A stretch of DNA of 64,000 nt, from assembly GCA_012522805.1 (NCBI GenBank), contig JAAYJS010000034.1, forward strand, positions 1-64,000. Direction: 5' to 3'. Within the stretch, counting starts at the first letter, position 1; each line of letters opens with the position of its first letter. Of this stretch, positions 1-64,000 are shown one piece after another. Under the pieces are notes generated by a model, which was not told the DNA's origin, made no database searches, and was given only the letters and a program-made list of their open reading frames with translations. A program made the translations under genes and the position numbers. Origin of the DNA: Eubacteriaceae bacterium (GTDB taxonomy: Bacteria > Bacillota > Clostridia > Eubacteriales > Eubacteriaceae).

Positions 1-321
1 GTGCACCCATTCGCTTTTCTCCCTTTGGTCGAATCGCTCATGTCGCGGCCGCACCATAGGGCACTCAAAAGAGCACGGAATCTAAGTTAACACTTTTAAG
101 CCATGCTATGGATTTTTATTTTATAAAAATCTTCGGTGTGCACCCATTCGCTTTTCTCCCGTCGGTCGAATCGCTCATTTACGGACACGCCATAGGGCAC
201 ACAAAAGAGCACGGGATCTAAGTTAACAATTTTTAAGCCATGCTATGGATTTTTATTTTATAAAAATCTTCGGCGTGCACCCATTCGCTTTTCTCCCTTT
301 GGTCGAATCGCTCATTTATGT
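1..321. repeat. 137-bp tandem repeat, about 2.3 copies
   Basis: Units begin at 1, 138 and 275, each with GTGCACCCATTCGCTTTTC, so the period is 137 bp. The third copy stops after about 47 bp. Units 1 and 2 are nearly identical, with a few substitutions. Each full unit contains TAAGCCATGC (97-106 and 234-243) next to an AT-rich dyad, GATTTTTA-N5-TAAAAATC. The array lies downstream of the minus-strand tryptophan operon and may extend left of the window. There are no short spacers, so it is not a CRISPR array, and no convincing reading frame. Confidence 0.85.
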
Positions 322-410
322 GCACACCTTATAAACCACTCCATTCAACAAAAGCCCCTTATGTGCGAGCACAAGGGGCTTTTGCTGAATGGAGTGGTTT
401 GCATGGCTTA
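234..410. repeat. Dispersed repeat element with TAAGCCATGC inverted ends, copy 1
   Basis: The 177-bp segment is bounded by TAAGCCATGC (234-243) and its inverse GCATGGCTTA (401-410). Read on the minus strand it has the same order as the element at 20057-20224: left end, strong terminator hairpin, intervening segment, AT-rich mini-hairpin, right end. It abuts the stop codon of the ABC ATPase gene at 412. There is no coding capacity. It may be a miniature element that carries a terminator. Confidence 0.6.
333..400 (-). terminator. Terminator hairpin of the tryptophan operon
   Basis: A long inverted repeat (AAACCACTCC... / ...GGAGTGGTTT) encloses CAAAAGCCCCTT / AAGGGGCTTTTG around a 12-nt loop (361-372). 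The stem is about 27 bp and nearly perfect. It begins 11 nt past the ATPase stop codon, so it should end the minus-strand trpB2-transporter transcript. Confidence 0.8.
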
Positions 411-411
411 G

Positions 412-1200
412 CTAGCACCCATCTTCTATACTGATTTCATTGAATTTTCCGGTTAAGTCACAGATTTGTACGTGTTGTTTGTCTTCTTCATTTAAATCCA
501 TGACGATGTTGCCGCGATGCATCATGATCAGCCGGTCACCGTAGTTGACGGCAAAGCGCAGGTTATGGGTCACCATCAGGGTAGTAATTCTTTTTTCTCG
601 AACAAAACGATGGGTCAGAGCCATAACATTTTCGCTGGATTTCGGATCTAGGGCTGCGGTATGTTCGTCTAAAATTAGCAAGTCTATTTGAGTCATGGTG
701 GCAATTAATAGGGAGAGGGCTTGTCGCTGTCCGCCGGAAAGGTTTTTAACCGGTGTGTCCATGTGGTTTTCCAGTCCCAGTTTTAAGAGTTCCAATTGGC
801 TTTTATAAAAATCCAATCGCTTTCTGTTGACACCCGGGGCTAAGGTATAAGCCTTGCCCTTGTTATCCGCCAAGGACATATTCTCCAAAATGGTCATGGA
901 GGGGCAGGTACCCATGGCCGGGTCTTGGTAAACCCGTCCGATGAATTTGGAGTGTTGGTATTCCGTCATACCGGTTATATTTTTATCGTTAACAAAAATA
1001 TTTCCCGCATCGGGCTTGGTGGATCCGCATAAAATATTGAGCATGGTGGTTTTTCCGGAGCCGTTGCTGCCCACGACGGAAACAAATTCGCCCCTGCCGA
1101 CTTCCAAATTAAAGTCCTTGAAAAGAAGCAGCTCGTTGACGGTGTTGGCATTAAAGGTTTTGTCGATACCCTCCATGCGAACGATGGGTTGTTTTGTCAT
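412..1200 (-). CDS. ABC transporter ATP-binding protein, predicted tryptophan/indole-type uptake
   Basis: This 262-aa ABC ATPase has Walker A GSNGSGKTT near residue 45, signature LSGGQRQ, Walker B LLILDEH and the H-loop TH. It is the third component of a system with the permease and lipoprotein just upstream. It belongs to the group predicted from T-box regulons to import tryptophan (TrpXYZ in streptococci). The ATG at 1200 overlaps the permease stop as TGATG; a TTG at 1203 is a less likely start. The tryptophan-specific T-box at the head of the operon argues for tryptophan, indole or a precursor as substrate, but the sequence alone does not prove which. Confidence 0.88.
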   Translation of the reverse strand: MTKQPIVRMEGIDKTFNANTVNELLLFKDFNLEVGRGEFVSVVGSNGSGKTTMLNILCGSTKPDAGNIFVNDKNITGMTEYQHSKFIGRVYQDPAMGTCPSMTILENMSLADNKGKAYTLAPGVNRKRLDFYKSQLELLKLGLENHMDTPVKNLSGGQRQALSLLIATMTQIDLLILDEHTAALDPKSSENVMALTHRFVREKRITTLMVTHNLRFAVNYGDRLIMMHRGNIVMDLNEEDKQHVQICDLTGKFNEISIEDGC

Positions 1201-2078
1201 CAATGGTCTTCCTTTCTGTAAACTCTACTGGAAACCAGAGCAAGGGTAAAGAGAACCGCCATCAACAATTTTAAATAGTTGGTGGGCAAGCCGATTTGCA
1301 TAACAATGGATAAACACGCTTTGTACGTAACCGCCCCACAAACGACAGCTGTAGTTGCCTGTAAAAAGGAAAGCCTGCCAAATAAATTGGTGCCGATGAT
1401 GACCGACGCCAAAGACATGACCACCATACCGGTACCGCTGGTGACATTGGCGGATTCGGTTTGCTGGGACAGCACACAACCGGCTAAGGCGGTGCAACCA
1501 TTGCCGATCATCAAACCGATGATTTTCATTTTGCCCGGATTTTCCGCTAGGGATATAACGAAGCGGTTATTGTCTCCCGTTGCCCGAAGTAAAAGCCCCG
1601 CCTTGCTTTTTAAAAAACCGTCGATGGCTAATTTAACCGCAAAGACGATTAAAAAAGCGACGACCACCACCCGGTAGCGTAAAGGCAACAGACTTCCAAG
1701 GCCGGAATTAAAAATAGTCGGCATATTGTAGTAAGGCAAGACGGCCGCACCGCCGGTCAAGACGAGGTTGATACTCCAAAGCCCCGTCATGACCAAAATA
1801 CCGGAGAGCAGATCCGTGATTTTCAGCTTGACGTGCAGAAAGCCGGTGACAGCACCGGCAAGGCAACCGACCAAAAAGGCCAATAGACAAGTCAGCCAAG
1901 GGTTGACCCCTGCAGTGATACACATCGCTGCAAAGCACATCCCCATGGGGAAGGTTCCGTCCACGGATAAGTCCGGGAAAGACAAAACCGCATAGGTGAT
2001 GTAGACCCCTAAGGCCATAATCCCATAAATAAACCCTTCTTCAAATACATTGATGGCCAGATTGCCTAAAACTCCCAT
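1200..2078 (-). CDS. ABC transporter permease, predicted tryptophan/indole-type uptake
   Basis: This 292-aa polytopic membrane protein has about 8-9 hydrophobic segments and resembles the branched-chain amino acid type permeases (BPD_transp_2) that pair with DUF534 binding proteins. The chosen start is the second ATG (2078), which sits 7 nt after AAGGA; the first ATG at 2084 is too close to that ribosome site. The gene follows the binding lipoprotein by about 18 nt and its stop overlaps the ATPase start, so the three transport genes form one unit downstream of trpB2. Confidence 0.85.
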   Translation of the reverse strand: MGVLGNLAINVFEEGFIYGIMALGVYITYAVLSFPDLSVDGTFPMGMCFAAMCITAGVNPWLTCLLAFLVGCLAGAVTGFLHVKLKITDLLSGILVMTGLWSINLVLTGGAAVLPYYNMPTIFNSGLGSLLPLRYRVVVVAFLIVFAVKLAIDGFLKSKAGLLLRATGDNNRFVISLAENPGKMKIIGLMIGNGCTALAGCVLSQQTESANVTSGTGMVVMSLASVIIGTNLFGRLSFLQATTAVVCGAVTYKACLSIVMQIGLPTNYLKLLMAVLFTLALVSSRVYRKEDH

Positions 2079-2096
2079 ATTCATTTCCTTACTGTA

Positions 2097-3101
2097 CTAT
2101 TTAACTACTTGCGCATCTTTCAGCGCTTCCGGCAACGCGATGCCTAATTTTTTCATGACTTCTTCGTTGTAAACCGGCGTGCTCTCTTCCACTTCAAAGA
2201 CTGCCAAATCTTGAGGTTTTGCCTCGCCTTTTAAGATTTTGGCCGCCATGCGTCCGGTTTCTCGCCCTAGGGCAAGGTAGTCGATACTTTCAGAAGCCAT
2301 ACAACCGTTTTTAACTTGTTCGATTTCGCTGCCGAAAACGGGAATCTTCGCTTTTTCTGCCGCTTGCAACACGGAACTCAAATTGTTGACCACATTGTTG
2401 TCGGTGAAGTTGTTGATACAATCGACTTCTTTAGCAACCAAGGCTTCTGCACCGCTGGCGACTTCGGAAGCATTGGTGACGCCGACTTCTACAATTTCAA
2501 AATCGTATGTCGGAGCCAATTCTTTGAATTTTTCTAAGTGAGAGACGGAGTTCGGTTCGCTGGTGGTATACAAAATACCGATTTTTTTACCTTCCGGTAG
2601 GAATGCTCGGATCATTTTCATTTGTTGTTCCAAGGGCAACACATCTGCGGAGCCCACAGCATTGGTTCCGGATTTTGCCATGTCTTGGACGATACCCGCT
2701 GCCAAGGGATCGGAGACTGCCGTAAACACAACGGGAATGTCCTGACCTTTAGAGGCGGAATAGGCCGACATGGCCGCCGGTGTCGCGATACCGACTATCA
2801 TATCCACATTGTTGGAGACCATGTTTTTTGCCATCATATCGCTATTGGCGGCATCGCCTTGAGCGTTTTGAAAGTCAATTTGAACAGCGTCTTTGTCGAA
2901 TCCACCCTCTGCCAGACCTTCCAAAAAACCTTTGTAGCAATTGTCCAAAGAGGGATGGGGGGCATATTGAATGACACCAACGGTGGGAACACCGGAGGTT
3001 TTATCTTCTTCGTTGTCTGTTGTGGTACTGCCGCCACCGCAACCTGCTAACAAAGACAAGACCAAAAGACCAACCACCAACAATAAACTTTTTTTCTTCA
3101 T
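2097..3101 (-). CDS. ABC transporter substrate-binding lipoprotein (DUF534/TrpX-like)
   Basis: This 334-aa secreted lipoprotein has a lysine-rich n-region, a hydrophobic core and lipobox LLAGC with the acylated Cys near residue 21. The mature part has the periplasmic-binding fold of the ABC_sub_bind/DUF534 family (VGVIQYAPHPSLDNCYKGF at its start). I place the start at MKKKSLLL (3101) rather than the longer frame at 3131, because the extra ten residues spoil the signal peptide. The gene lies about 20 nt after trpB2. The T-box-controlled operon suggests tryptophan or indole as ligand. Confidence 0.85.
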   Translation of the reverse strand: MKKKSLLLVVGLLVLSLLAGCGGGSTTTDNEEDKTSGVPTVGVIQYAPHPSLDNCYKGFLEGLAEGGFDKDAVQIDFQNAQGDAANSDMMAKNMVSNNVDMIVGIATPAAMSAYSASKGQDIPVVFTAVSDPLAAGIVQDMAKSGTNAVGSADVLPLEQQMKMIRAFLPEGKKIGILYTTSEPNSVSHLEKFKELAPTYDFEIVEVGVTNASEVASGAEALVAKEVDCINNFTDNNVVNNLSSVLQAAEKAKIPVFGSEIEQVKNGCMASESIDYLALGRETGRMAAKILKGEAKPQDLAVFEVEESTPVYNEEVMKKLGIALPEALKDAQVVK

Positions 3102-3120
3102 TTCATTTCTCAACTTTCTT

Positions 3121-4497
3121 TTAGAGATCAATTTTCGGTAATCTATCTAAGGACTGTCGAATGGCCTCATCGCTGGGAACAAAGTCCACGATGTCGCCAT
3201 CATTGTATTTTTGATAAGCCTTCATATCGAAATAGCCGGTACCGGTTAAACCGAACAAAATGGTTTTGGCTTCACCGGTTTCTTTGCAGTGCAGGGCTTC
3301 TGCCATGGCGCCTAAAATAGCATGGCTGCTTTCCGGTGCCGGCAACAACCCTTCTACACGGGCAAAGGTTTGTCCCGCTTTAAATACTTCGCTTTGCAGA
3401 TAAGAACGGGCTTCTAAGATGCCGTCTTGATACAATTCGGATAGAATGGGGTTCATGCCATGGTAACGCAAACCGCCGGCATGATCCGGAGACGGAATAA
3501 AGTGAGAGCCCAAGGTGTACATCTTGACCATGGGGCAGATATTGCCGGTATCGCTGTAATCGTAACGATATTCTCCACGGGTCATGGAAGGGCAGGATGC
3601 CGGCTCAACGGCAATCAACCGATAGTCCCTTTCTCCGCGCAGGGTTTCGCCTACAAAGGGTGCGATAAGCCCTGCTAAGTTGGAGCCGCCACCGGCGCAA
3701 CCGACGATGATATCCGGCACGATGTCATAGGCGTCCATCACCGCTTTGGATTCTAGCCCGATGATGGATTGGTGTAAGACCACTTGGTTTAAAACCGACC
3801 CCAAGGAGTAACGATAGCCTTCGTTGCTTATGGCGGTTTCGACAGCTTCGGAAATGGCACACCCCAAAGATCCGCCGGTTCCGGGATGTTTTTCCAAGAT
3901 AGCTTTGCCGATGCTGGTAGTCATAGAAGGTGACGGTGTTACCTGAGCACCGTAAGTGCGCATGACTTCTCGTCGATAGGGTTTTTGTTCGAAGGACGCC
4001 TTAACCATATAGACGTGACACTCCAAATCGAAGTGTGCACAAGCCATGGCCAGTGCTGTCCCCCATTGTCCCGCTCCGGTTTCGGTGGTCAGTCCTTTTA
4101 AACCTTGAGCTTTGGCATAATAGGCTTGGGCAATAGCGGAGTTCAATTTATGACTACCGGAGGTGTTGTTCCCCTCGAATTTGTAATAAATTTTTGCCGG
4201 TGTTCCCAAGGCTTTTTCCAATCGATAGGCTCGAACCACCGGTGACGGCCGAAAGGTTTTGAAATACGCATACACCTCTTCGGGAATATCGATAAAGGCA
4301 TCGGTGTTGTTGAGTTCCTGCTTAACCAGTTCTTTACAAAAGACCGGCTCTAAATCCTGCTGTGTTGCCGGTTTTCCGGTTTGGGGCATCACGATGGGTG
4401 CCGGCTTTTTTTTCATATCTGCTCGAATGTTATACCATTGCTTTGGAATCATATCTTCTTCAAGCATTAAACGATTGGGGATTGTTGGATTCTTCAT
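3121..4497 (-). CDS. trpB2: Tryptophan synthase beta chain-like protein, TrpB2 type
   Basis: This is a 458-aa PLP enzyme of the TrpB2 branch, which joins serine and indole to make tryptophan and does not need TrpA in the same way as TrpB1. The PLP lysine lies in SGSHKLNSA, the substrate loop is ETGAGQWG, and the phosphate-binding run is GCAGGGSN. The start is ATG at 4497, with AAGGAG at 4506-4511. A longer frame reaching 4680 runs through the T-box terminator and is rejected. No trpA, trpC, trpD or trpE is in the window. With the transporter genes downstream, the role is probably tryptophan formation from scavenged indole. Confidence 0.9.
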   Translation of the reverse strand: MKNPTIPNRLMLEEDMIPKQWYNIRADMKKKPAPIVMPQTGKPATQQDLEPVFCKELVKQELNNTDAFIDIPEEVYAYFKTFRPSPVVRAYRLEKALGTPAKIYYKFEGNNTSGSHKLNSAIAQAYYAKAQGLKGLTTETGAGQWGTALAMACAHFDLECHVYMVKASFEQKPYRREVMRTYGAQVTPSPSMTTSIGKAILEKHPGTGGSLGCAISEAVETAISNEGYRYSLGSVLNQVVLHQSIIGLESKAVMDAYDIVPDIIVGCAGGGSNLAGLIAPFVGETLRGERDYRLIAVEPASCPSMTRGEYRYDYSDTGNICPMVKMYTLGSHFIPSPDHAGGLRYHGMNPILSELYQDGILEARSYLQSEVFKAGQTFARVEGLLPAPESSHAILGAMAEALHCKETGEAKTILFGLTGTGYFDMKAYQKYNDGDIVDFVPSDEAIRQSLDRLPKIDL

Positions 4498-4535
4498 AGG
4501 TCCACTCCTTTTTATTTGGGATGGAACGTAAAAAA

Positions 4536-4574
4536 CGCCCCTGTCCCAGTAATAAAAATGCTGGGACAGGAGCG
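4536..4574 (-). terminator. T-box antitermination terminator
   Basis: On the minus strand CGCTCCTGTCCCAG pairs with CTGGGACAGGGGCG around an 11-nt loop, followed by TTTTTT (4535-4530). It directly follows the T-box sequence, as expected for the terminator that competes with the antiterminator when charged tRNA-Trp is plentiful. Confidence 0.9.
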
Positions 4575-4797
4575 ATAAAAATCTCCTGCGGTGCCACCCG
4601 GCTTGGTGTCCAAAGGACGCCCTCTTACGCATACTATCATATGCTGACTTTGTTGACGGAGTGCCTTCTCCGGCGCGCATACTTCATTCTGCTTGCCCTC
4701 ATCAGCCCATTCACCTTCTATGCCTCTGCCATTTTCCACCAACCAACAGCTCTCTATCAGATTTCTAAAAGGTTACTCACTCTGAATCACAGGTTTG
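4536..4797 (-). promoter_or_regulatory. T-box riboswitch leader, tryptophan specifier (UGG)
   Basis: The minus-strand leader carries the core T-box GGGTGGCACCGC (about 4600-4588) just before the terminator. Stem I features are visible upstream: AGAGAGC followed by GTTGGTTGGTG, then GGTGAATGGGCTGA in the specifier loop. The codon after GAA is TGG at 4709-4707, the tryptophan codon. The leader should raise trpB2-transporter transcription when tRNA-Trp is uncharged. The specifier codon was placed by position relative to conserved stem I motifs, not by folding software. Confidence 0.92.
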
Positions 4798-4803
4798 TTC
4801 ATT

Positions 4804-4832
4804 ATTATAAATTTGGTTTTTCAAATTGTCAA
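4804..4832 (-). promoter_or_regulatory. Sigma-A-type promoter of the T-box/trpB2 operon
   Basis: On the minus strand TTGACA (4832-4827), a 17-bp spacer and TATAAT (4809-4804) give a full consensus match. Transcription would start near 4797, at the beginning of the T-box leader. Confidence 0.85.
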
Positions 4833-4904
4833 GCGGATTTCTTTTAATTTTTAAGATGTTGTTTCTTTTGTCAGCCTTCAATCACCCCAGTATGCGTTGA
4901 AGAC

Positions 4905-7646
4905 TCAATTCTTCTCTTGTAATTGCTTTAACAGCTGTTCCAATTCATTCAATTTTTCACCAAAAGTAGACCAGTCCCCCGCCTGTTGTGCTTTTTTTGC
5001 CTCTTCAAAAGCTTTGTTGGCATCATCGACCAGTTTTCGATCGGCGCCATTGGTCGGTTTGGGCAAAGGTTTCGGCACGCTGTCCTCCGGTGCATCGGTC
5101 TCGTCATCGATCAAATCTGTAAATATTTCTCCCAAGGCTTCTTTTAAGGAGTCGGCCATCACCACTTGATCTCGGTAGCCGACAACTACTTTTTTAACTT
5201 CCGGCAGATGGTTGCCGTCCGTTCTGGACTGAATATAGATCGGTTCGACGTATAGTATGGCATCTTCTATCGGAATGGCCATCATATTACCCCGAAGCAC
5301 CCGAGAACCCTGTTGTCCCAACAAAGTCAATTGTGGGGCTATGACCGGGTTTTGATCCACTCGTTGTTCAATTTGCATGGGACCGTAGACCAATTGCTGT
5401 TTGGGAAATTGATACAGAACCATTTTTCCGTACTCGTCTCCGTCGGAAACACCGGCCATCCAGGCAATCATATTGTCTTTGTTACGAGGTGTAAATACCG
5501 TCATCAGCATAAATTCCGTCTCTCGATCCGGTAATTTCATGATGATGTAGGAAGACTCCAACGGTATCTTTTCTTTTTCCGGACCGTAGAGTTGCTTGGC
5601 CGTTTCCCATTGATCCTCTAAGTTGTAAAACACTTGAGGGTTTTTCATATGATAGGTCTTATAAATATCCGTTTGAATGTCAAATAACTTTTTAGAATAA
5701 CGGATGTGTGCCCGCAATTCTTCGGGCATTTCAGAAATATCTTTGACAAATTTCGGATAAATTTTACTATACGTTTCAATCAGCGGTTCGTCGTGTACTT
5801 TGTAAAAAGTAACGTCGCCGTTGTAAGCATCCACAATGACTTTAACAGAGTTTTGGATATAGTTGTTTTTAGTCGCCTGATCAAAGGGGGTGGCGTAGGG
5901 ATAGCGGTTGTCTACCACAAAAGCATCGATGATCCAATACAATCTACCGTCGGCTATGGTCATATAAGGATCTTCATCGTACTGTAAAAAGGGTGCGATG
6001 GTTTGAACCCGGGACATGACGTTGCGATTGATCAAAATTTTACTGTCAAAGGTTACCTGAGGGCTCAAGAGCAATTCGGGACTTCTATAATAAAAAGCAA
6101 AAGCCAAGCGATTGATCAAATTGAGCTGAATGCCGCCCTCACCCTTGTAAAAGACTTCTTGATTATCTTCTCCCGAAGGGTAATCAAACTCCGGGCTTCT
6201 GGCATTGACGATGACGTATTCGTAGTCTTCTTCACCGAAATATATTCTCGGTTCTTCGATAGCCAAGGCGCCGTGCTCTGTTTGCGGCGGTATGTCCTTG
6301 ACTAAGAGTTGCGGTTGCCCGACTTCGTTGGTTTTGTTGACCGGCGACATCGCAAGGCCAAAACCATGGGTGTATTTTAAATGTTTGTTGACCCAGGTTT
6401 TCGCATCGTCGGGTAAGGCATCGGAATTAATTTCTCGTGTTCCTAAAAAAACTTGGGTGTAGGTGTCGTTAATACGGTACCGATCGACATCGACATCGCC
6501 AAAGGAATAATAGTTTCTGATCCCTTGAATGGAGTTGTACATGTCTTTGGTGGGGTTGCGATCATTAATGGGGATATTTTCGATGGTTTCCGAGTTCTCT
6601 AAAATATCTTCCGCCGTGATGTTTTGGGTCGTTGAGAATTCTTTAATCTCCACTTGATCTAACCCGTAGGACTCTCTGGTGGCTTGGATGTTTTTTTCTA
6701 AAAACTTCTGCTCTTTCGAAAATTGGTCGGGGTTCACAAAAGCATACTGATAAGCAGTTTGCAACACGGAACTGGAAAACAATAAGGCCACCATCACCAA
6801 AGGTGCCAAAATCAATAAAAATTTTCTCTTTAAAAAAGCGGAGGCATAGGTCAAAATACTGGAAATGAAGGCTATCACCGTCACCACGGTTAGGAGATTT
6901 AAACCGATATTGACATCGGTTGCGCCGGCACCGTAAACCATACCCGTACCGCCATATACAAATTGAAAGCGCCTTAAAATCAGTCCCGCCGTCAACAATA
7001 AAAAGAAGGTACCGACGAAAAAGGATAAGGGCTTCGACATGGCGGTAAAGAAACGTTTGGACATTTCTCCGATACCAAAACCGCTTTTAAAATCCGTCGC
7101 ACCGTCGTAAACGGAAGTGACGTAACGATAGTGGCGATAGGCCAAATATAAAATAGACATCAAAGCTCCTACTACAAACAGGCCCATAACAAGGCCATAG
7201 AGCTCTTGGTAGAAAGCTAATTTAAAAAAGTAAAAGCCGATATCCTGATTAAATAAGGGGTCGGTCTTGCCAAAATCTGTATAGTTGCTGAAACGCAACC
7301 ATTTCAACCAAAGGGTTCGGCTCACCAGTTCCGCAGAAAAAAAAGCTCCGACCGCCGGAATGAGCCAACGATGCCATTTGTTTTTTTTCTCCGTATCTTC
7401 AACAATTAATTTCGGCGCTGTCTTTTTTAGCAGCACACCGTAAAGCGCGATGAGAATGAAGGTTATCCCAAAGGTCATCGCAAATAGTTTAATTTTAGTG
7501 GTTAATTCTTTTAAAAAAATATCTAAATAGCCCATTTGGTGAAACCAAATCCATTGGATGTAAAAAGTATTAAAATAATAAACCAAACCCACCATTGCAA
7601 GAATGGCTACGATAAAGATTAAGCCTTTTTTTGCCGGTTTGTTCAT
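4905..7646 (-). CDS. UPF0182 family large membrane protein
   Basis: This 913-aa protein has about seven hydrophobic segments in its first 330 residues. A long, mostly hydrophilic extracytoplasmic part follows (typical UPF0182 runs such as GIQLNLINRLAFAFYYRSPELLLS). The C-terminal 60 residues are acidic and lysine-rich and probably form a coiled coil (DDANKAFEEAKKAQQAGDW). The family is found in clostridia and actinobacteria and has no established function. Start ATG at 7646 follows AAGGAG. The gene appears to be monocistronic, between the tryptophan operon promoter and the corrinoid operon terminator. Confidence 0.88.
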   Translation of the reverse strand: MNKPAKKGLIFIVAILAMVGLVYYFNTFYIQWIWFHQMGYLDIFLKELTTKIKLFAMTFGITFILIALYGVLLKKTAPKLIVEDTEKKNKWHRWLIPAVGAFFSAELVSRTLWLKWLRFSNYTDFGKTDPLFNQDIGFYFFKLAFYQELYGLVMGLFVVGALMSILYLAYRHYRYVTSVYDGATDFKSGFGIGEMSKRFFTAMSKPLSFFVGTFFLLLTAGLILRRFQFVYGGTGMVYGAGATDVNIGLNLLTVVTVIAFISSILTYASAFLKRKFLLILAPLVMVALLFSSSVLQTAYQYAFVNPDQFSKEQKFLEKNIQATRESYGLDQVEIKEFSTTQNITAEDILENSETIENIPINDRNPTKDMYNSIQGIRNYYSFGDVDVDRYRINDTYTQVFLGTREINSDALPDDAKTWVNKHLKYTHGFGLAMSPVNKTNEVGQPQLLVKDIPPQTEHGALAIEEPRIYFGEEDYEYVIVNARSPEFDYPSGEDNQEVFYKGEGGIQLNLINRLAFAFYYRSPELLLSPQVTFDSKILINRNVMSRVQTIAPFLQYDEDPYMTIADGRLYWIIDAFVVDNRYPYATPFDQATKNNYIQNSVKVIVDAYNGDVTFYKVHDEPLIETYSKIYPKFVKDISEMPEELRAHIRYSKKLFDIQTDIYKTYHMKNPQVFYNLEDQWETAKQLYGPEKEKIPLESSYIIMKLPDRETEFMLMTVFTPRNKDNMIAWMAGVSDGDEYGKMVLYQFPKQQLVYGPMQIEQRVDQNPVIAPQLTLLGQQGSRVLRGNMMAIPIEDAILYVEPIYIQSRTDGNHLPEVKKVVVGYRDQVVMADSLKEALGEIFTDLIDDETDAPEDSVPKPLPKPTNGADRKLVDDANKAFEEAKKAQQAGDWSTFGEKLNELEQLLKQLQEKN

Positions 7647-7897
7647 AAATTCTCCTTAAAAGTTTATTTCATTCTTATTATACCCCATTGCCTAAAAAAT
7701 TTAAGAAATAATTAAAGAACTAAAGATTCCATCAACATAGGTCTACTCAAGCTAAACCTAGAAAAAATAATTTTTAGTTCTTTTTTATGGTTCCTTTCTG
7801 TGTTGTCAATGGGAGATATCTTTAAGAGCGTTGCAAAAACTCTTCGCTGAATATCCTTACGATTTTATTTTTCGACAACGTCGCATCTAAGGCACAC
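7647..7897. other. Non-coding stretch upstream of the UPF0182 gene
   Basis: No credible gene is visible. It contains a TATAAT at about 7677-7682 on the minus strand that may be the UPF0182 -10 box, without a clear -35. The rest is AT-rich with no repeat that I recognise. Confidence 0.4.
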
Positions 7898-7945
7898 AAA
7901 AAAGATCAGCACGCTGTGTCCACCACAACAATGCTGATCTTTTTA
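7898..7945 (-). terminator. Terminator of the corrinoid uptake operon
   Basis: AAAAAAGATCAGCA (7898-7911) pairs with TGCTGATCTTTTT (7932-7944). On the minus strand the stem ends in a run of T. It lies 26 nt past the stop codon of the ABC ATPase gene. Confidence 0.8.
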
Positions 7946-7970
7946 TAGCTTTGCCTCTGCTAGGATCGGT

Positions 7971-8753
7971 CTAGTTATTGACCGATTTCAATGCCGATAC
8001 CGTCGGAGTACCCTCTGCATCATGATGAATCGATGCTACAACGCCGTACACTTCTTTGAGCATGGTTTCTGTTACAACTTCTTCCGGAGATCCGGTGCTG
8101 TAAAGCTCGCCACGATCATTTAAAACGATGAGATGATCGGCAAAACGCGCGGCTAAATTGATGTCGTGCAGCACAACAATGACGCTAATTTCTTTGTCTT
8201 CTATAATCTTTTTTAGAAAAAAACAAAGTTCTAATTGTCTTTGCAGATCCAAGGAGTTCACAGGCTCATCTAAAAGGATAATTTTAGGATCTCTTACTAA
8301 GGTCTGAGCAATGAACACCATTTTTTTCTGACCCCCGCTTAATTCTGAGAAGTTTCTCTCCGTCAAGTGGGCGATATTTAAAGCTTCCAACATGTTTACA
8401 ACTTGACGAACATCCTCTTTTTTAACTCTTTGTCTTAACCCGGGCAAAAGCCCGAGTAAAACCATTTCAAATACCGATAGACTAGAAGTGCTGATGTCAA
8501 TTTGAGGAAGATAGGACATGAATTTTGTTTTATCATCCATCGACATTTCTGTGACACAGCCCTCCCCGCACCAAATGGTGCCGTCGTAGTTGAGCAATCC
8601 GAAAATTGATTTCAATAAGGTGGATTTTCCCGCTCCGTTGGGACCGAGAATCACATTAAACCCCTTTTTGCAGCTGACGTTCAAATCTTTGAAGACAGCT
8701 AATTCTTTGATTTTCGATCTATAGGAAAAGGTTAAGTTCTTTGTTTTTAACAT
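7971..8753 (-). CDS. ABC transporter ATP-binding protein, corrinoid/iron-chelate type (BtuD/FecE-like)
   Basis: This 260-aa FecE/BtuD-family ATPase has Walker A GPNGAGKST, signature LSGGQKK, Walker B ILLDEP and H-loop HDIN. It lies 3 nt downstream of the permease gene in the operon headed by the cobalamin riboswitch. That regulation makes corrinoid the best substrate guess, although the family also carries iron-siderophores and haem. Confidence 0.87.
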   Translation of the reverse strand: MLKTKNLTFSYRSKIKELAVFKDLNVSCKKGFNVILGPNGAGKSTLLKSIFGLLNYDGTIWCGEGCVTEMSMDDKTKFMSYLPQIDISTSSLSVFEMVLLGLLPGLRQRVKKEDVRQVVNMLEALNIAHLTERNFSELSGGQKKMVFIAQTLVRDPKIILLDEPVNSLDLQRQLELCFFLKKIIEDKEISVIVVLHDINLAARFADHLIVLNDRGELYSTGSPEEVVTETMLKEVYGVVASIHHDAEGTPTVSALKSVNN

Positions 8754-8756
8754 CCA

Positions 8757-9809
8757 TTAATCCCCCATTTTATTGAATATAATGGTTAAAAAGACCGGAA
8801 TCCCAACGATTGCAGTTACGAGGCCTATGGGTAAAATAACCCCGGGAATGATGAGTTTGCTGACAATAAAAGCAAAGGCGACAACAACAGAACCGATCAA
8901 AGCGGAAACCGGAATAAAAAACCGTTGGTCTTCGCCTACCAGTTGTCTCGCCACATGGGGTGCAATAAGCCCTACAAAACCAATAGAGCCTACAAAGGAA
9001 ACCGCAAATGCCGTGATGAGAGACGTCAACAGTATAACCATTCTTCTAAGTTTTTGAGGATTAACACCCAAACTTTGAGCCTTGGTGTCATCCAAGGTCA
9101 TAGCTGTCAACTTCCAAGCATTTTTATAGAAGATGACAGAAACAAAAACTAAGGCACATAAGACAATGCCTAATTTTTTCCAATTGGTTTTAAGCAAAGA
9201 GCCCATATTCCAAAACACAAGACTTTTTAAGTCCTCATCATCCGAAACGTATTGAAGGATCATCGTTAAAGCGCTAAACAGAAAGTTCAAAGCAATACCA
9301 AACAGAACGATGCTGTTCCTATTGGAACCTTGTCTTGAAGAGAAAATATAGATACCCACGGAAGCAAGTAAAGCGAAGAAAAAAGCATTAGTCGTTACCA
9401 TAATTGCTTCCGATACCTTCAAAACGTTTGTGTTTAAAATAAGTCCCAATGCTGCTCCAAACGTCGCCGCATTGGTAATTCCCAAAGTATAGGGACTGGC
9501 AATCGGATTTCTCAAGATGGTTTGAATTTCACAACCGCCAATACCCAAAGATGCACCGACCGCCAAAGCCATCAAAGACATGGGTGCACGTATTTTTCTG
9601 ATGATCATCACATTATTGCCCTGTCCCTCGCCGTAAAAGATCGCTTGAAAAACATCGGACAGCGAAATATCGGAAGAGCCGATGTAGATGTTCAGGACAA
9701 AAAAAATCAAGGCTAAGATCAGAAGAGCCGTGATGATCACGGCTCTTCTTTTGACAATTCTATCATAAAATGAGTGGTCATCGTATGATACAGAACTTTT
9801 GACAGCCAT
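8757..9809 (-). CDS. FecCD/BtuC-family ABC permease
   Basis: This 350-aa protein has a basic cytoplasmic N-terminus and about ten transmembrane helices. Characteristic FecCD motifs are present: ASLGIGGCEIQTILRNPIASPYTLGI near residue 85 and SFVGSIGFVGLIAPHVARQLVG near 265. Its ATG overlaps the lipoprotein stop as TAATG, which implies tight co-translation. With the fused binding protein and ATPase it completes an importer. B12 riboswitch control points to cobalamin or cobinamide. Confidence 0.88.
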   Translation of the reverse strand: MAVKSSVSYDDHSFYDRIVKRRAVIITALLILALIFFVLNIYIGSSDISLSDVFQAIFYGEGQGNNVMIIRKIRAPMSLMALAVGASLGIGGCEIQTILRNPIASPYTLGITNAATFGAALGLILNTNVLKVSEAIMVTTNAFFFALLASVGIYIFSSRQGSNRNSIVLFGIALNFLFSALTMILQYVSDDEDLKSLVFWNMGSLLKTNWKKLGIVLCALVFVSVIFYKNAWKLTAMTLDDTKAQSLGVNPQKLRRMVILLTSLITAFAVSFVGSIGFVGLIAPHVARQLVGEDQRFFIPVSALIGSVVVAFAFIVSKLIIPGVILPIGLVTAIVGIPVFLTIIFNKMGD

Positions 9810-11317
9810 TATTTGGACCCCTCATTGATGCGAACATCCCATATGGTAACGTCACTGTCTAAAAGCGTGTATTTGTCAAAAAATTCTTTCATGATGGCAT
9901 CAACATCTACATCCTTAAATTCCTCCGGATAAAAGATTTGAGCCATTCTTAAAGCTGCTTGAAATCCGTATAGGGATCTATTGGTGGTATGTGAAAATTC
10001 ATAAACGTTGTTGTTTTTGACCGCTTTTAAGTCTTTCCAACCCGTCCTGTTGACAATATCAAATTTAGCCACACCGGGTTCAGAGCCTTTGTGATTGTCC
10101 ATCCAACCAAGCCCGGAGCCGGTTAAGATAATAAAATCAGGGTCGGATTCAATAATATATTCCGGATCGATGGTGCTGCCGCCACCTTTGCTGGCCGCTG
10201 TATCTGCTAATAAGGGGTCGGCAATGTTATCACCACCCGCAATGGCAATAGATGTTCCCCAACCTGAGGCACTGGGACTGGTGACGCCGTAGATTTCCGA
10301 ATAACCGGATTTTTCATAATAAACCGTCGGCTTATCTGTGCGTTCTGTGAGATTTTTAGATTCTAAAAGTGCGTATTGATCGTCAATAAAAGTTGCCACT
10401 TCCTTTGCCTTGTCTTCTTGTTCAAAAATTTGGCCGAGCAACTTTAAAGTATCTTGTACCGATGTTGTCTGATCCTTACCCGGTATGTCTATGAGTACAA
10501 TGGGAATCCCAGCTTCTGCCAATTGGCTTTCAACTTCCATGACGTATCTGTGTGCGCCCATGGCGGAGTTTACGATAATAACATCCGGCTCTACAGCTAA
10601 AATCATCTCCAAATCGAAGGGAGCGTTGTGATCTGATATCTGTCCAACGTGGTTCATATATTCACCGACGATTGGTGTGTAGAGTTCAGCATAGCCTTGA
10701 AGACCATTACCGCCGTCTTGTCCGGAACCAACCAACTTGCTAAAGGCATCCTCTCCGATTAAGGGGACGATGTAGTCTATGACATCCATGGTGCTCATAG
10801 CGTAGGTTGAAACGGGCAAACCGATTTCTACCTCTCTGCCTCTAGCGTCCGTTACTGTAACAGAACCGGTTTTTGGCTCTTTTTCAGGCAGCGCATCCTT
10901 ATCGAACTCATAGGTTATCTTGTCACTTCTCTTCTCCGTAAAATCGTATTTGGCCGGATCCAAACCGGCTTTGGTCAGAGCATCTGCTACAGCACCGACG
11001 ATCCCGTCACCAGTTAAGGTGGCGCCACTGACAGCATCCACGCTTAATGATTGCGTATCCAAGATCGCTTTCGGTATTTTTTCGATCGGCACTTCCGCGA
11101 TACCCTTTGTTTCATTGTGGTTTTCATCCACTTTGATTTCAGTTATTTTCCCATCATCGTCAAGGGTTACCTCAACTCGGATATCTCCATGATAGCCTTC
11201 AGCTGTTCCTTCGTAAGTGCCGGCATAATCACCTTTGCTACCATCACCTTGGGAACAACCAGCTATAACACCAATTGTAAGTGAAAGGCAAAGGATCATT
11301 GCGAATATTTTTCTCAT
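9809..11317 (-). CDS. Corrinoid-type ABC binding lipoprotein fused to an N-terminal FMN-binding domain
   Basis: This 502-aa protein has a signal peptide and lipobox VIAGC (Cys21). Residues about 30-130 form an FMN_bind domain like that of NqrC/RnfG; DAVSGATLT at 94-102 fits the ApbE flavinylation consensus DxxSGATxT, with Thr100 as the probable FMN acceptor. A short linker follows. Residues about 150-502 are a BtuF/FepB-type periplasmic-binding domain starting VTVTDARGREVEIGLP. Typical BtuF-like proteins are about 300-380 aa, so the extra domain explains the length. The gene heads the operon behind the riboswitch. The flavin may pass electrons to the bound corrinoid; that is inference. An alternative substrate is ferric chelate. 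No apbE is in the window. Confidence 0.85.
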   Translation of the reverse strand: MRKIFAMILCLSLTIGVIAGCSQGDGSKGDYAGTYEGTAEGYHGDIRVEVTLDDDGKITEIKVDENHNETKGIAEVPIEKIPKAILDTQSLSVDAVSGATLTGDGIVGAVADALTKAGLDPAKYDFTEKRSDKITYEFDKDALPEKEPKTGSVTVTDARGREVEIGLPVSTYAMSTMDVIDYIVPLIGEDAFSKLVGSGQDGGNGLQGYAELYTPIVGEYMNHVGQISDHNAPFDLEMILAVEPDVIIVNSAMGAHRYVMEVESQLAEAGIPIVLIDIPGKDQTTSVQDTLKLLGQIFEQEDKAKEVATFIDDQYALLESKNLTERTDKPTVYYEKSGYSEIYGVTSPSASGWGTSIAIAGGDNIADPLLADTAASKGGGSTIDPEYIIESDPDFIILTGSGLGWMDNHKGSEPGVAKFDIVNRTGWKDLKAVKNNNVYEFSHTTNRSLYGFQAALRMAQIFYPEEFKDVDVDAIMKEFFDKYTLLDSDVTIWDVRINEGSK

Positions 11318-11427
11318 TATATTTCTCCTCTAATTATTCATAATATTATTGCCGAAATTTTCTTTTCAAAAAAAATTTAGTATAAAAAAAACAAACATCC
11401 TCCCCTCGTAAATGATTTTTATATTGA

Positions 11428-11572
11428 ATAGGTAGGTTTTCTGACTTGCATTTCAACCGTCGTGTCTGCCGGTTTCAACCGGTGGCACATACTGTTGATG
11501 CTCCATGCTTACAGTAGCGGTAGCTGCTACGGACTTACACCGTATTCTCTATTAATCCCGAAGGAACCTATC
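11428..11572 (-). promoter_or_regulatory. Cobalamin riboswitch
   Basis: On the minus strand the order matches the B12 aptamer: AGGTTCC, GGGATTAATAGAGAATACGGTG, AGTCCGTAGCAGCTACCGC, CTACTGTAAGC, TGTGCCACCGG and finally AAGTCAGAAAACCTACCT. Between it and the lipoprotein ATG (11317) is AGGGGAGG followed by a T run near 11391-11384. The AGGGGAGG could pair with the terminal CCTACCT, giving a possible transcriptional off-switch. It controls the three-gene importer. It begins only 12 nt after the stop of the upstream gene. Confidence 0.93.
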
Positions 11573-11583
11573 AATATTTTTGA

Positions 11584-12012
11584 TTATTTTTTTGCTCTAT
11601 CGTTGGGTTTGATATCCAGTAAAGGCGTACCGTCCAACATATCCACGCCTTGAAAGGTAATTTTATTATCGAAAATTTGGATGATATGTACAATTGTCAC
11701 ACCGATGCCATTGGGTCTATGTGGACTTCTTGTAGAAAAAACACCGATAGGCTTTTCGGAAATCGGAGAAGGCGCCACCAATTGGTAATCCTCAGATTGG
11801 TTGAAATAAAAAACAAGCATCGCCGAAGAACCGGGTTGAATATCCTTGATGCCGGCAACATATTCATCGTGCATGTGGATAGTCCCCGTAATATCAGCAT
11901 TGTGATAGGGCGATTCCTCTTTAAATGGTGGAATATTTAAATCCTCCACTGTTTTATAATCCGTTTCGATATAGCCTATGGGCTTAACCATTATTTCTTT
12001 GCTATTCCCCAT
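11584..12012 (-). CDS. TrmO/TsaA-like SAM-dependent methyltransferase-type protein
   Basis: This 142-aa beta-barrel protein of the UPF0066/TrmO family has VKPIGYIET at the start, FSTRSPHRPNGIG in the middle and GVDMLDGTPLLDIKP near the end. Family members methylate the N6 of t6A37 in some tRNAs; many small clostridial members are unassigned. The protein stops ten residues after the DIKP motif start, slightly shorter than usual. Start ATG at 12012 has GGAAAGG upstream. It probably shares a transcript with the MarR gene 24 nt upstream and may run on into the B12 riboswitch region, since I see no terminator between them. Confidence 0.75.
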   Translation of the reverse strand: MGNSKEIMVKPIGYIETDYKTVEDLNIPPFKEESPYHNADITGTIHMHDEYVAGIKDIQPGSSAMLVFYFNQSEDYQLVAPSPISEKPIGVFSTRSPHRPNGIGVTIVHIIQIFDNKITFQGVDMLDGTPLLDIKPNDRAKK

Positions 12013-12036
12013 TAACTTGCCTTTCCTATATTTTTA

Positions 12037-12486
12037 TTAATGTAGCGCTTCTTCTTCTAAATGCTTATTGATGTTCTCACACATTCTGTCAAGCATCGAC
12101 ATTAGTAATTCTTTTTCTGCCTTTGTAAATCCTTGGACAAGAGTTTTATTGAGATCTTTGAATAGATTGTGGTAGTCTTCTCTAATCAACACCGCTTTTT
12201 TAGTGACATAAATTTTGTTTTTTCTAGCATCTTCCGGGTCTTTTTGACGAGCCACATAGCCACTTTCTTCCAAATATTTGATCGCTCGAGCGGTGTGAGC
12301 ACTGTCCACAACCATTTCTTTTGACAATTCTTGCTGGGAAAGCCCGTCTTTTTCAAATAAAAGTTTATTTAAAAAATACCACTGTCCCCTACCAATACCA
12401 TATTGCGAAACACGGGGGATGATGTATCCCTGGCTTGCGCGAAAGATTCTCGAAATTAATTTAATAAGCGATCCACTTTTTTTCAT
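12037..12486 (-). CDS. MarR-family transcriptional regulator
   Basis: This 149-aa winged-helix regulator has a recognition region around QQELSKEMVVDSAHTARAIKYLEESGYVARQKDPEDARKN, with the wing DPEDARKNKIY. The start is placed at MKKSGS (12486), which has AGGAG 8 nt upstream; a longer frame from 12516 lacks a ribosome site. The ligand is unknown. It is probably co-transcribed with the TrmO-like gene. Confidence 0.85.
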   Translation of the reverse strand: MKKSGSLIKLISRIFRASQGYIIPRVSQYGIGRGQWYFLNKLLFEKDGLSQQELSKEMVVDSAHTARAIKYLEESGYVARQKDPEDARKNKIYVTKKAVLIREDYHNLFKDLNKTLVQGFTKAEKELLMSMLDRMCENINKHLEEEALH

Positions 12487-12533
12487 GTAAAGTCTCCTAA
12501 TGCTGCAATGTACCACACAATATATACCAAGCT

Positions 12534-12562
12534 ATTTTAGCATTATTTATATGACTTGTCAA
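12534..12562 (-). promoter_or_regulatory. Sigma-A-type promoter of the marR-trmO-like genes
   Basis: TTGACA (12562-12557), 17 bp, then TAAAAT (12539-12534) on the minus strand. The dyad GCTATTTTAGC overlaps the -10 box and could be a self-operator for the MarR protein. Confidence 0.7.
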
Positions 12563-12637
12563 CGAATTGGGGTGAACGTTTTCAAACCGACACAAGATCA
12601 CCGTAGATGAAATATCCGGTGACAAGTACAACATCAA

Positions 12638-12775
12638 GAAGCCATGCTTTCTTTTTACTATGTAAAAAGGTTTGGCGTGTCCGTCATTCGCACATTTGCA
12701 AAGCAAATGATGCTCATTTCCGGACACGCCAAATAAAATCAGAAAAAAGACGCCTTCTAAATAGACGTCTTTTTT
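12638..12775. repeat. Dispersed repeat element, copy 2 (one end degenerate)
   Basis: GAAGCCATGC (12638-12647), an AT-rich mini-dyad (TTTTTACTATGTAAAAA) and GGCGTGTCCG...CGGACACGCC (12674-12730) match the element at 20057-20224 closely, including the shared GGCGTGTCCGTCATTCGCAC. Here one arm of the large hairpin has diverged, so the stem is interrupted. The terminator stem AAAAAAGACG/CGTCTTTTTT (12743-12775) sits in the same place as in the 20-kb copy, but the GCATGGCTTA end is not recognisable. Confidence 0.65.
12743..12775 (-). terminator. Terminator of the HMG/Tct operon
   Basis: AAAAAAGACG (12743-12752) pairs with CGTCTTTTTT (12766-12775) around a 13-nt loop. On the minus strand it follows the tctA stop codon at 12805 by about 30 nt and ends in T6. 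Confidence 0.78.
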
Positions 12776-12804
12776 ACTTTAAAGCTATTAGATTTTTATA
12801 CCGG

Positions 12805-14181
12805 TTATGCAGCAACACCTGCTAAACTTAAAATTGTGGTGACGATCCAACCGGATGCGTAATAAGCCATAAATTGAACACCGGTGTGTATATCAAACAA
12901 ATTGTGTAGGATACCGCCGAATAATCCAATACACATCGCTACGATGATACCGATAATACCTGCTTCATAGTAAGCCAACATAAAGATGAGACCTAAAAAT
13001 GTTCCGATCAGCGCTTCATGGCTGATGTATTTAAACATCATTTCCGTCCAAGACCTTGCTTTTCTTATGGCTAAAGGATAAGCGAAAAGCGAACCACCAA
13101 TAATGGCGATCAACCCAAAAACAATATAATCCGACACGCCTAAAAAACTGGATAAATTATGAATAGGTTCTATGGTAAACCTTGGGGGTGCGTTGAACAA
13201 TGGTGCTGCCGGTCCTAAAGCAACAGGACTAATAGGGATACCGAAAGCCAATAGAGAAATAATAAACCCGCCTATATAAGTTGCATTACTACAAGCATCT
13301 TGTACGGCTACCGTAGACGAAATTTTATCATAAAGTTCCTTTCTTCGTCCCGATACTAATTCTCCCAATAATACTGTGGAGCCAACCGGAGAGAATGTGA
13401 ACATTGCGGTACCCAATACAGAGCTAATGGCAACATCCCGTCTTTGCTTCTTTGTTAATTGTTTGAGAGGGTTGGGATAATAGGAATATTTCTGTTTTGC
13501 TTCTGGTGCCAACCAAATTTCTGTTGGACCTTGCTTCCTTTGCCTTTCCCTCATATTGGGTACCAAAACGTTAAATAATTCAGAAATCATAGGGCCAATG
13601 GTAATGCCCATAAAAATGGAAATAAATAAGGTTTTGCCTACGGATTCAAGCGCTAGCCTCTGAAATCCTTGAATTAAAAAGGAATACGGCACGAGTGATA
13701 CAATAGCTGCCCATTTTGCACTGGACATATAAGCGATTAAAATCGCACCTATTGTAAAAATTAAACCGATGTAAGGGGAAATTTTATTTCCGATGGGTGC
13801 CAATAAAAAGGCAAATACAACCGCTAAGGGCAGTGAAATAAAAGAGCCTAACAAAGAGCCGACTGCCATTTTTCTCATAGCAACATGGGGAATTCCCAAT
13901 CTTTTAGCTAGGGAACTGTACCGAACCATTGGAACAGCCATGGTGCTTCCCGGTAAGGCAGCCATAGCGGTAGGTACCGTATGAGAAGTTTGCATCGCAA
14001 CAATAATTCCAATAAACCAAGCGTACAAAACCACGGGTTCCAAACCCATTAAAACTAAAACTAAGGTTAAGGGTGCCATCGTTGCTGTTTCATCTGTCCC
14101 AGGTATCACGCCGATAATAGAAAATATAACACCTCCAATAAAGGAAGCTAGAAAAGCTTGTATCAATAATAAGATACTCAT
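12805..14181 (-). CDS. TctA-family transporter large membrane subunit
   Basis: This 458-aa protein has about 11-12 hydrophobic segments and resembles TctA of tripartite tricarboxylate transporters (motifs GVIPGTDETATMAPLTL near 25 and LGIPISPVALGPAAPLF near 310). It is about 40 residues shorter than many TctA proteins. Its ATG overlaps the tctB-like stop as ATGA. No TctC binding protein is encoded in the operon. Given HMG-CoA reductase and AtuA upstream, the substrate could be mevalonate, 3-hydroxy-3-methylglutarate or a similar branched acid; this is inferred from context. Confidence 0.78.
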   Translation of the reverse strand: MSILLLIQAFLASFIGGVIFSIIGVIPGTDETATMAPLTLVLVLMGLEPVVLYAWFIGIIVAMQTSHTVPTAMAALPGSTMAVPMVRYSSLAKRLGIPHVAMRKMAVGSLLGSFISLPLAVVFAFLLAPIGNKISPYIGLIFTIGAILIAYMSSAKWAAIVSLVPYSFLIQGFQRLALESVGKTLFISIFMGITIGPMISELFNVLVPNMRERQRKQGPTEIWLAPEAKQKYSYYPNPLKQLTKKQRRDVAISSVLGTAMFTFSPVGSTVLLGELVSGRRKELYDKISSTVAVQDACSNATYIGGFIISLLAFGIPISPVALGPAAPLFNAPPRFTIEPIHNLSSFLGVSDYIVFGLIAIIGGSLFAYPLAIRKARSWTEMMFKYISHEALIGTFLGLIFMLAYYEAGIIGIIVAMCIGLFGGILHNLFDIHTGVQFMAYYASGWIVTTILSLAGVAA

Positions 14182-14642
14182 ACTCGTTCTCCTGTTTTTT
14201 CTCTGTATTCTTTTTTATAATTCGGTGAACTTTCCGGAATTAAAGCCAACAAACCATAGAGTTCTAAATCCTCAAGTTCTTGAATAATATCCGAATCTGC
14301 AGTACTGAGAGCTTGTATTTCTTCTTCTACAGATATGCCGGCAGCATGAAGTACTGCTTCTATATCTTCAAATTCAAATTGTTCTTCCACAACTCTCTTA
14401 GGCTTGAATAATCTCGCTGAAATAAAACCAGCCAATAAACAACCTGCAACCCCTACCAAGAGGGCATAACCGTTGGCTAAACTCGTCTCGATCGTTTCCA
14501 TGCCTAGGAAAATTCTTTGTCCTATTAAAAACATAGTCATGGTCAAGACGACACCAATGACACAGGAGATCACCAACTCTCTTAAATCGACCCGATCTCC
14601 CCACACTTCAGTGAATACTTTTTCTTTAAAATCTTCAGACAT
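14178..14642 (-). CDS. TctB-like small transporter subunit
   Basis: This 154-aa protein has two to three clear membrane helices (about 24-45 and 58-80), preceded by a charged N-terminus. An acidic cytoplasmic tail follows (VVEEQFEFEDIEAVLHAAGISVEEE). Size, topology and position before a tctA homologue suggest the small subunit of a Tct-type transporter. It is quite divergent, since TctB proteins usually have four helices, so it may be a different accessory subunit. It overlaps tctA by 4 nt. Confidence 0.55.
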   Translation of the reverse strand: MSEDFKEKVFTEVWGDRVDLRELVISCVIGVVLTMTMFLIGQRIFLGMETIETSLANGYALLVGVAGCLLAGFISARLFKPKRVVEEQFEFEDIEAVLHAAGISVEEEIQALSTADSDIIQELEDLELYGLLALIPESSPNYKKEYREKTGERV

Positions 14643-14659
14643 TCGTTTTTACCTACCTT

Positions 14660-15910
14660 TTATAATAAAGTTTTGGCATATTCCACATTGATTTTTTTAT
14701 CGGCAATCATTTTTTGAACCACAACTTCTATTTGGTCTCCCACAGCGCCGGCTTCGATGGCGACATTTTTTGCATGTAGGGACATATGGCCTCTTTGAAC
14801 GCCCTCTGTGGCCAAGACACGTACGGCGGCTAAGTTTTGCGCCAGACCCAGACACGCGATGACTTCTGCTAACTCTGTAGCAGATTTGACACCCAAAATA
14901 GCCACAGACGCACGGGCTGCTGCGTGTACTTTTGTTGCGCCGCCGACCAAGCCTAGGGCTAGAGGCAGCTCGATGGTGCCGACCAAATCGCCATTAGCAT
15001 CCTTCTCCCAAGTGGTGAGAGGGCTATACTGACCACTAATAGCTGCATAGGCATGAGCGCCGGACTCGATGGCTCTGGTATCATTACCCGTAGCCATGAC
15101 TCCAGCCGTAATACCGTTCATAATACCTTTGTTGTGGGTAGTTGCGCGGAAGGGATCCGCTTTGGCGAAGGCATAAGCTGTGATAATTTTATCCACGACT
15201 TCTTCTCCACCCAGTTCTTCTTTTTTAACTTTAGTCGTCGCTCGCACCAATCTTTCCACTGCCAAGTTTGACAAAATCCTTAAATAAACAACACCACCGG
15301 TAATGCTCTCGATCAAAGGAGCTACCGCTTCCGCCATGGTGTTGACGGCATTGGCACCCATAGCGTCCAAGGTGTTGACCTTTAGATGAATAACCACCAT
15401 AGTGTCGATAATATCGGATTCAATAATGCGTACATCAATATCCACAGCACCTCCGCCCAATTGAACAAGCACAGGGTCCTGTTCGTTACAGAAGTTTAGG
15501 ATCTTTTCTTTATGTTTGTAGATAGCCATTCTGGTGTTTTCAGGATCTTTGACATCTGTAATTTGAATTTGAGCGATCATGATAGAACCGGTGTTCATGG
15601 CATAGAATCCACCGGAAGATCGGGTGAGTCTGGCGCCGTTACTGGCCGCAGCGATGACAGAAGGTTCCTCCGTTACCATGGGGATTAAATATTCTTTGTC
15701 GTTGACGATAAAGTTTAAAGCGACCCCCAAGGGCAAGGTAAAACGTCCTATGACATTTTCGACCATATTGTCCGCTCCATCTAAGGATAGAGAATTTGGA
15801 TCCTGAATAGAGGCGATGTGTTCTTCCGATAATTCTGTGAATTCAACAACTTCCTTTAACCGTTCTTCTGTGGATAATTTATAAAATCCCGAATATTTGC
15901 TCGATTTCAT
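14660..15910 (-). CDS. mvaA: Class II (degradative-type) hydroxymethylglutaryl-CoA reductase
   Basis: This 416-aa enzyme interconverts mevalonate and HMG-CoA. Active-site elements are visible: the Glu of TEEPSVIAAAS (81/82), THNKGIMNG with Lys261, GNDTRAIE with Asp277 and a His in GHMSLHAKNVA (375/379). Length and motifs fit the bacterial class II enzyme, which in Pseudomonas mevalonii works with NAD in mevalonate breakdown. The start overlaps the upstream gene as ATGA. The operon also encodes a transporter and two AtuA-type proteins and is read from a sigma-54 promoter, which favours a catabolic direction. No mevalonate kinase or HMG-CoA synthase is nearby to suggest isoprenoid synthesis. 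Confidence 0.93.
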   Translation of the reverse strand: MKSSKYSGFYKLSTEERLKEVVEFTELSEEHIASIQDPNSLSLDGADNMVENVIGRFTLPLGVALNFIVNDKEYLIPMVTEEPSVIAAASNGARLTRSSGGFYAMNTGSIMIAQIQITDVKDPENTRMAIYKHKEKILNFCNEQDPVLVQLGGGAVDIDVRIIESDIIDTMVVIHLKVNTLDAMGANAVNTMAEAVAPLIESITGGVVYLRILSNLAVERLVRATTKVKKEELGGEEVVDKIITAYAFAKADPFRATTHNKGIMNGITAGVMATGNDTRAIESGAHAYAAISGQYSPLTTWEKDANGDLVGTIELPLALGLVGGATKVHAAARASVAILGVKSATELAEVIACLGLAQNLAAVRVLATEGVQRGHMSLHAKNVAIEAGAVGDQIEVVVQKMIADKKINVEYAKTLL

Positions 15911-16257
15911 TTTCCCAATTCCTTTCTATAATTATCGTAATCCTCTACAGGTATTTCCATCCTCATCAGAGCGGAAGACATAGATTTACCTAGGGAGTCC
16001 AAACGCAGTGAAAAGGTTGCGCCGCCACCCAAGGCTTCCTTTAAAACAAAATTGAGTCCCTGCAAAGAGTCTACTTCGTATCGCAATACGTCACCCTTTA
16101 CCATGCTTTTAAAATGGTCTTTGACACGCGTCGGAGTTAAATAGTCTTTCAAAAACGCGTAATCCTCTTTTTTTCGGGGATACACACAGATATTGCTGAT
16201 ATTGCCTTTGTCTCCGGATCGACCATGGGCGATGTCCTTTAAATACAATTTTTTCAT
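15907..16257 (-). CDS. AtuA C-terminal-like domain protein
   Basis: This 116-aa protein begins KKLYLKDIAHGRSGDKGNISNICVYP, the hallmark of the ferredoxin-fold domain found at the end of long AtuA (DUF1446) proteins or as a separate subunit. Here it is separate, with ATGA overlaps on both sides (AtuA upstream, HMG-CoA reductase downstream), so it very likely works with AtuA. The molecular function is unknown. Confidence 0.85.
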   Translation of the reverse strand: MKKLYLKDIAHGRSGDKGNISNICVYPRKKEDYAFLKDYLTPTRVKDHFKSMVKGDVLRYEVDSLQGLNFVLKEALGGGATFSLRLDSLGKSMSSALMRMEIPVEDYDNYRKELGK

Positions 16258-17633
16258 GCGTCTACCTCCACAACATGTGCCGATAATTGAACCATATCCC
16301 TAGGGATAAGGGTGGGCCATAGCCCGATAACAGGTTGAATTCTTGCTCTGCCTCCGAAAAAGCTGGATCCCGGAGGTCCATTGAGTTGCAAGGGGCTGAT
16401 CTCGGGAATAAGCTTTTGGGCCTCTTCTTTGGTATCCGTCCGAATCGCAATTCTTAAAAGCACTTCGTTGAGATTTTTAACGTGTTCCGGATCCATATTG
16501 GCCACATCTAAATGCAGTGCATTTAAACCAACGTAATCGATGCGAATATCCTCCACTTTTAAGTTTTTGCGCTTCATCTTTTTCATGATGATTTCCGATG
16601 CGAATTGCGCTTTTTCGTAAGCATCCGGCCAAGCGTAATTTAAATATGTCTCAACTTTATAACCGGCATGGTAACCAATGGACAGTTTAAGCGTATCCGG
16701 TCTTTTTTTACCTTTGACGTTTTTCAATTGGACTTCGTCTTTACCGATTTGTTCCAATTCCGAAGCACTGATGTCGGCAACCACATCGGGAGTAATATAA
16801 TTTGCCGGATCGTGAATTTCATACATCAATTGTTCTTTGCAACTCTCTTCCGATACCAAGCCGCCGCTAGTTGCGGTTTTAGTAATAATCGTTTTGTCTT
16901 CACTCACTCTGGCAATGGGGAAACCCAATCTGTCCAAATCAGGAACATCACGCCAACCGTATTCAAAGTTGCCACCGGATCCTTGTCCCCCGCATTCTAA
17001 GAGGTGACCGACAATAATGCCCCGAGCGATGTTGTCGTAGTCATCGTCCTTCCAGCCAAATTCATACATAAGGGGAGATAGGAATAAGCTGGAGTCCGAT
17101 GCTCTTCCAGAAACAATGACGTCTGCATTTTGCTGAAGGCATTGTAAAAATGGCTCTCGTCCAAAATACACATTGGCGTTTAAAATTTTGTCTTGAATTT
17201 CGACGAGTTTCTTGCCATTATCGGAGTTGATAAACTCATGCCCCTCAGCCATCAATCTTGGCAAGTCTTCCTTTAAGTCATCCCCAAGGACATATCCAAT
17301 TTTATAATTAGCAATACCCTTTTCTTTAACCACTACTTTGAGTTTTTCTACTAAAGCCAATACATTGACACCGCCAGCATTTGCCAGGATGCGAATTCCG
17401 TTTTTGTGACAATCTGACAGAATTCTACTGAAAAGGTCTACAAAATCCCTAGCATACCCCGCTTCGGGATTTCTATTTTTTTGTCTTTGCAAAATGGACA
17501 TCGTCAGTTCTGCCAAATAGTCACAGGCCAAATAGTTTAAATTTCCATTTTGAACCATGTCAATGGCCGCATCAGGACTATCTCCCCAAAAACCTTGACC
17601 GCCACCGATTGAGATTTCTTTTAATGCACTCAA
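16254..17633 (-). CDS. AtuA family (DUF1446) protein, first gene of the sigma-54 operon
   Basis: This 459-aa acyclic terpene utilisation AtuA family protein has the N-terminal glycine-rich motif GGGQGFWGDSPDAA, then LACDYLAELTMSIL and GRASDSSLFLSPL. In pseudomonads AtuA is needed for citronellol breakdown, a route passing through branched glutaconyl/HMG-like CoA esters, but its reaction is not known. The start is TTG at 17633, with AAGGAG 7 nt before it. The gene lies about 35 nt downstream of the predicted start of transcription from the -24/-12 promoter. It is the short form, with the C-terminal domain encoded by the next gene. Confidence 0.87.
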   Translation of the reverse strand: MSALKEISIGGGQGFWGDSPDAAIDMVQNGNLNYLACDYLAELTMSILQRQKNRNPEAGYARDFVDLFSRILSDCHKNGIRILANAGGVNVLALVEKLKVVVKEKGIANYKIGYVLGDDLKEDLPRLMAEGHEFINSDNGKKLVEIQDKILNANVYFGREPFLQCLQQNADVIVSGRASDSSLFLSPLMYEFGWKDDDYDNIARGIIVGHLLECGGQGSGGNFEYGWRDVPDLDRLGFPIARVSEDKTIITKTATSGGLVSEESCKEQLMYEIHDPANYITPDVVADISASELEQIGKDEVQLKNVKGKKRPDTLKLSIGYHAGYKVETYLNYAWPDAYEKAQFASEIIMKKMKRKNLKVEDIRIDYVGLNALHLDVANMDPEHVKNLNEVLLRIAIRTDTKEEAQKLIPEISPLQLNGPPGSSFFGGRARIQPVIGLWPTLIPRDMVQLSAHVVEVDA

Positions 17634-17681
17634 ATTATCACTCCTTTATTAAATGTGAAATCATTTATTTATTAGTTTAAA

Positions 17682-17697
17682 TGCAACTTTCGTGCCA
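17682..17697 (-). promoter_or_regulatory. Sigma-54 (-24/-12) promoter of the atuA-mvaA-tct operon
   Basis: The minus strand reads TGGCAC-GAAAG-TTGCA, matching the TGGCAC-N5-TTGCW consensus at every invariant base and with correct spacing. Transcription should begin near 17670, about 37 nt before the atuA TTG. Its presence just downstream of a gene for a sigma-54 activator makes a chance match unlikely. Confidence 0.93.
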
Positions 17698-17701
17698 AAA
17701 A

Positions 17702-17750
17702 TAAAAAGATGTGGCTTTCGAGCTTTTCTGCCCAAAATTCACATCTTTTA
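17702..17750 (-). terminator. Terminator after the sigma-54 activator gene
   Basis: AAAAAGATGTG and CACATCTTTT form a hairpin with a roughly 26-nt loop. On the minus strand it ends in TTTTTATTTTT. It separates the activator transcript from the -24/-12 promoter, so the operon depends on its own promoter. Confidence 0.75.
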
Positions 17751-17783
17751 AGAAACAGGTTGCCTATGAAGGTGTTTTACGAC

Positions 17784-17827
17784 TGACAAACTTGTCAGCT
17801 ACAAGGCTTCTTTTGACAAGTTTGTCA
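17784..17827. promoter_or_regulatory. Paired upstream activator sites for the sigma-54 activator
   Basis: Two 14-bp dyads, TGACAAACTTGTCA (17784-17797) and TGACAAGTTTGTCA (17814-17827), are exact reverse complements of each other. Their centres are 30 bp apart, about three helical turns. They lie about 90-130 bp upstream of the -24 element, a usual enhancer distance. The second is inside the last codons of the activator gene. A 13/14 match, TGACAAATTTGTCT, also occurs inside that gene at 18914-18927. Confidence 0.8.
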
Positions 17828-19367
17828 AATCAATTCCATGATTTTTAATTTTTCTATACATGGTTCGTTCACTAACTTTTAAAGCCTTTGCCGTCTTCTG
17901 AATGTTAAATTGATAATATTGCAGCGCATCCACTATCGCTTTTCTTTCCTTCAAATACATGATTTCTGCCAAGGAGTGATTACTGCATCTGGCCGTATGT
18001 CTTTGTACTTTTGCAGGGATCCTATCCATGGTGATAATGTCTTCATTGGACAAGATCACCGCGTGCTCCATACAATTTTTGAGTTCTCTGACATTACCTG
18101 GCCAAGTGTAGGACGTCAAATGGTTCAAAACAGAATCGGAAATGGTCAGATTCTTTTTATACATCTCGTTGTAGTATTCCAGAAAATAATGTATGAAAAG
18201 AGAGACATCGTGCCCCCTTTCCCGTAAGGGTGGTACCTCTAGGGAAATAACACTCAATCGATAGTACAAATCCTCTCTAAAATTGCCTTTCTCTATCTCC
18301 TCTTCTAAGATTTTGTTGGTCGCGGCAACGATGCGAACATCAACTTTTATTTTTTCATTGCCGCCGATTCTCTCAATTTCTCCTGTCTCCAAGGCTCTGA
18401 GTAATTTTGCCTGCATGGATAGACTCATATCGGCAATTTCATCTAAAAATAAGGTTCCATGATCCGCCAATTGAAATTTTCCGATCTTACCGTCTTTGCT
18501 CGCACCAGTAAAGGCGCCCGGTTCGTAACCAAACATTTCACTCTCAATAAGATTTTCCGGAATAGCCGCGCAATTTAGACTAATAAATGGTTTTTTTGAA
18601 CGTTCGCTGTTTTGATGAATTAAATTGCAGATCAAATCCTTGCCAGAGCCGTTCTCTCCCAATACCAATACGTTGACGTTGGTTTTTGCTACTGTCAAAG
18701 CCTTGGCTACCACCTTTAAATAGTCCGGTGATTTTCCAATAATATTGAGCTCCTTCATTTTTTTCTTCGCTTCCAATTGCCGATTGTATTCCTCTGCAAT
18801 TTGAGAAACTCTGATCACTTCCTGATTCAAATGATTTATTTTTGTGACGTCATCAAAGATCGAGAAAGCACCCACAAATTTGTTTTCATCGTAGATTGGA
18901 AAAATTCTGACGTTGACAAATTTGTCTAAAGATTTAATGTAGTTGTTTTTTTTTAAGATCGGTTTATGGGTTTTAAGCAACTTAATAATCGTTGCGCCTT
19001 CCTCTACATCCTGCATCATCTTGCCAATAATGCGATGCAGCGGCACGCCCAATATTTTTGTATAACTATTGTTAGCGTAAAAAATTCTACCGGTTTCATC
19101 TATTGCGACGACACCTTCTTCAATTTCATTTAATATTTTATGGCTTATCTTATTTTCTTTAAAGCGACACAAGTATTGAATGAGATTCTTATTCACACAT
19201 CCAATTATTTGACTGTCTTTTTCTACGTAAATGATATCATTAGGAATTCTCTTTATATCGAGGGAATATACCGACAAATCGGCAGAAATAAGGTTCTCTT
19301 TATTTTGATCTATATCTGCATCAGGATATATCTTTGCTTGACTATCCATGATATCCATCAGCCGCAT
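17799..19367 (-). CDS. PAS-domain sigma-54-dependent transcriptional activator
   Basis: This 522-aa protein has an N-terminal region of about 75 residues that I cannot assign, then a PAS domain around 75-175 (EEGVVAIDETGRIFYANNSYTKILG). The sigma-54 interaction AAA+ domain has Walker A GENGSGKD at about 237-244 and the sigma-54 contact loop GAFTGA at about 284-289. The C-terminus is a Fis-type helix-turn-helix (NIQKTAKALKVSERTMYRKIK). The start is taken at MRLMDIM (19367), 5 nt after GGAGG; an ATG four codons earlier lacks a ribosome site. It probably senses a small molecule through the N-terminal region or PAS domain and activates the downstream operon. Confidence 0.92.
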   Translation of the reverse strand: MRLMDIMDSQAKIYPDADIDQNKENLISADLSVYSLDIKRIPNDIIYVEKDSQIIGCVNKNLIQYLCRFKENKISHKILNEIEEGVVAIDETGRIFYANNSYTKILGVPLHRIIGKMMQDVEEGATIIKLLKTHKPILKKNNYIKSLDKFVNVRIFPIYDENKFVGAFSIFDDVTKINHLNQEVIRVSQIAEEYNRQLEAKKKMKELNIIGKSPDYLKVVAKALTVAKTNVNVLVLGENGSGKDLICNLIHQNSERSKKPFISLNCAAIPENLIESEMFGYEPGAFTGASKDGKIGKFQLADHGTLFLDEIADMSLSMQAKLLRALETGEIERIGGNEKIKVDVRIVAATNKILEEEIEKGNFREDLYYRLSVISLEVPPLRERGHDVSLFIHYFLEYYNEMYKKNLTISDSVLNHLTSYTWPGNVRELKNCMEHAVILSNEDIITMDRIPAKVQRHTARCSNHSLAEIMYLKERKAIVDALQYYQFNIQKTAKALKVSERTMYRKIKNHGIDLTNLSKEAL

Positions 19368-19414
19368 AGTGTCCTCCATTAAATTTTATTTTGATATATT
19401 ATGATTGATTATTT

Positions 19415-19443
19415 ATCATAACAGTTTAGCTTTAAAGTGTCAA
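19415..19443 (-). promoter_or_regulatory. Sigma-A-type promoter of the activator gene
   Basis: TTGACA (19443-19438), 17 bp, TATGAT (19420-19415) on the minus strand, about 45 nt upstream of the activator start. The activator would therefore be made by the housekeeping polymerase. Confidence 0.8.
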
Positions 19444-19556
19444 ATTCGAAGTGAGAACATTGTCATGAAATTACTAATTTTTTATTTCTTTTTATTGGTT
19501 TAACAATTCTGATCAAGAAGAAACTTTAGCAAAATACAATGCTCTGTAATGGTGAT

Positions 19557-19772
19557 GCACGTGGCACCAAGTGTGGAAACTGTCTCCTCTTATTCTGATG
19601 CCAACGGTATCTTAATTTCCGTCATGGACGAAAAGACGCTGCCCGTGTTGTCGAACTGATACCCAACAGCACTTACATCGGTGGCATTGAGTCTATGCAC
19701 TATATTCATGCGTATTTACCTGTAGATTTTATCGAAGTCATGATCAATTTCTTACAACAATTACCTAATTGA
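19557..19772 (+). pseudogene. Decayed 3' end of a gene, possibly an alpha/beta hydrolase
   Basis: From 19623 the plus strand reads HGRKDAARVVELIPNSTYIGG and, further on, MHYIHAYLPVDFIEVM, with a TGA at 19770-19772. The pattern resembles the last 50 residues of an alpha/beta hydrolase, including a His in the MHYIHAYLP segment. Upstream, coding-like sequence continues only after a frame change (HVAPSVETVSSYSDANG from about 19557), so the gene is broken and has no start. The family call is tentative. Confidence 0.35.
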
Positions 19773-20056
19773 CAAATACAACCAGAATCACGATACCATC
19801 AATCAATAAAAAAGATGAGACCTTTTAAATCCGATCTTTTATAGCTTTAGATGGTTTTTGAGGACTGTAAGGACTGTACAAAACGTAAGGCAAGACCTGT
19901 GCAATAGGAGTCCAAGAGTCCAAGCCATAGCGTAGGACGATTGGAAACGACGAACTGCTCGGTCACGCCTTATAAGCTCTTCGCTCATTAAAGATTCTTA
20001 TGTTCAAGCACAACGGTAAAAAGCCATTCAAATTTTTGCTGTATAAAAATATACCT
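19773..20056. other. Non-coding stretch without an assigned feature
   Basis: It holds a weak AAAAAGAT/ATCTTTTT dyad around 19808-19843. I see no reading frame, RNA gene or repeat that I can name. Confidence 0.3.
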
Positions 20057-20224
20057 TAAGCCATGCTCCTTTTTTACTACGTAAAAAGGTTTGGCGTGTC
20101 CGTCATTCGCACATTTGCAAAGCAAATGTGCGAATGACGGACACGCCAAATAAAATCAGAAAAAAGAACGCCGATTATGAGCAAGCTCACATCGGCGTTC
20201 TTTTATCTGATTTTGCATGGCTTA
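20057..20224. repeat. Dispersed repeat element with TAAGCCATGC inverted ends, copy 3 (intact)
   Basis: The 168-bp element runs from TAAGCCATGC (20057-20066) to GCATGGCTTA (20215-20224). Inside are an AT-rich mini-dyad (TTTTTTACTACGTAAAAA), a perfect 26-bp stem with a 3-nt loop (20093-20118 with 20122-20147) and the hppA terminator hairpin. It begins just past the hppA stop codon, the same position relative to a gene as copies 1 and 2. There is no coding capacity. It is palindromic and may fold as one long cruciform or RNA hairpin. Confidence 0.75.
20152..20214 (-). terminator. Terminator of hppA
   Basis: AAGAACGCCGAT (20164-20175) pairs with ATCGGCGTTCTT (20191-20202), extended outward by AAAATCAGA (20152-20160) with TCTGATTTT (20206-20214). 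The outer stem provides the T run on either strand. It lies inside the repeat element. Confidence 0.8.
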
Positions 20225-20232
20225 GTCTACGC

Positions 20233-22230
20233 TCACATGAACAATGGGGCAAAGACTAGAGATACAATGGTCATTAATTTAATTAGGATGTTGATAGAAG
20301 GTCCTGAGGTGTCTTTGTAGGGGTCACCGACGGTATCGCCGACAACCGCTGCAATATGGGCTTCAGAGCCTTTACCACCATGGGCACCGGATTCAATGTA
20401 TTTTTTAGCATTGTCCCAAGCACCACCGGAGTTAGACATTTGAATAGCAACCAATACACCTGTTGCTAAAGCACCGGCCAATAATCCACCTAAGGCTTCG
20501 GCACCTAAAATCATACCAATGGACAAGGGTGCGATGACCGCCATCAATCCCGGAGCAACCATTTTTCTTAAGGCCGCTGCCGTAGAAATATCAACACAAC
20601 GGGCATAGTCCGGTTTTTCGGTACCTTCCATAATACCCGGTTTTTCTCTAAATTGGCGACGCACTTCTTCGATCATATCGTTGGCGGCATCCCCTACAGC
20701 TTCCATTGTCATTGCGGAGAACATGTAAGGCAACATAGCGCCGATCAATAAGCCCATAATAACCATGGGATCTAACAATGAAATCTGTGTTAATTTGACT
20801 GTCGAAGCATAGGATGCAAACAAACCAAGGGCGGTTAAAGCTGCAGAACCGATAGCAAAGCCTTTACCGATCGCTGCGGTGGTGTTACCAACAGAGTCTA
20901 ATTGGTCTGTAATTTCTCGAACGCTATCCGGCAATTCCGCCATTTCTGCAATACCGCCGGCATTGTCAGCAATCGGACCGTAGGCGTCAACGGCTACCGT
21001 CATACCACAAGTGGATAACATACCCACTGCAGATAGAGCGATACCGAAGAGACCGCCGCCACCCGGATTACCCGGTAAGTAAGCAGCACCGGATTTATAT
21101 GCGGCAAAAATTGCAATCGCAATGACAATAATGGGTAGCGCTGTGGATTTCATACCGACTGCCAAACCTGAAATGATAGTGGTTGCCGCACCGGTTTCAG
21201 ATTGTTGTGCAATGTGTTGAACCGGTTTATAAGCATCGGAGGTAAAGTACTCGGTAATGGTACCGATAATTAAACCCGACACCAAACCGGATAAAATAGC
21301 AACGAATGGATAAATACTTCCCATCATGTAGTTAGACAGTAAATAAGTTCCGATGAGCATGATGATGCTGGAAGCATAGGTTCCCATATTGAGGGATTTT
21401 TGAGGGTTGCCCCCTTCTTTTCCTCTTACGAAGAAAGTTCCGATAATGGAAGCAACGATACCGATCGCCGCTAAGAAAAACGGGAAAAATACCCCTTTAC
21501 TGTCCGTAAAAATGACGGCACCTAAGGTTATGGCGGAGATGATCGATCCAACATAGGATTCGTATAAGTCTGATCCCATACCGGCAACGTCACCGACGTT
21601 ATCGCCAACGTTATCTGCGATAACTGCAGGGTTTCTGGGGTCGTCTTCGGGGATACCGGCTTCTACTTTACCAACCAAGTCTGCGCCGACGTCTGCCGCT
21701 TTGGTATAAATACCGCCGCCAACACGGCCAAACAATGCGATGGATGAAGCACCCAAGCCGAATCCGGTTACTATAACAGGGTCTTTAAAAATAAAATAAA
21801 CAATACCTAAACCCAGTAAACCTAAACCAACGACGCTTAAACCCATAACGGCACCACCGGAAAAAGCGATTGAAAGAGCTTTGTTCATGCCGCCTTCTCT
21901 TGCAGCATTGGCCGTACGCACGTTTGCTCTGGTTGCAACGGTCATTCCGAAGTAACCGGCTAAAACAGAGAAAACACCACCTAAAACAAAGCATAGGGCT
22001 GTTTTCCAACCTAAACCCGGGGTAACGATTAAAACTACAGTCAGTACGACCATAAAGATGACAAGAATTTTATACTCTCTGGTTAAGAAAGCCATCGCGC
22101 CTTCTTGAATATAAGAGGCTAATTCTTTCATTCGGTCGGTACCGGGGTCTACTTTGTTTACCTTTACCGCATAGTAATAGGCAAAAAGCAAACTTAAAAC
22201 CCCGATAATGGGGGCAATATATAATTCCAT
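20233..22230 (-). CDS. hppA: Membrane-bound ion-translocating pyrophosphatase
   Basis: This 665-aa protein of about 16 helices couples hydrolysis of pyrophosphate to export of H+ or Na+. The catalytic loop [22 protein letters not shown] and [20 protein letters not shown] are present, as is the second acidic site near the C-terminus ([15 protein letters not shown]). [10 protein letters not shown] carries Ala where K+-independent enzymes have Lys, so it should belong to the K+-dependent group. I do not decide between H+ and Na+ from sequence. It follows secG and ends at the repeat element. Confidence 0.94.
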
Positions 22231-22261
22231 TTATTCTTTTTTCCTTTCTTTCTTTAGCTTT

Positions 22262-22486
22262 CTATACAAGATTGCACAAAAATGCTGACAACATAAAAAC
22301 AATAGCAGAAACTTTGGTTATGTTTGCCAACATCGCCTCTTTTCCCTGCTTTCTCTGATTACCAAATAAACTTTGTGCTCCACCTTCGATGGCGCCCATG
22401 CCACCGGTACTTGGTTGAGACATCAAGATACTGATTATCAATACAAAAGAAGACAAAACCAGTAAAATGATAAAAAAAGTGCTCAA
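22262..22486 (-). CDS. secG: Preprotein translocase subunit SecG
   Basis: This 74-aa protein has two membrane helices separated by the conserved glycine-rich loop QPSTGGMGAIEGGAQSLFG, the usual SecG layout and length. The start is TTG at 22486 with GGAGGTGA 4-7 nt upstream; the longer ATG frame from 22546 would run across the promoter. It sits between gpmI and hppA. In many clostridia secG also follows the glycolytic gene block. Confidence 0.88.
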   Translation of the reverse strand: MSTFFIILLVLSSFVLIISILMSQPSTGGMGAIEGGAQSLFGNQRKQGKEAMLANITKVSAIVFMLSAFLCNLV

Positions 22487-22517
22487 GCTTTCACCTCCGA
22501 ATCGATTCATAATACAA

Positions 22518-22546
22518 ATATTATCATAGAGTTTATGGTATTTCAA
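22518..22546 (-). promoter_or_regulatory. Promoter of secG
   Basis: TTGAAA (22546-22541), 17-bp spacer, TAATAT (22523-22518) on the minus strand, about 32 nt upstream of the TTG start codon. Confidence 0.6.
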
Positions 22547-22551
22547 TATAG

Positions 22552-22577
22552 AAATGTCCCAGTTCCCCGGGACATTT
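22552..22577 (-). terminator. Hairpin after gpmI
   Basis: AAATGTCCC and GGGACATTT form a 9-bp stem around AGTTCCCC between gpmI and secG. The T tract is short on the minus strand. It probably ends or attenuates the glycolytic transcript. Confidence 0.6.
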
Positions 22578-22608
22578 TCTAAAAAATTATTTGATCATTA
22601 TTTTTGTT

Positions 22609-24138
22609 TTACTCTATTAACGATTTTCCTGTCATTTCTGCGGGTACAGTTATGTCCAGTAAGTCCAAAATAGTCGGTGCGATGTCCGCTAGGTTGCCAC
22701 CTTCTCTCAATGGCACATCTCCCAACCCCGCAACCGTACATTGAACCTGATTGGTGGTGTGGGCTGTCCATGGTTTTTTCGTTTCGTAGTCGATCATTTT
22801 TTCCGCGTTACCGTGGTCTGCAGTCAAAATGACATTGCCACCCTTCTTGAATATGGCTTCTATGACTTTGGACGTACAGCGATCGACTGTGATGATTGCT
22901 TGCTCTGCAGCTTCTTCTACACCGGTATGACCCACCATGTCAGGATTGGCGAAGTTTAAGACGATCAGCTTGTATTTGTCCGAAGCAATGGCTTTTAAAA
23001 CCTCGTCGGTGACTTCGTATGCGCTCATTTCGGGTAAAAGATCGTAAGTCGCTACCTTAGGAGAAGGCACTAAGATGCGTTCTTCGCCCTCGTAAACTTT
23101 TTCGACACCACCATTAAAAAAGTAGGTGACGTGGGCATATTTTTCCGTCTCTGCAATGCGCAACTGAGGAACACCCAAGGAGCTTAAATATTCCCCCAAG
23201 GTATTGTCGATGGTTTGTGGCGGAAAGGCTACGGCAACATTTGTAAAAGTCGCATCGTAGTTGGTCATGGTCACATAATAGACAGGTGCATAACCGTTGA
23301 TCCGATCAAAGGAGTCAAAATTTTGATCGGTAAAAACTCTGGTCAATTGGCGTGCACGATCCGGCCGAAAGTTAAAGAAAATGATGGAATCTTTTTCTTT
23401 GATACGGGAGTGTTTTTTAGTTTGAACGACCGTGGGTAAAATAAATTCGTCGGTTTCATCGCCGGCATAGGCCATGGCCATGGCCTCGGCAGCTGTTTCA
23501 GCTTCGCGACCCAATCCGGCAACTAAGGCTTCATAGGCTTTTTGAATTCTTTCCCAGCGATTGTCTCGATCCATTGCATAGTAACGTCCCGAAATGGTAG
23601 CAATCTCACCGATGCCGATTTCTTTCATTTTTGCTTCCAGTTGAGCAATATAACTTGCTCCGGATGTGGGCGGGGTGTCGCGGCCGTCCATATAGCAATG
23701 GACATAGACATCTTCCAAGCCATTTTGTTTGGCCATCTCCAATAATCCGTACAAGTGTTCCATGGAAGAGTGGACACCGCCATCGGAAACTAAACCCATT
23801 AGGTGTAGCGCACTGTTGTTTTTTTGAGCGTTTGACATCGCTTGTAACAAAGCCGGATTTTCAAAAAATTCTCCGGTTTCGATCGCCTTGGTTATTCTGG
23901 TTAATTCCTGATAAACAACTCGACCAGCACCTAAGTTTAAATGACCGACCTCGGAGTTGCCCATTTGGCCATCGGGTAAGCCCACCGCTTCCCCACTGGC
24001 ATCAATTAAAACCGTGGGCTGCGTTCCTCTGAAAAAATCCATAAAAGGTGTGGGTGCTTTGAAAACTGCATTGCCTTCGGTATGTTGGGTATAGCCAAAA
24101 CCATCTAAAATAATTAAAGCGGTTAGTTGACCTCTCAT
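22609..24138 (-). CDS. gpmI: 2,3-bisphosphoglycerate-independent phosphoglycerate mutase
   Basis: This 509-aa enzyme of the alkaline phosphatase superfamily interconverts 3- and 2-phosphoglycerate. The N-terminal metal motif is LDGFGY, the phosphorylated Ser lies in [16 protein letters not shown], and a C-terminal metal site is in [10 protein letters not shown]. Length is typical. ATG at 24138 follows AGGAG. It lies about 305 bp downstream of tpiA; enolase, the next step and often the next gene, is not in this cluster. Confidence 0.96.
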
Positions 24139-24336
24139 TGAATTGTTCTCCTATCTTATATGCAAATTGTTTTGTAATCAGAGTTCTATGACCCTGTAAA
24201 GTAAATCTTTTTATTCATTTAAAAAAATTTATTTTACAGTCCCTGACTGTTTTTGAAAGTGGTGTTGTAATCCTTCCTCAAGATCTGACGATGCTGAGTG
24301 TCGCTATACCGACTGTTGAAATACCAAGGGAGTGAA

Positions 24337-24410
24337 GGCCAAGCCAAAATTTATGGTATCTTCAGAAGAGGAAGCACCTCTTAGATACTTTTAAATTATC
24401 GGCTTGGTCC
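24337..24410 (-). ncRNA. Long imperfect stem-loop between tpiA and gpmI
   Basis: GGCCAAGCC (24337-24345) faces GGCTTGG (24401-24407), AATTTA faces TAAATT, GTATCT faces AGATAC and AGAGG faces CCTCT, with small internal loops. The whole forms a roughly 30-pair hairpin with a 4-nt apical loop. It occupies the 305-nt gap before gpmI. No T run follows. It could be an mRNA processing or stability element, or a repeat remnant; no family was recognised. Confidence 0.4.
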
Positions 24411-24443
24411 GTCACAAAGCTTTATCCTCCGATCGGCTGAAAT

Positions 24444-25184
24444 TTAGTCGTAGACAACAACTTTTGCAAAATCTTCGGTTAAGCTGGCACCGCCAACTAA
24501 AGCACCGTCTATATTGTCCATAGCCATGAGTTCAGCGATATTAGCCGGTTTCACAGAGCCCCCGTATTGTACACGCACAACATCTGCCGCATCTTTCCCA
24601 TACATGTCTTGAATGGTTTGACGCACCCAGCCACAGGCTTCGTCAGCTTCTTCTTTGCTGGCGGTTTTGCCTGTACCAATGGCCCAAATCGGCTCGTAAG
24701 CTACAACGACTTTCTCGATATCATCGATGTCTTTTAAACCCGCTTTAATTTGCCCCACAACCTTTGATTGTGCGTTGCCGGCTTCTCTTTCCTCTAAAGT
24801 TTCACCACAACACACAATGGGCGTTAACCCCAAAGACAGGGCTTTGATGGCTTTTAGATTGACAGCCTCGTCGGTTTCGTTGTAGTATTCTCTTCTTTCA
24901 CTATGGCCGATGACGACGTATTGAACACCGATCGCTTTGAGCATTTCTCCGGATACTTCGCCGGTAAATGCACCTTGGGTTTCATAATGCATGTTTTGTG
25001 CACCGATACCGATGTTGGTGCCTTCAGCTTGTGTCACTGCATCCTTTAAGTTGACATAGGTAGGGCAAAACACCACCTCTGCCTTGGCATCTTTGACCAA
25101 GGGTGTCAGCGCTTCAATGAGAGCTGTTGTTTCTTTGGCATCTTTATGCATTTTCCAGTTTCCTGCGATGATTGGTCTTCTCAT
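24444..25184 (-). CDS. tpiA: Triosephosphate isomerase
   Basis: This 246-aa TIM barrel has an N-terminal GNWKMHKD with the catalytic Lys, [11 protein letters not shown] with the catalytic His and [14 protein letters not shown] with the catalytic Glu. The start is placed at MRRPIIAGN (25184) with GGAGG 5-6 nt upstream, rather than at 25217 inside the end of pgk. It lies 10 nt after pgk. Confidence 0.96.
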
Positions 25185-25194
25185 AGCTTCCTCC

Positions 25195-26382
25195 TTATTT
25201 ATCTTGCAATATTGCAACGCCCGGTAACACTTTACCTTCCATAAATTCTAACGAAGCTCCACCGCCGGTGGAGATATGGCTCATCCCTTTTTCAAAGCCC
25301 AATTGTTTGACAGCTGCAGCAGAATCGCCACCACCAATAATAGTGGTCGCATTGCTTTCCGCCATGGCTTTAGCCACTGCCAAGGTACCCTTTGCATAAG
25401 CCGGAAATTCAAATACGCCCATCGGTCCGTTCCAGATAACGGTTTTTGCGTGTTCGATCACTTCTGCATAAAGGGTGCTGGTCTTTAATCCAATGTCCAG
25501 TCCCATTTTGTCCGCCGGAATTTTGTCCGCGTCGACAGTAAAATGTTCTCCGTCTGCTGAAAATTCGGAGGATACGACAACATCGACGGGTATTAGAAGT
25601 TTAACGTCCTTTTCTTTTGCTTTCGCCATGGTTTTTTTTGCTAAATTGATTTTGTCTTCTTCCAGTAAAGAAGTGCCGACTTCTCGGTTTAAGGCTTTGT
25701 AAAAGGTAAACATCATCCCCCCACCGATGATGACCGTATCGACAATGTCCAGCAGATTGTTGATTACACCGATTTTATCGGATACTTTAGCACCGCCTAA
25801 TATGGCGACAAAGGGCCTTTCCGGGTTTTCCAAGGCTTTACCGATAAAATCCAGTTCTTTTTCCATCAAAAATCCCGAAACTGCCGGTAGGTATTCGGCG
25901 ATGCCTACCGTAGAGGCATGGGCTCTGTGGCTGGTACCGAAGGCGTCGTTGACGTAGACATCCGCTAAGTCTGCCAAGGCTTTCGAAAACTCGGGATTGT
26001 TTTTCTTCTCTTCCGGTCTAAAACGGGTGTTTTGTAACAATAGGACTTCGCCGGGTTTTAAGGCTTCTGCCGCTTTTTTTGTGATCTCTCCCACTACTTC
26101 ACCATCATCGTTAAAAAGAACTTCTTGCTTTAAGAGTTCTCCAAGGCGTTGGGCTACGGGTTTTAGAGAAAATTTTGGATCCGGCGCATTGTCCGGTCTT
26201 CCTAAATGAGACATTAAGATTAAAGATCCACCCTGTTCCAAAATATACTCAATCGTTGGCAGTGCCGCTTGAATACGGTTGTCATCGGTTATTTCCAATT
26301 GGTCGTTTAAGGGTACATTAAAGTCCACCCGCATGATGACTTTTTTGTTTTTTAATTCTATATCTCTAACAGTTTTTTTCAT
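25195..26382 (-). CDS. pgk: Phosphoglycerate kinase
   Basis: This 395-aa protein contains the family signature [13 protein letters not shown] near the N-terminus, the hinge region [16 protein letters not shown], and the nucleotide-binding GGGDSAAAV near the C-terminus. The start is MKKTVRD (26382), 5 nt after GGAGG. It makes ATP from 1,3-bisphosphoglycerate. It is separated from gap by about 160 nt that hold a terminator-like hairpin, so pgk-tpiA may be read at a lower level or from another promoter. Confidence 0.96.
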
Positions 26383-26493
26383 CACTTCCTCCATTCATAC
26401 CTTTTTATTGTATTATACCACCGGACTTTTAATTCAGATTTAAAATTCTCTTTTTAACTTATGCAAAGCTTATGATTTGAATTCATAAAGAAA

Positions 26494-26518
26494 AAAGGGG
26501 GATGCTCCTCCCCCTTTA
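26494..26518 (-). terminator. Hairpin with T run between gap and pgk
   Basis: On the minus strand AAAGGGGGA pairs with TCCCCCTTT around a short loop, followed by TTTTTTC. It may be a partial terminator that sets gap expression above that of pgk-tpiA. Confidence 0.75.
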
Positions 26519-26545
26519 CAAAATCTGTTTAGGTAGATTTTGTCT

Positions 26546-27559
26546 TTATGCCAATTCAGCAAAGTATTTAATAACACGTACCATTTGACTTGTATATGAT
26601 GCTTCGTTGTCGTACCAAGAGACACATTTTACTAAAGTTTGCCCATCGCCCAAGTCCATAACATTCGTTTGTGTACCGTCAAAAAGAGAACCGTAGGTAA
26701 TGCCGATGATATCGCTGGATACCAATTCTTCTTCGGTGTAACCGAAAGAATCGTTTGTTGCGTCTTTCATCGCTTTGTTGACATCTTCTGCAGAGACTTT
26801 AGCATCCACAACTGCAACCAATTCTGTTAAAGAACCTGTGGGAACCGGCACTCTTTGTGCAGCTCCGTCCAAGATACCGTTTAATTCCGGAATAACCAAA
26901 CCGATCGCTTTTGCAGCCCCGGTGGAATTGGGTACAATGTTTTCTGCTGCAGCGCGAGCTCTTCGCAAATCGCCTTTTCTATGAGGACCGTCTAAGGTCA
27001 TTTGATCTCCGGTGTAAGCGTGAATGGTGGTCATATAGCCTTTTTTAATTTTCGCAAATTTATTTAATGTATCGGCCATCGGTGCTAAACAGTTGGTTGT
27101 ACAAGATGCTGCCGAAATAATGGTGTCTTCCGCTTTAATGATATCTTCGTTGACCCCAAAAACGACGGTGGGTAGGTCATTGCCTGCCGGTGCGGATATC
27201 ACTACTTTTTTTGCACCTGCATCGATATGAGCTGCGGCTTTTTCTTTGGATGCAAAGAATCCCGTACATTCCAAAACTACATCGACTTCCAGTTCTTTCC
27301 AGGGCAATTCTTTAGGATCTGCTTGATCGTAGATGATAATTTCTTCGCCATCTACGACAATAGCGTTTTCTTTTACTTCTACTTTATCCGCTAAGTGATA
27401 TCTTCCCTGTGCTGTATCGTATTTTAACAAATGAGCTAACATTTTTGGATTACTTAAGTCGTTAATCGCTACGATATCGTAGCCTTTTACGCCGAACATT
27501 TGTCTGAACGCTAAACGACCTATTCTACCAAATCCATTAATTGCTACTTTTACTGACAT
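26546..27559 (-). CDS. gap: Glyceraldehyde-3-phosphate dehydrogenase
   Basis: This 337-aa enzyme has the NAD-binding [14 protein letters not shown] at the N-terminus, the active-site [14 protein letters not shown] with the nucleophilic Cys, and a conserved C-terminal [17 protein letters not shown] at 27559 follows AAGGAG. It directly follows cggR, as in Bacillus, and oxidises glyceraldehyde 3-phosphate with NAD in glycolysis. Confidence 0.97.
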
Positions 27560-27618
27560 ATTGAAACTCCTTAGAATACAATGATTTACAAATTGTGAAC
27601 TTATTTATGCTACAACCG

Positions 27619-28650
27619 TTACCGGTTAAGATTTGACAAAATCGCATTGGCGGCACTCTCGTCGGTAACGAGCACCATGTTTTTTCGAATCCGCGAGATC
27701 GAAATAATCGCCTCTGCTTTGGATGCACCACCGGATATTGCGATGACGTGTTTAATGCCCTTGTAGTCATCTAAACTAATACCAATGCTACCCGATGGGG
27801 AAACCACTTCCCCTGCTATGTCAAAGAAAAGACCAAACGCCTCTCCAACTGCTTTTTGTTCGACGAGTCTTTGTTTTTCTTTTTCTGTAAGATTTCTCCA
27901 TTCAATCAAATCATCCGCTCGTCCAATACCGAATACCAACACATCGATGATGGTCATCTTATCAAAAACTCGTTTAATTTCAGGGTAATTCTTTAAAGCC
28001 TCCAACAATTCTTTATCGATATTGTCGGGTAAGTGCAGCAGGTCGTATTGAGATTGAAGTTTAATGGCCATTTCAGCTACAACATTGTTGGCTTGGGTGG
28101 AATGGGATCGTCCAATACCGCCCCGTGCCGGAATAATAAAGACTTCGGGAAAGTACCCGCCCTTCATTTGTTCCGATACTGCAGCACTGGAAGCACCACC
28201 GCTCATAGCCATCACATCGCCATTGTGCAAGATGCTTTTTAAATACTCAGAACAAGCGGCGCCCATAAATTGCAGCACTTGATGATTGCTTTCCGAATCC
28301 CCGGGGATGATCATGGCCTTTTCCAATTGCAATTTTTCACACAATTCTTTTTCCAAGTTTTGAAGGCCATTGTAGCGATAGAGCATCTCTTTCAATTCTA
28401 CAACAATTTCCTTGCCACGATCTGTTAAGATGACGCCCTGTCGTTCTACTTTGATCAAATGCTGTTTTTGTAAAAACTCTATCTCATTTCGAATATATCG
28501 TTCGCTGATATCCATCGTTTGCGCTAAATATCTACGCCCGATGGGGCCTTGGCTGGCAATGGTGGATAAAAGACTATAGCGCATAGCCATTAATTGATTG
28601 ATTTCAGGAAGCACCAATCTATGTATCTGAACAACTTTGTCATCGATCAT
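27619..28650 (-). CDS. cggR: Central glycolytic genes regulator CggR (SorC/DeoR family)
   Basis: This 343-aa repressor has an N-terminal winged helix (GPIGRRYLAQTMDISERYIRNEIEFLQ) and a C-terminal sugar-phosphate-binding domain with MSGGASSAAVSEQMKGG and VIAISGGASKAEAI. In Bacillus, CggR represses gap-pgk-tpi-pgm-eno and is released by fructose 1,6-bisphosphate. The start is taken at MIDDKVV (28650) after GGGGGA; an upstream ATG at 28680 has no clear ribosome site. It is transcribed with gap from the promoter at 28711-28739. Confidence 0.9.
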   Translation of the reverse strand: MIDDKVVQIHRLVLPEINQLMAMRYSLLSTIASQGPIGRRYLAQTMDISERYIRNEIEFLQKQHLIKVERQGVILTDRGKEIVVELKEMLYRYNGLQNLEKELCEKLQLEKAMIIPGDSESNHQVLQFMGAACSEYLKSILHNGDVMAMSGGASSAAVSEQMKGGYFPEVFIIPARGGIGRSHSTQANNVVAEMAIKLQSQYDLLHLPDNIDKELLEALKNYPEIKRVFDKMTIIDVLVFGIGRADDLIEWRNLTEKEKQRLVEQKAVGEAFGLFFDIAGEVVSPSGSIGISLDDYKGIKHVIAISGGASKAEAIISISRIRKNMVLVTDESAANAILSNLNR

Positions 28651-28685
28651 TCTATCCCCCAAGGTATCTCGCCAATCCATTCATT

Positions 28686-28723
28686 GTCCCGCCGGGACGG
28701 TGACGATATTATTATAACCGTCA
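28686..28723. promoter_or_regulatory. Candidate CggR operator
   Basis: Two dyads adjoin the cggR promoter. GTCCCGCCGGGAC (28686-28698) contains CGGGAC, a core of known CggR sites. TGACG-N13-CGTCA (28701-28723) spans the -10 box. Binding there would block initiation and allow autoregulation of cggR-gap. The spacing differs from the direct-repeat Bacillus operator, so the assignment is tentative. Confidence 0.5.
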
Positions 28724-28739
28724 TGGCACTTTTTATCAA
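28711..28739 (-). promoter_or_regulatory. Promoter of the cggR-gap glycolytic cluster
   Basis: TTGATA (28739-28734), 17-bp spacer, TATAAT (28716-28711) on the minus strand, with a predicted start near 28704, about 54 nt upstream of the chosen cggR start. Confidence 0.8.
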
Positions 28740-28771
28740 TTGTTTTTTTTTTACGCGATCTTCCCTAAAAT

Positions 28772-30133
28772 TTAACTTTTTTTTACCCTTCTTTTAGATG
28801 AGGAGAAAAAACCCAATTCTTCTCGGTACTTTGCGACGGTTCTTCGAGCGATGCTGACACCTCTATCTTTTAGAGCACGGGTGATAGCTTGATCGCTCAA
28901 AGGTTTTTCTTTGTTTTCTTCTTTTATTAAATCAGCAATTGCTTTTTTAACGGTATCGACCGAAACCTGACTTTGATCCTTGGCGATTCCTCTTACAAAA
29001 AAGCTCTTGAGAGCGATGCTCCCTCCGGAGGTTTGCAAGTACTTACCGCGTACTGCTCGACTCACGGTGGACTCATGCATATCGATACCTTCAGCAACCT
29101 CCTGCATGGTTAAGGGTACCAAGGTACCGTCTTCAAAGAATTGTTTTTGCACCGTCACCATATAGGTGATCACCTTTCTTAAAGTTTCCCTTCTACTTTC
29201 AATATTTTTAATCAATAGTAAGGCTTTGTTTAATCGCTCCTTAACATAGTCTTTCGTCGCTTCATCGGCTAAAGGATCTCGCAAAATCGAACGATACTGT
29301 GATGATATTCTCAGCCTGGGCGTCGAATTTTCAGAAATGCGCACGACGGGTGTTTCTCCCTCCCATGTCAAAAAACAGTCCGGCACCACATAGTTTACTC
29401 TGTCACCGGAGGCGAAGACACGACCGGGTCTAGGTTCCAATCCCATTAAAAATTGCTTAAAGCGAAAAAGGCAATCCTCCTGCAATTTTAAATCTTCCTG
29501 AATTTTTCCCATACGATTTTCTGCAAGATCTTCCAAGTAGTGATACACCAATTCTTTGAATACCGGCTCGTTATAGGTTGTATCTTTTAATTGGAGCCAC
29601 AAACACTCTTCAATGGTTCTGGCACCTACCCCTGTGGGATCCAATGTCTGCAAAAGCTCTATTGCTTTTTCGGTTTCCGTTTCTCCATATTGTTTGAGAA
29701 TATCCGAATACTGACGCAAATAGCCATCACTGTCTACAGCATCGATCAGACTTTCACCGATTTCCAATATCGTCTCGCTGAGGTCTCCCTCTAACATCCC
29801 CCATTGAAACGTCAAATAAGAATATAAATCCATATCTTCGCGATAGAATTTTTGAAAATCGAAATCATCGTCATCCGCCGGGCGAGAAAAATCATAACCT
29901 TCCTAATACCCTCTGTTATCATACTCTCTGGATACGCTTTCCCAATTAATACTTGTTTCGGGTAAGCGTTCATCGAAGCCGTTGGTAAATTCCAACAAAG
30001 GGTTTTCCAATAATTCTTTGTTGATGGTTTGATTCAGCTCTACCGCCGTCATCTGAAGAATTTCGATACCTTGTCGAAGCTCCGGGGTCAAGGCAAGTTT
30101 TTGAGTTGTTTCGAGTTGTAATCCTATTTTCAT
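28772..30133 (-). pseudogene. rpoN: RNA polymerase sigma-54 factor, interrupted by one in-frame TAG codon
   Basis: Read through, the frame encodes 453 aa, the normal RpoN length. Residues 1-50 are region I (MKIGLQLETTQKLALTPELRQGI...). The core-binding and DNA-binding parts follow, with the RpoN box ARRTVAKYRE near the C-terminus. Codon 77 is TAG (29905-29903), inside the acidic linker (region II): ...YDNRGY-stop-EGYDFSRPADDDDFDF. The 23 codons after the stop, up to the next ATG (29833), stay in frame and match RpoN. There is no frameshift. The start ATG 30133 has GAGGTAACAAA upstream; no ribosome site is seen before 29833. It is either a nonsense mutation, sequencing error, stop readthrough or a split protein. 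I call it pseudogene only as a label. Confidence 0.85.
29903..29905 (-). other. In-frame amber codon 77 of rpoN
   Basis: The minus strand reads GGG TAT TAG GAA GGT TAT, with the same frame open on both sides. A single base change, such as from CAG or TGG, would account for it. TAG is used as an ordinary terminator elsewhere in the window (412-414, 2097-2099), which argues against a general reassignment. Confidence 0.9.
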
Positions 30134-30195
30134 TTTGTTACCTCAACCTTTTCTATGCTTGTATTATATCACAAAAGCCCCCTTGTTGCATTATT

Positions 30196-30212
30196 TGGCA
30201 TGAATATTGCTT
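30196..30212 (+). promoter_or_regulatory. Possible sigma-54 promoter on the plus strand
   Basis: TGGCAT-GAATA-TTGCTT has the GG and GC invariant pairs with the right spacing. It points right, into the antisense strand of the flavodoxin-like gene, with no plus-strand gene downstream. It may be chance or an antisense transcript start. Confidence 0.35.
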
Positions 30213-30265
30213 GTGTTATTCGATTCCTTAAAAATTTCTTCAAAAAAATTCATTACAATAAAAAA

Positions 30266-30289
30266 CTCCGCGACTGGATAGCCGCGGAG
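30266..30289 (-). terminator. Terminator of the flavodoxin-like gene
   Basis: CTCCGCG (30266-30272) pairs with CGCGGAG (30283-30289). On the minus strand TTTTTTATTG follows. It lies 15 nt past the stop codon. Confidence 0.8.
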
Positions 30290-30304
30290 GGTGTATAAAG
30301 TGTC

Positions 30305-30793
30305 TTACTTAAATAATTCGACTGTTTTAGTAGCCATGCGTTGACCGTATAGTTTAAAAATCTCGTCGCTTTCTTCCAGCTTTTTCGCTATAGCCACAGG
30401 ACCTATGTGAATGACCGGTTGTCCAAAAGAGCCCCCACCGGAATAGGCCATCATACCGTAGGTCAGCAAATGGTCTAAAATCGTGCGTATTGCCAAGTCT
30501 CCACCACCGTGGATAAAGTTAGCGGTTGCAAAGGCACCGCCAATTTTACCTGCTAGCCCTAATTGAGCACAGGGACCATGGAGCCAACTGTACATGGGTT
30601 CGGAAAGACATGCCATGTAAATAGGCGTACCGAAGATCAAGCATTTGCTTTCCTTTGCCCAAGTTTCATCGACATCGTCAATGGAAAAGGCTTTAGCTTC
30701 GACCCCTTCAACCGACATCATTCCTTCCACAATGACTTCTGCCATTCTCTTGGTATTACCGGATTTAGAATGATAAATTACAGACATTTTCAT
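30305..30793 (-). CDS. Flavodoxin-fold protein (NAD(P)H dehydrogenase/WrbA-like)
   Basis: This 162-aa FMN-binding flavodoxin-like protein has the phosphate loop YHSKSGNTKRMAE at residues 6-18, a middle loop FGTPIYMACLSEPM and FATANFIHGGGD. The size fits clostridial flavodoxin/NADPH-dependent FMN reductase proteins of unknown partner. Start ATG at 30793 follows GGAGGACGACTTT. It appears to be a single-gene transcript with its own terminator, next to rpoN. Confidence 0.8.
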   Translation of the reverse strand: MKMSVIYHSKSGNTKRMAEVIVEGMMSVEGVEAKAFSIDDVDETWAKESKCLIFGTPIYMACLSEPMYSWLHGPCAQLGLAGKIGGAFATANFIHGGGDLAIRTILDHLLTYGMMAYSGGGSFGQPVIHIGPVAIAKKLEESDEIFKLYGQRMATKTVELFK

Positions 30794-31175
30794 AAAGTCG
30801 TCCTCCTAGAAATTATACTTTATCTTATTACTATACACCATATAACCAAATTTTTCTTGAAAACTATAAAATTATACTGATAGCAAGAGCTTAATTAAAG
30901 TTTTTTCGGCTTTTCTTTCGGTTTTTCCGATTTATTCTTAAACCTATACCAACAGGCGCGTAAAACGTAGAACTTAAATCTTTACAACTAAAAAAAATTA
31001 TCGACCCGGTTATGTCGATCCCTCATAATGTTTTTTTATTATTTTGATTTATTCTATATCGGCTGATGGATAAAAGATAAGTTCCATGACGGTTTATAAA
31101 ATAAGATTTTTCTTTTAGGCTCATTCATGTTCTCGATTAAAGAAAGTGCGATTCATTCAGCAATCTCAAAAAATA
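30794..31175. other. AT-rich non-coding stretch between the flavodoxin-like gene and the tRNA
   Basis: There is no reading frame of note on either strand and no recognisable RNA motif. It presumably holds the promoter of the flavodoxin-like gene near 30820-30840. Confidence 0.3.
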
Positions 31176-31215
31176 AAAAACCTTGAATCCCTTATTGATC
31201 GAGGTTTCAAGGTTT
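31176..31215 (-). terminator. Terminator after tRNA-Leu
   Basis: AAACCTTGAA (31176-31185) pairs with TTCAAGGTTT (31206-31215). On the minus strand TTTTTTATTTTTT follows. It lies 12 nt past the tRNA CCA end. Confidence 0.85.
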
Positions 31216-31227
31216 GTTTGTTAAAGC

Positions 31228-31314
31228 TGGTGCCGAAGGTGGGATTCGAACCCACACGGTATTGCTACCAACGGATTTTGAATCCGTCAAGTCTGCCAGT
31301 TCCATCACTTCGGC
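31228..31314 (-). tRNA. tRNA-Leu, anticodon CAA
   Basis: The 87-nt minus-strand sequence starts GCCGAAGTGATGG and ends CTTCGGCACCA with an encoded CCA. The acceptor stem GCCGAAG/CTTCGGC is perfect. The anticodon arm ACGGA-TTCAAAA-TCCGT puts CAA at 34-36, reading UUG. A long variable arm and GGTTCGAATCC T-arm are present, as expected for a class II leucine tRNA. A TATAAT at 31332-31327 may be its -10 box. Confidence 0.95.
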
Positions 31315-31416
31315 AATAAATACTTCATTATACTAGCACATCCGCGAAATGATTGCAAGGCAAAATTTAAAATAGATGCCCGTACTTTTACAAATCGAGC
31401 GATCTACGACAGTCGA

Positions 31417-31569
31417 ATGGTATTGCCAACTGCTGAATACGCTATCTGTCTCTTAGCCGCATCGCTTCTATTAACAGAAAATCATATTCTTTTAGCGCTT
31501 GATACTAAGGGCGGCATGTCCGACAGCCTTTTCGCTATAACTTCACACATATGCGGAGAGGCTTTGTAA
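31417..31569 (+). other. Short open frame of unknown status
   Basis: A plus-strand frame of 50 codons from ATG 31417 to TAA 31569 (MVLPTAEYAICLLAASLLLTEN... in part) stays open upstream to about 31366 without a start. The ATG has no ribosome site. It could be the remnant of a degraded gene. I do not recognise the product. Confidence 0.2.
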
Positions 31570-31577
31570 GATAAATC

Positions 31578-31620
31578 GCTCCGGTATTTTCTGAAAATAA
31601 GATTCATAATAGACCGGAGC
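31578..31620 (-). terminator. Hairpin after the phosphosugar mutase gene
   Basis: GCTCCGGT (31578-31585) pairs with ACCGGAGC (31613-31620) with a 27-nt AT-rich loop. It lies just past the stop codon at 31647, so it probably ends the minus-strand operon, but it lacks a strong T run. Confidence 0.55.
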
Positions 31621-31646
31621 GGTTGTATGTCTATTTTAGTTTACAC

Positions 31647-33350
31647 TCAAATAGCATCCATGAGTTTGTTAACTTCTGCTTTCAAAGTTTCCATCTTTTC
31701 TTGGGCTTTGTCTTTTGAGCGACCGGTTACGGAATAATAAATTTTAAGCTTCGGCTCTGTCCCTGATGGGCGCAAGGCGTACCAGGAATTTTCGTTGAAG
31801 ATAAATTTCAGAACATTGGAAGAAGGTAAATCAATTTTGGATTTTTCTCCGGATTCCATGTCCGTGCTTTCCGATATCTTGTAGTCCTTGAAGGTCACCA
31901 ACTTGGCATCGGCAAATTCTTTAAAGTAAACAGATCTGAAACTGTCCATGATCTTTTCGATTCGACGTCTGCCTTCGATGCCTTCCATGGTAAAGGATTG
32001 AATACCTTCAATAAAGTAACCGTGTTCTTCATACAGTTCCAAGAGCGCATCGTACAAGGTTAAGCCCTTTTGTTTGTAGTAAGCGGTCATTTCACAAATT
32101 AAAGCGGAGGCCAATACGGCATCTTTATCTCTGGCGTAGTTTCCTGCCAAGTAACCGTAGCTTTCTTCATAGCCGAAAGCAAAGGTTTTTTCGCCGGTCT
32201 CCTCAAATTTGTTCATCCATTCGCCTATGTATTTAAATCCGGTTAAGACGTCAATCACCTCGGCTCCATTAGCTTTTGCCACCACACCACCCAGTTCAGA
32301 GGTGACGATGGTTTTAATCACGACTTTGTTATCCGGCAGCTCCGTTCTGGTTTTTAAATAATAATTGACCAACAGCGCTCCGATTTGGTTACCGGTCAGA
32401 GTTTGAAAGTCTCCGCGATCGTCTTTGTAAACCACACCGACTCTGTCGCAATCGGGATCCGTACCGATGATGATATCTGTATCCTGCTCTTCCGCCATTT
32501 TCATAGCGATGTTAAAGACTGCCTTTTCTTCCGGGTTGGGATAGGCCACTGTGGGAAAGTTGCCGTCGGGTTTCTCCTGTTCCGGTACAACGGTACAGGC
32601 GTAGCCCAATTCTTTTAAAACCCGTCGAACCGGTATGTTGCCGGTACCGTGAATCGGGGTATAGATGACTTTTAAATCCACCCCCGGGTTGGGCTTGACA
32701 ATCTCTTTGACCGCTTCGGTAAAAGGAGCATCTATTTCTTCACCGATGATGGTGATGAGGCCTTTATCCACGGATTCGTCGTAATCCGCCATGGGGATAT
32801 TTAGATAATCTTGGATAGATGCAATCTCTTTAACCAAACCTTCCGCTAAGGTGTCCACCATTTGACCGCCATCGGAGCCATAGACTTTGTAGCCATTGTA
32901 CTCTTTGGGATTGTGGGATGCTGTGATCATGATACCGCCTGCTGCTTTTAAATAGCGCACGGCAAAGGAGAGTTCCGGTGTTGGTCTTAAATCTTCAAAT
33001 AAATAGACCTTCATGCCCATGGCTGCCAATACGCGAGCAGCAAAGGTTGCAAATTCCGGAGACATGTTTCTGGGATCGTGGCTGATGACCACCCCTTTTT
33101 CTTGATTGGCTTCATTTAAACCGATTAAAAATTGTCCAAGACCCTTGGTTGCCTTGGCAACCATGTAGCGGTTCATCCGGTTGGTTCCCACACCTATTCT
33201 GCCACGCATGCCGCCGGTACCAAATTGAAGGTCTTCATAAAAAGCATCTTCTATTTCTGCCGGATCAGTCATCTCGTTCAGTTGTGCTTTTAGGTTTTTG
33301 TCTAAATCTGAAAAATTTTTCCATAGTTCATAACTTTCTTGATAGTTCAC
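31647..33350 (-). CDS. pgcA: Phosphoglucomutase/phosphomannomutase, alpha-D-phosphohexomutase family
   Basis: This 567-aa protein has the phosphoserine loop TASHNPKEYNGYKVY, the metal-binding loop DPDCDRVG, the sugar-binding loop GYEESYGY and the phosphate-binding RPSGTEPKLKIYY. The length matches the PgcA-type phosphoglucomutase of Firmicutes (about 575 aa). It supplies glucose 1-phosphate to GalU, encoded 12 nt upstream, so the pair makes UDP-glucose for cell-surface glycans. Confidence 0.93.
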   Translation of the reverse strand: MNYQESYELWKNFSDLDKNLKAQLNEMTDPAEIEDAFYEDLQFGTGGMRGRIGVGTNRMNRYMVAKATKGLGQFLIGLNEANQEKGVVISHDPRNMSPEFATFAARVLAAMGMKVYLFEDLRPTPELSFAVRYLKAAGGIMITASHNPKEYNGYKVYGSDGGQMVDTLAEGLVKEIASIQDYLNIPMADYDESVDKGLITIIGEEIDAPFTEAVKEIVKPNPGVDLKVIYTPIHGTGNIPVRRVLKELGYACTVVPEQEKPDGNFPTVAYPNPEEKAVFNIAMKMAEEQDTDIIIGTDPDCDRVGVVYKDDRGDFQTLTGNQIGALLVNYYLKTRTELPDNKVVIKTIVTSELGGVVAKANGAEVIDVLTGFKYIGEWMNKFEETGEKTFAFGYEESYGYLAGNYARDKDAVLASALICEMTAYYKQKGLTLYDALLELYEEHGYFIEGIQSFTMEGIEGRRRIEKIMDSFRSVYFKEFADAKLVTFKDYKISESTDMESGEKSKIDLPSSNVLKFIFNENSWYALRPSGTEPKLKIYYSVTGRSKDKAQEKMETLKAEVNKLMDAI

Positions 33351-33362
33351 GGTCTTCTCCTT

Positions 33363-34235
33363 TCAAAATCCGGTTGCCAGTTCTTTCAAGTATTTCCCGA
33401 ATTCCTCTTTGAGTTCAGGGTTTCTCAAAGCAAACTCTACTGTCGCTTCCAAGTAGCCTTGCTTATCTCCAACATCGTAACGTCTACCTTGAAACGCATA
33501 GGCCATGACTTTTTCATGACTCAGCAATGTTTTTAAACCGTCGGTTAACTGTATCTCGCCACCGGCACCATTTTCTGTTTTTTCTAAAATATCAAAGATG
33601 GCGGGGGTTAAAATATACCGTCCTAAAATCGCAAAATTTGAAGGTGCCTCTTCGATCCGTGGTTTTTCTACCATGTCGACGACATCCATTATCGTCTCCG
33701 ACAGTTGTTGACCGGCAACAATGCCATATTTATCCACTTCACTCTTCGGCACGGGCTGTACGCCGACTACCGAGGTACCCGTTTCTTCGTACACCTTGAT
33801 CAGCTGGGCCAATGCCGGATCTTGCGGGTTGTAAACCACATCGTCCCCTAAGACGACGGCAAAAGGTTCTTCCCCTACAAATTCCCTGCCGCACAATACG
33901 GCATGCCCAAGACCCAAGGCTTCTTTTTGCCTGACCGTATAGACTTTGGCCATATTGTTGATGGCCTCTATCATAGTCAGTTCTTCTTTTTTATCTGTTT
34001 CCGCCAGTCGGTATTCCAATTCGGGATTGTGGTCAAAAAAATTGGCAATACTCTCTTTGTTGCGTCCGGTGATGATGAGAATTTCTTCTATTCCCGATGC
34101 GACAATTTCCTCCACGATGTATTGAATGGTCGGTTTATCTACAATGGGAAGCATTTCCTTTGGCGAAGATTTTGTAAAGGGCAAAAACCTAGTGCCCAAT
34201 CCCGCCGCCGGTATGATTGCTTTTTTAATCTTCAT
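33363..34235 (-). CDS. galU: UTP-glucose-1-phosphate uridylyltransferase
   Basis: This 290-aa nucleotidyltransferase has the N-terminal AIIPAAGLGTRFLPFTKSSPKEMLPI, followed by KPTIQYIVEEIVASGI and GGEIQLTDGL. It forms UDP-glucose. The start is taken at MKIKKAI (34235); AGGAGG lies 12 nt upstream, a rather long gap. A frame from 34265 would overlap the upstream gene. It is in an operon with the phosphosugar mutase and the UDP-glucose dehydrogenase homologue. Confidence 0.93.
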   Translation of the reverse strand: MKIKKAIIPAAGLGTRFLPFTKSSPKEMLPIVDKPTIQYIVEEIVASGIEEILIITGRNKESIANFFDHNPELEYRLAETDKKEELTMIEAINNMAKVYTVRQKEALGLGHAVLCGREFVGEEPFAVVLGDDVVYNPQDPALAQLIKVYEETGTSVVGVQPVPKSEVDKYGIVAGQQLSETIMDVVDMVEKPRIEEAPSNFAILGRYILTPAIFDILEKTENGAGGEIQLTDGLKTLLSHEKVMAYAFQGRRYDVGDKQGYLEATVEFALRNPELKEEFGKYLKELATGF

Positions 34236-34255
34236 AAATGATGAGATCCTCCTTT

Positions 34256-35563
34256 TTAGTTCCACAAGGGATGATAACGGTCTTTGAATGTATCTTTCTT
34301 TGCAATAAACAATTTATAAGGGTCAATGACCGGCATGGTGGGATTGTTTTCTGTCAGTTTTTTTACGATTTCCATATTGATCCCCTCCACAGATCCCAGT
34401 ACAATCAAAGCATCGTAGGCTTTCTTAAAATCCTTGCTATCGTCTATGCATCGGGTCACGTCTCTTTTTTTAAATAAGCGCCATTTCATTTGATTGCGTT
34501 CTGCCTTACAGAAGATGTCCAAAAATGTGTTCTCGTCTGCCAATGCATCGATAACCTCCAAACTGGGGTTGTCTCGCAGTTGATCGGTGCCGCCGTAGGG
34601 TGTCAAGCCCAGTACGAGCAAATGATTCTCTTCTGATGTTAAGAGGTCTTTGATGGCCGATGCCATCCATTGAGCATGGGCTCTGTTTTCTTGAGTTGCG
34701 CCTTCAACAATAGGCAAGGACAGGCCCTTGTCATGGGCAAAGTTGGTTAGTTCCCTCAATTTGTTTTCTGCCGGTGTACCTGTTAAAAATCCTGGGTATG
34801 AGAAGTTGGGCTTTTGCCATTTTTCTTCTAAAGCCCGCATCACTTTGCTGGTATCGCAACCGAAGCTTTCTGATAGACGAATCATTTCATATAAACATCC
34901 CTGCATTGTTTTATCCAAAGCTATTTTCAGAAAAGCGCTCAGTTCCGTTTCTTTTCTATTCTCGAACCGTACTCGAGACGGGTTGACACCGTTTTTTGCA
35001 AATTCTGTCATCAGTCTTTGCATCGCCACAGGCTCATCGCTACCGATGGTGTAGTGATGGGTTGACATGAGCACATCGAGTATTCTCCCGTAAGGGGGAT
35101 GTTGAGGTGCACAGACCACATAGGCCTTAACCTTCGATTCTCTTTCTTCAAGACAATTGTTGAGGAGTGTTTCCATTTTCTCCGCCGTGCCCGGTGGTAA
35201 GATGCCTGTTAAGATGATAACCGCATCTTTTTTTAAGAAACGCCCGATGTTGCGAATCCCCTTCTCCACCAGCCTTAAATCCGGTAGCATCTGGTCTCTC
35301 TCTATGGTCTCATAAGTTAAAATGAGAAGAGAAGCCCTTTCGATGCTTCTTTGATAGTTGGAAGTGACGGTGATCAGGCCTTTCTTCACATGAACGTTAA
35401 AAAGTTCCCGTAAGCCTCTCTCATAACCCGCAAGTTCGCCCTCCTCTATGCCTTTGACAATCTCTTCATCCAGATCTGTACACAGTACCTCGACACCTTT
35501 TTGAGCTGCAACCGCTGCGATGCTGGTACCCAGAACATTCATTCCTATGATTCCTAAAGCCAT
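34256..35563 (-). CDS. UDP-glucose/UDP-sugar dehydrogenase homologue lacking the catalytic Cys motif
   Basis: This 435-aa protein has the N-terminal NAD fold (LGIIGMNVLGTSIA), a central helix region (SAFLKIALDKTMQGCLYEM) and the C-terminal UDP-binding domain with LGLTPYGGTDQLRDNPSLEVI. The usual catalytic GGSCFPKD is replaced by SYPGFLTGTPAENKL, with no Cys there. The conserved NAFLATK segment is also altered. It is therefore probably not a normal UDP-glucose 6-dehydrogenase; it may be a binding or regulatory pseudoenzyme, or may use other chemistry. The start is MALGIIG (35563), 7 nt after AGGAG. It lies 20 nt upstream of galU. Confidence 0.75.
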   Translation of the reverse strand: MALGIIGMNVLGTSIAAVAAQKGVEVLCTDLDEEIVKGIEEGELAGYERGLRELFNVHVKKGLITVTSNYQRSIERASLLILTYETIERDQMLPDLRLVEKGIRNIGRFLKKDAVIILTGILPPGTAEKMETLLNNCLEERESKVKAYVVCAPQHPPYGRILDVLMSTHHYTIGSDEPVAMQRLMTEFAKNGVNPSRVRFENRKETELSAFLKIALDKTMQGCLYEMIRLSESFGCDTSKVMRALEEKWQKPNFSYPGFLTGTPAENKLRELTNFAHDKGLSLPIVEGATQENRAHAQWMASAIKDLLTSEENHLLVLGLTPYGGTDQLRDNPSLEVIDALADENTFLDIFCKAERNQMKWRLFKKRDVTRCIDDSKDFKKAYDALIVLGSVEGINMEIVKKLTENNPTMPVIDPYKLFIAKKDTFKDRYHPLWN

Positions 35564-35992
35564 AGTTTTTCTCCTCATCGTAATACACTTAAATTATAGC
35601 ACAATCTTGCCCCCCGGTCATGATAAGTGTTGCGCATTTCCTGTGTATTCTTGTTTCTTTCACCATTCAATCGAAAAATACAATCCCGTCGAAGTCTAAT
35701 CTCTTAAATGGCATCGGGTTTCTGTTTGGATACCCATTCTGCGCTGCTTGAATTGGGGAAGCAAATGGCTTGAGATGGGTTATGGGATATGCAAATAAAT
35801 TGTAAAGTCTTGCATGCAATGCGATTCCAGCCAAATCAAAAAAGACATCAAGGCCACACACCACAATACCAAAGTATTTGAGAATGTGTCACCTCAATGT
35901 CAGTAACTGATACACTACGATAGGTATGAGATTCAAACGTATAAGCCTACATTCGGGTTTTTCTAAACTATATAGCCTTCAGCCATGGCTTT
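35564..35992. other. Non-coding stretch between the UDP-sugar genes and the one-carbon operon
   Basis: It contains a minus-strand open frame of 65 codons (35667-35864) with no ribosome site and no recognisable product. It may be decayed sequence. No clear hairpin terminator was found here. Confidence 0.3.
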
Positions 35993-36877
35993 TTATGGAC
36001 TACCTTGAAAGCGGTCCATTAAGTCTGAAGAATGGCGATAAGCGGTTTCTTCCGGTAACCCGCAATCTATGACGTATTGCCACTCGTCCAAGCTTCCGGT
36101 ACCATGTTCAACTTGTGTGGCTCCGGTATCGGATCCCACAGCAATTTTGACACCTATTTCGTAGGCTTTGGCAACCGCTTTGCGATGGTTTTCATAGTAC
36201 TTTTGTGCAAAGGGTCTGTGCATTGCCAAGGGATGCTTGTCATCGACTTGACACATATTGGCAAAGGGTGCCAATGTCGGTACCCAAGTGGATTGGTTTT
36301 CCGCAATAGCCCACATCGCCTCTTCATCGATACCATAACCGTGTTCGATACTGGTCACTCCCGCCCTTGCCGCTTCGATGATACCCTTGGGTAAATTGAC
36401 ATGAACCATGGTATGCAGACCGTTGTCTTGTGCACAGGCAATTAAATCCGCCAATTCCTGTGGCGCAAAGCCCATGGAAGTGGTGGCGCCATATTCTTCC
36501 AAGGACATCATCCCGGAATGAACCAATTTAATAAAATCGACTCCCTCTTTTTTTAATTCGCGAATGCGCTTAAAACCGTCTCGCGCATTGGCCACGGCCC
36601 GCCCCAAAAATTTTCCGTAACACCCTTCTTTGTACAAGGCGATATGGGGCGTCAGCCACTGCATACCCTGATCCCGGGCAATGGGCGCTATGGCTTTGCT
36701 CAAAGCGTATCGGTCGCCACCGTCTCGTATGCGGGTGACACCGAGAGAATAATAACGCCCGACAAGGGCGGTAAGATACCGTCGTCTGTCAGGCGTGTCT
36801 TGAATTAAATCATTTTTAGAAAGTCGATTCCCGCCACCTAAAGCACAGTGGACATGGCAATCGATATTTTTTTTCAT
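35993..36877 (-). CDS. Metal-dependent amidohydrolase family protein, last gene of the one-carbon operon
   Basis: This 294-aa TIM-barrel amidohydrolase has HVHCAL at residues 8-13 (HxH metal site), IKLVHSG with a possible bridging Lys, VHVN and EHGYG with metal His residues, and GSDTG with the catalytic Asp. It is shorter than imidazolonepropionase or dihydroorotase and has no obvious specific substrate. The ATG overlaps the gcvH stop as TAATG, so translation is coupled to the one-carbon operon. A substrate related to folate, formimino compounds or purines is possible but not shown. Confidence 0.78.
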   Translation of the reverse strand: MKKNIDCHVHCALGGGNRLSKNDLIQDTPDRRRYLTALVGRYYSLGVTRIRDGGDRYALSKAIAPIARDQGMQWLTPHIALYKEGCYGKFLGRAVANARDGFKRIRELKKEGVDFIKLVHSGMMSLEEYGATTSMGFAPQELADLIACAQDNGLHTMVHVNLPKGIIEAARAGVTSIEHGYGIDEEAMWAIAENQSTWVPTLAPFANMCQVDDKHPLAMHRPFAQKYYENHRKAVAKAYEIGVKIAVGSDTGATQVEHGTGSLDEWQYVIDCGLPEETAYRHSSDLMDRFQGSP

Positions 36878-37260
36878 TACTCAGCAATAGCCTCTTGATA
36901 AGCGTCTGCAGAAACCAATTCATCCACACCGTCATCGTCTGTAATTTGAACTTTGATGATCCAGTTCGCATAGGCATCTTCATTGATGGCTTCCGGATCG
37001 TCGTCCAAGTCTTCGTTGGATTCCAATACTTTAAATGCGAAGGGTGCTTCGAGGGATTGTGCTTTTTTAGCGGATTCTACTACAGAGAACTCATCGCCTC
37101 TATCGAATTCGTCATCTTCATCCGGCAGCTCTACAAATAAAATATCCCCTAAACTGTCTTGTGCAAAATCGGTAATACCGATGGTTGCGACGTTGTCTTC
37201 AATGGCAAACCATAGGTGTTGCTCTGTGTCGTAAACTAAATTTTGTGGTATATTCATCAT
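36877..37260 (-). CDS. gcvH: Glycine cleavage system H-like lipoyl carrier protein
   Basis: This 127-aa lipoyl-domain protein has the attachment motif VVESAKKAQSLEAP with Lys65 as the probable lipoylated residue, and ends like GcvH (WIIKVQITDDDGVDELVSADAYQ). It is very acidic. It follows lpdA and precedes the amidohydrolase. gcvP and gcvT are not in the window, so it may serve glycine cleavage encoded elsewhere or a methyl-branch role, as in clostridial Wood-Ljungdahl clusters that also carry gcvH and lpdA. Confidence 0.88.
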   Translation of the reverse strand: MMNIPQNLVYDTEQHLWFAIEDNVATIGITDFAQDSLGDILFVELPDEDDEFDRGDEFSVVESAKKAQSLEAPFAFKVLESNEDLDDDPEAINEDAYANWIIKVQITDDDGVDELVSADAYQEAIAE

Positions 37261-37319
37261 TTAACTCCTTGTGTGATCTCTATAATCAATATAGCATGAT
37301 TGATACGGTTTTTCAAGAA

Positions 37320-38693
37320 TTACTTGTGAACTGAGCGTCCGTGAACATCGTGCAATGCTTCCATTAAACATTCAGATAAGGACGGGTGTGGGTGGATAAC
37401 ATCGCCCACTTGCTCTGCGGTAAGACCAAGTTGAACCGCCAATGTTAATTCTGCCAAGAGGTCCGTTGCATGGGGACCGACAACTGCCGCCCCGATGATG
37501 ACATCTTGATCGTCAACGATGACTTTAGCGAACCCGTTGAGTTTGTTGATGGCTTTGGCTTTACCCAATCCTCTGAAGTCAAATTCGCCTTTTTTGTAGG
37601 ATATACCTTTTTTCTTACAATCCGCTTCGGTCAAACCGACGCTGGCCACTTCGGGATCGGTGTAAACGCAACCGGGAACGGCTTTATAGGACAGACGCTT
37701 GTCTCCACCTAAAGCATTTTCGACTGCAACGAATCCCTCTTTGGAGGCCACGTGGGCCAATTGTGCCGTTGCGACGATATCGCCGATGGCATAAACGCCT
37801 TCCAATGAAGTTTCCATCTTATCGTTGACAACGATACGACCTCTGTCGTCAACCTCTACGCCGGCTTCCTGTGCGCCCAAGTTGTCGATGAAGCTCTTTC
37901 TTCCGATGGATACCAACATGACTTCCGCTTCTACGGATTTTCCGTTGGCTAAATCTGCCTTAACACCTTTGTCGCTAACGGTAACTTCAGAAACACCTAC
38001 TCCCGCCACGACTTTAATTTTGTCTCTTCTCAATTGTCTTGCCAATTGCTTGGACACATCTTCGTCTTCGTTGGGAAGGATTTGACTGAGGGCCTCGACA
38101 ATGGTTATTTTGGAGCCCATTCTGCCCATAAATTGACCGATTTCGCATCCAATAACACCACCACCGACGATAATCATGGATTTCGGAACAGTTTCCAAAT
38201 CCAATACTTCGTCGGAAGTAATGACCTTTTTACCGTCGTATTTAAACATAGCCGGTGCTACGGGTACGGACCCGGTGGCTAAGATGATTTTGTCCGCCTT
38301 GAGGGTTTCGACGCTACCATCTTCTTTGGTCACTTCTACAGTGTTTTTATCGATAATTTTACCGGTACCGTTGGCCAAAGCGACTTTGTACATTTTAAAT
38401 AGTCCATGAATGCCCTTGATCAGGGTGTCGCGGATATTGTTTTTTCTTGCAACAACCGCCGGGTAATCGATGGTAATGTCGCCGGACAAATCGATTCCGA
38501 ATTCTTTTGCCGATTGAATGGCTTCTAAGGTATCCGAGGTTGCTAAGAACGCTTTGGTCGGGATGCAACCGCGGTTTAAGCAAGTGCCACCCAATTCGTC
38601 TTTTTCGACGACGGTTACTTCCGCACCGAGTTTAGCTGCCAAAATTCCCGCTTCGTAGCCACCCGGTCCACCGCCTATTACAACTATTTTCAT
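37320..38693 (-). CDS. lpdA: Dihydrolipoyl dehydrogenase
   Basis: This 457-aa flavoprotein has an FAD-binding GGGPGGYEAGILAAKLG, redox-active disulphide GGTCLNRGCIPTKAFL, an NAD-binding GGGVIGCEIGQFMGRMG and the C-terminal active-site HPHPSLSEC. It reoxidises the dihydrolipoyl arm of GcvH-type proteins with NAD. It lies about 128 nt downstream of metF, across an intercistronic hairpin, and about 60 nt upstream of gcvH. Confidence 0.94.
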   Translation of the reverse strand: MKIVVIGGGPGGYEAGILAAKLGAEVTVVEKDELGGTCLNRGCIPTKAFLATSDTLEAIQSAKEFGIDLSGDITIDYPAVVARKNNIRDTLIKGIHGLFKMYKVALANGTGKIIDKNTVEVTKEDGSVETLKADKIILATGSVPVAPAMFKYDGKKVITSDEVLDLETVPKSMIIVGGGVIGCEIGQFMGRMGSKITIVEALSQILPNEDEDVSKQLARQLRRDKIKVVAGVGVSEVTVSDKGVKADLANGKSVEAEVMLVSIGRKSFIDNLGAQEAGVEVDDRGRIVVNDKMETSLEGVYAIGDIVATAQLAHVASKEGFVAVENALGGDKRLSYKAVPGCVYTDPEVASVGLTEADCKKKGISYKKGEFDFRGLGKAKAINKLNGFAKVIVDDQDVIIGAAVVGPHATDLLAELTLAVQLGLTAEQVGDVIHPHPSLSECLMEALHDVHGRSVHK

Positions 38694-38755
38694 TTAATCT
38701 CCTTTACTGACCCGCTTGACGATTGCAAACACACTTGTGCATCAGCCGTTTAGAA

Positions 38756-38786
38756 CGCGCTACCCACAATATGATGATGTAGCGCG
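38756..38786. other. Intercistronic hairpin between metF and lpdA
   Basis: CGCGCTAC (38756-38763) pairs with GTAGCGCG (38779-38786) around a 15-nt loop. There is no T run on the minus strand. It is more likely an mRNA stability or processing site than a terminator. Confidence 0.5.
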
Positions 38787-38821
38787 CCCCTAGCGTGCTT
38801 GCTACAGTATGCAGCCTTGGC

Positions 38822-39700
38822 TTATAGCCCGGCTACATCCAATATTTTCGGTACGTTTTCTTCTGCACCGATAGCCATAATGTGAACACCGTCACACAAG
38901 CCTTCGTCTTTCAGTTGTGCAATGTATTCGCCGGAAATGCGAATGCCTTCTTCTTCTTTGTTTTCCGCTTTGGATAAACGTTCGATTGCTTCTTCCGGTA
39001 CACGAATACCCGGTACGTTATTGTTCATATAACGTGCCATTCCGGGAGATTTTAATGGAATAATTCCTGCTAAGATGTAGCAATCCATTCCTTCCGTTTG
39101 CTTTTTCAATTCTCTCATCGTTTCGACGTCGTATACGCCCTGGGTTTGGAAGAATTTAGCACCTGCTGCAATTTTACTGCGCATTTTCATAATTTGTACT
39201 TCGATGGGATCGAAGACCGGTGTAACGGAAGCACCTAAGAAGAAATTGGGGGTGCCTTCTAAGGGATTGCCCGCCAAGTCTTTGCCGCCGTTTAAAATAA
39301 CAGCTGCTTGAAGTATAGAAACGGAGTCAAATTCAAATACAGGCTTTGCTTGAGGGTTGTCACCGACAACGGGGTGGTCTCCGGTTAAAGCCAAAAGGTT
39401 TTTAACGCCGAAGTGAGCCGCTGATAACAATTCACCTTGAATGGCGATTCTGTTTCGGTCACGACCGGTCATTTGAAGAACGGATTCCAATCCGATTCTT
39501 TCCAATTCGATACACATACTTAAAGAGGATGCTTTCACAGCAGCCGATTGGAAGTCGGTTACGTTTGCCGCCACGACGCGATCTTTAATATCTTCAGCAA
39601 TGCTTAAAATATGACTGAAATCGGTTCCCTTTGGGGGGGCCATTTCAGAAGTAATGGTAAATTTACCGGCTTCTAGCGATTGTTGTAATTTACTTTTCAT
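38822..39700 (-). CDS. metF: Methylenetetrahydrofolate reductase, catalytic subunit
   Basis: This 292-aa TIM-barrel enzyme has SEMAPPKGTD at the start, LLALTGDHPVVGDNP, FFLGASVTPVFDP and QTQGVYDVETM. It reduces methylene-THF to methyl-THF, the last folate step of the Wood-Ljungdahl methyl branch. The length fits the short bacterial MetF that works with MetV, whose gene ends 3 nt upstream. No rnfC2-like gene lies between, unlike Acetobacterium, so the electron donor is open. Confidence 0.93.
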   Translation of the reverse strand: MKSKLQQSLEAGKFTITSEMAPPKGTDFSHILSIAEDIKDRVVAANVTDFQSAAVKASSLSMCIELERIGLESVLQMTGRDRNRIAIQGELLSAAHFGVKNLLALTGDHPVVGDNPQAKPVFEFDSVSILQAAVILNGGKDLAGNPLEGTPNFFLGASVTPVFDPIEVQIMKMRSKIAAGAKFFQTQGVYDVETMRELKKQTEGMDCYILAGIIPLKSPGMARYMNNNVPGIRVPEEAIERLSKAENKEEEGIRISGEYIAQLKDEGLCDGVHIMAIGAEENVPKILDVAGL

Positions 39701-39703
39701 ACC

Positions 39704-40369
39704 TTAAGCTCCTTTTTTTGCCTGTTTTCTCAAATCGATGGTTTGCGGATAGGTTCTGTCTTTGTAGTCACGCAAGGGTTGAACAGCTTCTAATTCAGCT
39801 TCTTTACCTACTTCTTTTAGTTTTTCGTAGATTTCAATCCAAGCACATTCGTTTTCCGGAATAACCTCACATTTTCCGTCCTTCGATCCACCGCAGGCAC
39901 CGTTTAATAAGGATTTACCGCAACGTGTAATGGGGCAAATGGCAGCGGTTCTGCCTAAAACGCATTCGCCACAGGTTTTACACATTTCTTGAAAAACACC
40001 TTGACGAACGGTTTCACCGACAAACATGGTGTCGTTGGAAGGATAGGTTGCTTTTTTAACGTTTTTTGCAACGGTTTGCACACCATCTCCACAAGCCATA
40101 CTGATCACCGCATCGGCTGCTTTAATTTCGTCTTTAATTTCCTTCAGTTCTTTTCGATTTAAAAGTAAACTGCAAGAAGTGGTCAATACTTTAGATGCTA
40201 GGACTTTTTTTCCTTCCGCTTCTAAAGCAGCGGTTAATTCCGCAATTTCGTCTTCTCCACCGGTTTTGCAAAGCGAAGCGCAGTCTGCACAGCCGGTTAA
40301 AACGACGGTTTCAACATCATCTAAGTAACCTAATACTTCTTCAAAGGGTTTCTTTTGGGAAACAATCAT
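39704..40369 (-). CDS. metV: MetV, iron-sulfur/zinc partner subunit of methylenetetrahydrofolate reductase
   Basis: This 221-aa MTHFR C-terminal-like protein is rich in Cys: CADCASLCKTGG near residue 23 and a C-terminal cluster CKTCGECVLGRTAAICPITRC followed by NGACGG. MetV pairs with MetF in acetogens. The gene lies between folD and metF, 3 nt before metF. Confidence 0.9.
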   Translation of the reverse strand: MIVSQKKPFEEVLGYLDDVETVVLTGCADCASLCKTGGEDEIAELTAALEAEGKKVLASKVLTTSCSLLLNRKELKEIKDEIKAADAVISMACGDGVQTVAKNVKKATYPSNDTMFVGETVRQGVFQEMCKTCGECVLGRTAAICPITRCGKSLLNGACGGSKDGKCEVIPENECAWIEIYEKLKEVGKEAELEAVQPLRDYKDRTYPQTIDLRKQAKKGA

Positions 40370-40396
40370 TTTTTATACTCCTTCTTCTTGAATCAT

Positions 40397-40495
40397 CGTC
40401 GAGGTTCTTCCCCTCAGTTGGTTGAACCTCGACGTTTTTGATTGAATAATCGCAAAGACCGGATTATGCACGCCTCCGTGCCTAAACCAGTCTTT
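40397..40495. other. Two intercistronic hairpins between folD and metV
   Basis: CGTCGAGGTTC (40397-40407) pairs with GAACCTCGACG (40424-40434). AAAGAC (40454-40459) pairs with GTCTTT (40490-40495), enclosing GCACG/CGTGC (40468-40481). On the minus strand neither is followed by a strong T run. They may tune or process the long one-carbon mRNA. Confidence 0.5.
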
Positions 40496-40501
40496 TAGTT
40501 T

Positions 40502-41350
40502 TTATAAATTGTTTTGTCTTTTACATGCAATGACAACATGTTTTGCCAAAACGGTGTTGGTGACTGCACCGACACCTCCGGGTACCGGAGTCATCATGCC
40601 GGCTTTATCCGCTACTGCAGGATCGACGTCACCGCACATTTTACCGTCTACAAAGTTAATGCCGACATCGATCACGACTACACCGTCGTCAACTTGTTCC
40701 GGTTTAACCAGCGCAGGAACGCCAGCTGCGGATACGACAATGTCTGCACCCTTGGTCATGGATGCTGTATCTTTCGTAAAGATATGGCAAGTGGTAACTG
40801 TTGCGTTTCTGTTCAACAGCAATAAGGATACCGGTTTACCCACTACGTTGGAGTGACCGATAACCGTTACATTTTTACCTTCCAAATCTACTTTATAGTG
40901 ATCTAAAATTTCGATAACAGCTGCCGGTGTACAGGGGAAAAAGCCGTTGTCGTCGCCTTCTACGACCGTCGCCATGTTGATGGGATTGAAGCAATCCACG
41001 TCTTTGGCAGGATCGATGACGTGTTTAACAACACTTTCTCTGATGTGTTTCGGTAAAGGACGGAAGGTCAAAATACCGTGAATGTCTTCCCGAGCGTTTA
41101 TTTCTTTTAATTTTTCGATGTAAGCTTCTTCGGTGATATCTTCCGGTAGTTCCACTACTTCTGTATCGATTTCGCACATACCCATGGTTTTGGTAGCGCC
41201 TCTTTCGTAAGCTAAGTCCGGACCTTGCGCACCAACGCGAATAAAAGCCAATTTAGGTGCAATGCCCTTGGCTCTTAACATTTCTACATCTGCTTTAATT
41301 TCTTCTCTGATTGCTTCTGCAACCGGAGCGCCTTTAATTAATTCTCCCAC
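40502..41350 (-). CDS. folD: Bifunctional methylenetetrahydrofolate dehydrogenase/methenyltetrahydrofolate cyclohydrolase
   Basis: This 282-aa protein has the folate/NADP signatures YERGATKTMGM, HGILTFRPLPKHI, VIGHSNVVGKPVSLLLLNRNATVT and the C-terminal TPVPGGVGAVTNTVL. The expected PLP motif reads RPLP, and YxxxK is replaced at the first Lys position by YERGATK. The motif changes may reflect dehydrogenase specialisation, since a separate cyclohydrolase (fchA) is encoded next to it. Confidence 0.93.
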   Translation of the reverse strand: MGELIKGAPVAEAIREEIKADVEMLRAKGIAPKLAFIRVGAQGPDLAYERGATKTMGMCEIDTEVVELPEDITEEAYIEKLKEINAREDIHGILTFRPLPKHIRESVVKHVIDPAKDVDCFNPINMATVVEGDDNGFFPCTPAAVIEILDHYKVDLEGKNVTVIGHSNVVGKPVSLLLLNRNATVTTCHIFTKDTASMTKGADIVVSAAGVPALVKPEQVDDGVVVIDVGINFVDGKMCGDVDPAVADKAGMMTPVPGGVGAVTNTVLAKHVVIACKRQNNL

Positions 41351-41403
41351 AAATATCCTCCGTATTTATAAATCCGGAGGAGCCGAAGCCCCTCCGCTGT
41401 GTT

Positions 41404-42036
41404 CTAAGCCGATAGTTGATTTTCTACTTTTTCAAAGATTTCATCGCAAAGCGCTGCACCTTTGGCAATCATCGGTTTAAGTTCGTCTTCAACTTTTTTT
41501 ACAAATTCTTGATCTTTTAAGGTGCTGATATTGATGAGTACGTTGACCCAACCGCAATACAACGCCGCTTTCAAGCATTGAACGCCACAAGCTACATCGG
41601 ATATTGCAAGAGCAGAACCCTTATCGACCAATTCTTCGTGGATTAAGATCGCATCGTAGCAAAGACGGACAATTTCGATGGGCGCTTGACAAGCGACCTT
41701 CGTGCATTCTTCCAATGTCTTGGCTTTGTGTGCCTTTTCTTCTTCCGTTCCTGTCGGCAAGCCATAGGCTTTAGCCAAGGGCGCAAAGTTGATGGCATCT
41801 TGATCGATCTGATCCAATAATTTCTTTTCTAATCTTTCCGTTTCACCTAAAATACGTTGAATGTCTTCTTCGAATTCCGCGTATTTCTTTTTTCCCGTGG
41901 TTAAGCTGGCAACCATACCGCCCAGCGCCGTGCCAATAGCACCCACTAAAGCGGCCGCACCGCCACCACCGGGGACCGGCTCGTTAGAATGCAGTTGAGC
42001 AACAAAATCGGTGCATCTTTTTTCAGATATTTTCAA
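41404..42036 (-). CDS. fchA: Methenyltetrahydrofolate cyclohydrolase (FchA, cyclodeaminase family)
   Basis: This 210-aa helical protein has FVAQLHSNEPVPGGGGAAALVGAIGTALGGMVASLT at the N-terminus, the hallmark of the formiminotransferase-cyclodeaminase fold. It converts formyl-THF to methenyl-THF. It lies 32 nt downstream of fhs and upstream of folD, in the order of the methyl branch. Confidence 0.94.
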   Translation of the reverse strand: MKISEKRCTDFVAQLHSNEPVPGGGGAAALVGAIGTALGGMVASLTTGKKKYAEFEEDIQRILGETERLEKKLLDQIDQDAINFAPLAKAYGLPTGTEEEKAHKAKTLEECTKVACQAPIEIVRLCYDAILIHEELVDKGSALAISDVACGVQCLKAALYCGWVNVLINISTLKDQEFVKKVEDELKPMIAKGAALCDEIFEKVENQLSA

Positions 42037-42068
42037 TGGACACCTCTTTCAAACTAGTTACAGATTGT

Positions 42069-43748
42069 TTAGAATAATCCGGAAATAACGCCGGTTTCGT
42101 CTACACTGATCTTTTCAGCTGACGGTACTTTCGGTAGACCAGGCATCTTCATGATGGCACCGGTTAAGCACACGACAAAACCTGCACCGGCAGAGATAAC
42201 AGCATTACGTACCGTAATTCTGAAGCCTGTCGGTCTACCTAATTGTGTAGGATCATCGGTTAAGGAGTATTGGGTTTTTGCCATACATACCGGCAATTTA
42301 CCAAAGCCTAGTTTTTCCAAACGTGCCAGTTCTGCTTCTGCTTCCGCAGTAAAGTCAGCCCCGTCTGCACCGTAAACTTTGGTTGCAATGGCTTCTACTT
42401 TTTCTTTGAGGCTCATATCGTCATCATAAGCAAAGCGGAAATCTTTTTCGCCTTCTTCACATAGACGAATGACTTCTTTAGCTAAGTCGACTCCACCTTC
42501 GCCGCCTTTGCCCCAAACTTCGGAGATTGCCATGTTGACGCCTAATTCATTACATTTGTCTTCTACAAGTTTTAATTCTGCATCGGTATCGGTGTGGAAA
42601 CGGTTCACAGCAACGACTGCGGGTAAACCGAATACTTTTGTGACGTTTTCAACGTGTTTGAGTAGGTTCGGTAAACCTTTTTCCAAAGCTTCTAAGTTTT
42701 CTTCTGTAACTTGATCCTTCGGTACACCACCGTTGTATTTAAGTGCTTTAATGGTCGCAACAATGATGACTGCATCCGGCACTAAACCTGACATACGGCA
42801 CTTGATATCGATGAATTTTTCTGCACCCAAGTCTGCACCGAAACCACCTTCGGTCACTACAAAGTCTTCTGCAAAGTGCATAGCCATTTTGGTTGCGATC
42901 ACAGAGTTACAACCGTGGGCAATGTTTGCAAAAGGTCCACCGTGGATAAAGGACGGCGTTCCTTCTAATGTTTGAACTAAGTTCGGTTTCAAAGCATCTT
43001 TTAATAATGCTGCCATGGCACCGTTGGCTTTCAAATCGCCTGCTGTTACCGGTTCGTCATCATAGGTGTAAGCTGCTACGATACGTCCCATACGGTCTTT
43101 TAAGTCTGTAATATCGGATGCTAAGCAGAATGCTGCCATAATTTCGGAAGCAACTGTGATGTCGAATCCATCTTCACGTACAACACCATCGGTCTTTTTG
43201 CCCAATCCGTCTACTACATTTCTCAGTTGACGGTCGTTCATGTCGACGCAACGTCTCCATGTAATTCTTTTGGGATCGATTCTAAGATCATTACCTTGGT
43301 AGATGTGGTTGTCAATCATCGCTGCCAACAGGTTGTTTGCTGCGCCGATTGCATGGAAGTCGCCTGTAAAGTGTAGGTTGATGTCTTCCATTGGTACAAC
43401 TTGAGCATAACCGCCGCCGGCTGCGCCACCTTTAACACCGAATACCGGTCCTAAGGAGGGTTCTCTTAATGCCACTAAAGAGTTTTTGCCCAGCTTCATC
43501 AAAGCATCTGCTACACCGATGGTGGTAGTGGTTTTACCTTCACCTGCCGGTGTGGGGTTGATTGCTGTGGTCAAAATCAATTTCGGTTTTTTATCGGTGG
43601 GAACGTTGAGTAGATTGTAATCTACTTTTGCTTTATACTTTCCGTATAAATCCAAATCTTCTTCTTTTAGGTCCAGTTTCGCAGCTATTTCTCGAATATC
43701 TTGCGGTTTCGCTTCTTGAGCAATTTCAATATCTGATTTAAAAGCCAT
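42069..43748 (-). CDS. fhs: Formate-tetrahydrofolate ligase
   Basis: This 559-aa ATP-dependent ligase has the nucleotide loop [14 protein letters not shown] near residue 66, [23 protein letters not shown], and the C-terminal [20 protein letters not shown]. It activates formate to formyl-THF, the entry reaction of the methyl branch. It is the first gene of the operon. ATG at 43748 follows a GGAGG in CTGGAGGTAGAAT. Confidence 0.97.
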
Positions 43749-43782
43749 ATTCTACCTCCAGGTTTTAAAATATAATGAATTT

Positions 43783-43859
43783 GCAATTGTTTACAACAAG
43801 CAATTGCATTTGGGTTGTTATATAATTTAATTATAAATTATTTAATTGATATTATAACA
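43783..43859 (-). promoter_or_regulatory. Leader and likely promoter region of the one-carbon operon
   Basis: On the minus strand a TATAAT lies at about 43857-43852, with only a weak -35. Downstream, before the fhs ribosome site, two copies of GCAATTG occur (43783-43789 and 43800-43806, the latter within GCAATTGC), forming an extended dyad. It could be an operator; the protein is unknown. No known riboswitch class was recognised. Confidence 0.4.
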
Positions 43860-43937
43860 TAGTATATAATGATTTGTCTTACTTGAAAAACACGTAACGT
43901 TTTCATTTGAGACAAATAATGAACCATTTTTGAGAAA

Positions 43938-43968
43938 GAAGACGAGTGATATAATAATACTCGTCTTC
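43938..43968 (-). terminator. Terminator of the methyltransferase gene
   Basis: GAAGACGAGT (43938-43947) pairs with ACTCGTCTTC (43959-43968). On the minus strand TTTCTC follows. It separates the methyltransferase gene from the fhs operon. Confidence 0.75.
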
Positions 43969-44015
43969 AATATTTAAACTAACTTGTAATTTGTTGTGAA
44001 TGTAATGAAAATTAA

Positions 44016-44828
44016 TTATTTCTTAATCGGGCCAATTTTTCCTGCGCGGAAAGCTTTGCTGTATTTACGACACAAGCGGTCTTTACCCATTAACGCTTCC
44101 GTTGCATAGATAGCACCCATCATATCTCTGTTTAAGGGATCCATTACTGCCGAGTCCATACCGACATACATGGATAATGTCATGAAATTTTGGTTCATCA
44201 AAGCACGTGCCGGCAAACCAAAAGAGATATTACTTAAACCGGATGTAATGTGGATATCCGGATAAATTGCACGAATAGCTGCAATTTCGTCTCTAAAGTG
44301 TAAAAATGAGGTGTTGTCTGTAGACAGAGCCATGACACATGGGTCAATGTGAATTCTATCCGGTGTTAAGCCGTATTCTTTTCCTTTTTCAACCATTTGT
44401 TGCGTCAATTCGACCTTTTTTTCCACTGTATTAGGAATACCACTGTCATCGCAAGTCATGATGACACATTCCCATGCGGGATCGGCATCTTTAAACAAGG
44501 GGAACAAAATCTCTTGTTTGTTACCTTCGCCGGAAACAGAGTTTAACAAACCGGGTTTATTACAATGCGAGAAAACCGCTTTTAATATTTCTGGGTCTGG
44601 ACTGTCGATACATAAGGGTGTTTCTACCGCTTCTTGTACGATATCCATCATCCATTTTAAAGTTTCCAACTCAATTTCGGGAGCTGTTCCCGCACACACA
44701 TCGATATAAGTTGCTCCGGCTTCCGCTTGTGCAATAGCTCTTTCACGGATAAAATTCTCATCTTTTTCCTGAATCGCTTTTTGAACTACCGGAATGGCAC
44801 CATTCAACTTTTCACCAATTATTATCAT
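44016..44828 (-). CDS. Methyltetrahydrofolate:corrinoid methyltransferase (AcsE/MtgA-like)
   Basis: This 270-aa TIM barrel of the pterin-binding family has IIGEKLNGAIPVVQKAI, GATYIDVCAGTAP, PLCIDSPDPEIL and TSGLSNISFGLPAR, typical of AcsE-type enzymes. It moves a methyl group between methyl-THF and a corrinoid protein. The divergent gene encodes a corrinoid reductive activator, which supports this. No corrinoid protein or CODH/ACS gene is in the window, so whether it serves acetyl-CoA synthesis or demethylation of a methylated compound cannot be decided here. Confidence 0.9.
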   Translation of the reverse strand: MIIIGEKLNGAIPVVQKAIQEKDENFIRERAIAQAEAGATYIDVCAGTAPEIELETLKWMMDIVQEAVETPLCIDSPDPEILKAVFSHCNKPGLLNSVSGEGNKQEILFPLFKDADPAWECVIMTCDDSGIPNTVEKKVELTQQMVEKGKEYGLTPDRIHIDPCVMALSTDNTSFLHFRDEIAAIRAIYPDIHITSGLSNISFGLPARALMNQNFMTLSMYVGMDSAVMDPLNRDMMGAIYATEALMGKDRLCRKYSKAFRAGKIGPIKK

Positions 44829-45195
44829 TGCTTACCTCCTGAATACAATTTACAATCAACATTTTGCACACTTGTATATACATTATTATAAGTAAAGGTT
44901 ATCACCTTTTTAACGAAGTGTCAACGCATTTTTAAATAAGTAAAGATTATCATTATACATCGCACCATGTGCGCTCATTTTATAAAGGAATCTTTAATAC
45001 AATATTTAAAAGACAGATTTTTATAGTTTTATTTGTATCATCCGGAACTTAATCGTATACAGTTTTTATATGAAATTTACTAAAATATTGTAAAGAGTTG
45101 CCGGTTTTAAATTCTTGTCTTTTTATCGGTCTCGGATTATAATAAAGAATAGTGAATATATAGTTTTTTACTGTTTGTGGATGAAAGGAGCTTTT
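44829..45195. promoter_or_regulatory. Divergent control region between the methyltransferase and activator genes
   Basis: AAGTAAAGRTTATCA occurs twice as a direct repeat, at 44890-44904 and 44938-44952, 48 bp apart. The first copy lies within the dyad AAAGGT-TATC-ACCTTT. On the minus strand TATAAT lies near 44889-44884 and TTGACA at 44932-44927, with 37 bp between, too far to be one promoter. On the plus strand TTGTAT-N17-TATACA near 45033-45061 could serve the activator gene. The repeats are candidate binding sites for a shared regulator. Confidence 0.45.
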
Positions 45196-46971
45196 ATGCA
45201 TGTATTGTTTCCATTGGTCGATATCGGCTTAGATCTACCCGAAGGTACTAAGGTTTCTGAAGCCTGCGATGCGGCCGGCTACCCTTTAAACCTCGTTTGT
45301 GGAGGTAAGGGAAAATGCAAAAAATGTGTTGTAAATATTGAAGAAGACGGTGTGGCTAAAGAAGTTTTAGGTTGCGTAACGGATATTTCCGACGGTATGA
45401 AAATATTCGTTAGTCCGGAGAAATCCGACTCTCAAATATTGGAAACCCTTTTAGAGGGTGTCGGCCATGAACCTAAGACAAAAGTCTATCCTCTTTTATA
45501 TGAAGACTTGGTTACCCCTTTGTGTGGTTACGATTTAAACCGTATACGCACCTTGATCGACCAACCGATCGATAAACCTAGCTATACAAGTTTAAAGAAA
45601 TTGTCTGAGGTTTACCATTTAGAAAGTTTTAAATACCTCAACGTTGTGATGTACGAAAACCAAATTGCGGATTTTGTACCCTCCAATGAAGAGATACCGC
45701 TTTACGGAGTTGCCTTTGATATCGGAACAACCACCGTTGTCGGTTTCCTCTTTGATTTAAAAACCGGTGTCATGTTGGACAAAGCTTCTCAACTCAACGA
45801 GCAGATTTCCTACGGTGCCGACGTCATCTCGCGGATCGATGCCGCCGGTTCCAGCGAAGAGAAATTGGAGCGTCTACACCTTGCCTTGATGGAGACGATC
45901 AACAAAATTATCGATGCTCTGTGTAAACGAGTCGGTATCGCCCGCGAACATATTTATGACAACGTGTATTGCGGTAACTCCACTATGCAATATCTTTTCA
46001 TGAAGATCAACCCAAAACACTTGGGTATCTCGCCCTTCACCAGCTTTTCTCCGGATACGGTTGTCGTTTCGGCAGAAGAATTGGAAATTGAAATTAACCC
46101 CATGGGGCGACATACATTTTTGCCACTACTGGGAAGTTTTGTCGGAGCCGATACCACCGCCGTTTTAATGAATTTACCAAGAGACGGCAAAAACCGTTTG
46201 ATGATCGACTTGGGGACCAACGGCGAAATTGCCGTCGGTAACTACAAACGCTTTTTCGTATCCTCTACCGCTTGTGGCCCGGCCTTAGAAGGAGCCGGCT
46301 TGACCATGGGTATGCGCGGTACCACAGGCGCAATCGAAAAAGTTACCTGCGAAGACAACCAAATTAAAGTTCAAGTCATCGGTGATGTTGCACCCGTCGG
46401 CATCTGCGGATCGGGTATTGTGGACGCAGTCGCCGTCTTGTTCAGAGAAGGTATCATTGCCAAGCGAGGCAACTTCATTAAAGGCGACGCTCTGGATGCC
46501 CATCCACTAAAGGATAGAATGCGTGTCATCGAAGACGGTATCAAAGCCTTTGCTTTGGTAACGGAGGAAGAATCTTCAAGCAAGCGCGAAATCTTGATAT
46601 CGCAAAAAGATATTCGTTCCGTTCAATTGGCTAAATCGGCGATTTATACAGGCTGTAAGCTCTTGGTAGAGAGTTTTGGTATTGCCTCAACAGAATTAGA
46701 AGAAATTACTTTGGCAGGAGCCTTCGGCAACTACATCGATGTGGATAACGCCCAGTATATCGGCCTGATTCCCAAGGTTGAAGGGGTACCGGTGCGTTCT
46801 ATCGGAAACGGCGCCGGCTTAGGTGCACAAATGTACCTCGTATCCAAAACCGAAGCGGATATTTGTGATGCCATACCGACCATTACCACACATATTGAAC
46901 TGGCAACCGATCCAGCCTTCACCTCGACTTATATGTTGAACACTTATTTTGAAGAAAAGCTGATGGATTAG
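45196..46971 (+). CDS. ASKHA-domain 2Fe-2S protein, reductive activator of corrinoid proteins (RACo/RamA-like)
   Basis: This 591-aa protein has an N-terminal [2Fe-2S] ferredoxin domain with Cys35, Cys41, Cys44 and Cys60 (CGGKGKCKKC...VLGC). A linker follows, then a large ASKHA ATPase domain with FDIGTTTVVGFLFD, SYGADVISRI, GSFVGADTTA, DLGTNGEIAVG, GPALEGAG and TLAGAFGNYID. Such proteins use ATP to return inactive Co(II) corrinoids to Co(I). The start is ATG 45196 after AAAGGAG; the frame to 45115 lacks a ribosome site. It is divergent from the methyltransferase gene and is one of only two large plus-strand genes. Confidence 0.92.
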   Translation: MHVLFPLVDIGLDLPEGTKVSEACDAAGYPLNLVCGGKGKCKKCVVNIEEDGVAKEVLGCVTDISDGMKIFVSPEKSDSQILETLLEGVGHEPKTKVYPLLYEDLVTPLCGYDLNRIRTLIDQPIDKPSYTSLKKLSEVYHLESFKYLNVVMYENQIADFVPSNEEIPLYGVAFDIGTTTVVGFLFDLKTGVMLDKASQLNEQISYGADVISRIDAAGSSEEKLERLHLALMETINKIIDALCKRVGIAREHIYDNVYCGNSTMQYLFMKINPKHLGISPFTSFSPDTVVVSAEELEIEINPMGRHTFLPLLGSFVGADTTAVLMNLPRDGKNRLMIDLGTNGEIAVGNYKRFFVSSTACGPALEGAGLTMGMRGTTGAIEKVTCEDNQIKVQVIGDVAPVGICGSGIVDAVAVLFREGIIAKRGNFIKGDALDAHPLKDRMRVIEDGIKAFALVTEEESSSKREILISQKDIRSVQLAKSAIYTGCKLLVESFGIASTELEEITLAGAFGNYIDVDNAQYIGLIPKVEGVPVRSIGNGAGLGAQMYLVSKTEADICDAIPTITTHIELATDPAFTSTYMLNTYFEEKLMD

Positions 46972-46982
46972 TTACAATATTA

Positions 46983-47021
46983 AAAAAACAAACCGATCGA
47001 TTTTCGATCGGTTTGTTTTTT
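46983..47021. terminator. Bidirectional terminator between the activator and histidine kinase genes
   Basis: A perfect 18-bp stem (46983-47000 with 47004-47021), rich in ACCGATCGA, has a TTT loop and A/T runs on both flanks. It serves the converging activator gene (plus) and histidine kinase gene (minus). Confidence 0.92.
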
Positions 47022-47055
47022 CTAAACCCACTCAATGGTATTCGCATTACTTGTT

Positions 47056-49332
47056 TTACTCTTGGCTTTCCTGAACACTTTGCTCTTCAACGGTGGTTTG
47101 GTCAATCGTCTCTTTACTCAGAGCCAATGTACAAGTCGCTTTAAAGAAATCGCCATCTACAAATAGGTTTAAATCGCCTCTTTGCAAATGCATCAAATCT
47201 TTTGCAATGGCCAAGCCCAAACCGGAGCCTTCGGTATAACGGGAAACATCTCCTCTCATAAAGCGCTCCATTAAGGTATCCGCATCGATATTCAGAGGCT
47301 CTTCCGATATGTTTTTAATGACGATACTGCCTGTTTGCTCGTCTTTGAGGACGTCGATATACACGCGGGATCCCGGCAAAGCGTATTTTGACACATTGCC
47401 CAACAGGTTTTCTAAAACCCGCCAGAGGTGGTTTCCATCTGCTCGCACCATAACCGGGGCCGTTTTGGTTTCCAAACAGATTTCAATGTTTTTATTTTGA
47501 AGTTTTTCTTCAAACTCGCCCAAACCTTGTTTTACTAATGCAACTAAGTCCAAGTCTTTTAAGTCCACATCTATATTTTGACTGGAAGCTTTTGCGGCAT
47601 CAAACAAATCATCGGTAAGTTTTTTCAGTCGCTGTGCTTTGTTTTCCAGTACATTCAAATAGTCTTTCCGTTCGTCCTCCGTTAAATCTTCATTTTTCAT
47701 CAAATCGATGTAAGTGATGATGGAAGTTAAAGGCGTCCTTAAATCGTGGGAAACATTGGTAATGAGCTCTGTTTTGAGCCGTTCGCTCTTGAGTTCTTTA
47801 TCGACGGCTTCCCGAACCATCTCCAGTTGATCGCGGTGAAGGCTGTTGATATCCTCAGCCATTTTGGAGATGCGCCCTTCTCCCATAACGGGAATCGTGT
47901 AAGCTTCGTCGCTTTTTTTCATCACGGCGACACCTTCTACAACTTGGTCCAAAGTGGCCAGTTCTCTGGCACCGATCGCAATAATCGGTATCAACAATAA
48001 GGCAAAGGGACGAAATTGTGTCATACCCACCAGGTAAATACCGACGATACCGATAATAAACATAGTAGCCAACTTGCTTTTAACGAGCACCAGCTCTCGA
48101 ATAAACCGAAGGAAGGAGCGGCATAATCTAAAACACCACCTCAAAAGACGCAATGTCCATAAATTGTCGACAAGCGCTTCTGCCTTGATTAATCGGGTTA
48201 TCTTTAATACCGTGTGCAGGAGCATGGCCGTCAAAGCAAGAACCCATGCTACAAACCAGATGCGACCGATCCAAAATCTAATACTGGAGCCGGTGAACAC
48301 GGCGAAGGAAGAGACGGCTAAAAGCAGAATGCCCGTTACTTCTAAGGGGATTTTATCGACCGGTTGTAAATGAGCCGCTTCGTTGGCAGGGTTTCGTCCG
48401 ATTCCCACCATCAAGGCAATGGTTGCCAACAAGGAAAGCGCCAAACAACTCAGCATGATGACGATATAAGCTTGCATTTCATTGTTGACGGCCTCGTAAT
48501 TGAGAGCTTTTTCTTCTAATACTGAAGATGAGTAACCCATGGTCAGGGCAATGGCTTTCTCATTCAAATATCTGGAGTAAGGATAACCCATGTACGATTC
48601 TAAAATGCGCATCATGGCATCATCGTTCCCTGCCGATTGGTTGCCCTTTATTTGTACCGCGTGCAGATCTTTATCAGCGAGCATGGCTTCTGGTTTTAAA
48701 TCCCCCGCAGAGTTCAGGACCATGTCTCCAATTTGTCCATGGTAAGCCAAACCATTGTTCTCTACGCTGTCGTACAACATTTTTTTATATTGATCGATGC
48801 TGTAAGCCCTTTCCTCAAGGAAATCTTCTGTCAGTATTTTTCGTTTTTCCTCTAAAGTCTTGCCATGAACCTCCATAAACTTTTTATCTTTCAGAATTTC
48901 TTCCGATCTTAAGTTAAAGGGGATATCATATTCGTCTTCTGTCATCTTCTCAGATGCTAAGCCGGAGGATTCGTTGTCATCTAGATTCCGCTCAGATCGA
49001 TAAGTATCGTACAGATCCACCGTGTAGGCTTCCATCTTCTCTTCCAGTCGTTCTTTTTCGTCTGTTGTTAAATCTTCTTTCTGATTTTCTAAAGTCAAAA
49101 GCCCTAATAGGTTGTTATAATCCTCAGTGACCATGTCAGAGAAGTCATGACTATCTTTATAACTGCGACCATTGGCCGCATCTTCGATGCGGTTGGCGAC
49201 TTGATGAAGATAACCGTCCCCAACAATCAGCGTAAACAGCCAGGCAAAAACGCCTGCTGCCATCAGCACCACCAAGATGAGTACCGTTTTTGTTGTCGTT
49301 TGTCTAAGTAATTTTTTCAACTTTGTATCCAA
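47056..49332 (-). CDS. Membrane sensor histidine kinase with a large extracytoplasmic domain
   Basis: This 758-aa kinase has one helix at about 15-37, a hydrophilic extracytoplasmic region of about 250 residues, then five to six helices around 295-460 (two short arms and a cluster near 425). A linker follows, then HisKA with VSHDLRTPLTSIITYIDLMKN (phospho-acceptor His) and HATPase_c with N-box VLENLLGNVSKYA and GSGLGLAIAKD. The start is TTG at 49332, overlapping the response regulator gene by 29 nt. The C-terminus is Gln/Glu-rich. The signal is not evident. It is probably a VanS- or BceS-like envelope sensor group member, but the multi-helix second block is unusual. Confidence 0.88.
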   Translation of the reverse strand: MDTKLKKLLRQTTTKTVLILVVLMAAGVFAWLFTLIVGDGYLHQVANRIEDAANGRSYKDSHDFSDMVTEDYNNLLGLLTLENQKEDLTTDEKERLEEKMEAYTVDLYDTYRSERNLDDNESSGLASEKMTEDEYDIPFNLRSEEILKDKKFMEVHGKTLEEKRKILTEDFLEERAYSIDQYKKMLYDSVENNGLAYHGQIGDMVLNSAGDLKPEAMLADKDLHAVQIKGNQSAGNDDAMMRILESYMGYPYSRYLNEKAIALTMGYSSSVLEEKALNYEAVNNEMQAYIVIMLSCLALSLLATIALMVGIGRNPANEAAHLQPVDKIPLEVTGILLLAVSSFAVFTGSSIRFWIGRIWFVAWVLALTAMLLHTVLKITRLIKAEALVDNLWTLRLLRWCFRLCRSFLRFIRELVLVKSKLATMFIIGIVGIYLVGMTQFRPFALLLIPIIAIGARELATLDQVVEGVAVMKKSDEAYTIPVMGEGRISKMAEDINSLHRDQLEMVREAVDKELKSERLKTELITNVSHDLRTPLTSIITYIDLMKNEDLTEDERKDYLNVLENKAQRLKKLTDDLFDAAKASSQNIDVDLKDLDLVALVKQGLGEFEEKLQNKNIEICLETKTAPVMVRADGNHLWRVLENLLGNVSKYALPGSRVYIDVLKDEQTGSIVIKNISEEPLNIDADTLMERFMRGDVSRYTEGSGLGLAIAKDLMHLQRGDLNLFVDGDFFKATCTLALSKETIDQTTVEEQSVQESQE

Positions 49333-49993
49333 TTCCCCACACCACCTTTAAATACTTGGGTTCTTTAGGATTGATTTCTATCTTTTCTCGAATGCGACGG
49401 ATATGCACGGATACCGTGTTGTCTGACCCGAAATAAGGTTCATCCCAAACATTTTCATAAATTTGTTCAATCGAAAAAACGTGACCGAGTTGTTTCATTA
49501 AAAAGAGAAGAATTTTATATTCAATCGGTGTCAATTTGACCACTTCGCCATCGACGCGCACTTCCTTTTTCCCATCGTCCAAGGTCAATTCTCCGGTTTT
49601 ATAAAAGTTTTCTTTTTTTTCGTAACTTCCTAAGGAAGTATACCGCCTTAATTGAGATTTGACCCTGGCTATCAACTCCAATGGGTTAAAGGGTTTAGTC
49701 ACATAATCGTCGGCACCGACGGTCAAACCCATTATTTTGTCTTGATCTTCGGTTTTCGCACTCAAAAATATAATTGGTATATTACGAGTTTCCCGAATTT
49801 TAAAAACGGTTTGAATGCCGTCTAACCGGGGCATCATAATATCCATGATGATTAATTGAATATCTTCTTCCTCTACTATTTCCAAGGCTTGGTAACCATC
49901 GTAAGCTTTATAGATACGATAACCTTCATTATGTAAATAACGTTCAATTGCAAAGACGATGTCGCGATCATCGTCACATACCAGTATATTCAT
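49304..49993 (-). CDS. OmpR/PhoB-family response regulator
   Basis: This 229-aa regulator has a receiver domain with acidic pocket DDD (7-9), phospho-acceptor Asp51 in IIMDIMMPRLDG, and Lys in YVTKPFNPLEL. A C-terminal winged helix follows (LTPIEYKILLFLMKQLGHVFSIEQIYENVW, SDNTVSVHIRRIREKIE). It is co-translated with the kinase gene. The target genes are unknown. Confidence 0.94.
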   Translation of the reverse strand: MNILVCDDDRDIVFAIERYLHNEGYRIYKAYDGYQALEIVEEEDIQLIIMDIMMPRLDGIQTVFKIRETRNIPIIFLSAKTEDQDKIMGLTVGADDYVTKPFNPLELIARVKSQLRRYTSLGSYEKKENFYKTGELTLDDGKKEVRVDGEVVKLTPIEYKILLFLMKQLGHVFSIEQIYENVWDEPYFGSDNTVSVHIRRIREKIEINPKEPKYLKVVWGIGYKVEKIT

Positions 49994-50095
49994 TGAGTAC
50001 CTCCCCTTGATTGTAAACTCATCATATCAGACAGAATTTGCGAATTACCCTTCTATATTATTACAAATTCATTAAGACTAAAGCATTTATCAAGA

Positions 50096-50121
50096 AAACC
50101 CGTGCACGGATGCACGGGTTT
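50096..50121 (-). terminator. Terminator of the small ORF
   Basis: AAACCCGTGCA (50096-50106) pairs perfectly with TGCACGGGTTT (50111-50121) with a 4-nt loop. On the minus strand TTTTC follows. It lies about 94 nt downstream of the small ORF and about 100 nt upstream of the response regulator start. Confidence 0.8.
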
Positions 50122-50214
50122 CTATTTCTATCGCTTTTTAACGTTTTTTCGATTCCTTGATCTGACTTCTTTATATGAGATGCCTTTTTCGCACCTCGAA
50201 GTCTCAGACCATTC

Positions 50215-50367
50215 TCAGCACAATTTGCCGTTTTTAAAGACTCTTTTTGAGAAAAAATACAAATCCGATTTGCTGTATTCTTTGATCATATCTTCTTTAT
50301 GTTTACGGTTATCCTTTTTGATCTGTTTAAATAATTGGTGATTAACCATTAAATGTATACTTCCCAT
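50215..50367 (-). CDS. Small basic protein of unknown function (50 aa)
   Basis: The minus strand encodes a 50-aa frame starting MGSIHLMVNHQLFKQIKK and ending FFSKRVFKNGKLC. A good ribosome site GAAAGGAAAAG lies 4 nt before the ATG at 50367 and a strong terminator follows, so expression as a single-gene unit is plausible. The protein is Lys-rich, with no signal peptide or membrane helix. I do not recognise a family. Confidence 0.5.
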   Translation of the reverse strand: MGSIHLMVNHQLFKQIKKDNRKHKEDMIKEYSKSDLYFFSKRVFKNGKLC

Positions 50368-50379
50368 CGTTCTTTTCCT

Positions 50380-50593
50380 TTCTCAGTTGCTTTTAAAGGC
50401 GCCACTATCTTACCATAGATCAAAAAAGATGCAAACAAAGTTTTTAAATTCTTCGACATGATTGCTCAATATTAAAGAAACAAATCCGGCGCTGCCATGT
50501 CAAACCAATACTCTATAAACGTAATGTACGGATGCGGGACGGATCGGAATACTTTTGTCAATTTTATTTAGATTTCAACAAAGCGGATCAATG
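50380..50593. other. Non-coding stretch upstream of the small ORF
   Basis: AT-rich sequence with no reading frame, repeat or RNA gene that I can support. It probably contains the promoter of the small ORF. Confidence 0.3.
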
Positions 50594-50725
50594 CTATGCT
50601 TTTAAGTCGCTTAAAATCTCATAGCCTAGCTTTGTAGCGGTATTGTCAAACTCAATCATCACAATTTTATTCTCGTCAAAGAACAGCTTGGCTTGACTCC
50701 AATTAACAAGATGTGGAGAATTTTT
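50594..50725 (-). pseudogene. Fragment of a degraded reading frame
   Basis: On the minus strand a frame reads NWSQAKLFFDENKIVMIEFD and ends in GYEILSDLKA before TAG at 50596-50594. The amino-acid pattern looks like real protein, but an in-frame stop lies just upstream and no start with a ribosome site is visible. It is probably the last part of a lost gene. The family is not recognised. Confidence 0.3.
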
Positions 50726-50838
50726 CAACTACCTTCAAGTTTTTTTATGCACCATAGAAGGATATGAGACTTCACTATTTAGCTATAAATTTCTCCTCAT
50801 TTATATTATAATCAATAGAATAGATTAGGAGGTTGTTT

Positions 50839-52209
50839 ATGAAAAACGAAAATTTTTCATCAAGAATAGGATTTATTTTAGTTTCGGCAGGGTGTGCTAT
50901 CGGTTTAGGCAATGTTTGGCGCTTTCCTTTTATTGTCGGTAAAAACGGTGGTGCATTATTTGTACTGATTTATTTAGTTTTTTTAGTTATTTTGGGAATG
51001 CCCATTATGACCGCCGAATTTGCTGTCGGACGCGCCAGCCAAGCCACTGCTGTTCAATCCTTTAAGATCTTACAAAAAGATCCCGGACAAAAATGGTCTG
51101 TGATTGGAAAAATGGCCGTCGTCGGCTGCTATGTTCTATTGTCTTTTTATATATCCGTATGTGGTTGGATGATGGCCTACATCGCCAAGATGGCTTCCGG
51201 TCAATTTGCGGCTGCCAATATCGATACCGGCGCCATTTTCGGAACCATGCTATCCCAACCGGTAACCATGCTGTGGTGGGCCTTTGCAACCTTAGCCATC
51301 ACCGTTACCGTTTGTTATATCGGTTTTCAAAAAGGCGTCGAGCGGATTACAACGGTGCTCATGTCCTTACTTTTTGTTGTTATGATCGTCTTGATGGTGC
51401 GCTCCCTCTCCCTTCCCAATGCTGTGGAAGGTCTCAAGTTTTACCTGGTGCCCAATGTGGATAATTTTATGGCCATCGGTTGGAAAACGGTTGTATTTGA
51501 AGCGATGAACCAAGCCTTCTTCACCTTGAGTTTGGGTATTTCCTGTATGGCGATCTTCGGCAGTAGAATTGACCAGTCTAGAAGTTTGCTGGGTGAATCC
51601 ATTCATATCGGTCTATTGGATACCACGGTGGCTTTTATGGCCGGGCTGATTATTTTTCCCGCCGCCGCTTCCTTCGGTATCGATACCGACCAAGGACCTT
51701 CCTTAATTTTTGTAACCATACCGAAAATTTTTAACCAGATGTCTATGGGGTCTTTGTGGGGCAGCCTTTTCTTTGTGTTTATGAGTTTTGCCGCCTTATC
51801 TACAGTGATTGCTGTTTTTGAAAATATCATTTCCTGTTCTATGGATATTTTTTCTTTTTCGAGGCGAAAGAGTATCCTCATCAACGGCGCCATTTTATTG
51901 ATCATCTCTCTTCCTTGTATTTTAGGTTTTAATGTGTGGAGCCACATTCAACCTCTGGGACCGGGCAGTACGATTTTGGATTTGGAGGACTTTATCGTCT
52001 CTGCCAATATTTTGCCCCTAGGGTCCTTGGGCTATTTGCTGTTTGCCGTCACCAATAAGGGATGGGGGTTTGAGAGCTTTCAAAAAGAAGCCAATACCGG
52101 AGCAGGCCAAAAACTGCCATCTTGGACGAAGCCATACCTGCGTTTTGTCCTTCCGGGGCTAATTCTATTTATCTTTGCGATGGGCTATGTGGCCATGTTC
52201 TTTCAATAA
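50839..52209 (+). CDS. Neurotransmitter:sodium symporter (NSS) family transporter
   Basis: This 456-aa protein of about 11-12 helices has the NSS signature GFILVSAGCAIGLGNVWRFPFIVGKNGGALF in helix 1, MPIMTAEFAVGR, and the helix 6 region AFFTLSLGISCMAIFGS. Bacterial members carry amino acids such as Leu, Tyr or Trp with Na+. The ATG at 50839 follows TTAGGAGG. A TATAAT near 50806-50811 may be the -10 box. It is a single-gene unit with its own terminator. Confidence 0.92.
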   Translation: MKNENFSSRIGFILVSAGCAIGLGNVWRFPFIVGKNGGALFVLIYLVFLVILGMPIMTAEFAVGRASQATAVQSFKILQKDPGQKWSVIGKMAVVGCYVLLSFYISVCGWMMAYIAKMASGQFAAANIDTGAIFGTMLSQPVTMLWWAFATLAITVTVCYIGFQKGVERITTVLMSLLFVVMIVLMVRSLSLPNAVEGLKFYLVPNVDNFMAIGWKTVVFEAMNQAFFTLSLGISCMAIFGSRIDQSRSLLGESIHIGLLDTTVAFMAGLIIFPAAASFGIDTDQGPSLIFVTIPKIFNQMSMGSLWGSLFFVFMSFAALSTVIAVFENIISCSMDIFSFSRRKSILINGAILLIISLPCILGFNVWSHIQPLGPGSTILDLEDFIVSANILPLGSLGYLLFAVTNKGWGFESFQKEANTGAGQKLPSWTKPYLRFVLPGLILFIFAMGYVAMFFQ

Positions 52210-52241
52210 CAGTCTTCTAGATTCAAAGCTGTTGTCATAAC

Positions 52242-52299
52242 AAAAGGTCCGGCTCTCAAAGCGCATATAGTTGTGCGCTTTGAGAGTGCCGGACCTTTT
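52242..52299. terminator. Bidirectional terminator after the NSS gene
   Basis: AAAAGGTCCGGC...GCCGGACCTTTT encloses CTCAAAGCGCA/TGCGCTTTGAG. The stem is about 24 bp with two small bulges. T/A runs on both flanks fit convergent transcription with the hydrolase gene. Confidence 0.9.
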
Positions 52300-52396
52300 A
52301 GTTGATAGATACCCTGCAACATCCCGTCGATCGTCTCCAGTATACAAAAATTGCCATGGCAGCATACCCGCCACACCGCTCTTTTCTCAACGACTT

Positions 52397-53368
52397 TTAT
52401 TGTTCAATTTCACTGAGCAATTGTTCTACAGATTTGATATACAATTCCGGGTGGTCATCGAAAATTTGAATATGTTTGGAGTCCTCAACCGTTATCAAAG
52501 TCTTCTTTCCTTCAGGAAGAGCTTGATAGATGTCCTCCGCCATAAAGGGCGGAGTAACGTCATCATTCTTTGAGGAGAAAATAAGCACGGGCAACTCCGC
52601 TTCTTGAACATAATCCACGACTTCCAACTCATTGTAGCCAATGCCCATTCTTATTTTTGTCATCCACGAGCCGATTCCCATCATAAAAGCTTCGCTGCGT
52701 TCATCCAAATGCATATCTGCAATAAATAGTCTGATCATATAAGTCATGGAACTGAGGGGACAATCTAAGACGACGCCTGAAACCGAATTGCGTAAATTGT
52801 GTTTTCCAAGTCCGATGGCAACCGTACCCCCGCCGTAGGAAGTACCCCATAAAACAACGGGTTGTTCTGCATTTTCCTTTTGAACCATGGCGACAATATC
52901 CGCCAGATCGTCACTTTCCAAATGCATGAAACCATTTCGACTCGCCGTATTGTGGCCTGAATTTCTCTGGTCGTAGGCGACGACATTGTAGCCTTTTTCT
53001 AAAAAAAGAGTTGCAATGGGAAAAACGGTGGTATGGTCACCCCCCAAACCGTGTACCATAATGACGGTTGGCCGTTTTTTTGTATGGTCCGGCTGTAACC
53101 AAGTGCCGCTGATATCGTGATCGTGAAATGAAGAAGCCGTTGTAAAACTTTTTCCTGAATATTTTTCTAAGAAAGCTTCCTGATCAAAGCCCATTTGCTT
53201 CAAGTGTTTTTTTGAATTATCGATGGTTTCTTCCCCTTTGTTGAGGATGGTGCCGCCATCGTAAAATTGATTGCCGATCCATACAAAAGCCAATAGGGTG
53301 GCACTTAATAAAAGGGCTAAGACGCCGATTAAAATCTTTCGCCCACCCTTCGATCTTATTTTTATCAT
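52397..53368 (-). CDS. Alpha/beta hydrolase, membrane-anchored or secreted
   Basis: This 323-aa protein has an N-terminal basic stretch and one helix (about 10-32) that serves as signal or anchor. An alpha/beta hydrolase domain follows with oxyanion region VMVHGLGGDHTT, nucleophile elbow WGTSYGGGTVA (Ser in GTSYGG), Asp in SSKNDDVTP and His in EDSKHIQIF. It resembles the serine aminopeptidase S33/BAAT-type lipase-esterase group. The substrate is unknown. It lies downstream of cdaA-cdaR beyond a terminator. Confidence 0.85.
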   Translation of the reverse strand: MIKIRSKGGRKILIGVLALLLSATLLAFVWIGNQFYDGGTILNKGEETIDNSKKHLKQMGFDQEAFLEKYSGKSFTTASSFHDHDISGTWLQPDHTKKRPTVIMVHGLGGDHTTVFPIATLFLEKGYNVVAYDQRNSGHNTASRNGFMHLESDDLADIVAMVQKENAEQPVVLWGTSYGGGTVAIGLGKHNLRNSVSGVVLDCPLSSMTYMIRLFIADMHLDERSEAFMMGIGSWMTKIRMGIGYNELEVVDYVQEAELPVLIFSSKNDDVTPPFMAEDIYQALPEGKKTLITVEDSKHIQIFDDHPELYIKSVEQLLSEIEQ

Positions 53369-53530
53369 TTTCGATTTATCCTTCTATTTTTAGTCTCATT
53401 ATAACCCTAGTCACCGACTCCATGGTTAAAAGTTTGTAAAACAACGATTGCTATCGCCAACCTTAAACCATCTTTTCCGTATTTCCAAGATTATCACCCT
53501 TCTTTAGGAATTCAGTTCGCCCACGTAGAA

Positions 53531-53561
53531 AGCCCCATGCTTTTTTCCGATTCATGGGGCT
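53531..53561 (-). terminator. Terminator of cdaA-cdaR
   Basis: AGCCCCATG (53531-53539) pairs with CATGGGGCT (53553-53561). It sits about 30 nt past the cdaR stop codon. The T run on the minus strand is short. Confidence 0.65.
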
Positions 53562-53592
53562 CTGTTTTTGTTAATCGAATGCCGTTTAGCCT

Positions 53593-54819
53593 CTAGTTTT
53601 CACCAAGAATAACCTTTGTCATTTGAGGATTATATCTTTTGATTTCGATATGGGCCGGTCCTCTGATGCGAATCGGTACCTCGTGTTCTCCCTTGTCCAA
53701 ATCTTTGAGATCGATGTAGGCCGTTAATTGATCGCTTTTCAATTCGTTTAATTGACTTGGAGCACCGGCAATACGCAACACCACCGAACTGTCCGCCAAC
53801 TCAATCACATTTAAACCTTCTCCCAGATTTTCAACGACAATTTTGTCGATGGTGATGCCCTTTTCTAAGATTGCCTCTATTTCTACCGTTACAGCTACTT
53901 CGTCGCTGCCGTCTATAATAAAAGCATCTTCGGGGAGGTTTAACTGTACATTTTCAGTGAAAGTTCTTATTTTAGCCGACACGCTGATGGGATCCATTGT
54001 GATTTCGGGCAATTGATCGAACACTTCTTGTTTTGCTCCCACCATCAGCGACTCCGGTGATACCGTAACATTGGTAACCCGATAGCCGGCTTCCGTTTGT
54101 CCAATTGTATGCGGAATTTTAACCGGCACTTTGCGTATGGCACCAATGCGTACCTCTACTTCCACAACTTGGGGTATGCTTTGTAATCCCTCAATTTGAT
54201 CGCCATTTTTATCGTAGAGCTTGACTTGCGGATATTGCAAAGAGTCGTAGGAAAGGTCGTTGACCGATACCAAGGCAATGGCCTTTTCAACTTTGCCGAT
54301 GCTCTCTTCCGGTCCGATAATATGAATTTTTTCCGATGTTTCGGCGTGGATCACCTTGAGGCCATCTGCAGGTTTGCCTTGTGCAATGACTTCCACATCT
54401 CTAGAAGAATCGATGATGTCGCTTACCACTATTCTGATTTTTTGCGGGTTGACTTTTTCCAAAATCACCGAATTCGACAAGCCTCGTATCTCTATCTCCG
54501 GTTCGTATACACCCGCTTTGTCGATGTTTTTTAAATCGACCTCCGCTGTAATTTCATCTTTGTTGATGGCTATGAGCGCAGCAGTGGTACCCTTAACACC
54601 TAGATTGACATAAAAATTGCGATTGTCTTCAATAGTTAGATTTTTCTCTCTCAAAGATTCGGTGTTGATCAAAGTAACGGGAATCGCATTGATTTCCTGT
54701 TGATTGATATCGGTGGGACTACCGTTGAGCATGATCCAGATAGCCACCGCTAAAATGATCGCCAATAGAATTTTCGGCAGTTTTCGATCATTCACCAAGT
54801 CAGGAGGGTAATTCATCAT
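53593..54819 (-). CDS. cdaR: YbbR-domain protein, CdaA regulator CdaR
   Basis: This protein of about 408 aa has one N-terminal helix (LPKILLAIILAVAIWIML) and then four YbbR repeats in the extracytoplasmic part, each of roughly 80-90 residues (for example PVTLINTESLREKNLTI and VPVKIPHTIGQTEAGY). CdaR binds CdaA and adjusts c-di-AMP synthesis. The start is taken at MMNYPPD (54819), which overlaps the cdaA stop and leaves a short cytoplasmic tail; a frame from 54855 is possible. glmM, often the third gene, is not next to it. Confidence 0.88.
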   Translation of the reverse strand: MMNYPPDLVNDRKLPKILLAIILAVAIWIMLNGSPTDINQQEINAIPVTLINTESLREKNLTIEDNRNFYVNLGVKGTTAALIAINKDEITAEVDLKNIDKAGVYEPEIEIRGLSNSVILEKVNPQKIRIVVSDIIDSSRDVEVIAQGKPADGLKVIHAETSEKIHIIGPEESIGKVEKAIALVSVNDLSYDSLQYPQVKLYDKNGDQIEGLQSIPQVVEVEVRIGAIRKVPVKIPHTIGQTEAGYRVTNVTVSPESLMVGAKQEVFDQLPEITMDPISVSAKIRTFTENVQLNLPEDAFIIDGSDEVAVTVEIEAILEKGITIDKIVVENLGEGLNVIELADSSVVLRIAGAPSQLNELKSDQLTAYIDLKDLDKGEHEVPIRIRGPAHIEIKRYNPQMTKVILGEN

Positions 54820-55657
54820 TGTTTTTTTTATTTTTCCAGAACTTCCAGAATACATGGTTTATATCATTCTCCTTATCCGGTACAAATCGATTTTCCAACA
54901 CATTACCTAAATCTTCTTTTGTCAACCCTCTTAACATCATCCCTTTTTCGGTAAACGAAATAATGCCCGTCTCTTCCGACACGATAATGGTAAAAGCGTC
55001 GGAGTTTTCAGACATACCGATGCCTGCGCGGTGACGCGTTCCAAATTCATTTCCAAGGGTATGGTCGTTGGAAAGAGGTAAAAGACAGGCCGCCGCCACC
55101 AATTTTTCGGCATTTAAGTCTACAATCAATGCCCCGTCGTGTAAGGGACGATTGGGCGTAAAAATATTTTCGATCAATTCCTGTGAAATCTCCGCATTTA
55201 AAGCAATGCCGGTTTCTTTAATATTTTTCAGGCTATTTTCTCTTTGTATGACGATTAAGGCCCCGACTCTCTCCTCCGACATACGCACTGCAGCGGAGGT
55301 AATGGAACGGATATGCCTTGAAATGGCATCTTCATTGATCTGGGTTACCCAATGCCTAAAGTATCGCGTGTTTCCAATTCTTTCTAAAGCTGAACGCAGT
55401 TCCGGTTGAAACACAATAACAAAGAGCATAAATGCCCATGTAAGCATCGAAGTAATAATGTAGTTAATGGTTCTGAAACCCAGCCATTGAGTAGCAGGAC
55501 CTAAAAACAGCAAGACCATTAAACCCTTAAAGACCCTTGCCGCTTGGGTTCCTCTTAACCAGTCGATTAATTTATAAATAACAATTGCGATGATGACGAT
55601 TTCAATGACACCCGTTACGGTTAATCTCGAACGTACATACCACATAAAATTTTCCAT
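54800..55657 (-). CDS. cdaA: Diadenylate cyclase CdaA
   Basis: This 285-aa enzyme makes c-di-AMP. It has three N-terminal helices (about 14-85) followed by a DAC domain with the catalytic motifs NRPLHDGALIVD and GTRHRAGIGMSE. The start is MENFMWY (55657) with GAGG upstream; a frame from 55717 adds a hydrophilic leader without a ribosome site. It overlaps cdaR by about 20 nt. Confidence 0.94.
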   Translation of the reverse strand: MENFMWYVRSRLTVTGVIEIVIIAIVIYKLIDWLRGTQAARVFKGLMVLLFLGPATQWLGFRTINYIITSMLTWAFMLFVIVFQPELRSALERIGNTRYFRHWVTQINEDAISRHIRSITSAAVRMSEERVGALIVIQRENSLKNIKETGIALNAEISQELIENIFTPNRPLHDGALIVDLNAEKLVAAACLLPLSNDHTLGNEFGTRHRAGIGMSENSDAFTIIVSEETGIISFTEKGMMLRGLTKEDLGNVLENRFVPDKENDINHVFWKFWKNKKNNDELPS

Positions 55658-56210
55658 ATTAGCCTCGTTTTGATGTAATTTGTATTGAATTTGCATTCTA
55701 TGATTATTATACATCATTTTATTACTCTTGCCGTCACTTAAAACATATTTTATATTTTTTACAATTTATTTACAAAATTATCCGATGAGATCGTTTACTT
55801 TTTGAAAAATCTATTGTATACTATACGTACAATCAATAAAGTTTTAGTGTTCGTAGGTAATAAATATTTTATCGATTGTTTTGTTGTTGTATTGTTAAAT
55901 TAGATGTCCCGGGCTGTTCTGCAGTATTGTTAGCAATTTCTAAAGAAATAAGGACCGATAATCGTAAATCGTACCATGACAGGAGGATATTATACTTAGA
56001 GGTCCAGATGTTATCGCAATAGTTTGTCGTACGGCTTGTTCCAATTGGTTCGCTTTAATAACTCGGCTATAGGAAAATACCTACCAGCTCAAGTGTTAAA
56101 ACCAAAAGGAACAACATAAGTTCACCAATACATTCTACTAAATAAACGACGCTAAAACAGGGTTGAATAAAAAGAAAGGTACTGGATATTATGGTAGATC
56201 CACCAAAAGG
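55658..56210. other. AT-rich non-coding region upstream of cdaA
   Basis: There is no gene that I can support. It includes a plus-strand AGGAGG at 55981-55986 followed by a 27-codon frame without a standard start. It should hold the cdaA promoter near 55690-55760. Confidence 0.3.
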
Positions 56211-56215
56211 TTCAA

Positions 56216-56361
56216 ACCGACTCCTTTAAAAGCACTATCGCATAAAAAAACGATAGAAAAGGGAGTCGGTTTCTTTGTGCGTAGAGATAAGTCTTGCAAA
56301 ATAGCTTATAACAACAAACTGTCGTCCTTATACGAAAGAGTGTGTTGTTATAAGCTATTTT
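56216..56361. ncRNA. Two adjacent strong hairpins in a non-coding region
   Basis: Hairpin A pairs ACCGACTCC (56216-56224) with GGAGTCGGT (56262-56270) and contains an inner CTATCG/CGATAG stem (56235-56240, 56251-56256). Hairpin B pairs AAAATAGCTTATAACAACA (56298-56316) perfectly with 56343-56361, with a 26-nt loop and T6 on the plus strand. Downstream GTGTCCGGAAATGAGC (56367-56382) resembles the inner arm of the dispersed repeat at 12.7 kb. It could be a structured RNA or palindromic repeats. Confidence 0.5.
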
Positions 56362-56543
56362 TTGATGTGTCCGGAAATGAGCGACTGCACATCGCGGCAA
56401 TAGCGAATAAGAACATGTCATAGATTGTTGTACAACAAAAACCAGAGCATGACGTTGCAAGGTGGGTGCTTGCTCCCAGCGGTGCTTTGATACAAGGGGC
56501 TTTATGAGGCGATGCGAGCCAAGCGCAATTGAACCGAAGGCAT

Positions 56544-56572
56544 AAAAGAAGCATCGTAACGATGCTTCTTTT
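56544..56572 (-). terminator. Terminator of pyruvate carboxylase gene
   Basis: AAAAGAAGCATCG (56544-56556) pairs with CGATGCTTCTTTT (56560-56572) with a 3-nt loop. It lies about 14 nt past the stop codon, with AT-rich flanks on both sides. Confidence 0.88.
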
Positions 56573-56585
56573 TCTTTTTAAAGTA

Positions 56586-59500
56586 TTATTCAGCTTTTTC
56601 TTCACCGATGACCACCATCAACTCGCCGTTTTGAACGCTTTGTCCTTCACTCACATAGAGTTCGGCGATGGATCCGTCCATCGATGCGACAATTTCTGTT
56701 TCCATTTTCATCGCTTCTACAATAACCAAGGGTTGGTTTTTCTTAATGGTATCCCCTCTATTGACCAAAACTTTTAAGACGGTTCCCGGTATGGGCGATC
56801 CGATTTCGTTGGATTTTTTCGGATCCGCTTTTAACATGGTGCTCTTTTGTTTGGAGCTGAGGCTTCGTTTATCTTCGACGTAAATGGTTCTTCTGAAGCC
56901 GTCAATTTCAAACATCACCGGTGCAAAGCCTTCTTCGTTGGTGGTTCCGACGGATACCAACTTAATCATAAAGCGTTTGCCTCTGTCCACTTCTATTTCT
57001 GCACCTTCGCCTACTTTTAAACCGTAGAAGAAAGCATGGCTGTCCATACGCATAAAGTCGCCCTTTTCTAAGTAGAATTGAACGTAATCTTTAAAGACTT
57101 TGGGATACAGAGCTGCCGATATCAGTTCTCTTTCCTTTAAATCGATATCGAATTCTTCTTTGTATTCTTCTGCAATTTTATCGAAATCCTCGTCCGGTAG
57201 GAGTTCTCCTGCACGAACGGTAATGGGCTCTATACCTTTTAAAACAATTTCTTGAAGTCTCGTGTTAAACCCACCTACAGGTTGTCCGATATAGCCCCGG
57301 AAAAAGTCTACAACGGAGTTGGGATAAGCCAGGTTGGCACCTTTTTCATAAATATTGTCTTCATCTAAATTGTTTTGTACCATGAATATAGCCAAATCCC
57401 CGACCACCTTGGAAGAAGGGGTTACTTTGATGATGTCTCCCAACAATTGGTTGGCGATGTAATATTTTTCTTTGACTTCCTTAAACTTATGTCCCAAGCC
57501 GAAGCTTTCTACCTGACCTTTCAGGTTGGAGTATTGACCGCCGGGAATTTCCAAACGGTAAATTTCCGTACTGCCGGTCGTTAGTCCCGATTCAAATTTT
57601 TGATAGTACTGGCGTGCGCCGGTCCAATAATCTGACAATTTTTGCAAGTTTTCCAATTGGATCTCGGTTTGCAGTTCGGTATTTTCCATTGCAGCGACAA
57701 TGGCATTGAGGGAAGGTTGACTGGTTAAACCGGAAAGTCCGGAAACAGCACCGTCTATGATGTCACAGCCGGAAGTCGCAGCCGAGATACAGGTAGCTAC
57801 ACCGTTACCCGAGGTGTCGTGGGTGTGTAGGTGAATGGGTATGCTGACGGTGTCTTTTAGAGCGGTAATCATTTTAACTGCTGCGGCCGGTTTTAACAAG
57901 CCCGCCATATCTTTGATAGCTAAAATATGGGCGCCGGCTTTTTCGATTTCTTTTGCCAAGTTCAAGTAGTAATCCAAATTGTACTTGGTGCGGCTTTTAT
58001 CCAAAATATCTCCAGTGTAACACATGGCCACTTCGGCGACTTTGTCGTTCTTTCTCACTTCTTCGATGGATAATTTCATGTTTTCGAGCCAGTTGAGGGA
58101 ATCGAAAATTCTAAAGATGTCGATACCGCTTTCCGACGATTCCTTGATGAATTTTCGACAAACATTGTCCGGATAGTTTTTATACCCGACCGTGTTGGCG
58201 CCGCGAATCAACATTTGGAATAAAATGTTGGGAATACGCTTTCTCAACTCATCCAAACGTCTCCAAGGAGATTCCTTTAAAAAATTGTAGGCAACATCGA
58301 AGGTGGCGCCGCCCCACATCTCCAAAGAAAACAGACCTTGTCCTAAATATGCCGTCTCCCTGGCTATTTTAATCATATCTCTACTGCGCACGCGGGTGGC
58401 CAACAAACTTTGATGGGCATCCCGCATGGTGGTATCCGACACCAAGAGTCTGTCCTGTTGCCGGATCCAATCCACCAACCCATCAGGGCCTTTTTCATCT
58501 AAAATTTGTTTGGTTCCAACCAAGTGAGCTTCTCTATCGATTTGAGGAATTTCGACTTCGTCAAACTCCGGTTTATTGCCATAGGTTTCGTTGACGATGA
58601 TATTGCCGAAATACTTAATGATATTTTGGGCTACACTTTTTTCCACATGAATATCAAAAAGTTCTTGATGTTCGTCGATAAATTTAGTGTCACAAATTCC
58701 TTTTTTGAAAACATCGTGTTCTAGAACGTTGATCAAAAAGTCTTTGTTGGTGTTTACCCCGACGATGGTCATTTCCTTCAACGCACGGATGGCTTTTCTG
58801 CGTGCATCATCAAAATTTCTTGAGTATGCCGTGGATTTTAAGAGGAGGGAGTCGTAATACGGTGTAATTTCCGCACCGGTAAAGCCATTGCCCCCGTCCA
58901 AACGGATACCCGGGCCACTACTGGTTCGGTACACGTCCAAGTGTCCCGTATCCGGCATAAAGTGGTTGGAAGGGTTTTCCGTTGTAACACGGCATTGAAT
59001 GGCATGGCCTCTGGCAACGACGGATTCCTGATTTGGAATGTCGATTTCCTTAGAGTCCAGCGCGTACCCTTGCGCGATGAGAATCTGTGCCTGTACGATG
59101 TCGATACCCGTGGTCAACTCGGTAACGGTGTGCTCTACTTGGATTCTCGGGTTCACTTCGATAAAGAAGTGATCGCCGTTTTTGTCGACCAAAAACTCCA
59201 CCGTACCGGCTGAACGATACGAAACAGCCTTGCCCAATTTAATAGCGTCTTCGCAAATAGCAGCTCTTTGGGTATCATTGATGGCCAAGGACGGGGTAAA
59301 TTCCACAACTTTTTGATGACGTCTTTGTATGGAACAATCCCTCTCGTAAAGGTGAACGAGATTGCCATAGGCGTCTCCTAAAATTTGAACCTCGATGTGT
59401 TTCGGTTCTTCTAAATATTTTTCGATGAAGATGGTGCCGTCACCAAAGGCTTTGGTCGCTTCGGACATGGCGGAATGGTATTCTTTGAGTAGATTTCGCT

Positions 59501-60029
59501 CGTCATAGACAATTCGCATCCCTCTGCCGCCCCCACCAGATGCCGCCTTGAGCATGATGGGATACCCGGCAATTTTTGCAAACTCCATGGCTTCTTTATC
59601 GGAGGAAATCGGTTTTTCGACCCCGGGAATGGTGGGCACGTTGACGGATTTCGCCAACAATTTAGATTGAATTTTGTCGCCCATTTGTTCCATCATGGTG
59701 TGGTTCGGGCCAATAAAAGCCAAGCCTTCTTCTTCGCACCGACGGGCAAATTCTGCATTTTCCGATAGAAAGCCGTAGCCCGGATGGATCGCATCTACTT
59801 CTTTCTTTTTTGCCAAGGAAATAATTTTGTCCATATTCAGATAAGCTTCGACAGGACCGTTGGCATCGGTGATGAGATAACTCTCGTCTGCTTTGGTTCT
59901 AAAAAGTGCGAGTTTATCCTCTTCCGCATAGATAGCGACGGATTGAATTCCCAATTCTCTACAAGCCCTGAAAATCCGGATGGCGATTTCTCCACGGTTG
60001 GCAACCAGTATTTTATTAAATTTTTTCAT
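56586..60029 (-). CDS. pyc: Pyruvate carboxylase
   Basis: This 1147-aa single-chain biotin enzyme makes oxaloacetate from pyruvate and bicarbonate. The biotin carboxylase domain comes first (KILVANRGEIAIRIFRACRELG, ASGGGGRGMR, FIEVNPRIQVEHTVTE). The carboxyltransferase domain starts near 530 (SDTTMRDAHQSLLATRVR, with IKDMAGLLKP holding the carboxyl-transfer Lys region). A tetramerisation part follows, then the C-terminal biotinyl domain with VEAMKMETEI. Length and order are normal. It appears to be monocistronic and feeds oxaloacetate to biosynthesis. Confidence 0.97.
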   Translation of the reverse strand: MKKFNKILVANRGEIAIRIFRACRELGIQSVAIYAEEDKLALFRTKADESYLITDANGPVEAYLNMDKIISLAKKKEVDAIHPGYGFLSENAEFARRCEEEGLAFIGPNHTMMEQMGDKIQSKLLAKSVNVPTIPGVEKPISSDKEAMEFAKIAGYPIMLKAASGGGGRGMRIVYDERNLLKEYHSAMSEATKAFGDGTIFIEKYLEEPKHIEVQILGDAYGNLVHLYERDCSIQRRHQKVVEFTPSLAINDTQRAAICEDAIKLGKAVSYRSAGTVEFLVDKNGDHFFIEVNPRIQVEHTVTELTTGIDIVQAQILIAQGYALDSKEIDIPNQESVVARGHAIQCRVTTENPSNHFMPDTGHLDVYRTSSGPGIRLDGGNGFTGAEITPYYDSLLLKSTAYSRNFDDARRKAIRALKEMTIVGVNTNKDFLINVLEHDVFKKGICDTKFIDEHQELFDIHVEKSVAQNIIKYFGNIIVNETYGNKPEFDEVEIPQIDREAHLVGTKQILDEKGPDGLVDWIRQQDRLLVSDTTMRDAHQSLLATRVRSRDMIKIARETAYLGQGLFSLEMWGGATFDVAYNFLKESPWRRLDELRKRIPNILFQMLIRGANTVGYKNYPDNVCRKFIKESSESGIDIFRIFDSLNWLENMKLSIEEVRKNDKVAEVAMCYTGDILDKSRTKYNLDYYLNLAKEIEKAGAHILAIKDMAGLLKPAAAVKMITALKDTVSIPIHLHTHDTSGNGVATCISAATSGCDIIDGAVSGLSGLTSQPSLNAIVAAMENTELQTEIQLENLQKLSDYWTGARQYYQKFESGLTTGSTEIYRLEIPGGQYSNLKGQVESFGLGHKFKEVKEKYYIANQLLGDIIKVTPSSKVVGDLAIFMVQNNLDEDNIYEKGANLAYPNSVVDFFRGYIGQPVGGFNTRLQEIVLKGIEPITVRAGELLPDEDFDKIAEEYKEEFDIDLKERELISAALYPKVFKDYVQFYLEKGDFMRMDSHAFFYGLKVGEGAEIEVDRGKRFMIKLVSVGTTNEEGFAPVMFEIDGFRRTIYVEDKRSLSSKQKSTMLKADPKKSNEIGSPIPGTVLKVLVNRGDTIKKNQPLVIVEAMKMETEIVASMDGSIAELYVSEGQSVQNGELMVVIGEEKAE

Positions 60030-60267
60030 ACAATACTCCTTATTGAAAGTCCGGTAGCATTTAAAATGCTCGATGTGTAAGCCCTTGTTGCAATGTATAA
60101 ATATTACTTCTTCCTACGGCTGTGAGGACTTGATTTAGATCTTGTGCAAGCGTCAAAGCACGCAGAATTCCTGCATATAAGCCTTCTAATAAATATTCGA
60201 TATTATAACATATCGCAAAAGAACCTACAAGAAAAACAGAAATCGTGTGCAAGGCCGGATGGCACTA

Positions 60268-60504
60268 TTACCGGTCATCTCCAAACAACTTTCGAAACGC
60301 CTCTTCTGTTTTTTTTCTGTGTTCTTTTATTTTTCGCTCCCTCTCTTCCTCCGACCACGAATAATCTAAAACAAATTCATCCGGTATTAAAACGATTTTA
60401 TCTTTTTCTTTGGTCTTCATCTCATCACACACACGTCTATTATATTTTTTCTGTTTGATCTTTGACGCCTTCATTTGTTTTAAATAGCGACCTCTTTGTC
60501 GCAA
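60268..60504 (-). CDS. Small charged hypothetical protein
   Basis: A 78-codon frame, or 68 codons if started at MKASKIKQ (60474). The product is Lys/Arg-rich at the N-terminus and Glu/Arg-rich at the C-terminus (WSEEERERKIKEHRKKTEEAF), probably helical. No ribosome site is convincing: AGAGG lies 16 nt before the inner ATG. The composition looks protein-like and no gene overlaps it. Function not recognised. Confidence 0.4.
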   Translation of the reverse strand: MRQRGRYLKQMKASKIKQKKYNRRVCDEMKTKEKDKIVLIPDEFVLDYSWSEEERERKIKEHRKKTEEAFRKLFGDDR

Positions 60505-60707
60505 TCTCCGACTTAATTAGCTGTGATGTCAGTACGAAAGGTGTACTGTCGTCCACACCCTCTATGGGTAAAGGAGGTATTCATTCAATACACCTAAAAT
60601 CTTTTTTTCGATTCTACTCATCTTTTCTGTTTTCTAACAAGTTATTAGATCAGCAATGCGATGGACACCGCCATGGTAAATACCCTCCAACGGTCGGCCA
60701 CTGGACG

Positions 60708-60977
60708 TCAAGCCTCTTGAGTTACAAATTCCTTTTGGTATACCTTACTGATTTCTAAAATATTTTCTAAAAAAGTCAGATAATAATAAACCAAGTCTTC
60801 GTTTTTTAAATAGGTGGCCAGTGTTTCCTTCATGGCTCTTTCCCGATCCGTGTCTTCGACTTTAATTTGGTGTGTATTTTTATACACTGCAATCTCTTTG
60901 ACGAGGGACATCCTCTCCTCGAACAAGGTCAGCATCATTTTGTCTACTTGGTCAATCCGCGCTCTCAATACATCCAT
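60708..60977 (-). CDS. aroQ: Chorismate mutase, AroQ type
   Basis: This 89-aa all-helical chorismate mutase begins LRARIDQVDKMMLTLFEERMSLVKEIAVYK, the AroQ helix 1 with active-site Arg and Lys, followed by the DRERAMKE helix. It converts chorismate to prephenate. Its ATG overlaps the aroC stop by 26 nt and has GGAGG 9 nt upstream. It is the last gene of the shikimate operon and commits chorismate to Phe/Tyr. Confidence 0.9.
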   Translation of the reverse strand: MDVLRARIDQVDKMMLTLFEERMSLVKEIAVYKNTHQIKVEDTDRERAMKETLATYLKNEDLVYYYLTFLENILEISKVYQKEFVTQEA

Positions 60978-62061
60978 TTTTCAACGCCTCCATCCAACAC
61001 TCCATCCAAGCAATGGCCGTCACTGCTTCCAATACCACACATACCCTCGGCACGATGCACGGGTCGTGTCTGCCTTTTATTTTTAATGTTTCAACTTGTT
61101 TCGATGATAGGTTTAAAGTTTTTTGTGCTTTTCCAATAGATGCCGTCGGCTTGATCGCCACTTGGAAAACCACCGGCATGCCGGAGGAAATACCCCCCAA
61201 CAAACCGCCGTTGTGATTAGTTTCCGTTACAATTTTTCCGTTTTGGATCCGATAAGGGTCGTTGGCTTGTGAGCCCCGCATGGCGGACAACTTAAAGCCG
61301 GCCCCGAAGGACAACCCTTTGACCGCCGGAACTGAAAAGACCAAATGGGCAATGCGACTTTCCACCGAGTCGAAAAAGGGATCTCCCAAACCCGGCGGCG
61401 GCGATGCCGTCACAACTTGTACCACCCCTCCCAGAGAATCTTCATCTTCTGCCGCACGGAGGATGGCGCCCTTCATTTTTTCTTCCGTCGCCGAATGCAA
61501 AACGGGAAAGCGCTCATCTCTAAAGGAAAGGTTCTCTAGCTCCGAGACGGTCGGCTCGCACGGATCCTCAATGCCCCCAATGGCTAAAATCCGAGCTACG
61601 GGCAAATGTTCGAACCCTTGGCTTTTCAAATACATCTTTGCCACTGCACCGGCAAAAACCAAGGGTGCGGTGATGCGTCCTGAAAAATGACCCCCGCCGC
61701 GGTGGTCTTGAAAACCAGAATAGCGCGCAGCCCCTGTTAAGTCCGCATGTCCGGGACGGGGTTGAACTAAGAGTTGGGCATAATCCTTCGATCGGGTGTT
61801 CTCGTTTTTGATAATTGCCGCCAAGGGTGTACCCGTGGTCGCGCCATTAAAAACACCGCTTAAGATTTCGACAACATCTTTCTCTTTTCGCGGCGTCGCA
61901 TAGGGGTTGTTGACGGCACTTCTTCGGTACATTTCTTTTTCTATCAGATCCATATCCAAGGAAATGCCCGGGGGCAGTTTGTCCAAAACCACTCCGATGC
62001 CCGGCCCGTGGGATTCTCCGAAAAGCGTTATTTGAATGTGGTTGCCCCAGGTTGAACCCAT
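60952..62061 (-). CDS. aroC: Chorismate synthase
   Basis: This 369-aa FMN-dependent enzyme begins GSTWGNHIQITLFGESHGPGIG and has the family signatures RPGHADLTGAARYSGFQDHRGGGHFSGR, GLSFGAGF and GGISSGMPVVFQVAIKPT. It makes chorismate from EPSP. The start has AGGAGGTGA 6 nt upstream inside the end of aroA, so the 34-nt gene overlap is real. Confidence 0.95.
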   Translation of the reverse strand: MGSTWGNHIQITLFGESHGPGIGVVLDKLPPGISLDMDLIEKEMYRRSAVNNPYATPRKEKDVVEILSGVFNGATTGTPLAAIIKNENTRSKDYAQLLVQPRPGHADLTGAARYSGFQDHRGGGHFSGRITAPLVFAGAVAKMYLKSQGFEHLPVARILAIGGIEDPCEPTVSELENLSFRDERFPVLHSATEEKMKGAILRAAEDEDSLGGVVQVVTASPPPGLGDPFFDSVESRIAHLVFSVPAVKGLSFGAGFKLSAMRGSQANDPYRIQNGKIVTETNHNGGLLGGISSGMPVVFQVAIKPTASIGKAQKTLNLSSKQVETLKIKGRHDPCIVPRVCVVLEAVTAIAWMECWMEALKNGCIESAD

Positions 62062-63338
62062 TGCAAATCACCTCCTAAGGCTTTAAAATCTTCATAAAAA
62101 TGTGGGTAGGATTTGGTAACGGACATGGGGTTCTTAATGAAAATCGGCTCTTGAGAACGCATGGATGCGATCGCCATAGCCATCGCAATTCGGTGATCCC
62201 CGTGGGAGTCCACCACGCCGCCCTTTAGTTGGGAGACGCCCTCTATCACCAAACCTTCCGCCATTTCCTGTACTTTACCACCCACTGCATTGAGGCTTTC
62301 CGCCATGGCTTTTAAGCGATCGGACTCTTTGATACGCAATCGTTTGGCACCGACAATCCGAGTAGTCCCCTGGCTGAGTGCCGCCAAAACCGCTAAGATG
62401 GGTACCAAGTCCGGGCATTGGGTGACATCGATCTCAGCGCCACGGGTTTTGCCCGGTTTGGCAAGCCAAGAGCCCTCTCGATAAACGACATGCCCACCCA
62501 TGTTGCGGATAATATCTACCATAACGCGGTCGCCCTGTGCGGAGTTTTCACTTAATTGAAAACAGACAATGCCTTCACCCAAAAGGCTCGCCACCAACCA
62601 GAAGGCCCCTTGGGAGTAATCCCCTTCTATGACTGTCCGACAGGCCTTGTATGTCTTTGGACCCGTTACGATGTAGTCGCCGTCTTTTTCCGTAACATCC
62701 ACCCCAAAACGCTTCATTTCGCCCAAGGTCATATCCACATAGGCCTTGGATTCCAAAGGTGATGTTACATGTACGGTAGAAGAACCTTCTAACAACGGCA
62801 AAGCGTAGAGCAATCCCGTAACAAATTGAGATGAAACATCTCCGGGTAATTCGTAAAGACCGGGTGACCATTTGCCATCGACCGTTAAAGGTAAATACCG
62901 GCCTTCCGGAAACTGAAAGGCCATCCCCGATGCTGCGAACAAATCAAAATAAGGGTCCAATGGTCGAAAGGGTAACCTGCCCCCGCCATCAAAACGAACT
63001 TCGCCGTCTATCAGACCGCCAAAGGGAATTAAAAACCTTAAAGTGGACCCGGATTCATTGCACCACAGCGTAGTCTCCGGTCGTTTTAAAGCACCACCGG
63101 TCCCTTTTACTTTTAAACGATAAATCTCCTTCTCCGCATCCACAACCTGCTCTTCGACGGTGGCACCAAAGGCGCAAATCGCCTCTTTGGTGGCAATAAT
63201 ATCTTCCGACATCAAGACGTTGTCTAAAACGCTTACCCCCTCTGCCAGACTGGCGCAGATCAGCGCTCGGTGACTGACGGATTTGGAAGGCGGAACGGCT
63301 ACCTCACCTTTTAATGTTTTCGGTACAATTTTAAGCAT
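62028..63338 (-). CDS. aroA: 3-phosphoshikimate 1-carboxyvinyltransferase (EPSP synthase)
   Basis: This 436-aa enzyme has the N-terminal PPSKSVSHRALI, the PEP-binding ESGSTLRFLIPF and the C-terminal RIKESDRLKAMAESLNAVGG and DHRIAMAMAIAS. It has LIPFGGLIDG where many enzymes have GNAGT-type loops, so its glyphosate class is not judged. It overlaps aroB by 8 nt and aroC by 34 nt. Confidence 0.95.
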   Translation of the reverse strand: MLKIVPKTLKGEVAVPPSKSVSHRALICASLAEGVSVLDNVLMSEDIIATKEAICAFGATVEEQVVDAEKEIYRLKVKGTGGALKRPETTLWCNESGSTLRFLIPFGGLIDGEVRFDGGGRLPFRPLDPYFDLFAASGMAFQFPEGRYLPLTVDGKWSPGLYELPGDVSSQFVTGLLYALPLLEGSSTVHVTSPLESKAYVDMTLGEMKRFGVDVTEKDGDYIVTGPKTYKACRTVIEGDYSQGAFWLVASLLGEGIVCFQLSENSAQGDRVMVDIIRNMGGHVVYREGSWLAKPGKTRGAEIDVTQCPDLVPILAVLAALSQGTTRIVGAKRLRIKESDRLKAMAESLNAVGGKVQEMAEGLVIEGVSQLKGGVVDSHGDHRIAMAMAIASMRSQEPIFIKNPMSVTKSYPHFYEDFKALGGDLQWVQPGATTFK

Positions 63339-64000
63339 TGGGTGTTGTCTCCTGAATGGGGTCCAAATCCGGCTGAAATAGGGCCATGGCTTTTTCTCTT
63401 TTCATTTTAACGATCTCCGCTTTGCCGATTCTCGGCATCACGCAAAGGTGTAAGATATCGCTTTCAATTTTTTTATCTCTAAACAGCACTTCTTTGATGC
63501 CATCTAAATCCATCTCCGGCATTTCTGTGGGCAAACCGTAAGTATCCAACACCAATTTTAAGTTTTCAAGAGAGGACTGATCCGTAATCCCTTCTCGAAC
63601 GCTCATTTTAGTAATTTGATACATGCCGATGGCAACGGCTTCACCGTGGGTATATTTTTCATATTGAAAGTACGTTTCGATCACATGGCCGATGGTGTGA
63701 CCAAAGTTTAAAATGCGACGAATGCCGCCTTCCTTTTCGTCTTTTTCCACCACATTGATTTTAATTTGGATACATTTAGCGATGATGTCTTCCATATCTT
63801 CCAGCAAGTCTTCGTGGTATTCGTAACCCAAAAGACGTACAAACAATTTTGAGGAGGAAATACACCCATATTTGATTACTTCCGCCATACCGTCGGCTAA
63901 AATATCGTCAGGTAAGGTTTCCAGTAACAAAGGGTCGACGATGACCGCTTTGGGTTGATGAAACGTCCCCACCAGGTTTTTGCCACTCTCTAAATCTACC
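63331..64000 (-). CDS. aroB: 3-dehydroquinate synthase, C-terminal part (cut by window edge)
   Basis: The frame runs off the right end of the window. The visible 222 codons begin DLESGKNLVGTFHQPKAVIVDP, a family motif near residue 130, and contain GMAEVIKYG and ILNFGHTIGHVIE with the zinc-binding His. The N-terminal NAD domain lies beyond 64000. It is the first visible gene of the aroB-aroA-aroC-aroQ operon. Confidence 0.93.
   Translation of the reverse strand, partial: VDLESGKNLVGTFHQPKAVIVDPLLLETLPDDILADGMAEVIKYGCISSSKLFVRLLGYEYHEDLLEDMEDIIAKCIQIKINVVEKDEKEGGIRRILNFGHTIGHVIETYFQYEKYTHGEAVAIGMYQITKMSVREGITDQSSLENLKLVLDTYGLPTEMPEMDLDGIKEVLFRDKKIESDILHLCVMPRIGKAEIVKMKREKAMALFQPDLDPIQETTPNA

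Follow-up and report, generated by a model that had tools for sequence, protein, structure and literature searches.

The question raised by this locus is whether a bacterium whose rpoN gene carries an in-frame stop codon still possesses a functional sigma-54. In the 64,000-nucleotide stretch of an Eubacteriaceae genome analysed here (the window), the rpoN frame occupies 454 codons of the minus strand (28772..30133) and, with the stop read through, matches the Sigma-54/RpoN family (TIGR02395) at 387 bits, against an NCBIfam rpoN cut-off of 277. Translation of the minus strand bore out a sequence-only reading of the same DNA that had described the frame as open save for one amber codon: the single internal stop is the TAG of codon 77 (29903..29905), from which the frame runs open to a TAA at 28772, and the 23 codons after it are RpoN-like as claimed, encoding linker-like residues up to Met101. 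The upstream open reading frame (29903..30133, minus strand) has a Shine-Dalgarno sequence (anti-SD -6.9 kcal/mol) and encodes the 76 residues of region I, the activator-interacting domain (AID; PF00309, E 7e-18). The downstream frame taken from ATG101 (28772..29833, minus strand) comprises 353 residues with the core-binding (CBD; PF04963, E 2e-41) and DNA-binding (DBD; PF04552, E 1e-51) domains. The gene thus shares with its family the three domains, all intact and in the usual order, and the RpoN box, but differs in that one amber codon in region II breaks what in sigma-54 is a continuous polypeptide.

The read-through protein aligns over its full length to solved sigma-54 chains, and the TAG falls within the weakly conserved region II (region limits from PMC7057263); in the alignment of RpoN from relatives the stop column sits in a variable linker. 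The earlier description of a break exactly in the linker therefore holds for its position but carries little weight as an argument, because 23 of the 231 possible single-base nonsense changes in rpoN (about 10%) fall in codons 50-100. The location is unremarkable, or at most mildly notable.

The host genome is a 2.02 Mb draft in 47 contigs, with a completeness of 97.8% and a contamination of 0.25%. A second intact rpoN, which the sequence-only reading had proposed to look for, was not found in a genome-wide search, and the broken gene is the sole copy. A contig scan for RpoN kin gave distant matches only, with a best identity of at most 35%, and no near relative. Faster evolution of RpoN before the break was considered and rejected, as its root-to-tip length does not stand out in the family, in a tree with long branches and low resolution. 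Since this length is ordinary and the domains are intact, any inactivation of rpoN would have been recent.

Other parts of the sigma-54 system are present in this genome. The activator and promoter claimed for the window are indeed present: an intact PAS-AAA+-Fis activator with a GAFTGA motif and the Walker A sequence GENGSGK (17799..19379, minus strand), and an exact -24/-12 promoter, TGGCACGAAAGTTGCA (17682..17697, minus strand), preceding an atuA-like gene (16254-17633). The presumed sigma-54-dependent operon (12805..17633, minus strand) encodes AtuA, an AtuA ferredoxin-like protein, a degradative HMG-CoA reductase, a small protein and a TctA transporter. Consensus-like -24/-12 sites precede this AtuA operon, three mttB genes and one CoA-transferase-like gene. 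A further -24/-12-like site, TGGCATGAATATTGCT (30196-30211, plus strand), is directed away from rpoN; it separates the start of that gene from a neighbour that looked flavodoxin-like by eye. Five genuine sigma-54 activators were found in the host genome. Those on contigs C21, C16 and C47 are open, the C47 copy being cut by the contig end. The activator on C1 (L120 about 1836-1839, near 10002), which adjoins mttB, has one in-frame TAA (..NIQV*LLDFLEN..) in an otherwise open frame, and the activator on C19 (L122 about 1486-1530), beside the CoA-transferase-like gene with the -24/-12 site, is shifted out of frame by one base where seven A follow one another; this homopolymer indel could be an assembly error. 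The 'PYAFTGA' of the C1 activator was rejected as a sign of decay, being common to intact relatives. Two open copies also depart from the usual motifs: the C16 activator (17586-18074, L121) has GETGTEK instead of the Walker A GxxGxGK, together with a GTFTGA loop, and is possibly impaired, and the C47 copy (53-547, L119/L146) has the loop DSFTGA where four relatives, 71-73% identical, have GSFTGA.

Loss of sigma-54 appears to be common among the relatives, since 22 of the 61 genomes in the co-occurrence set are without the system. In this set rpoN and strong activator domains (E below 1e-60) were both present in 39 genomes and both absent in 22, genomes without rpoN giving weak AAA+ matches only; this perfect co-occurrence agrees with the near-perfect pattern already published (PMC3162934). 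In one relative from the same order (G046; C5, L126), rpoN is broken by a single independent frameshift and the activators are kept. Inactive or lost sigma-54 has been described before, as in the Neisseria RpoN that lacks the DNA-contact helices and in genomes that have an activator but no sigma-54 (PMC3162934). The present case resembles these in that sigma-54 may be inactive and activators remain, but it differs in having a single point lesion, partly intact activators and promoters that are still consensus-like.

Among the four explanations offered by the sequence-only reading (recent nonsense mutation, sequencing error, stop readthrough and a two-piece sigma factor), the first is the best supported, and it is fairly probable that the sole rpoN was recently inactivated by a nonsense mutation in a lineage with repeated sigma-54 loss, for which sigma-54 would be dispensable. 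The premature stop is present in the assembly in the single copy of the gene, neither suppression machinery nor a restart site was found in a draft whose gaps may hold a suppressor tRNA, and the system is recurrently absent in relatives. Translation of the only sigma-54 would then stop at residue 76, giving a region I peptide that lacks the domains for binding polymerase and DNA, while the remainder would not be efficiently translated. Because of these two effects the sigma-54-dependent operons, namely that for AtuA and HMG-CoA reductase and those for MttB-type methyltransferases elsewhere, would be expected to be silent or nearly so. From the sequence we infer that RpoN function has been lost, that the loss is recent and that it has become fixed in the population. 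Against inactivation stand the intact domains of rpoN and the retention of several -24/-12 promoters and target genes, as expected from a working sigma-54.

The main rival, which is rather unlikely, is a consensus error or a minority strain allele, in which case rpoN would be intact in most cells and the TAG would have entered the 47-contig assembly. The draft state of the assembly, the intact promoters, activator and rpoN domains, the occurrence of other disruptions at A7 and G10 homopolymer runs and the absence of a congeneric genome from the comparison set are all consistent with such an origin; however, the lesions in rpoN and in the C1 activator are in-frame stops in frames that are otherwise open, consistent with substitutions, which occur less often than indels among consensus errors. 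The sigma-54 system is also disrupted more often than ABC domains, the pseudogene rate of the host genome having been sampled via the ABC and MttB families. Two of the five activators are disrupted, versus about 2-4 in a sample of roughly 72 ABC domains (p 0.02-0.05), or versus about one of the 150 activators listed in relatives (p about 0.002, the denominator of 150 being approximate). This excess is suggestive only, as the numbers are small and the comparison was partly chosen after the fact. The G10 run belongs to an ABC ATPase gene on C1 (215222-215666, L179), where the frameshift may reflect slippage, phase variation or assembly error.

A smaller share of the probability falls to leaky function, which is improbable: ordinary near-cognate tRNAs would misread UAG, and enough full-length RpoN would be made for partial function if the linker tolerates any residue. 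The stop within the variable region II and the intact frame and promoters accord with this explanation, and trace RpoN from basal readthrough is possible, but neither a suppressor tRNA nor a pyrrolysine system was found, and the RNA around the stop is no more structured than shuffled sequence (z about +0.6 and +0.8), for which a structured readthrough signal was rejected. Dedicated machinery, as in the earlier suggestion of stop readthrough with its check for a suppressor tRNA or pyrrolysine genes, runs counter to what searches of the genome gave. The 45 tRNAs identified all carry ordinary anticodons and none has CTA, although a suppressor may sit in a gap of the 47-contig draft; in a search that covered PylS and PylC, neither protein was above the cut-off. 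A pyrrolysine-containing protein would require PylS, PylBCD and tRNA-Pyl in the genome, and PylS is present in three relatives (G004, G007 and G030). The likeness to the UAG-decoding systems of these relatives is that UAG could be sense; in contrast to them, the host genome is without detected PylS or PylC, and none of its nine MttB homologues has an in-frame stop. Reassignment of TAG was likewise rejected, because ordinary predicted genes in the window end with it (7 others, of about 45). In relative G007 (C60, L077), an intact rpoN lies ~1.5 kb from pylS, near apparent pylC and pylD genes.

A two-piece sigma-54, with region I (76 residues) and the core (353 residues) made separately and acting together, is very improbable, and a working one whose core is made from ATG101 with no Shine-Dalgarno sequence to help is still harder to credit: domains are intact in both pieces, and sigma-54 structures show non-covalent contacts between regions I and III (PMC7057263), but the first in-frame start past the stop, ATG101, 69 bases downstream of the TAG, has no Shine-Dalgarno sequence (anti-SD 0.1 kcal/mol, versus -6.9 at the true rpoN start), and the product would lack residues 78-100, which belong to region II. 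This earlier proposal gained no positive support from relatives either. Among 226 genomes of the class, 67 of which have any rpoN match, no other full-length match has an internal stop, so that the split is not a recurring arrangement; a partial match in G214 carries a TAA and a second copy in G190 is broken. The SigO-RsoA pair of Bacillus subtilis is likewise a sigma factor formed from two polypeptides, but it belongs to the sigma-70 family and its subunits come from separately translated genes, whereas the second piece of rpoN lacks a start signal.

Under recent inactivation by a nonsense mutation, the TAG would probably represent an early step of the sigma-54 loss that recurs in this order, and possibly the start of decay of the sigma-54 regulon. 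Should the allele prove real and fixed, it would provide a snapshot of the loss of a sigma-54 regulon soon after the break, with promoters and target operons still readable; failing that, it would mark an ordinary pseudogene or a consensus artefact. Such a snapshot would make it possible to test which decays earlier, the sigma factor or its activators.
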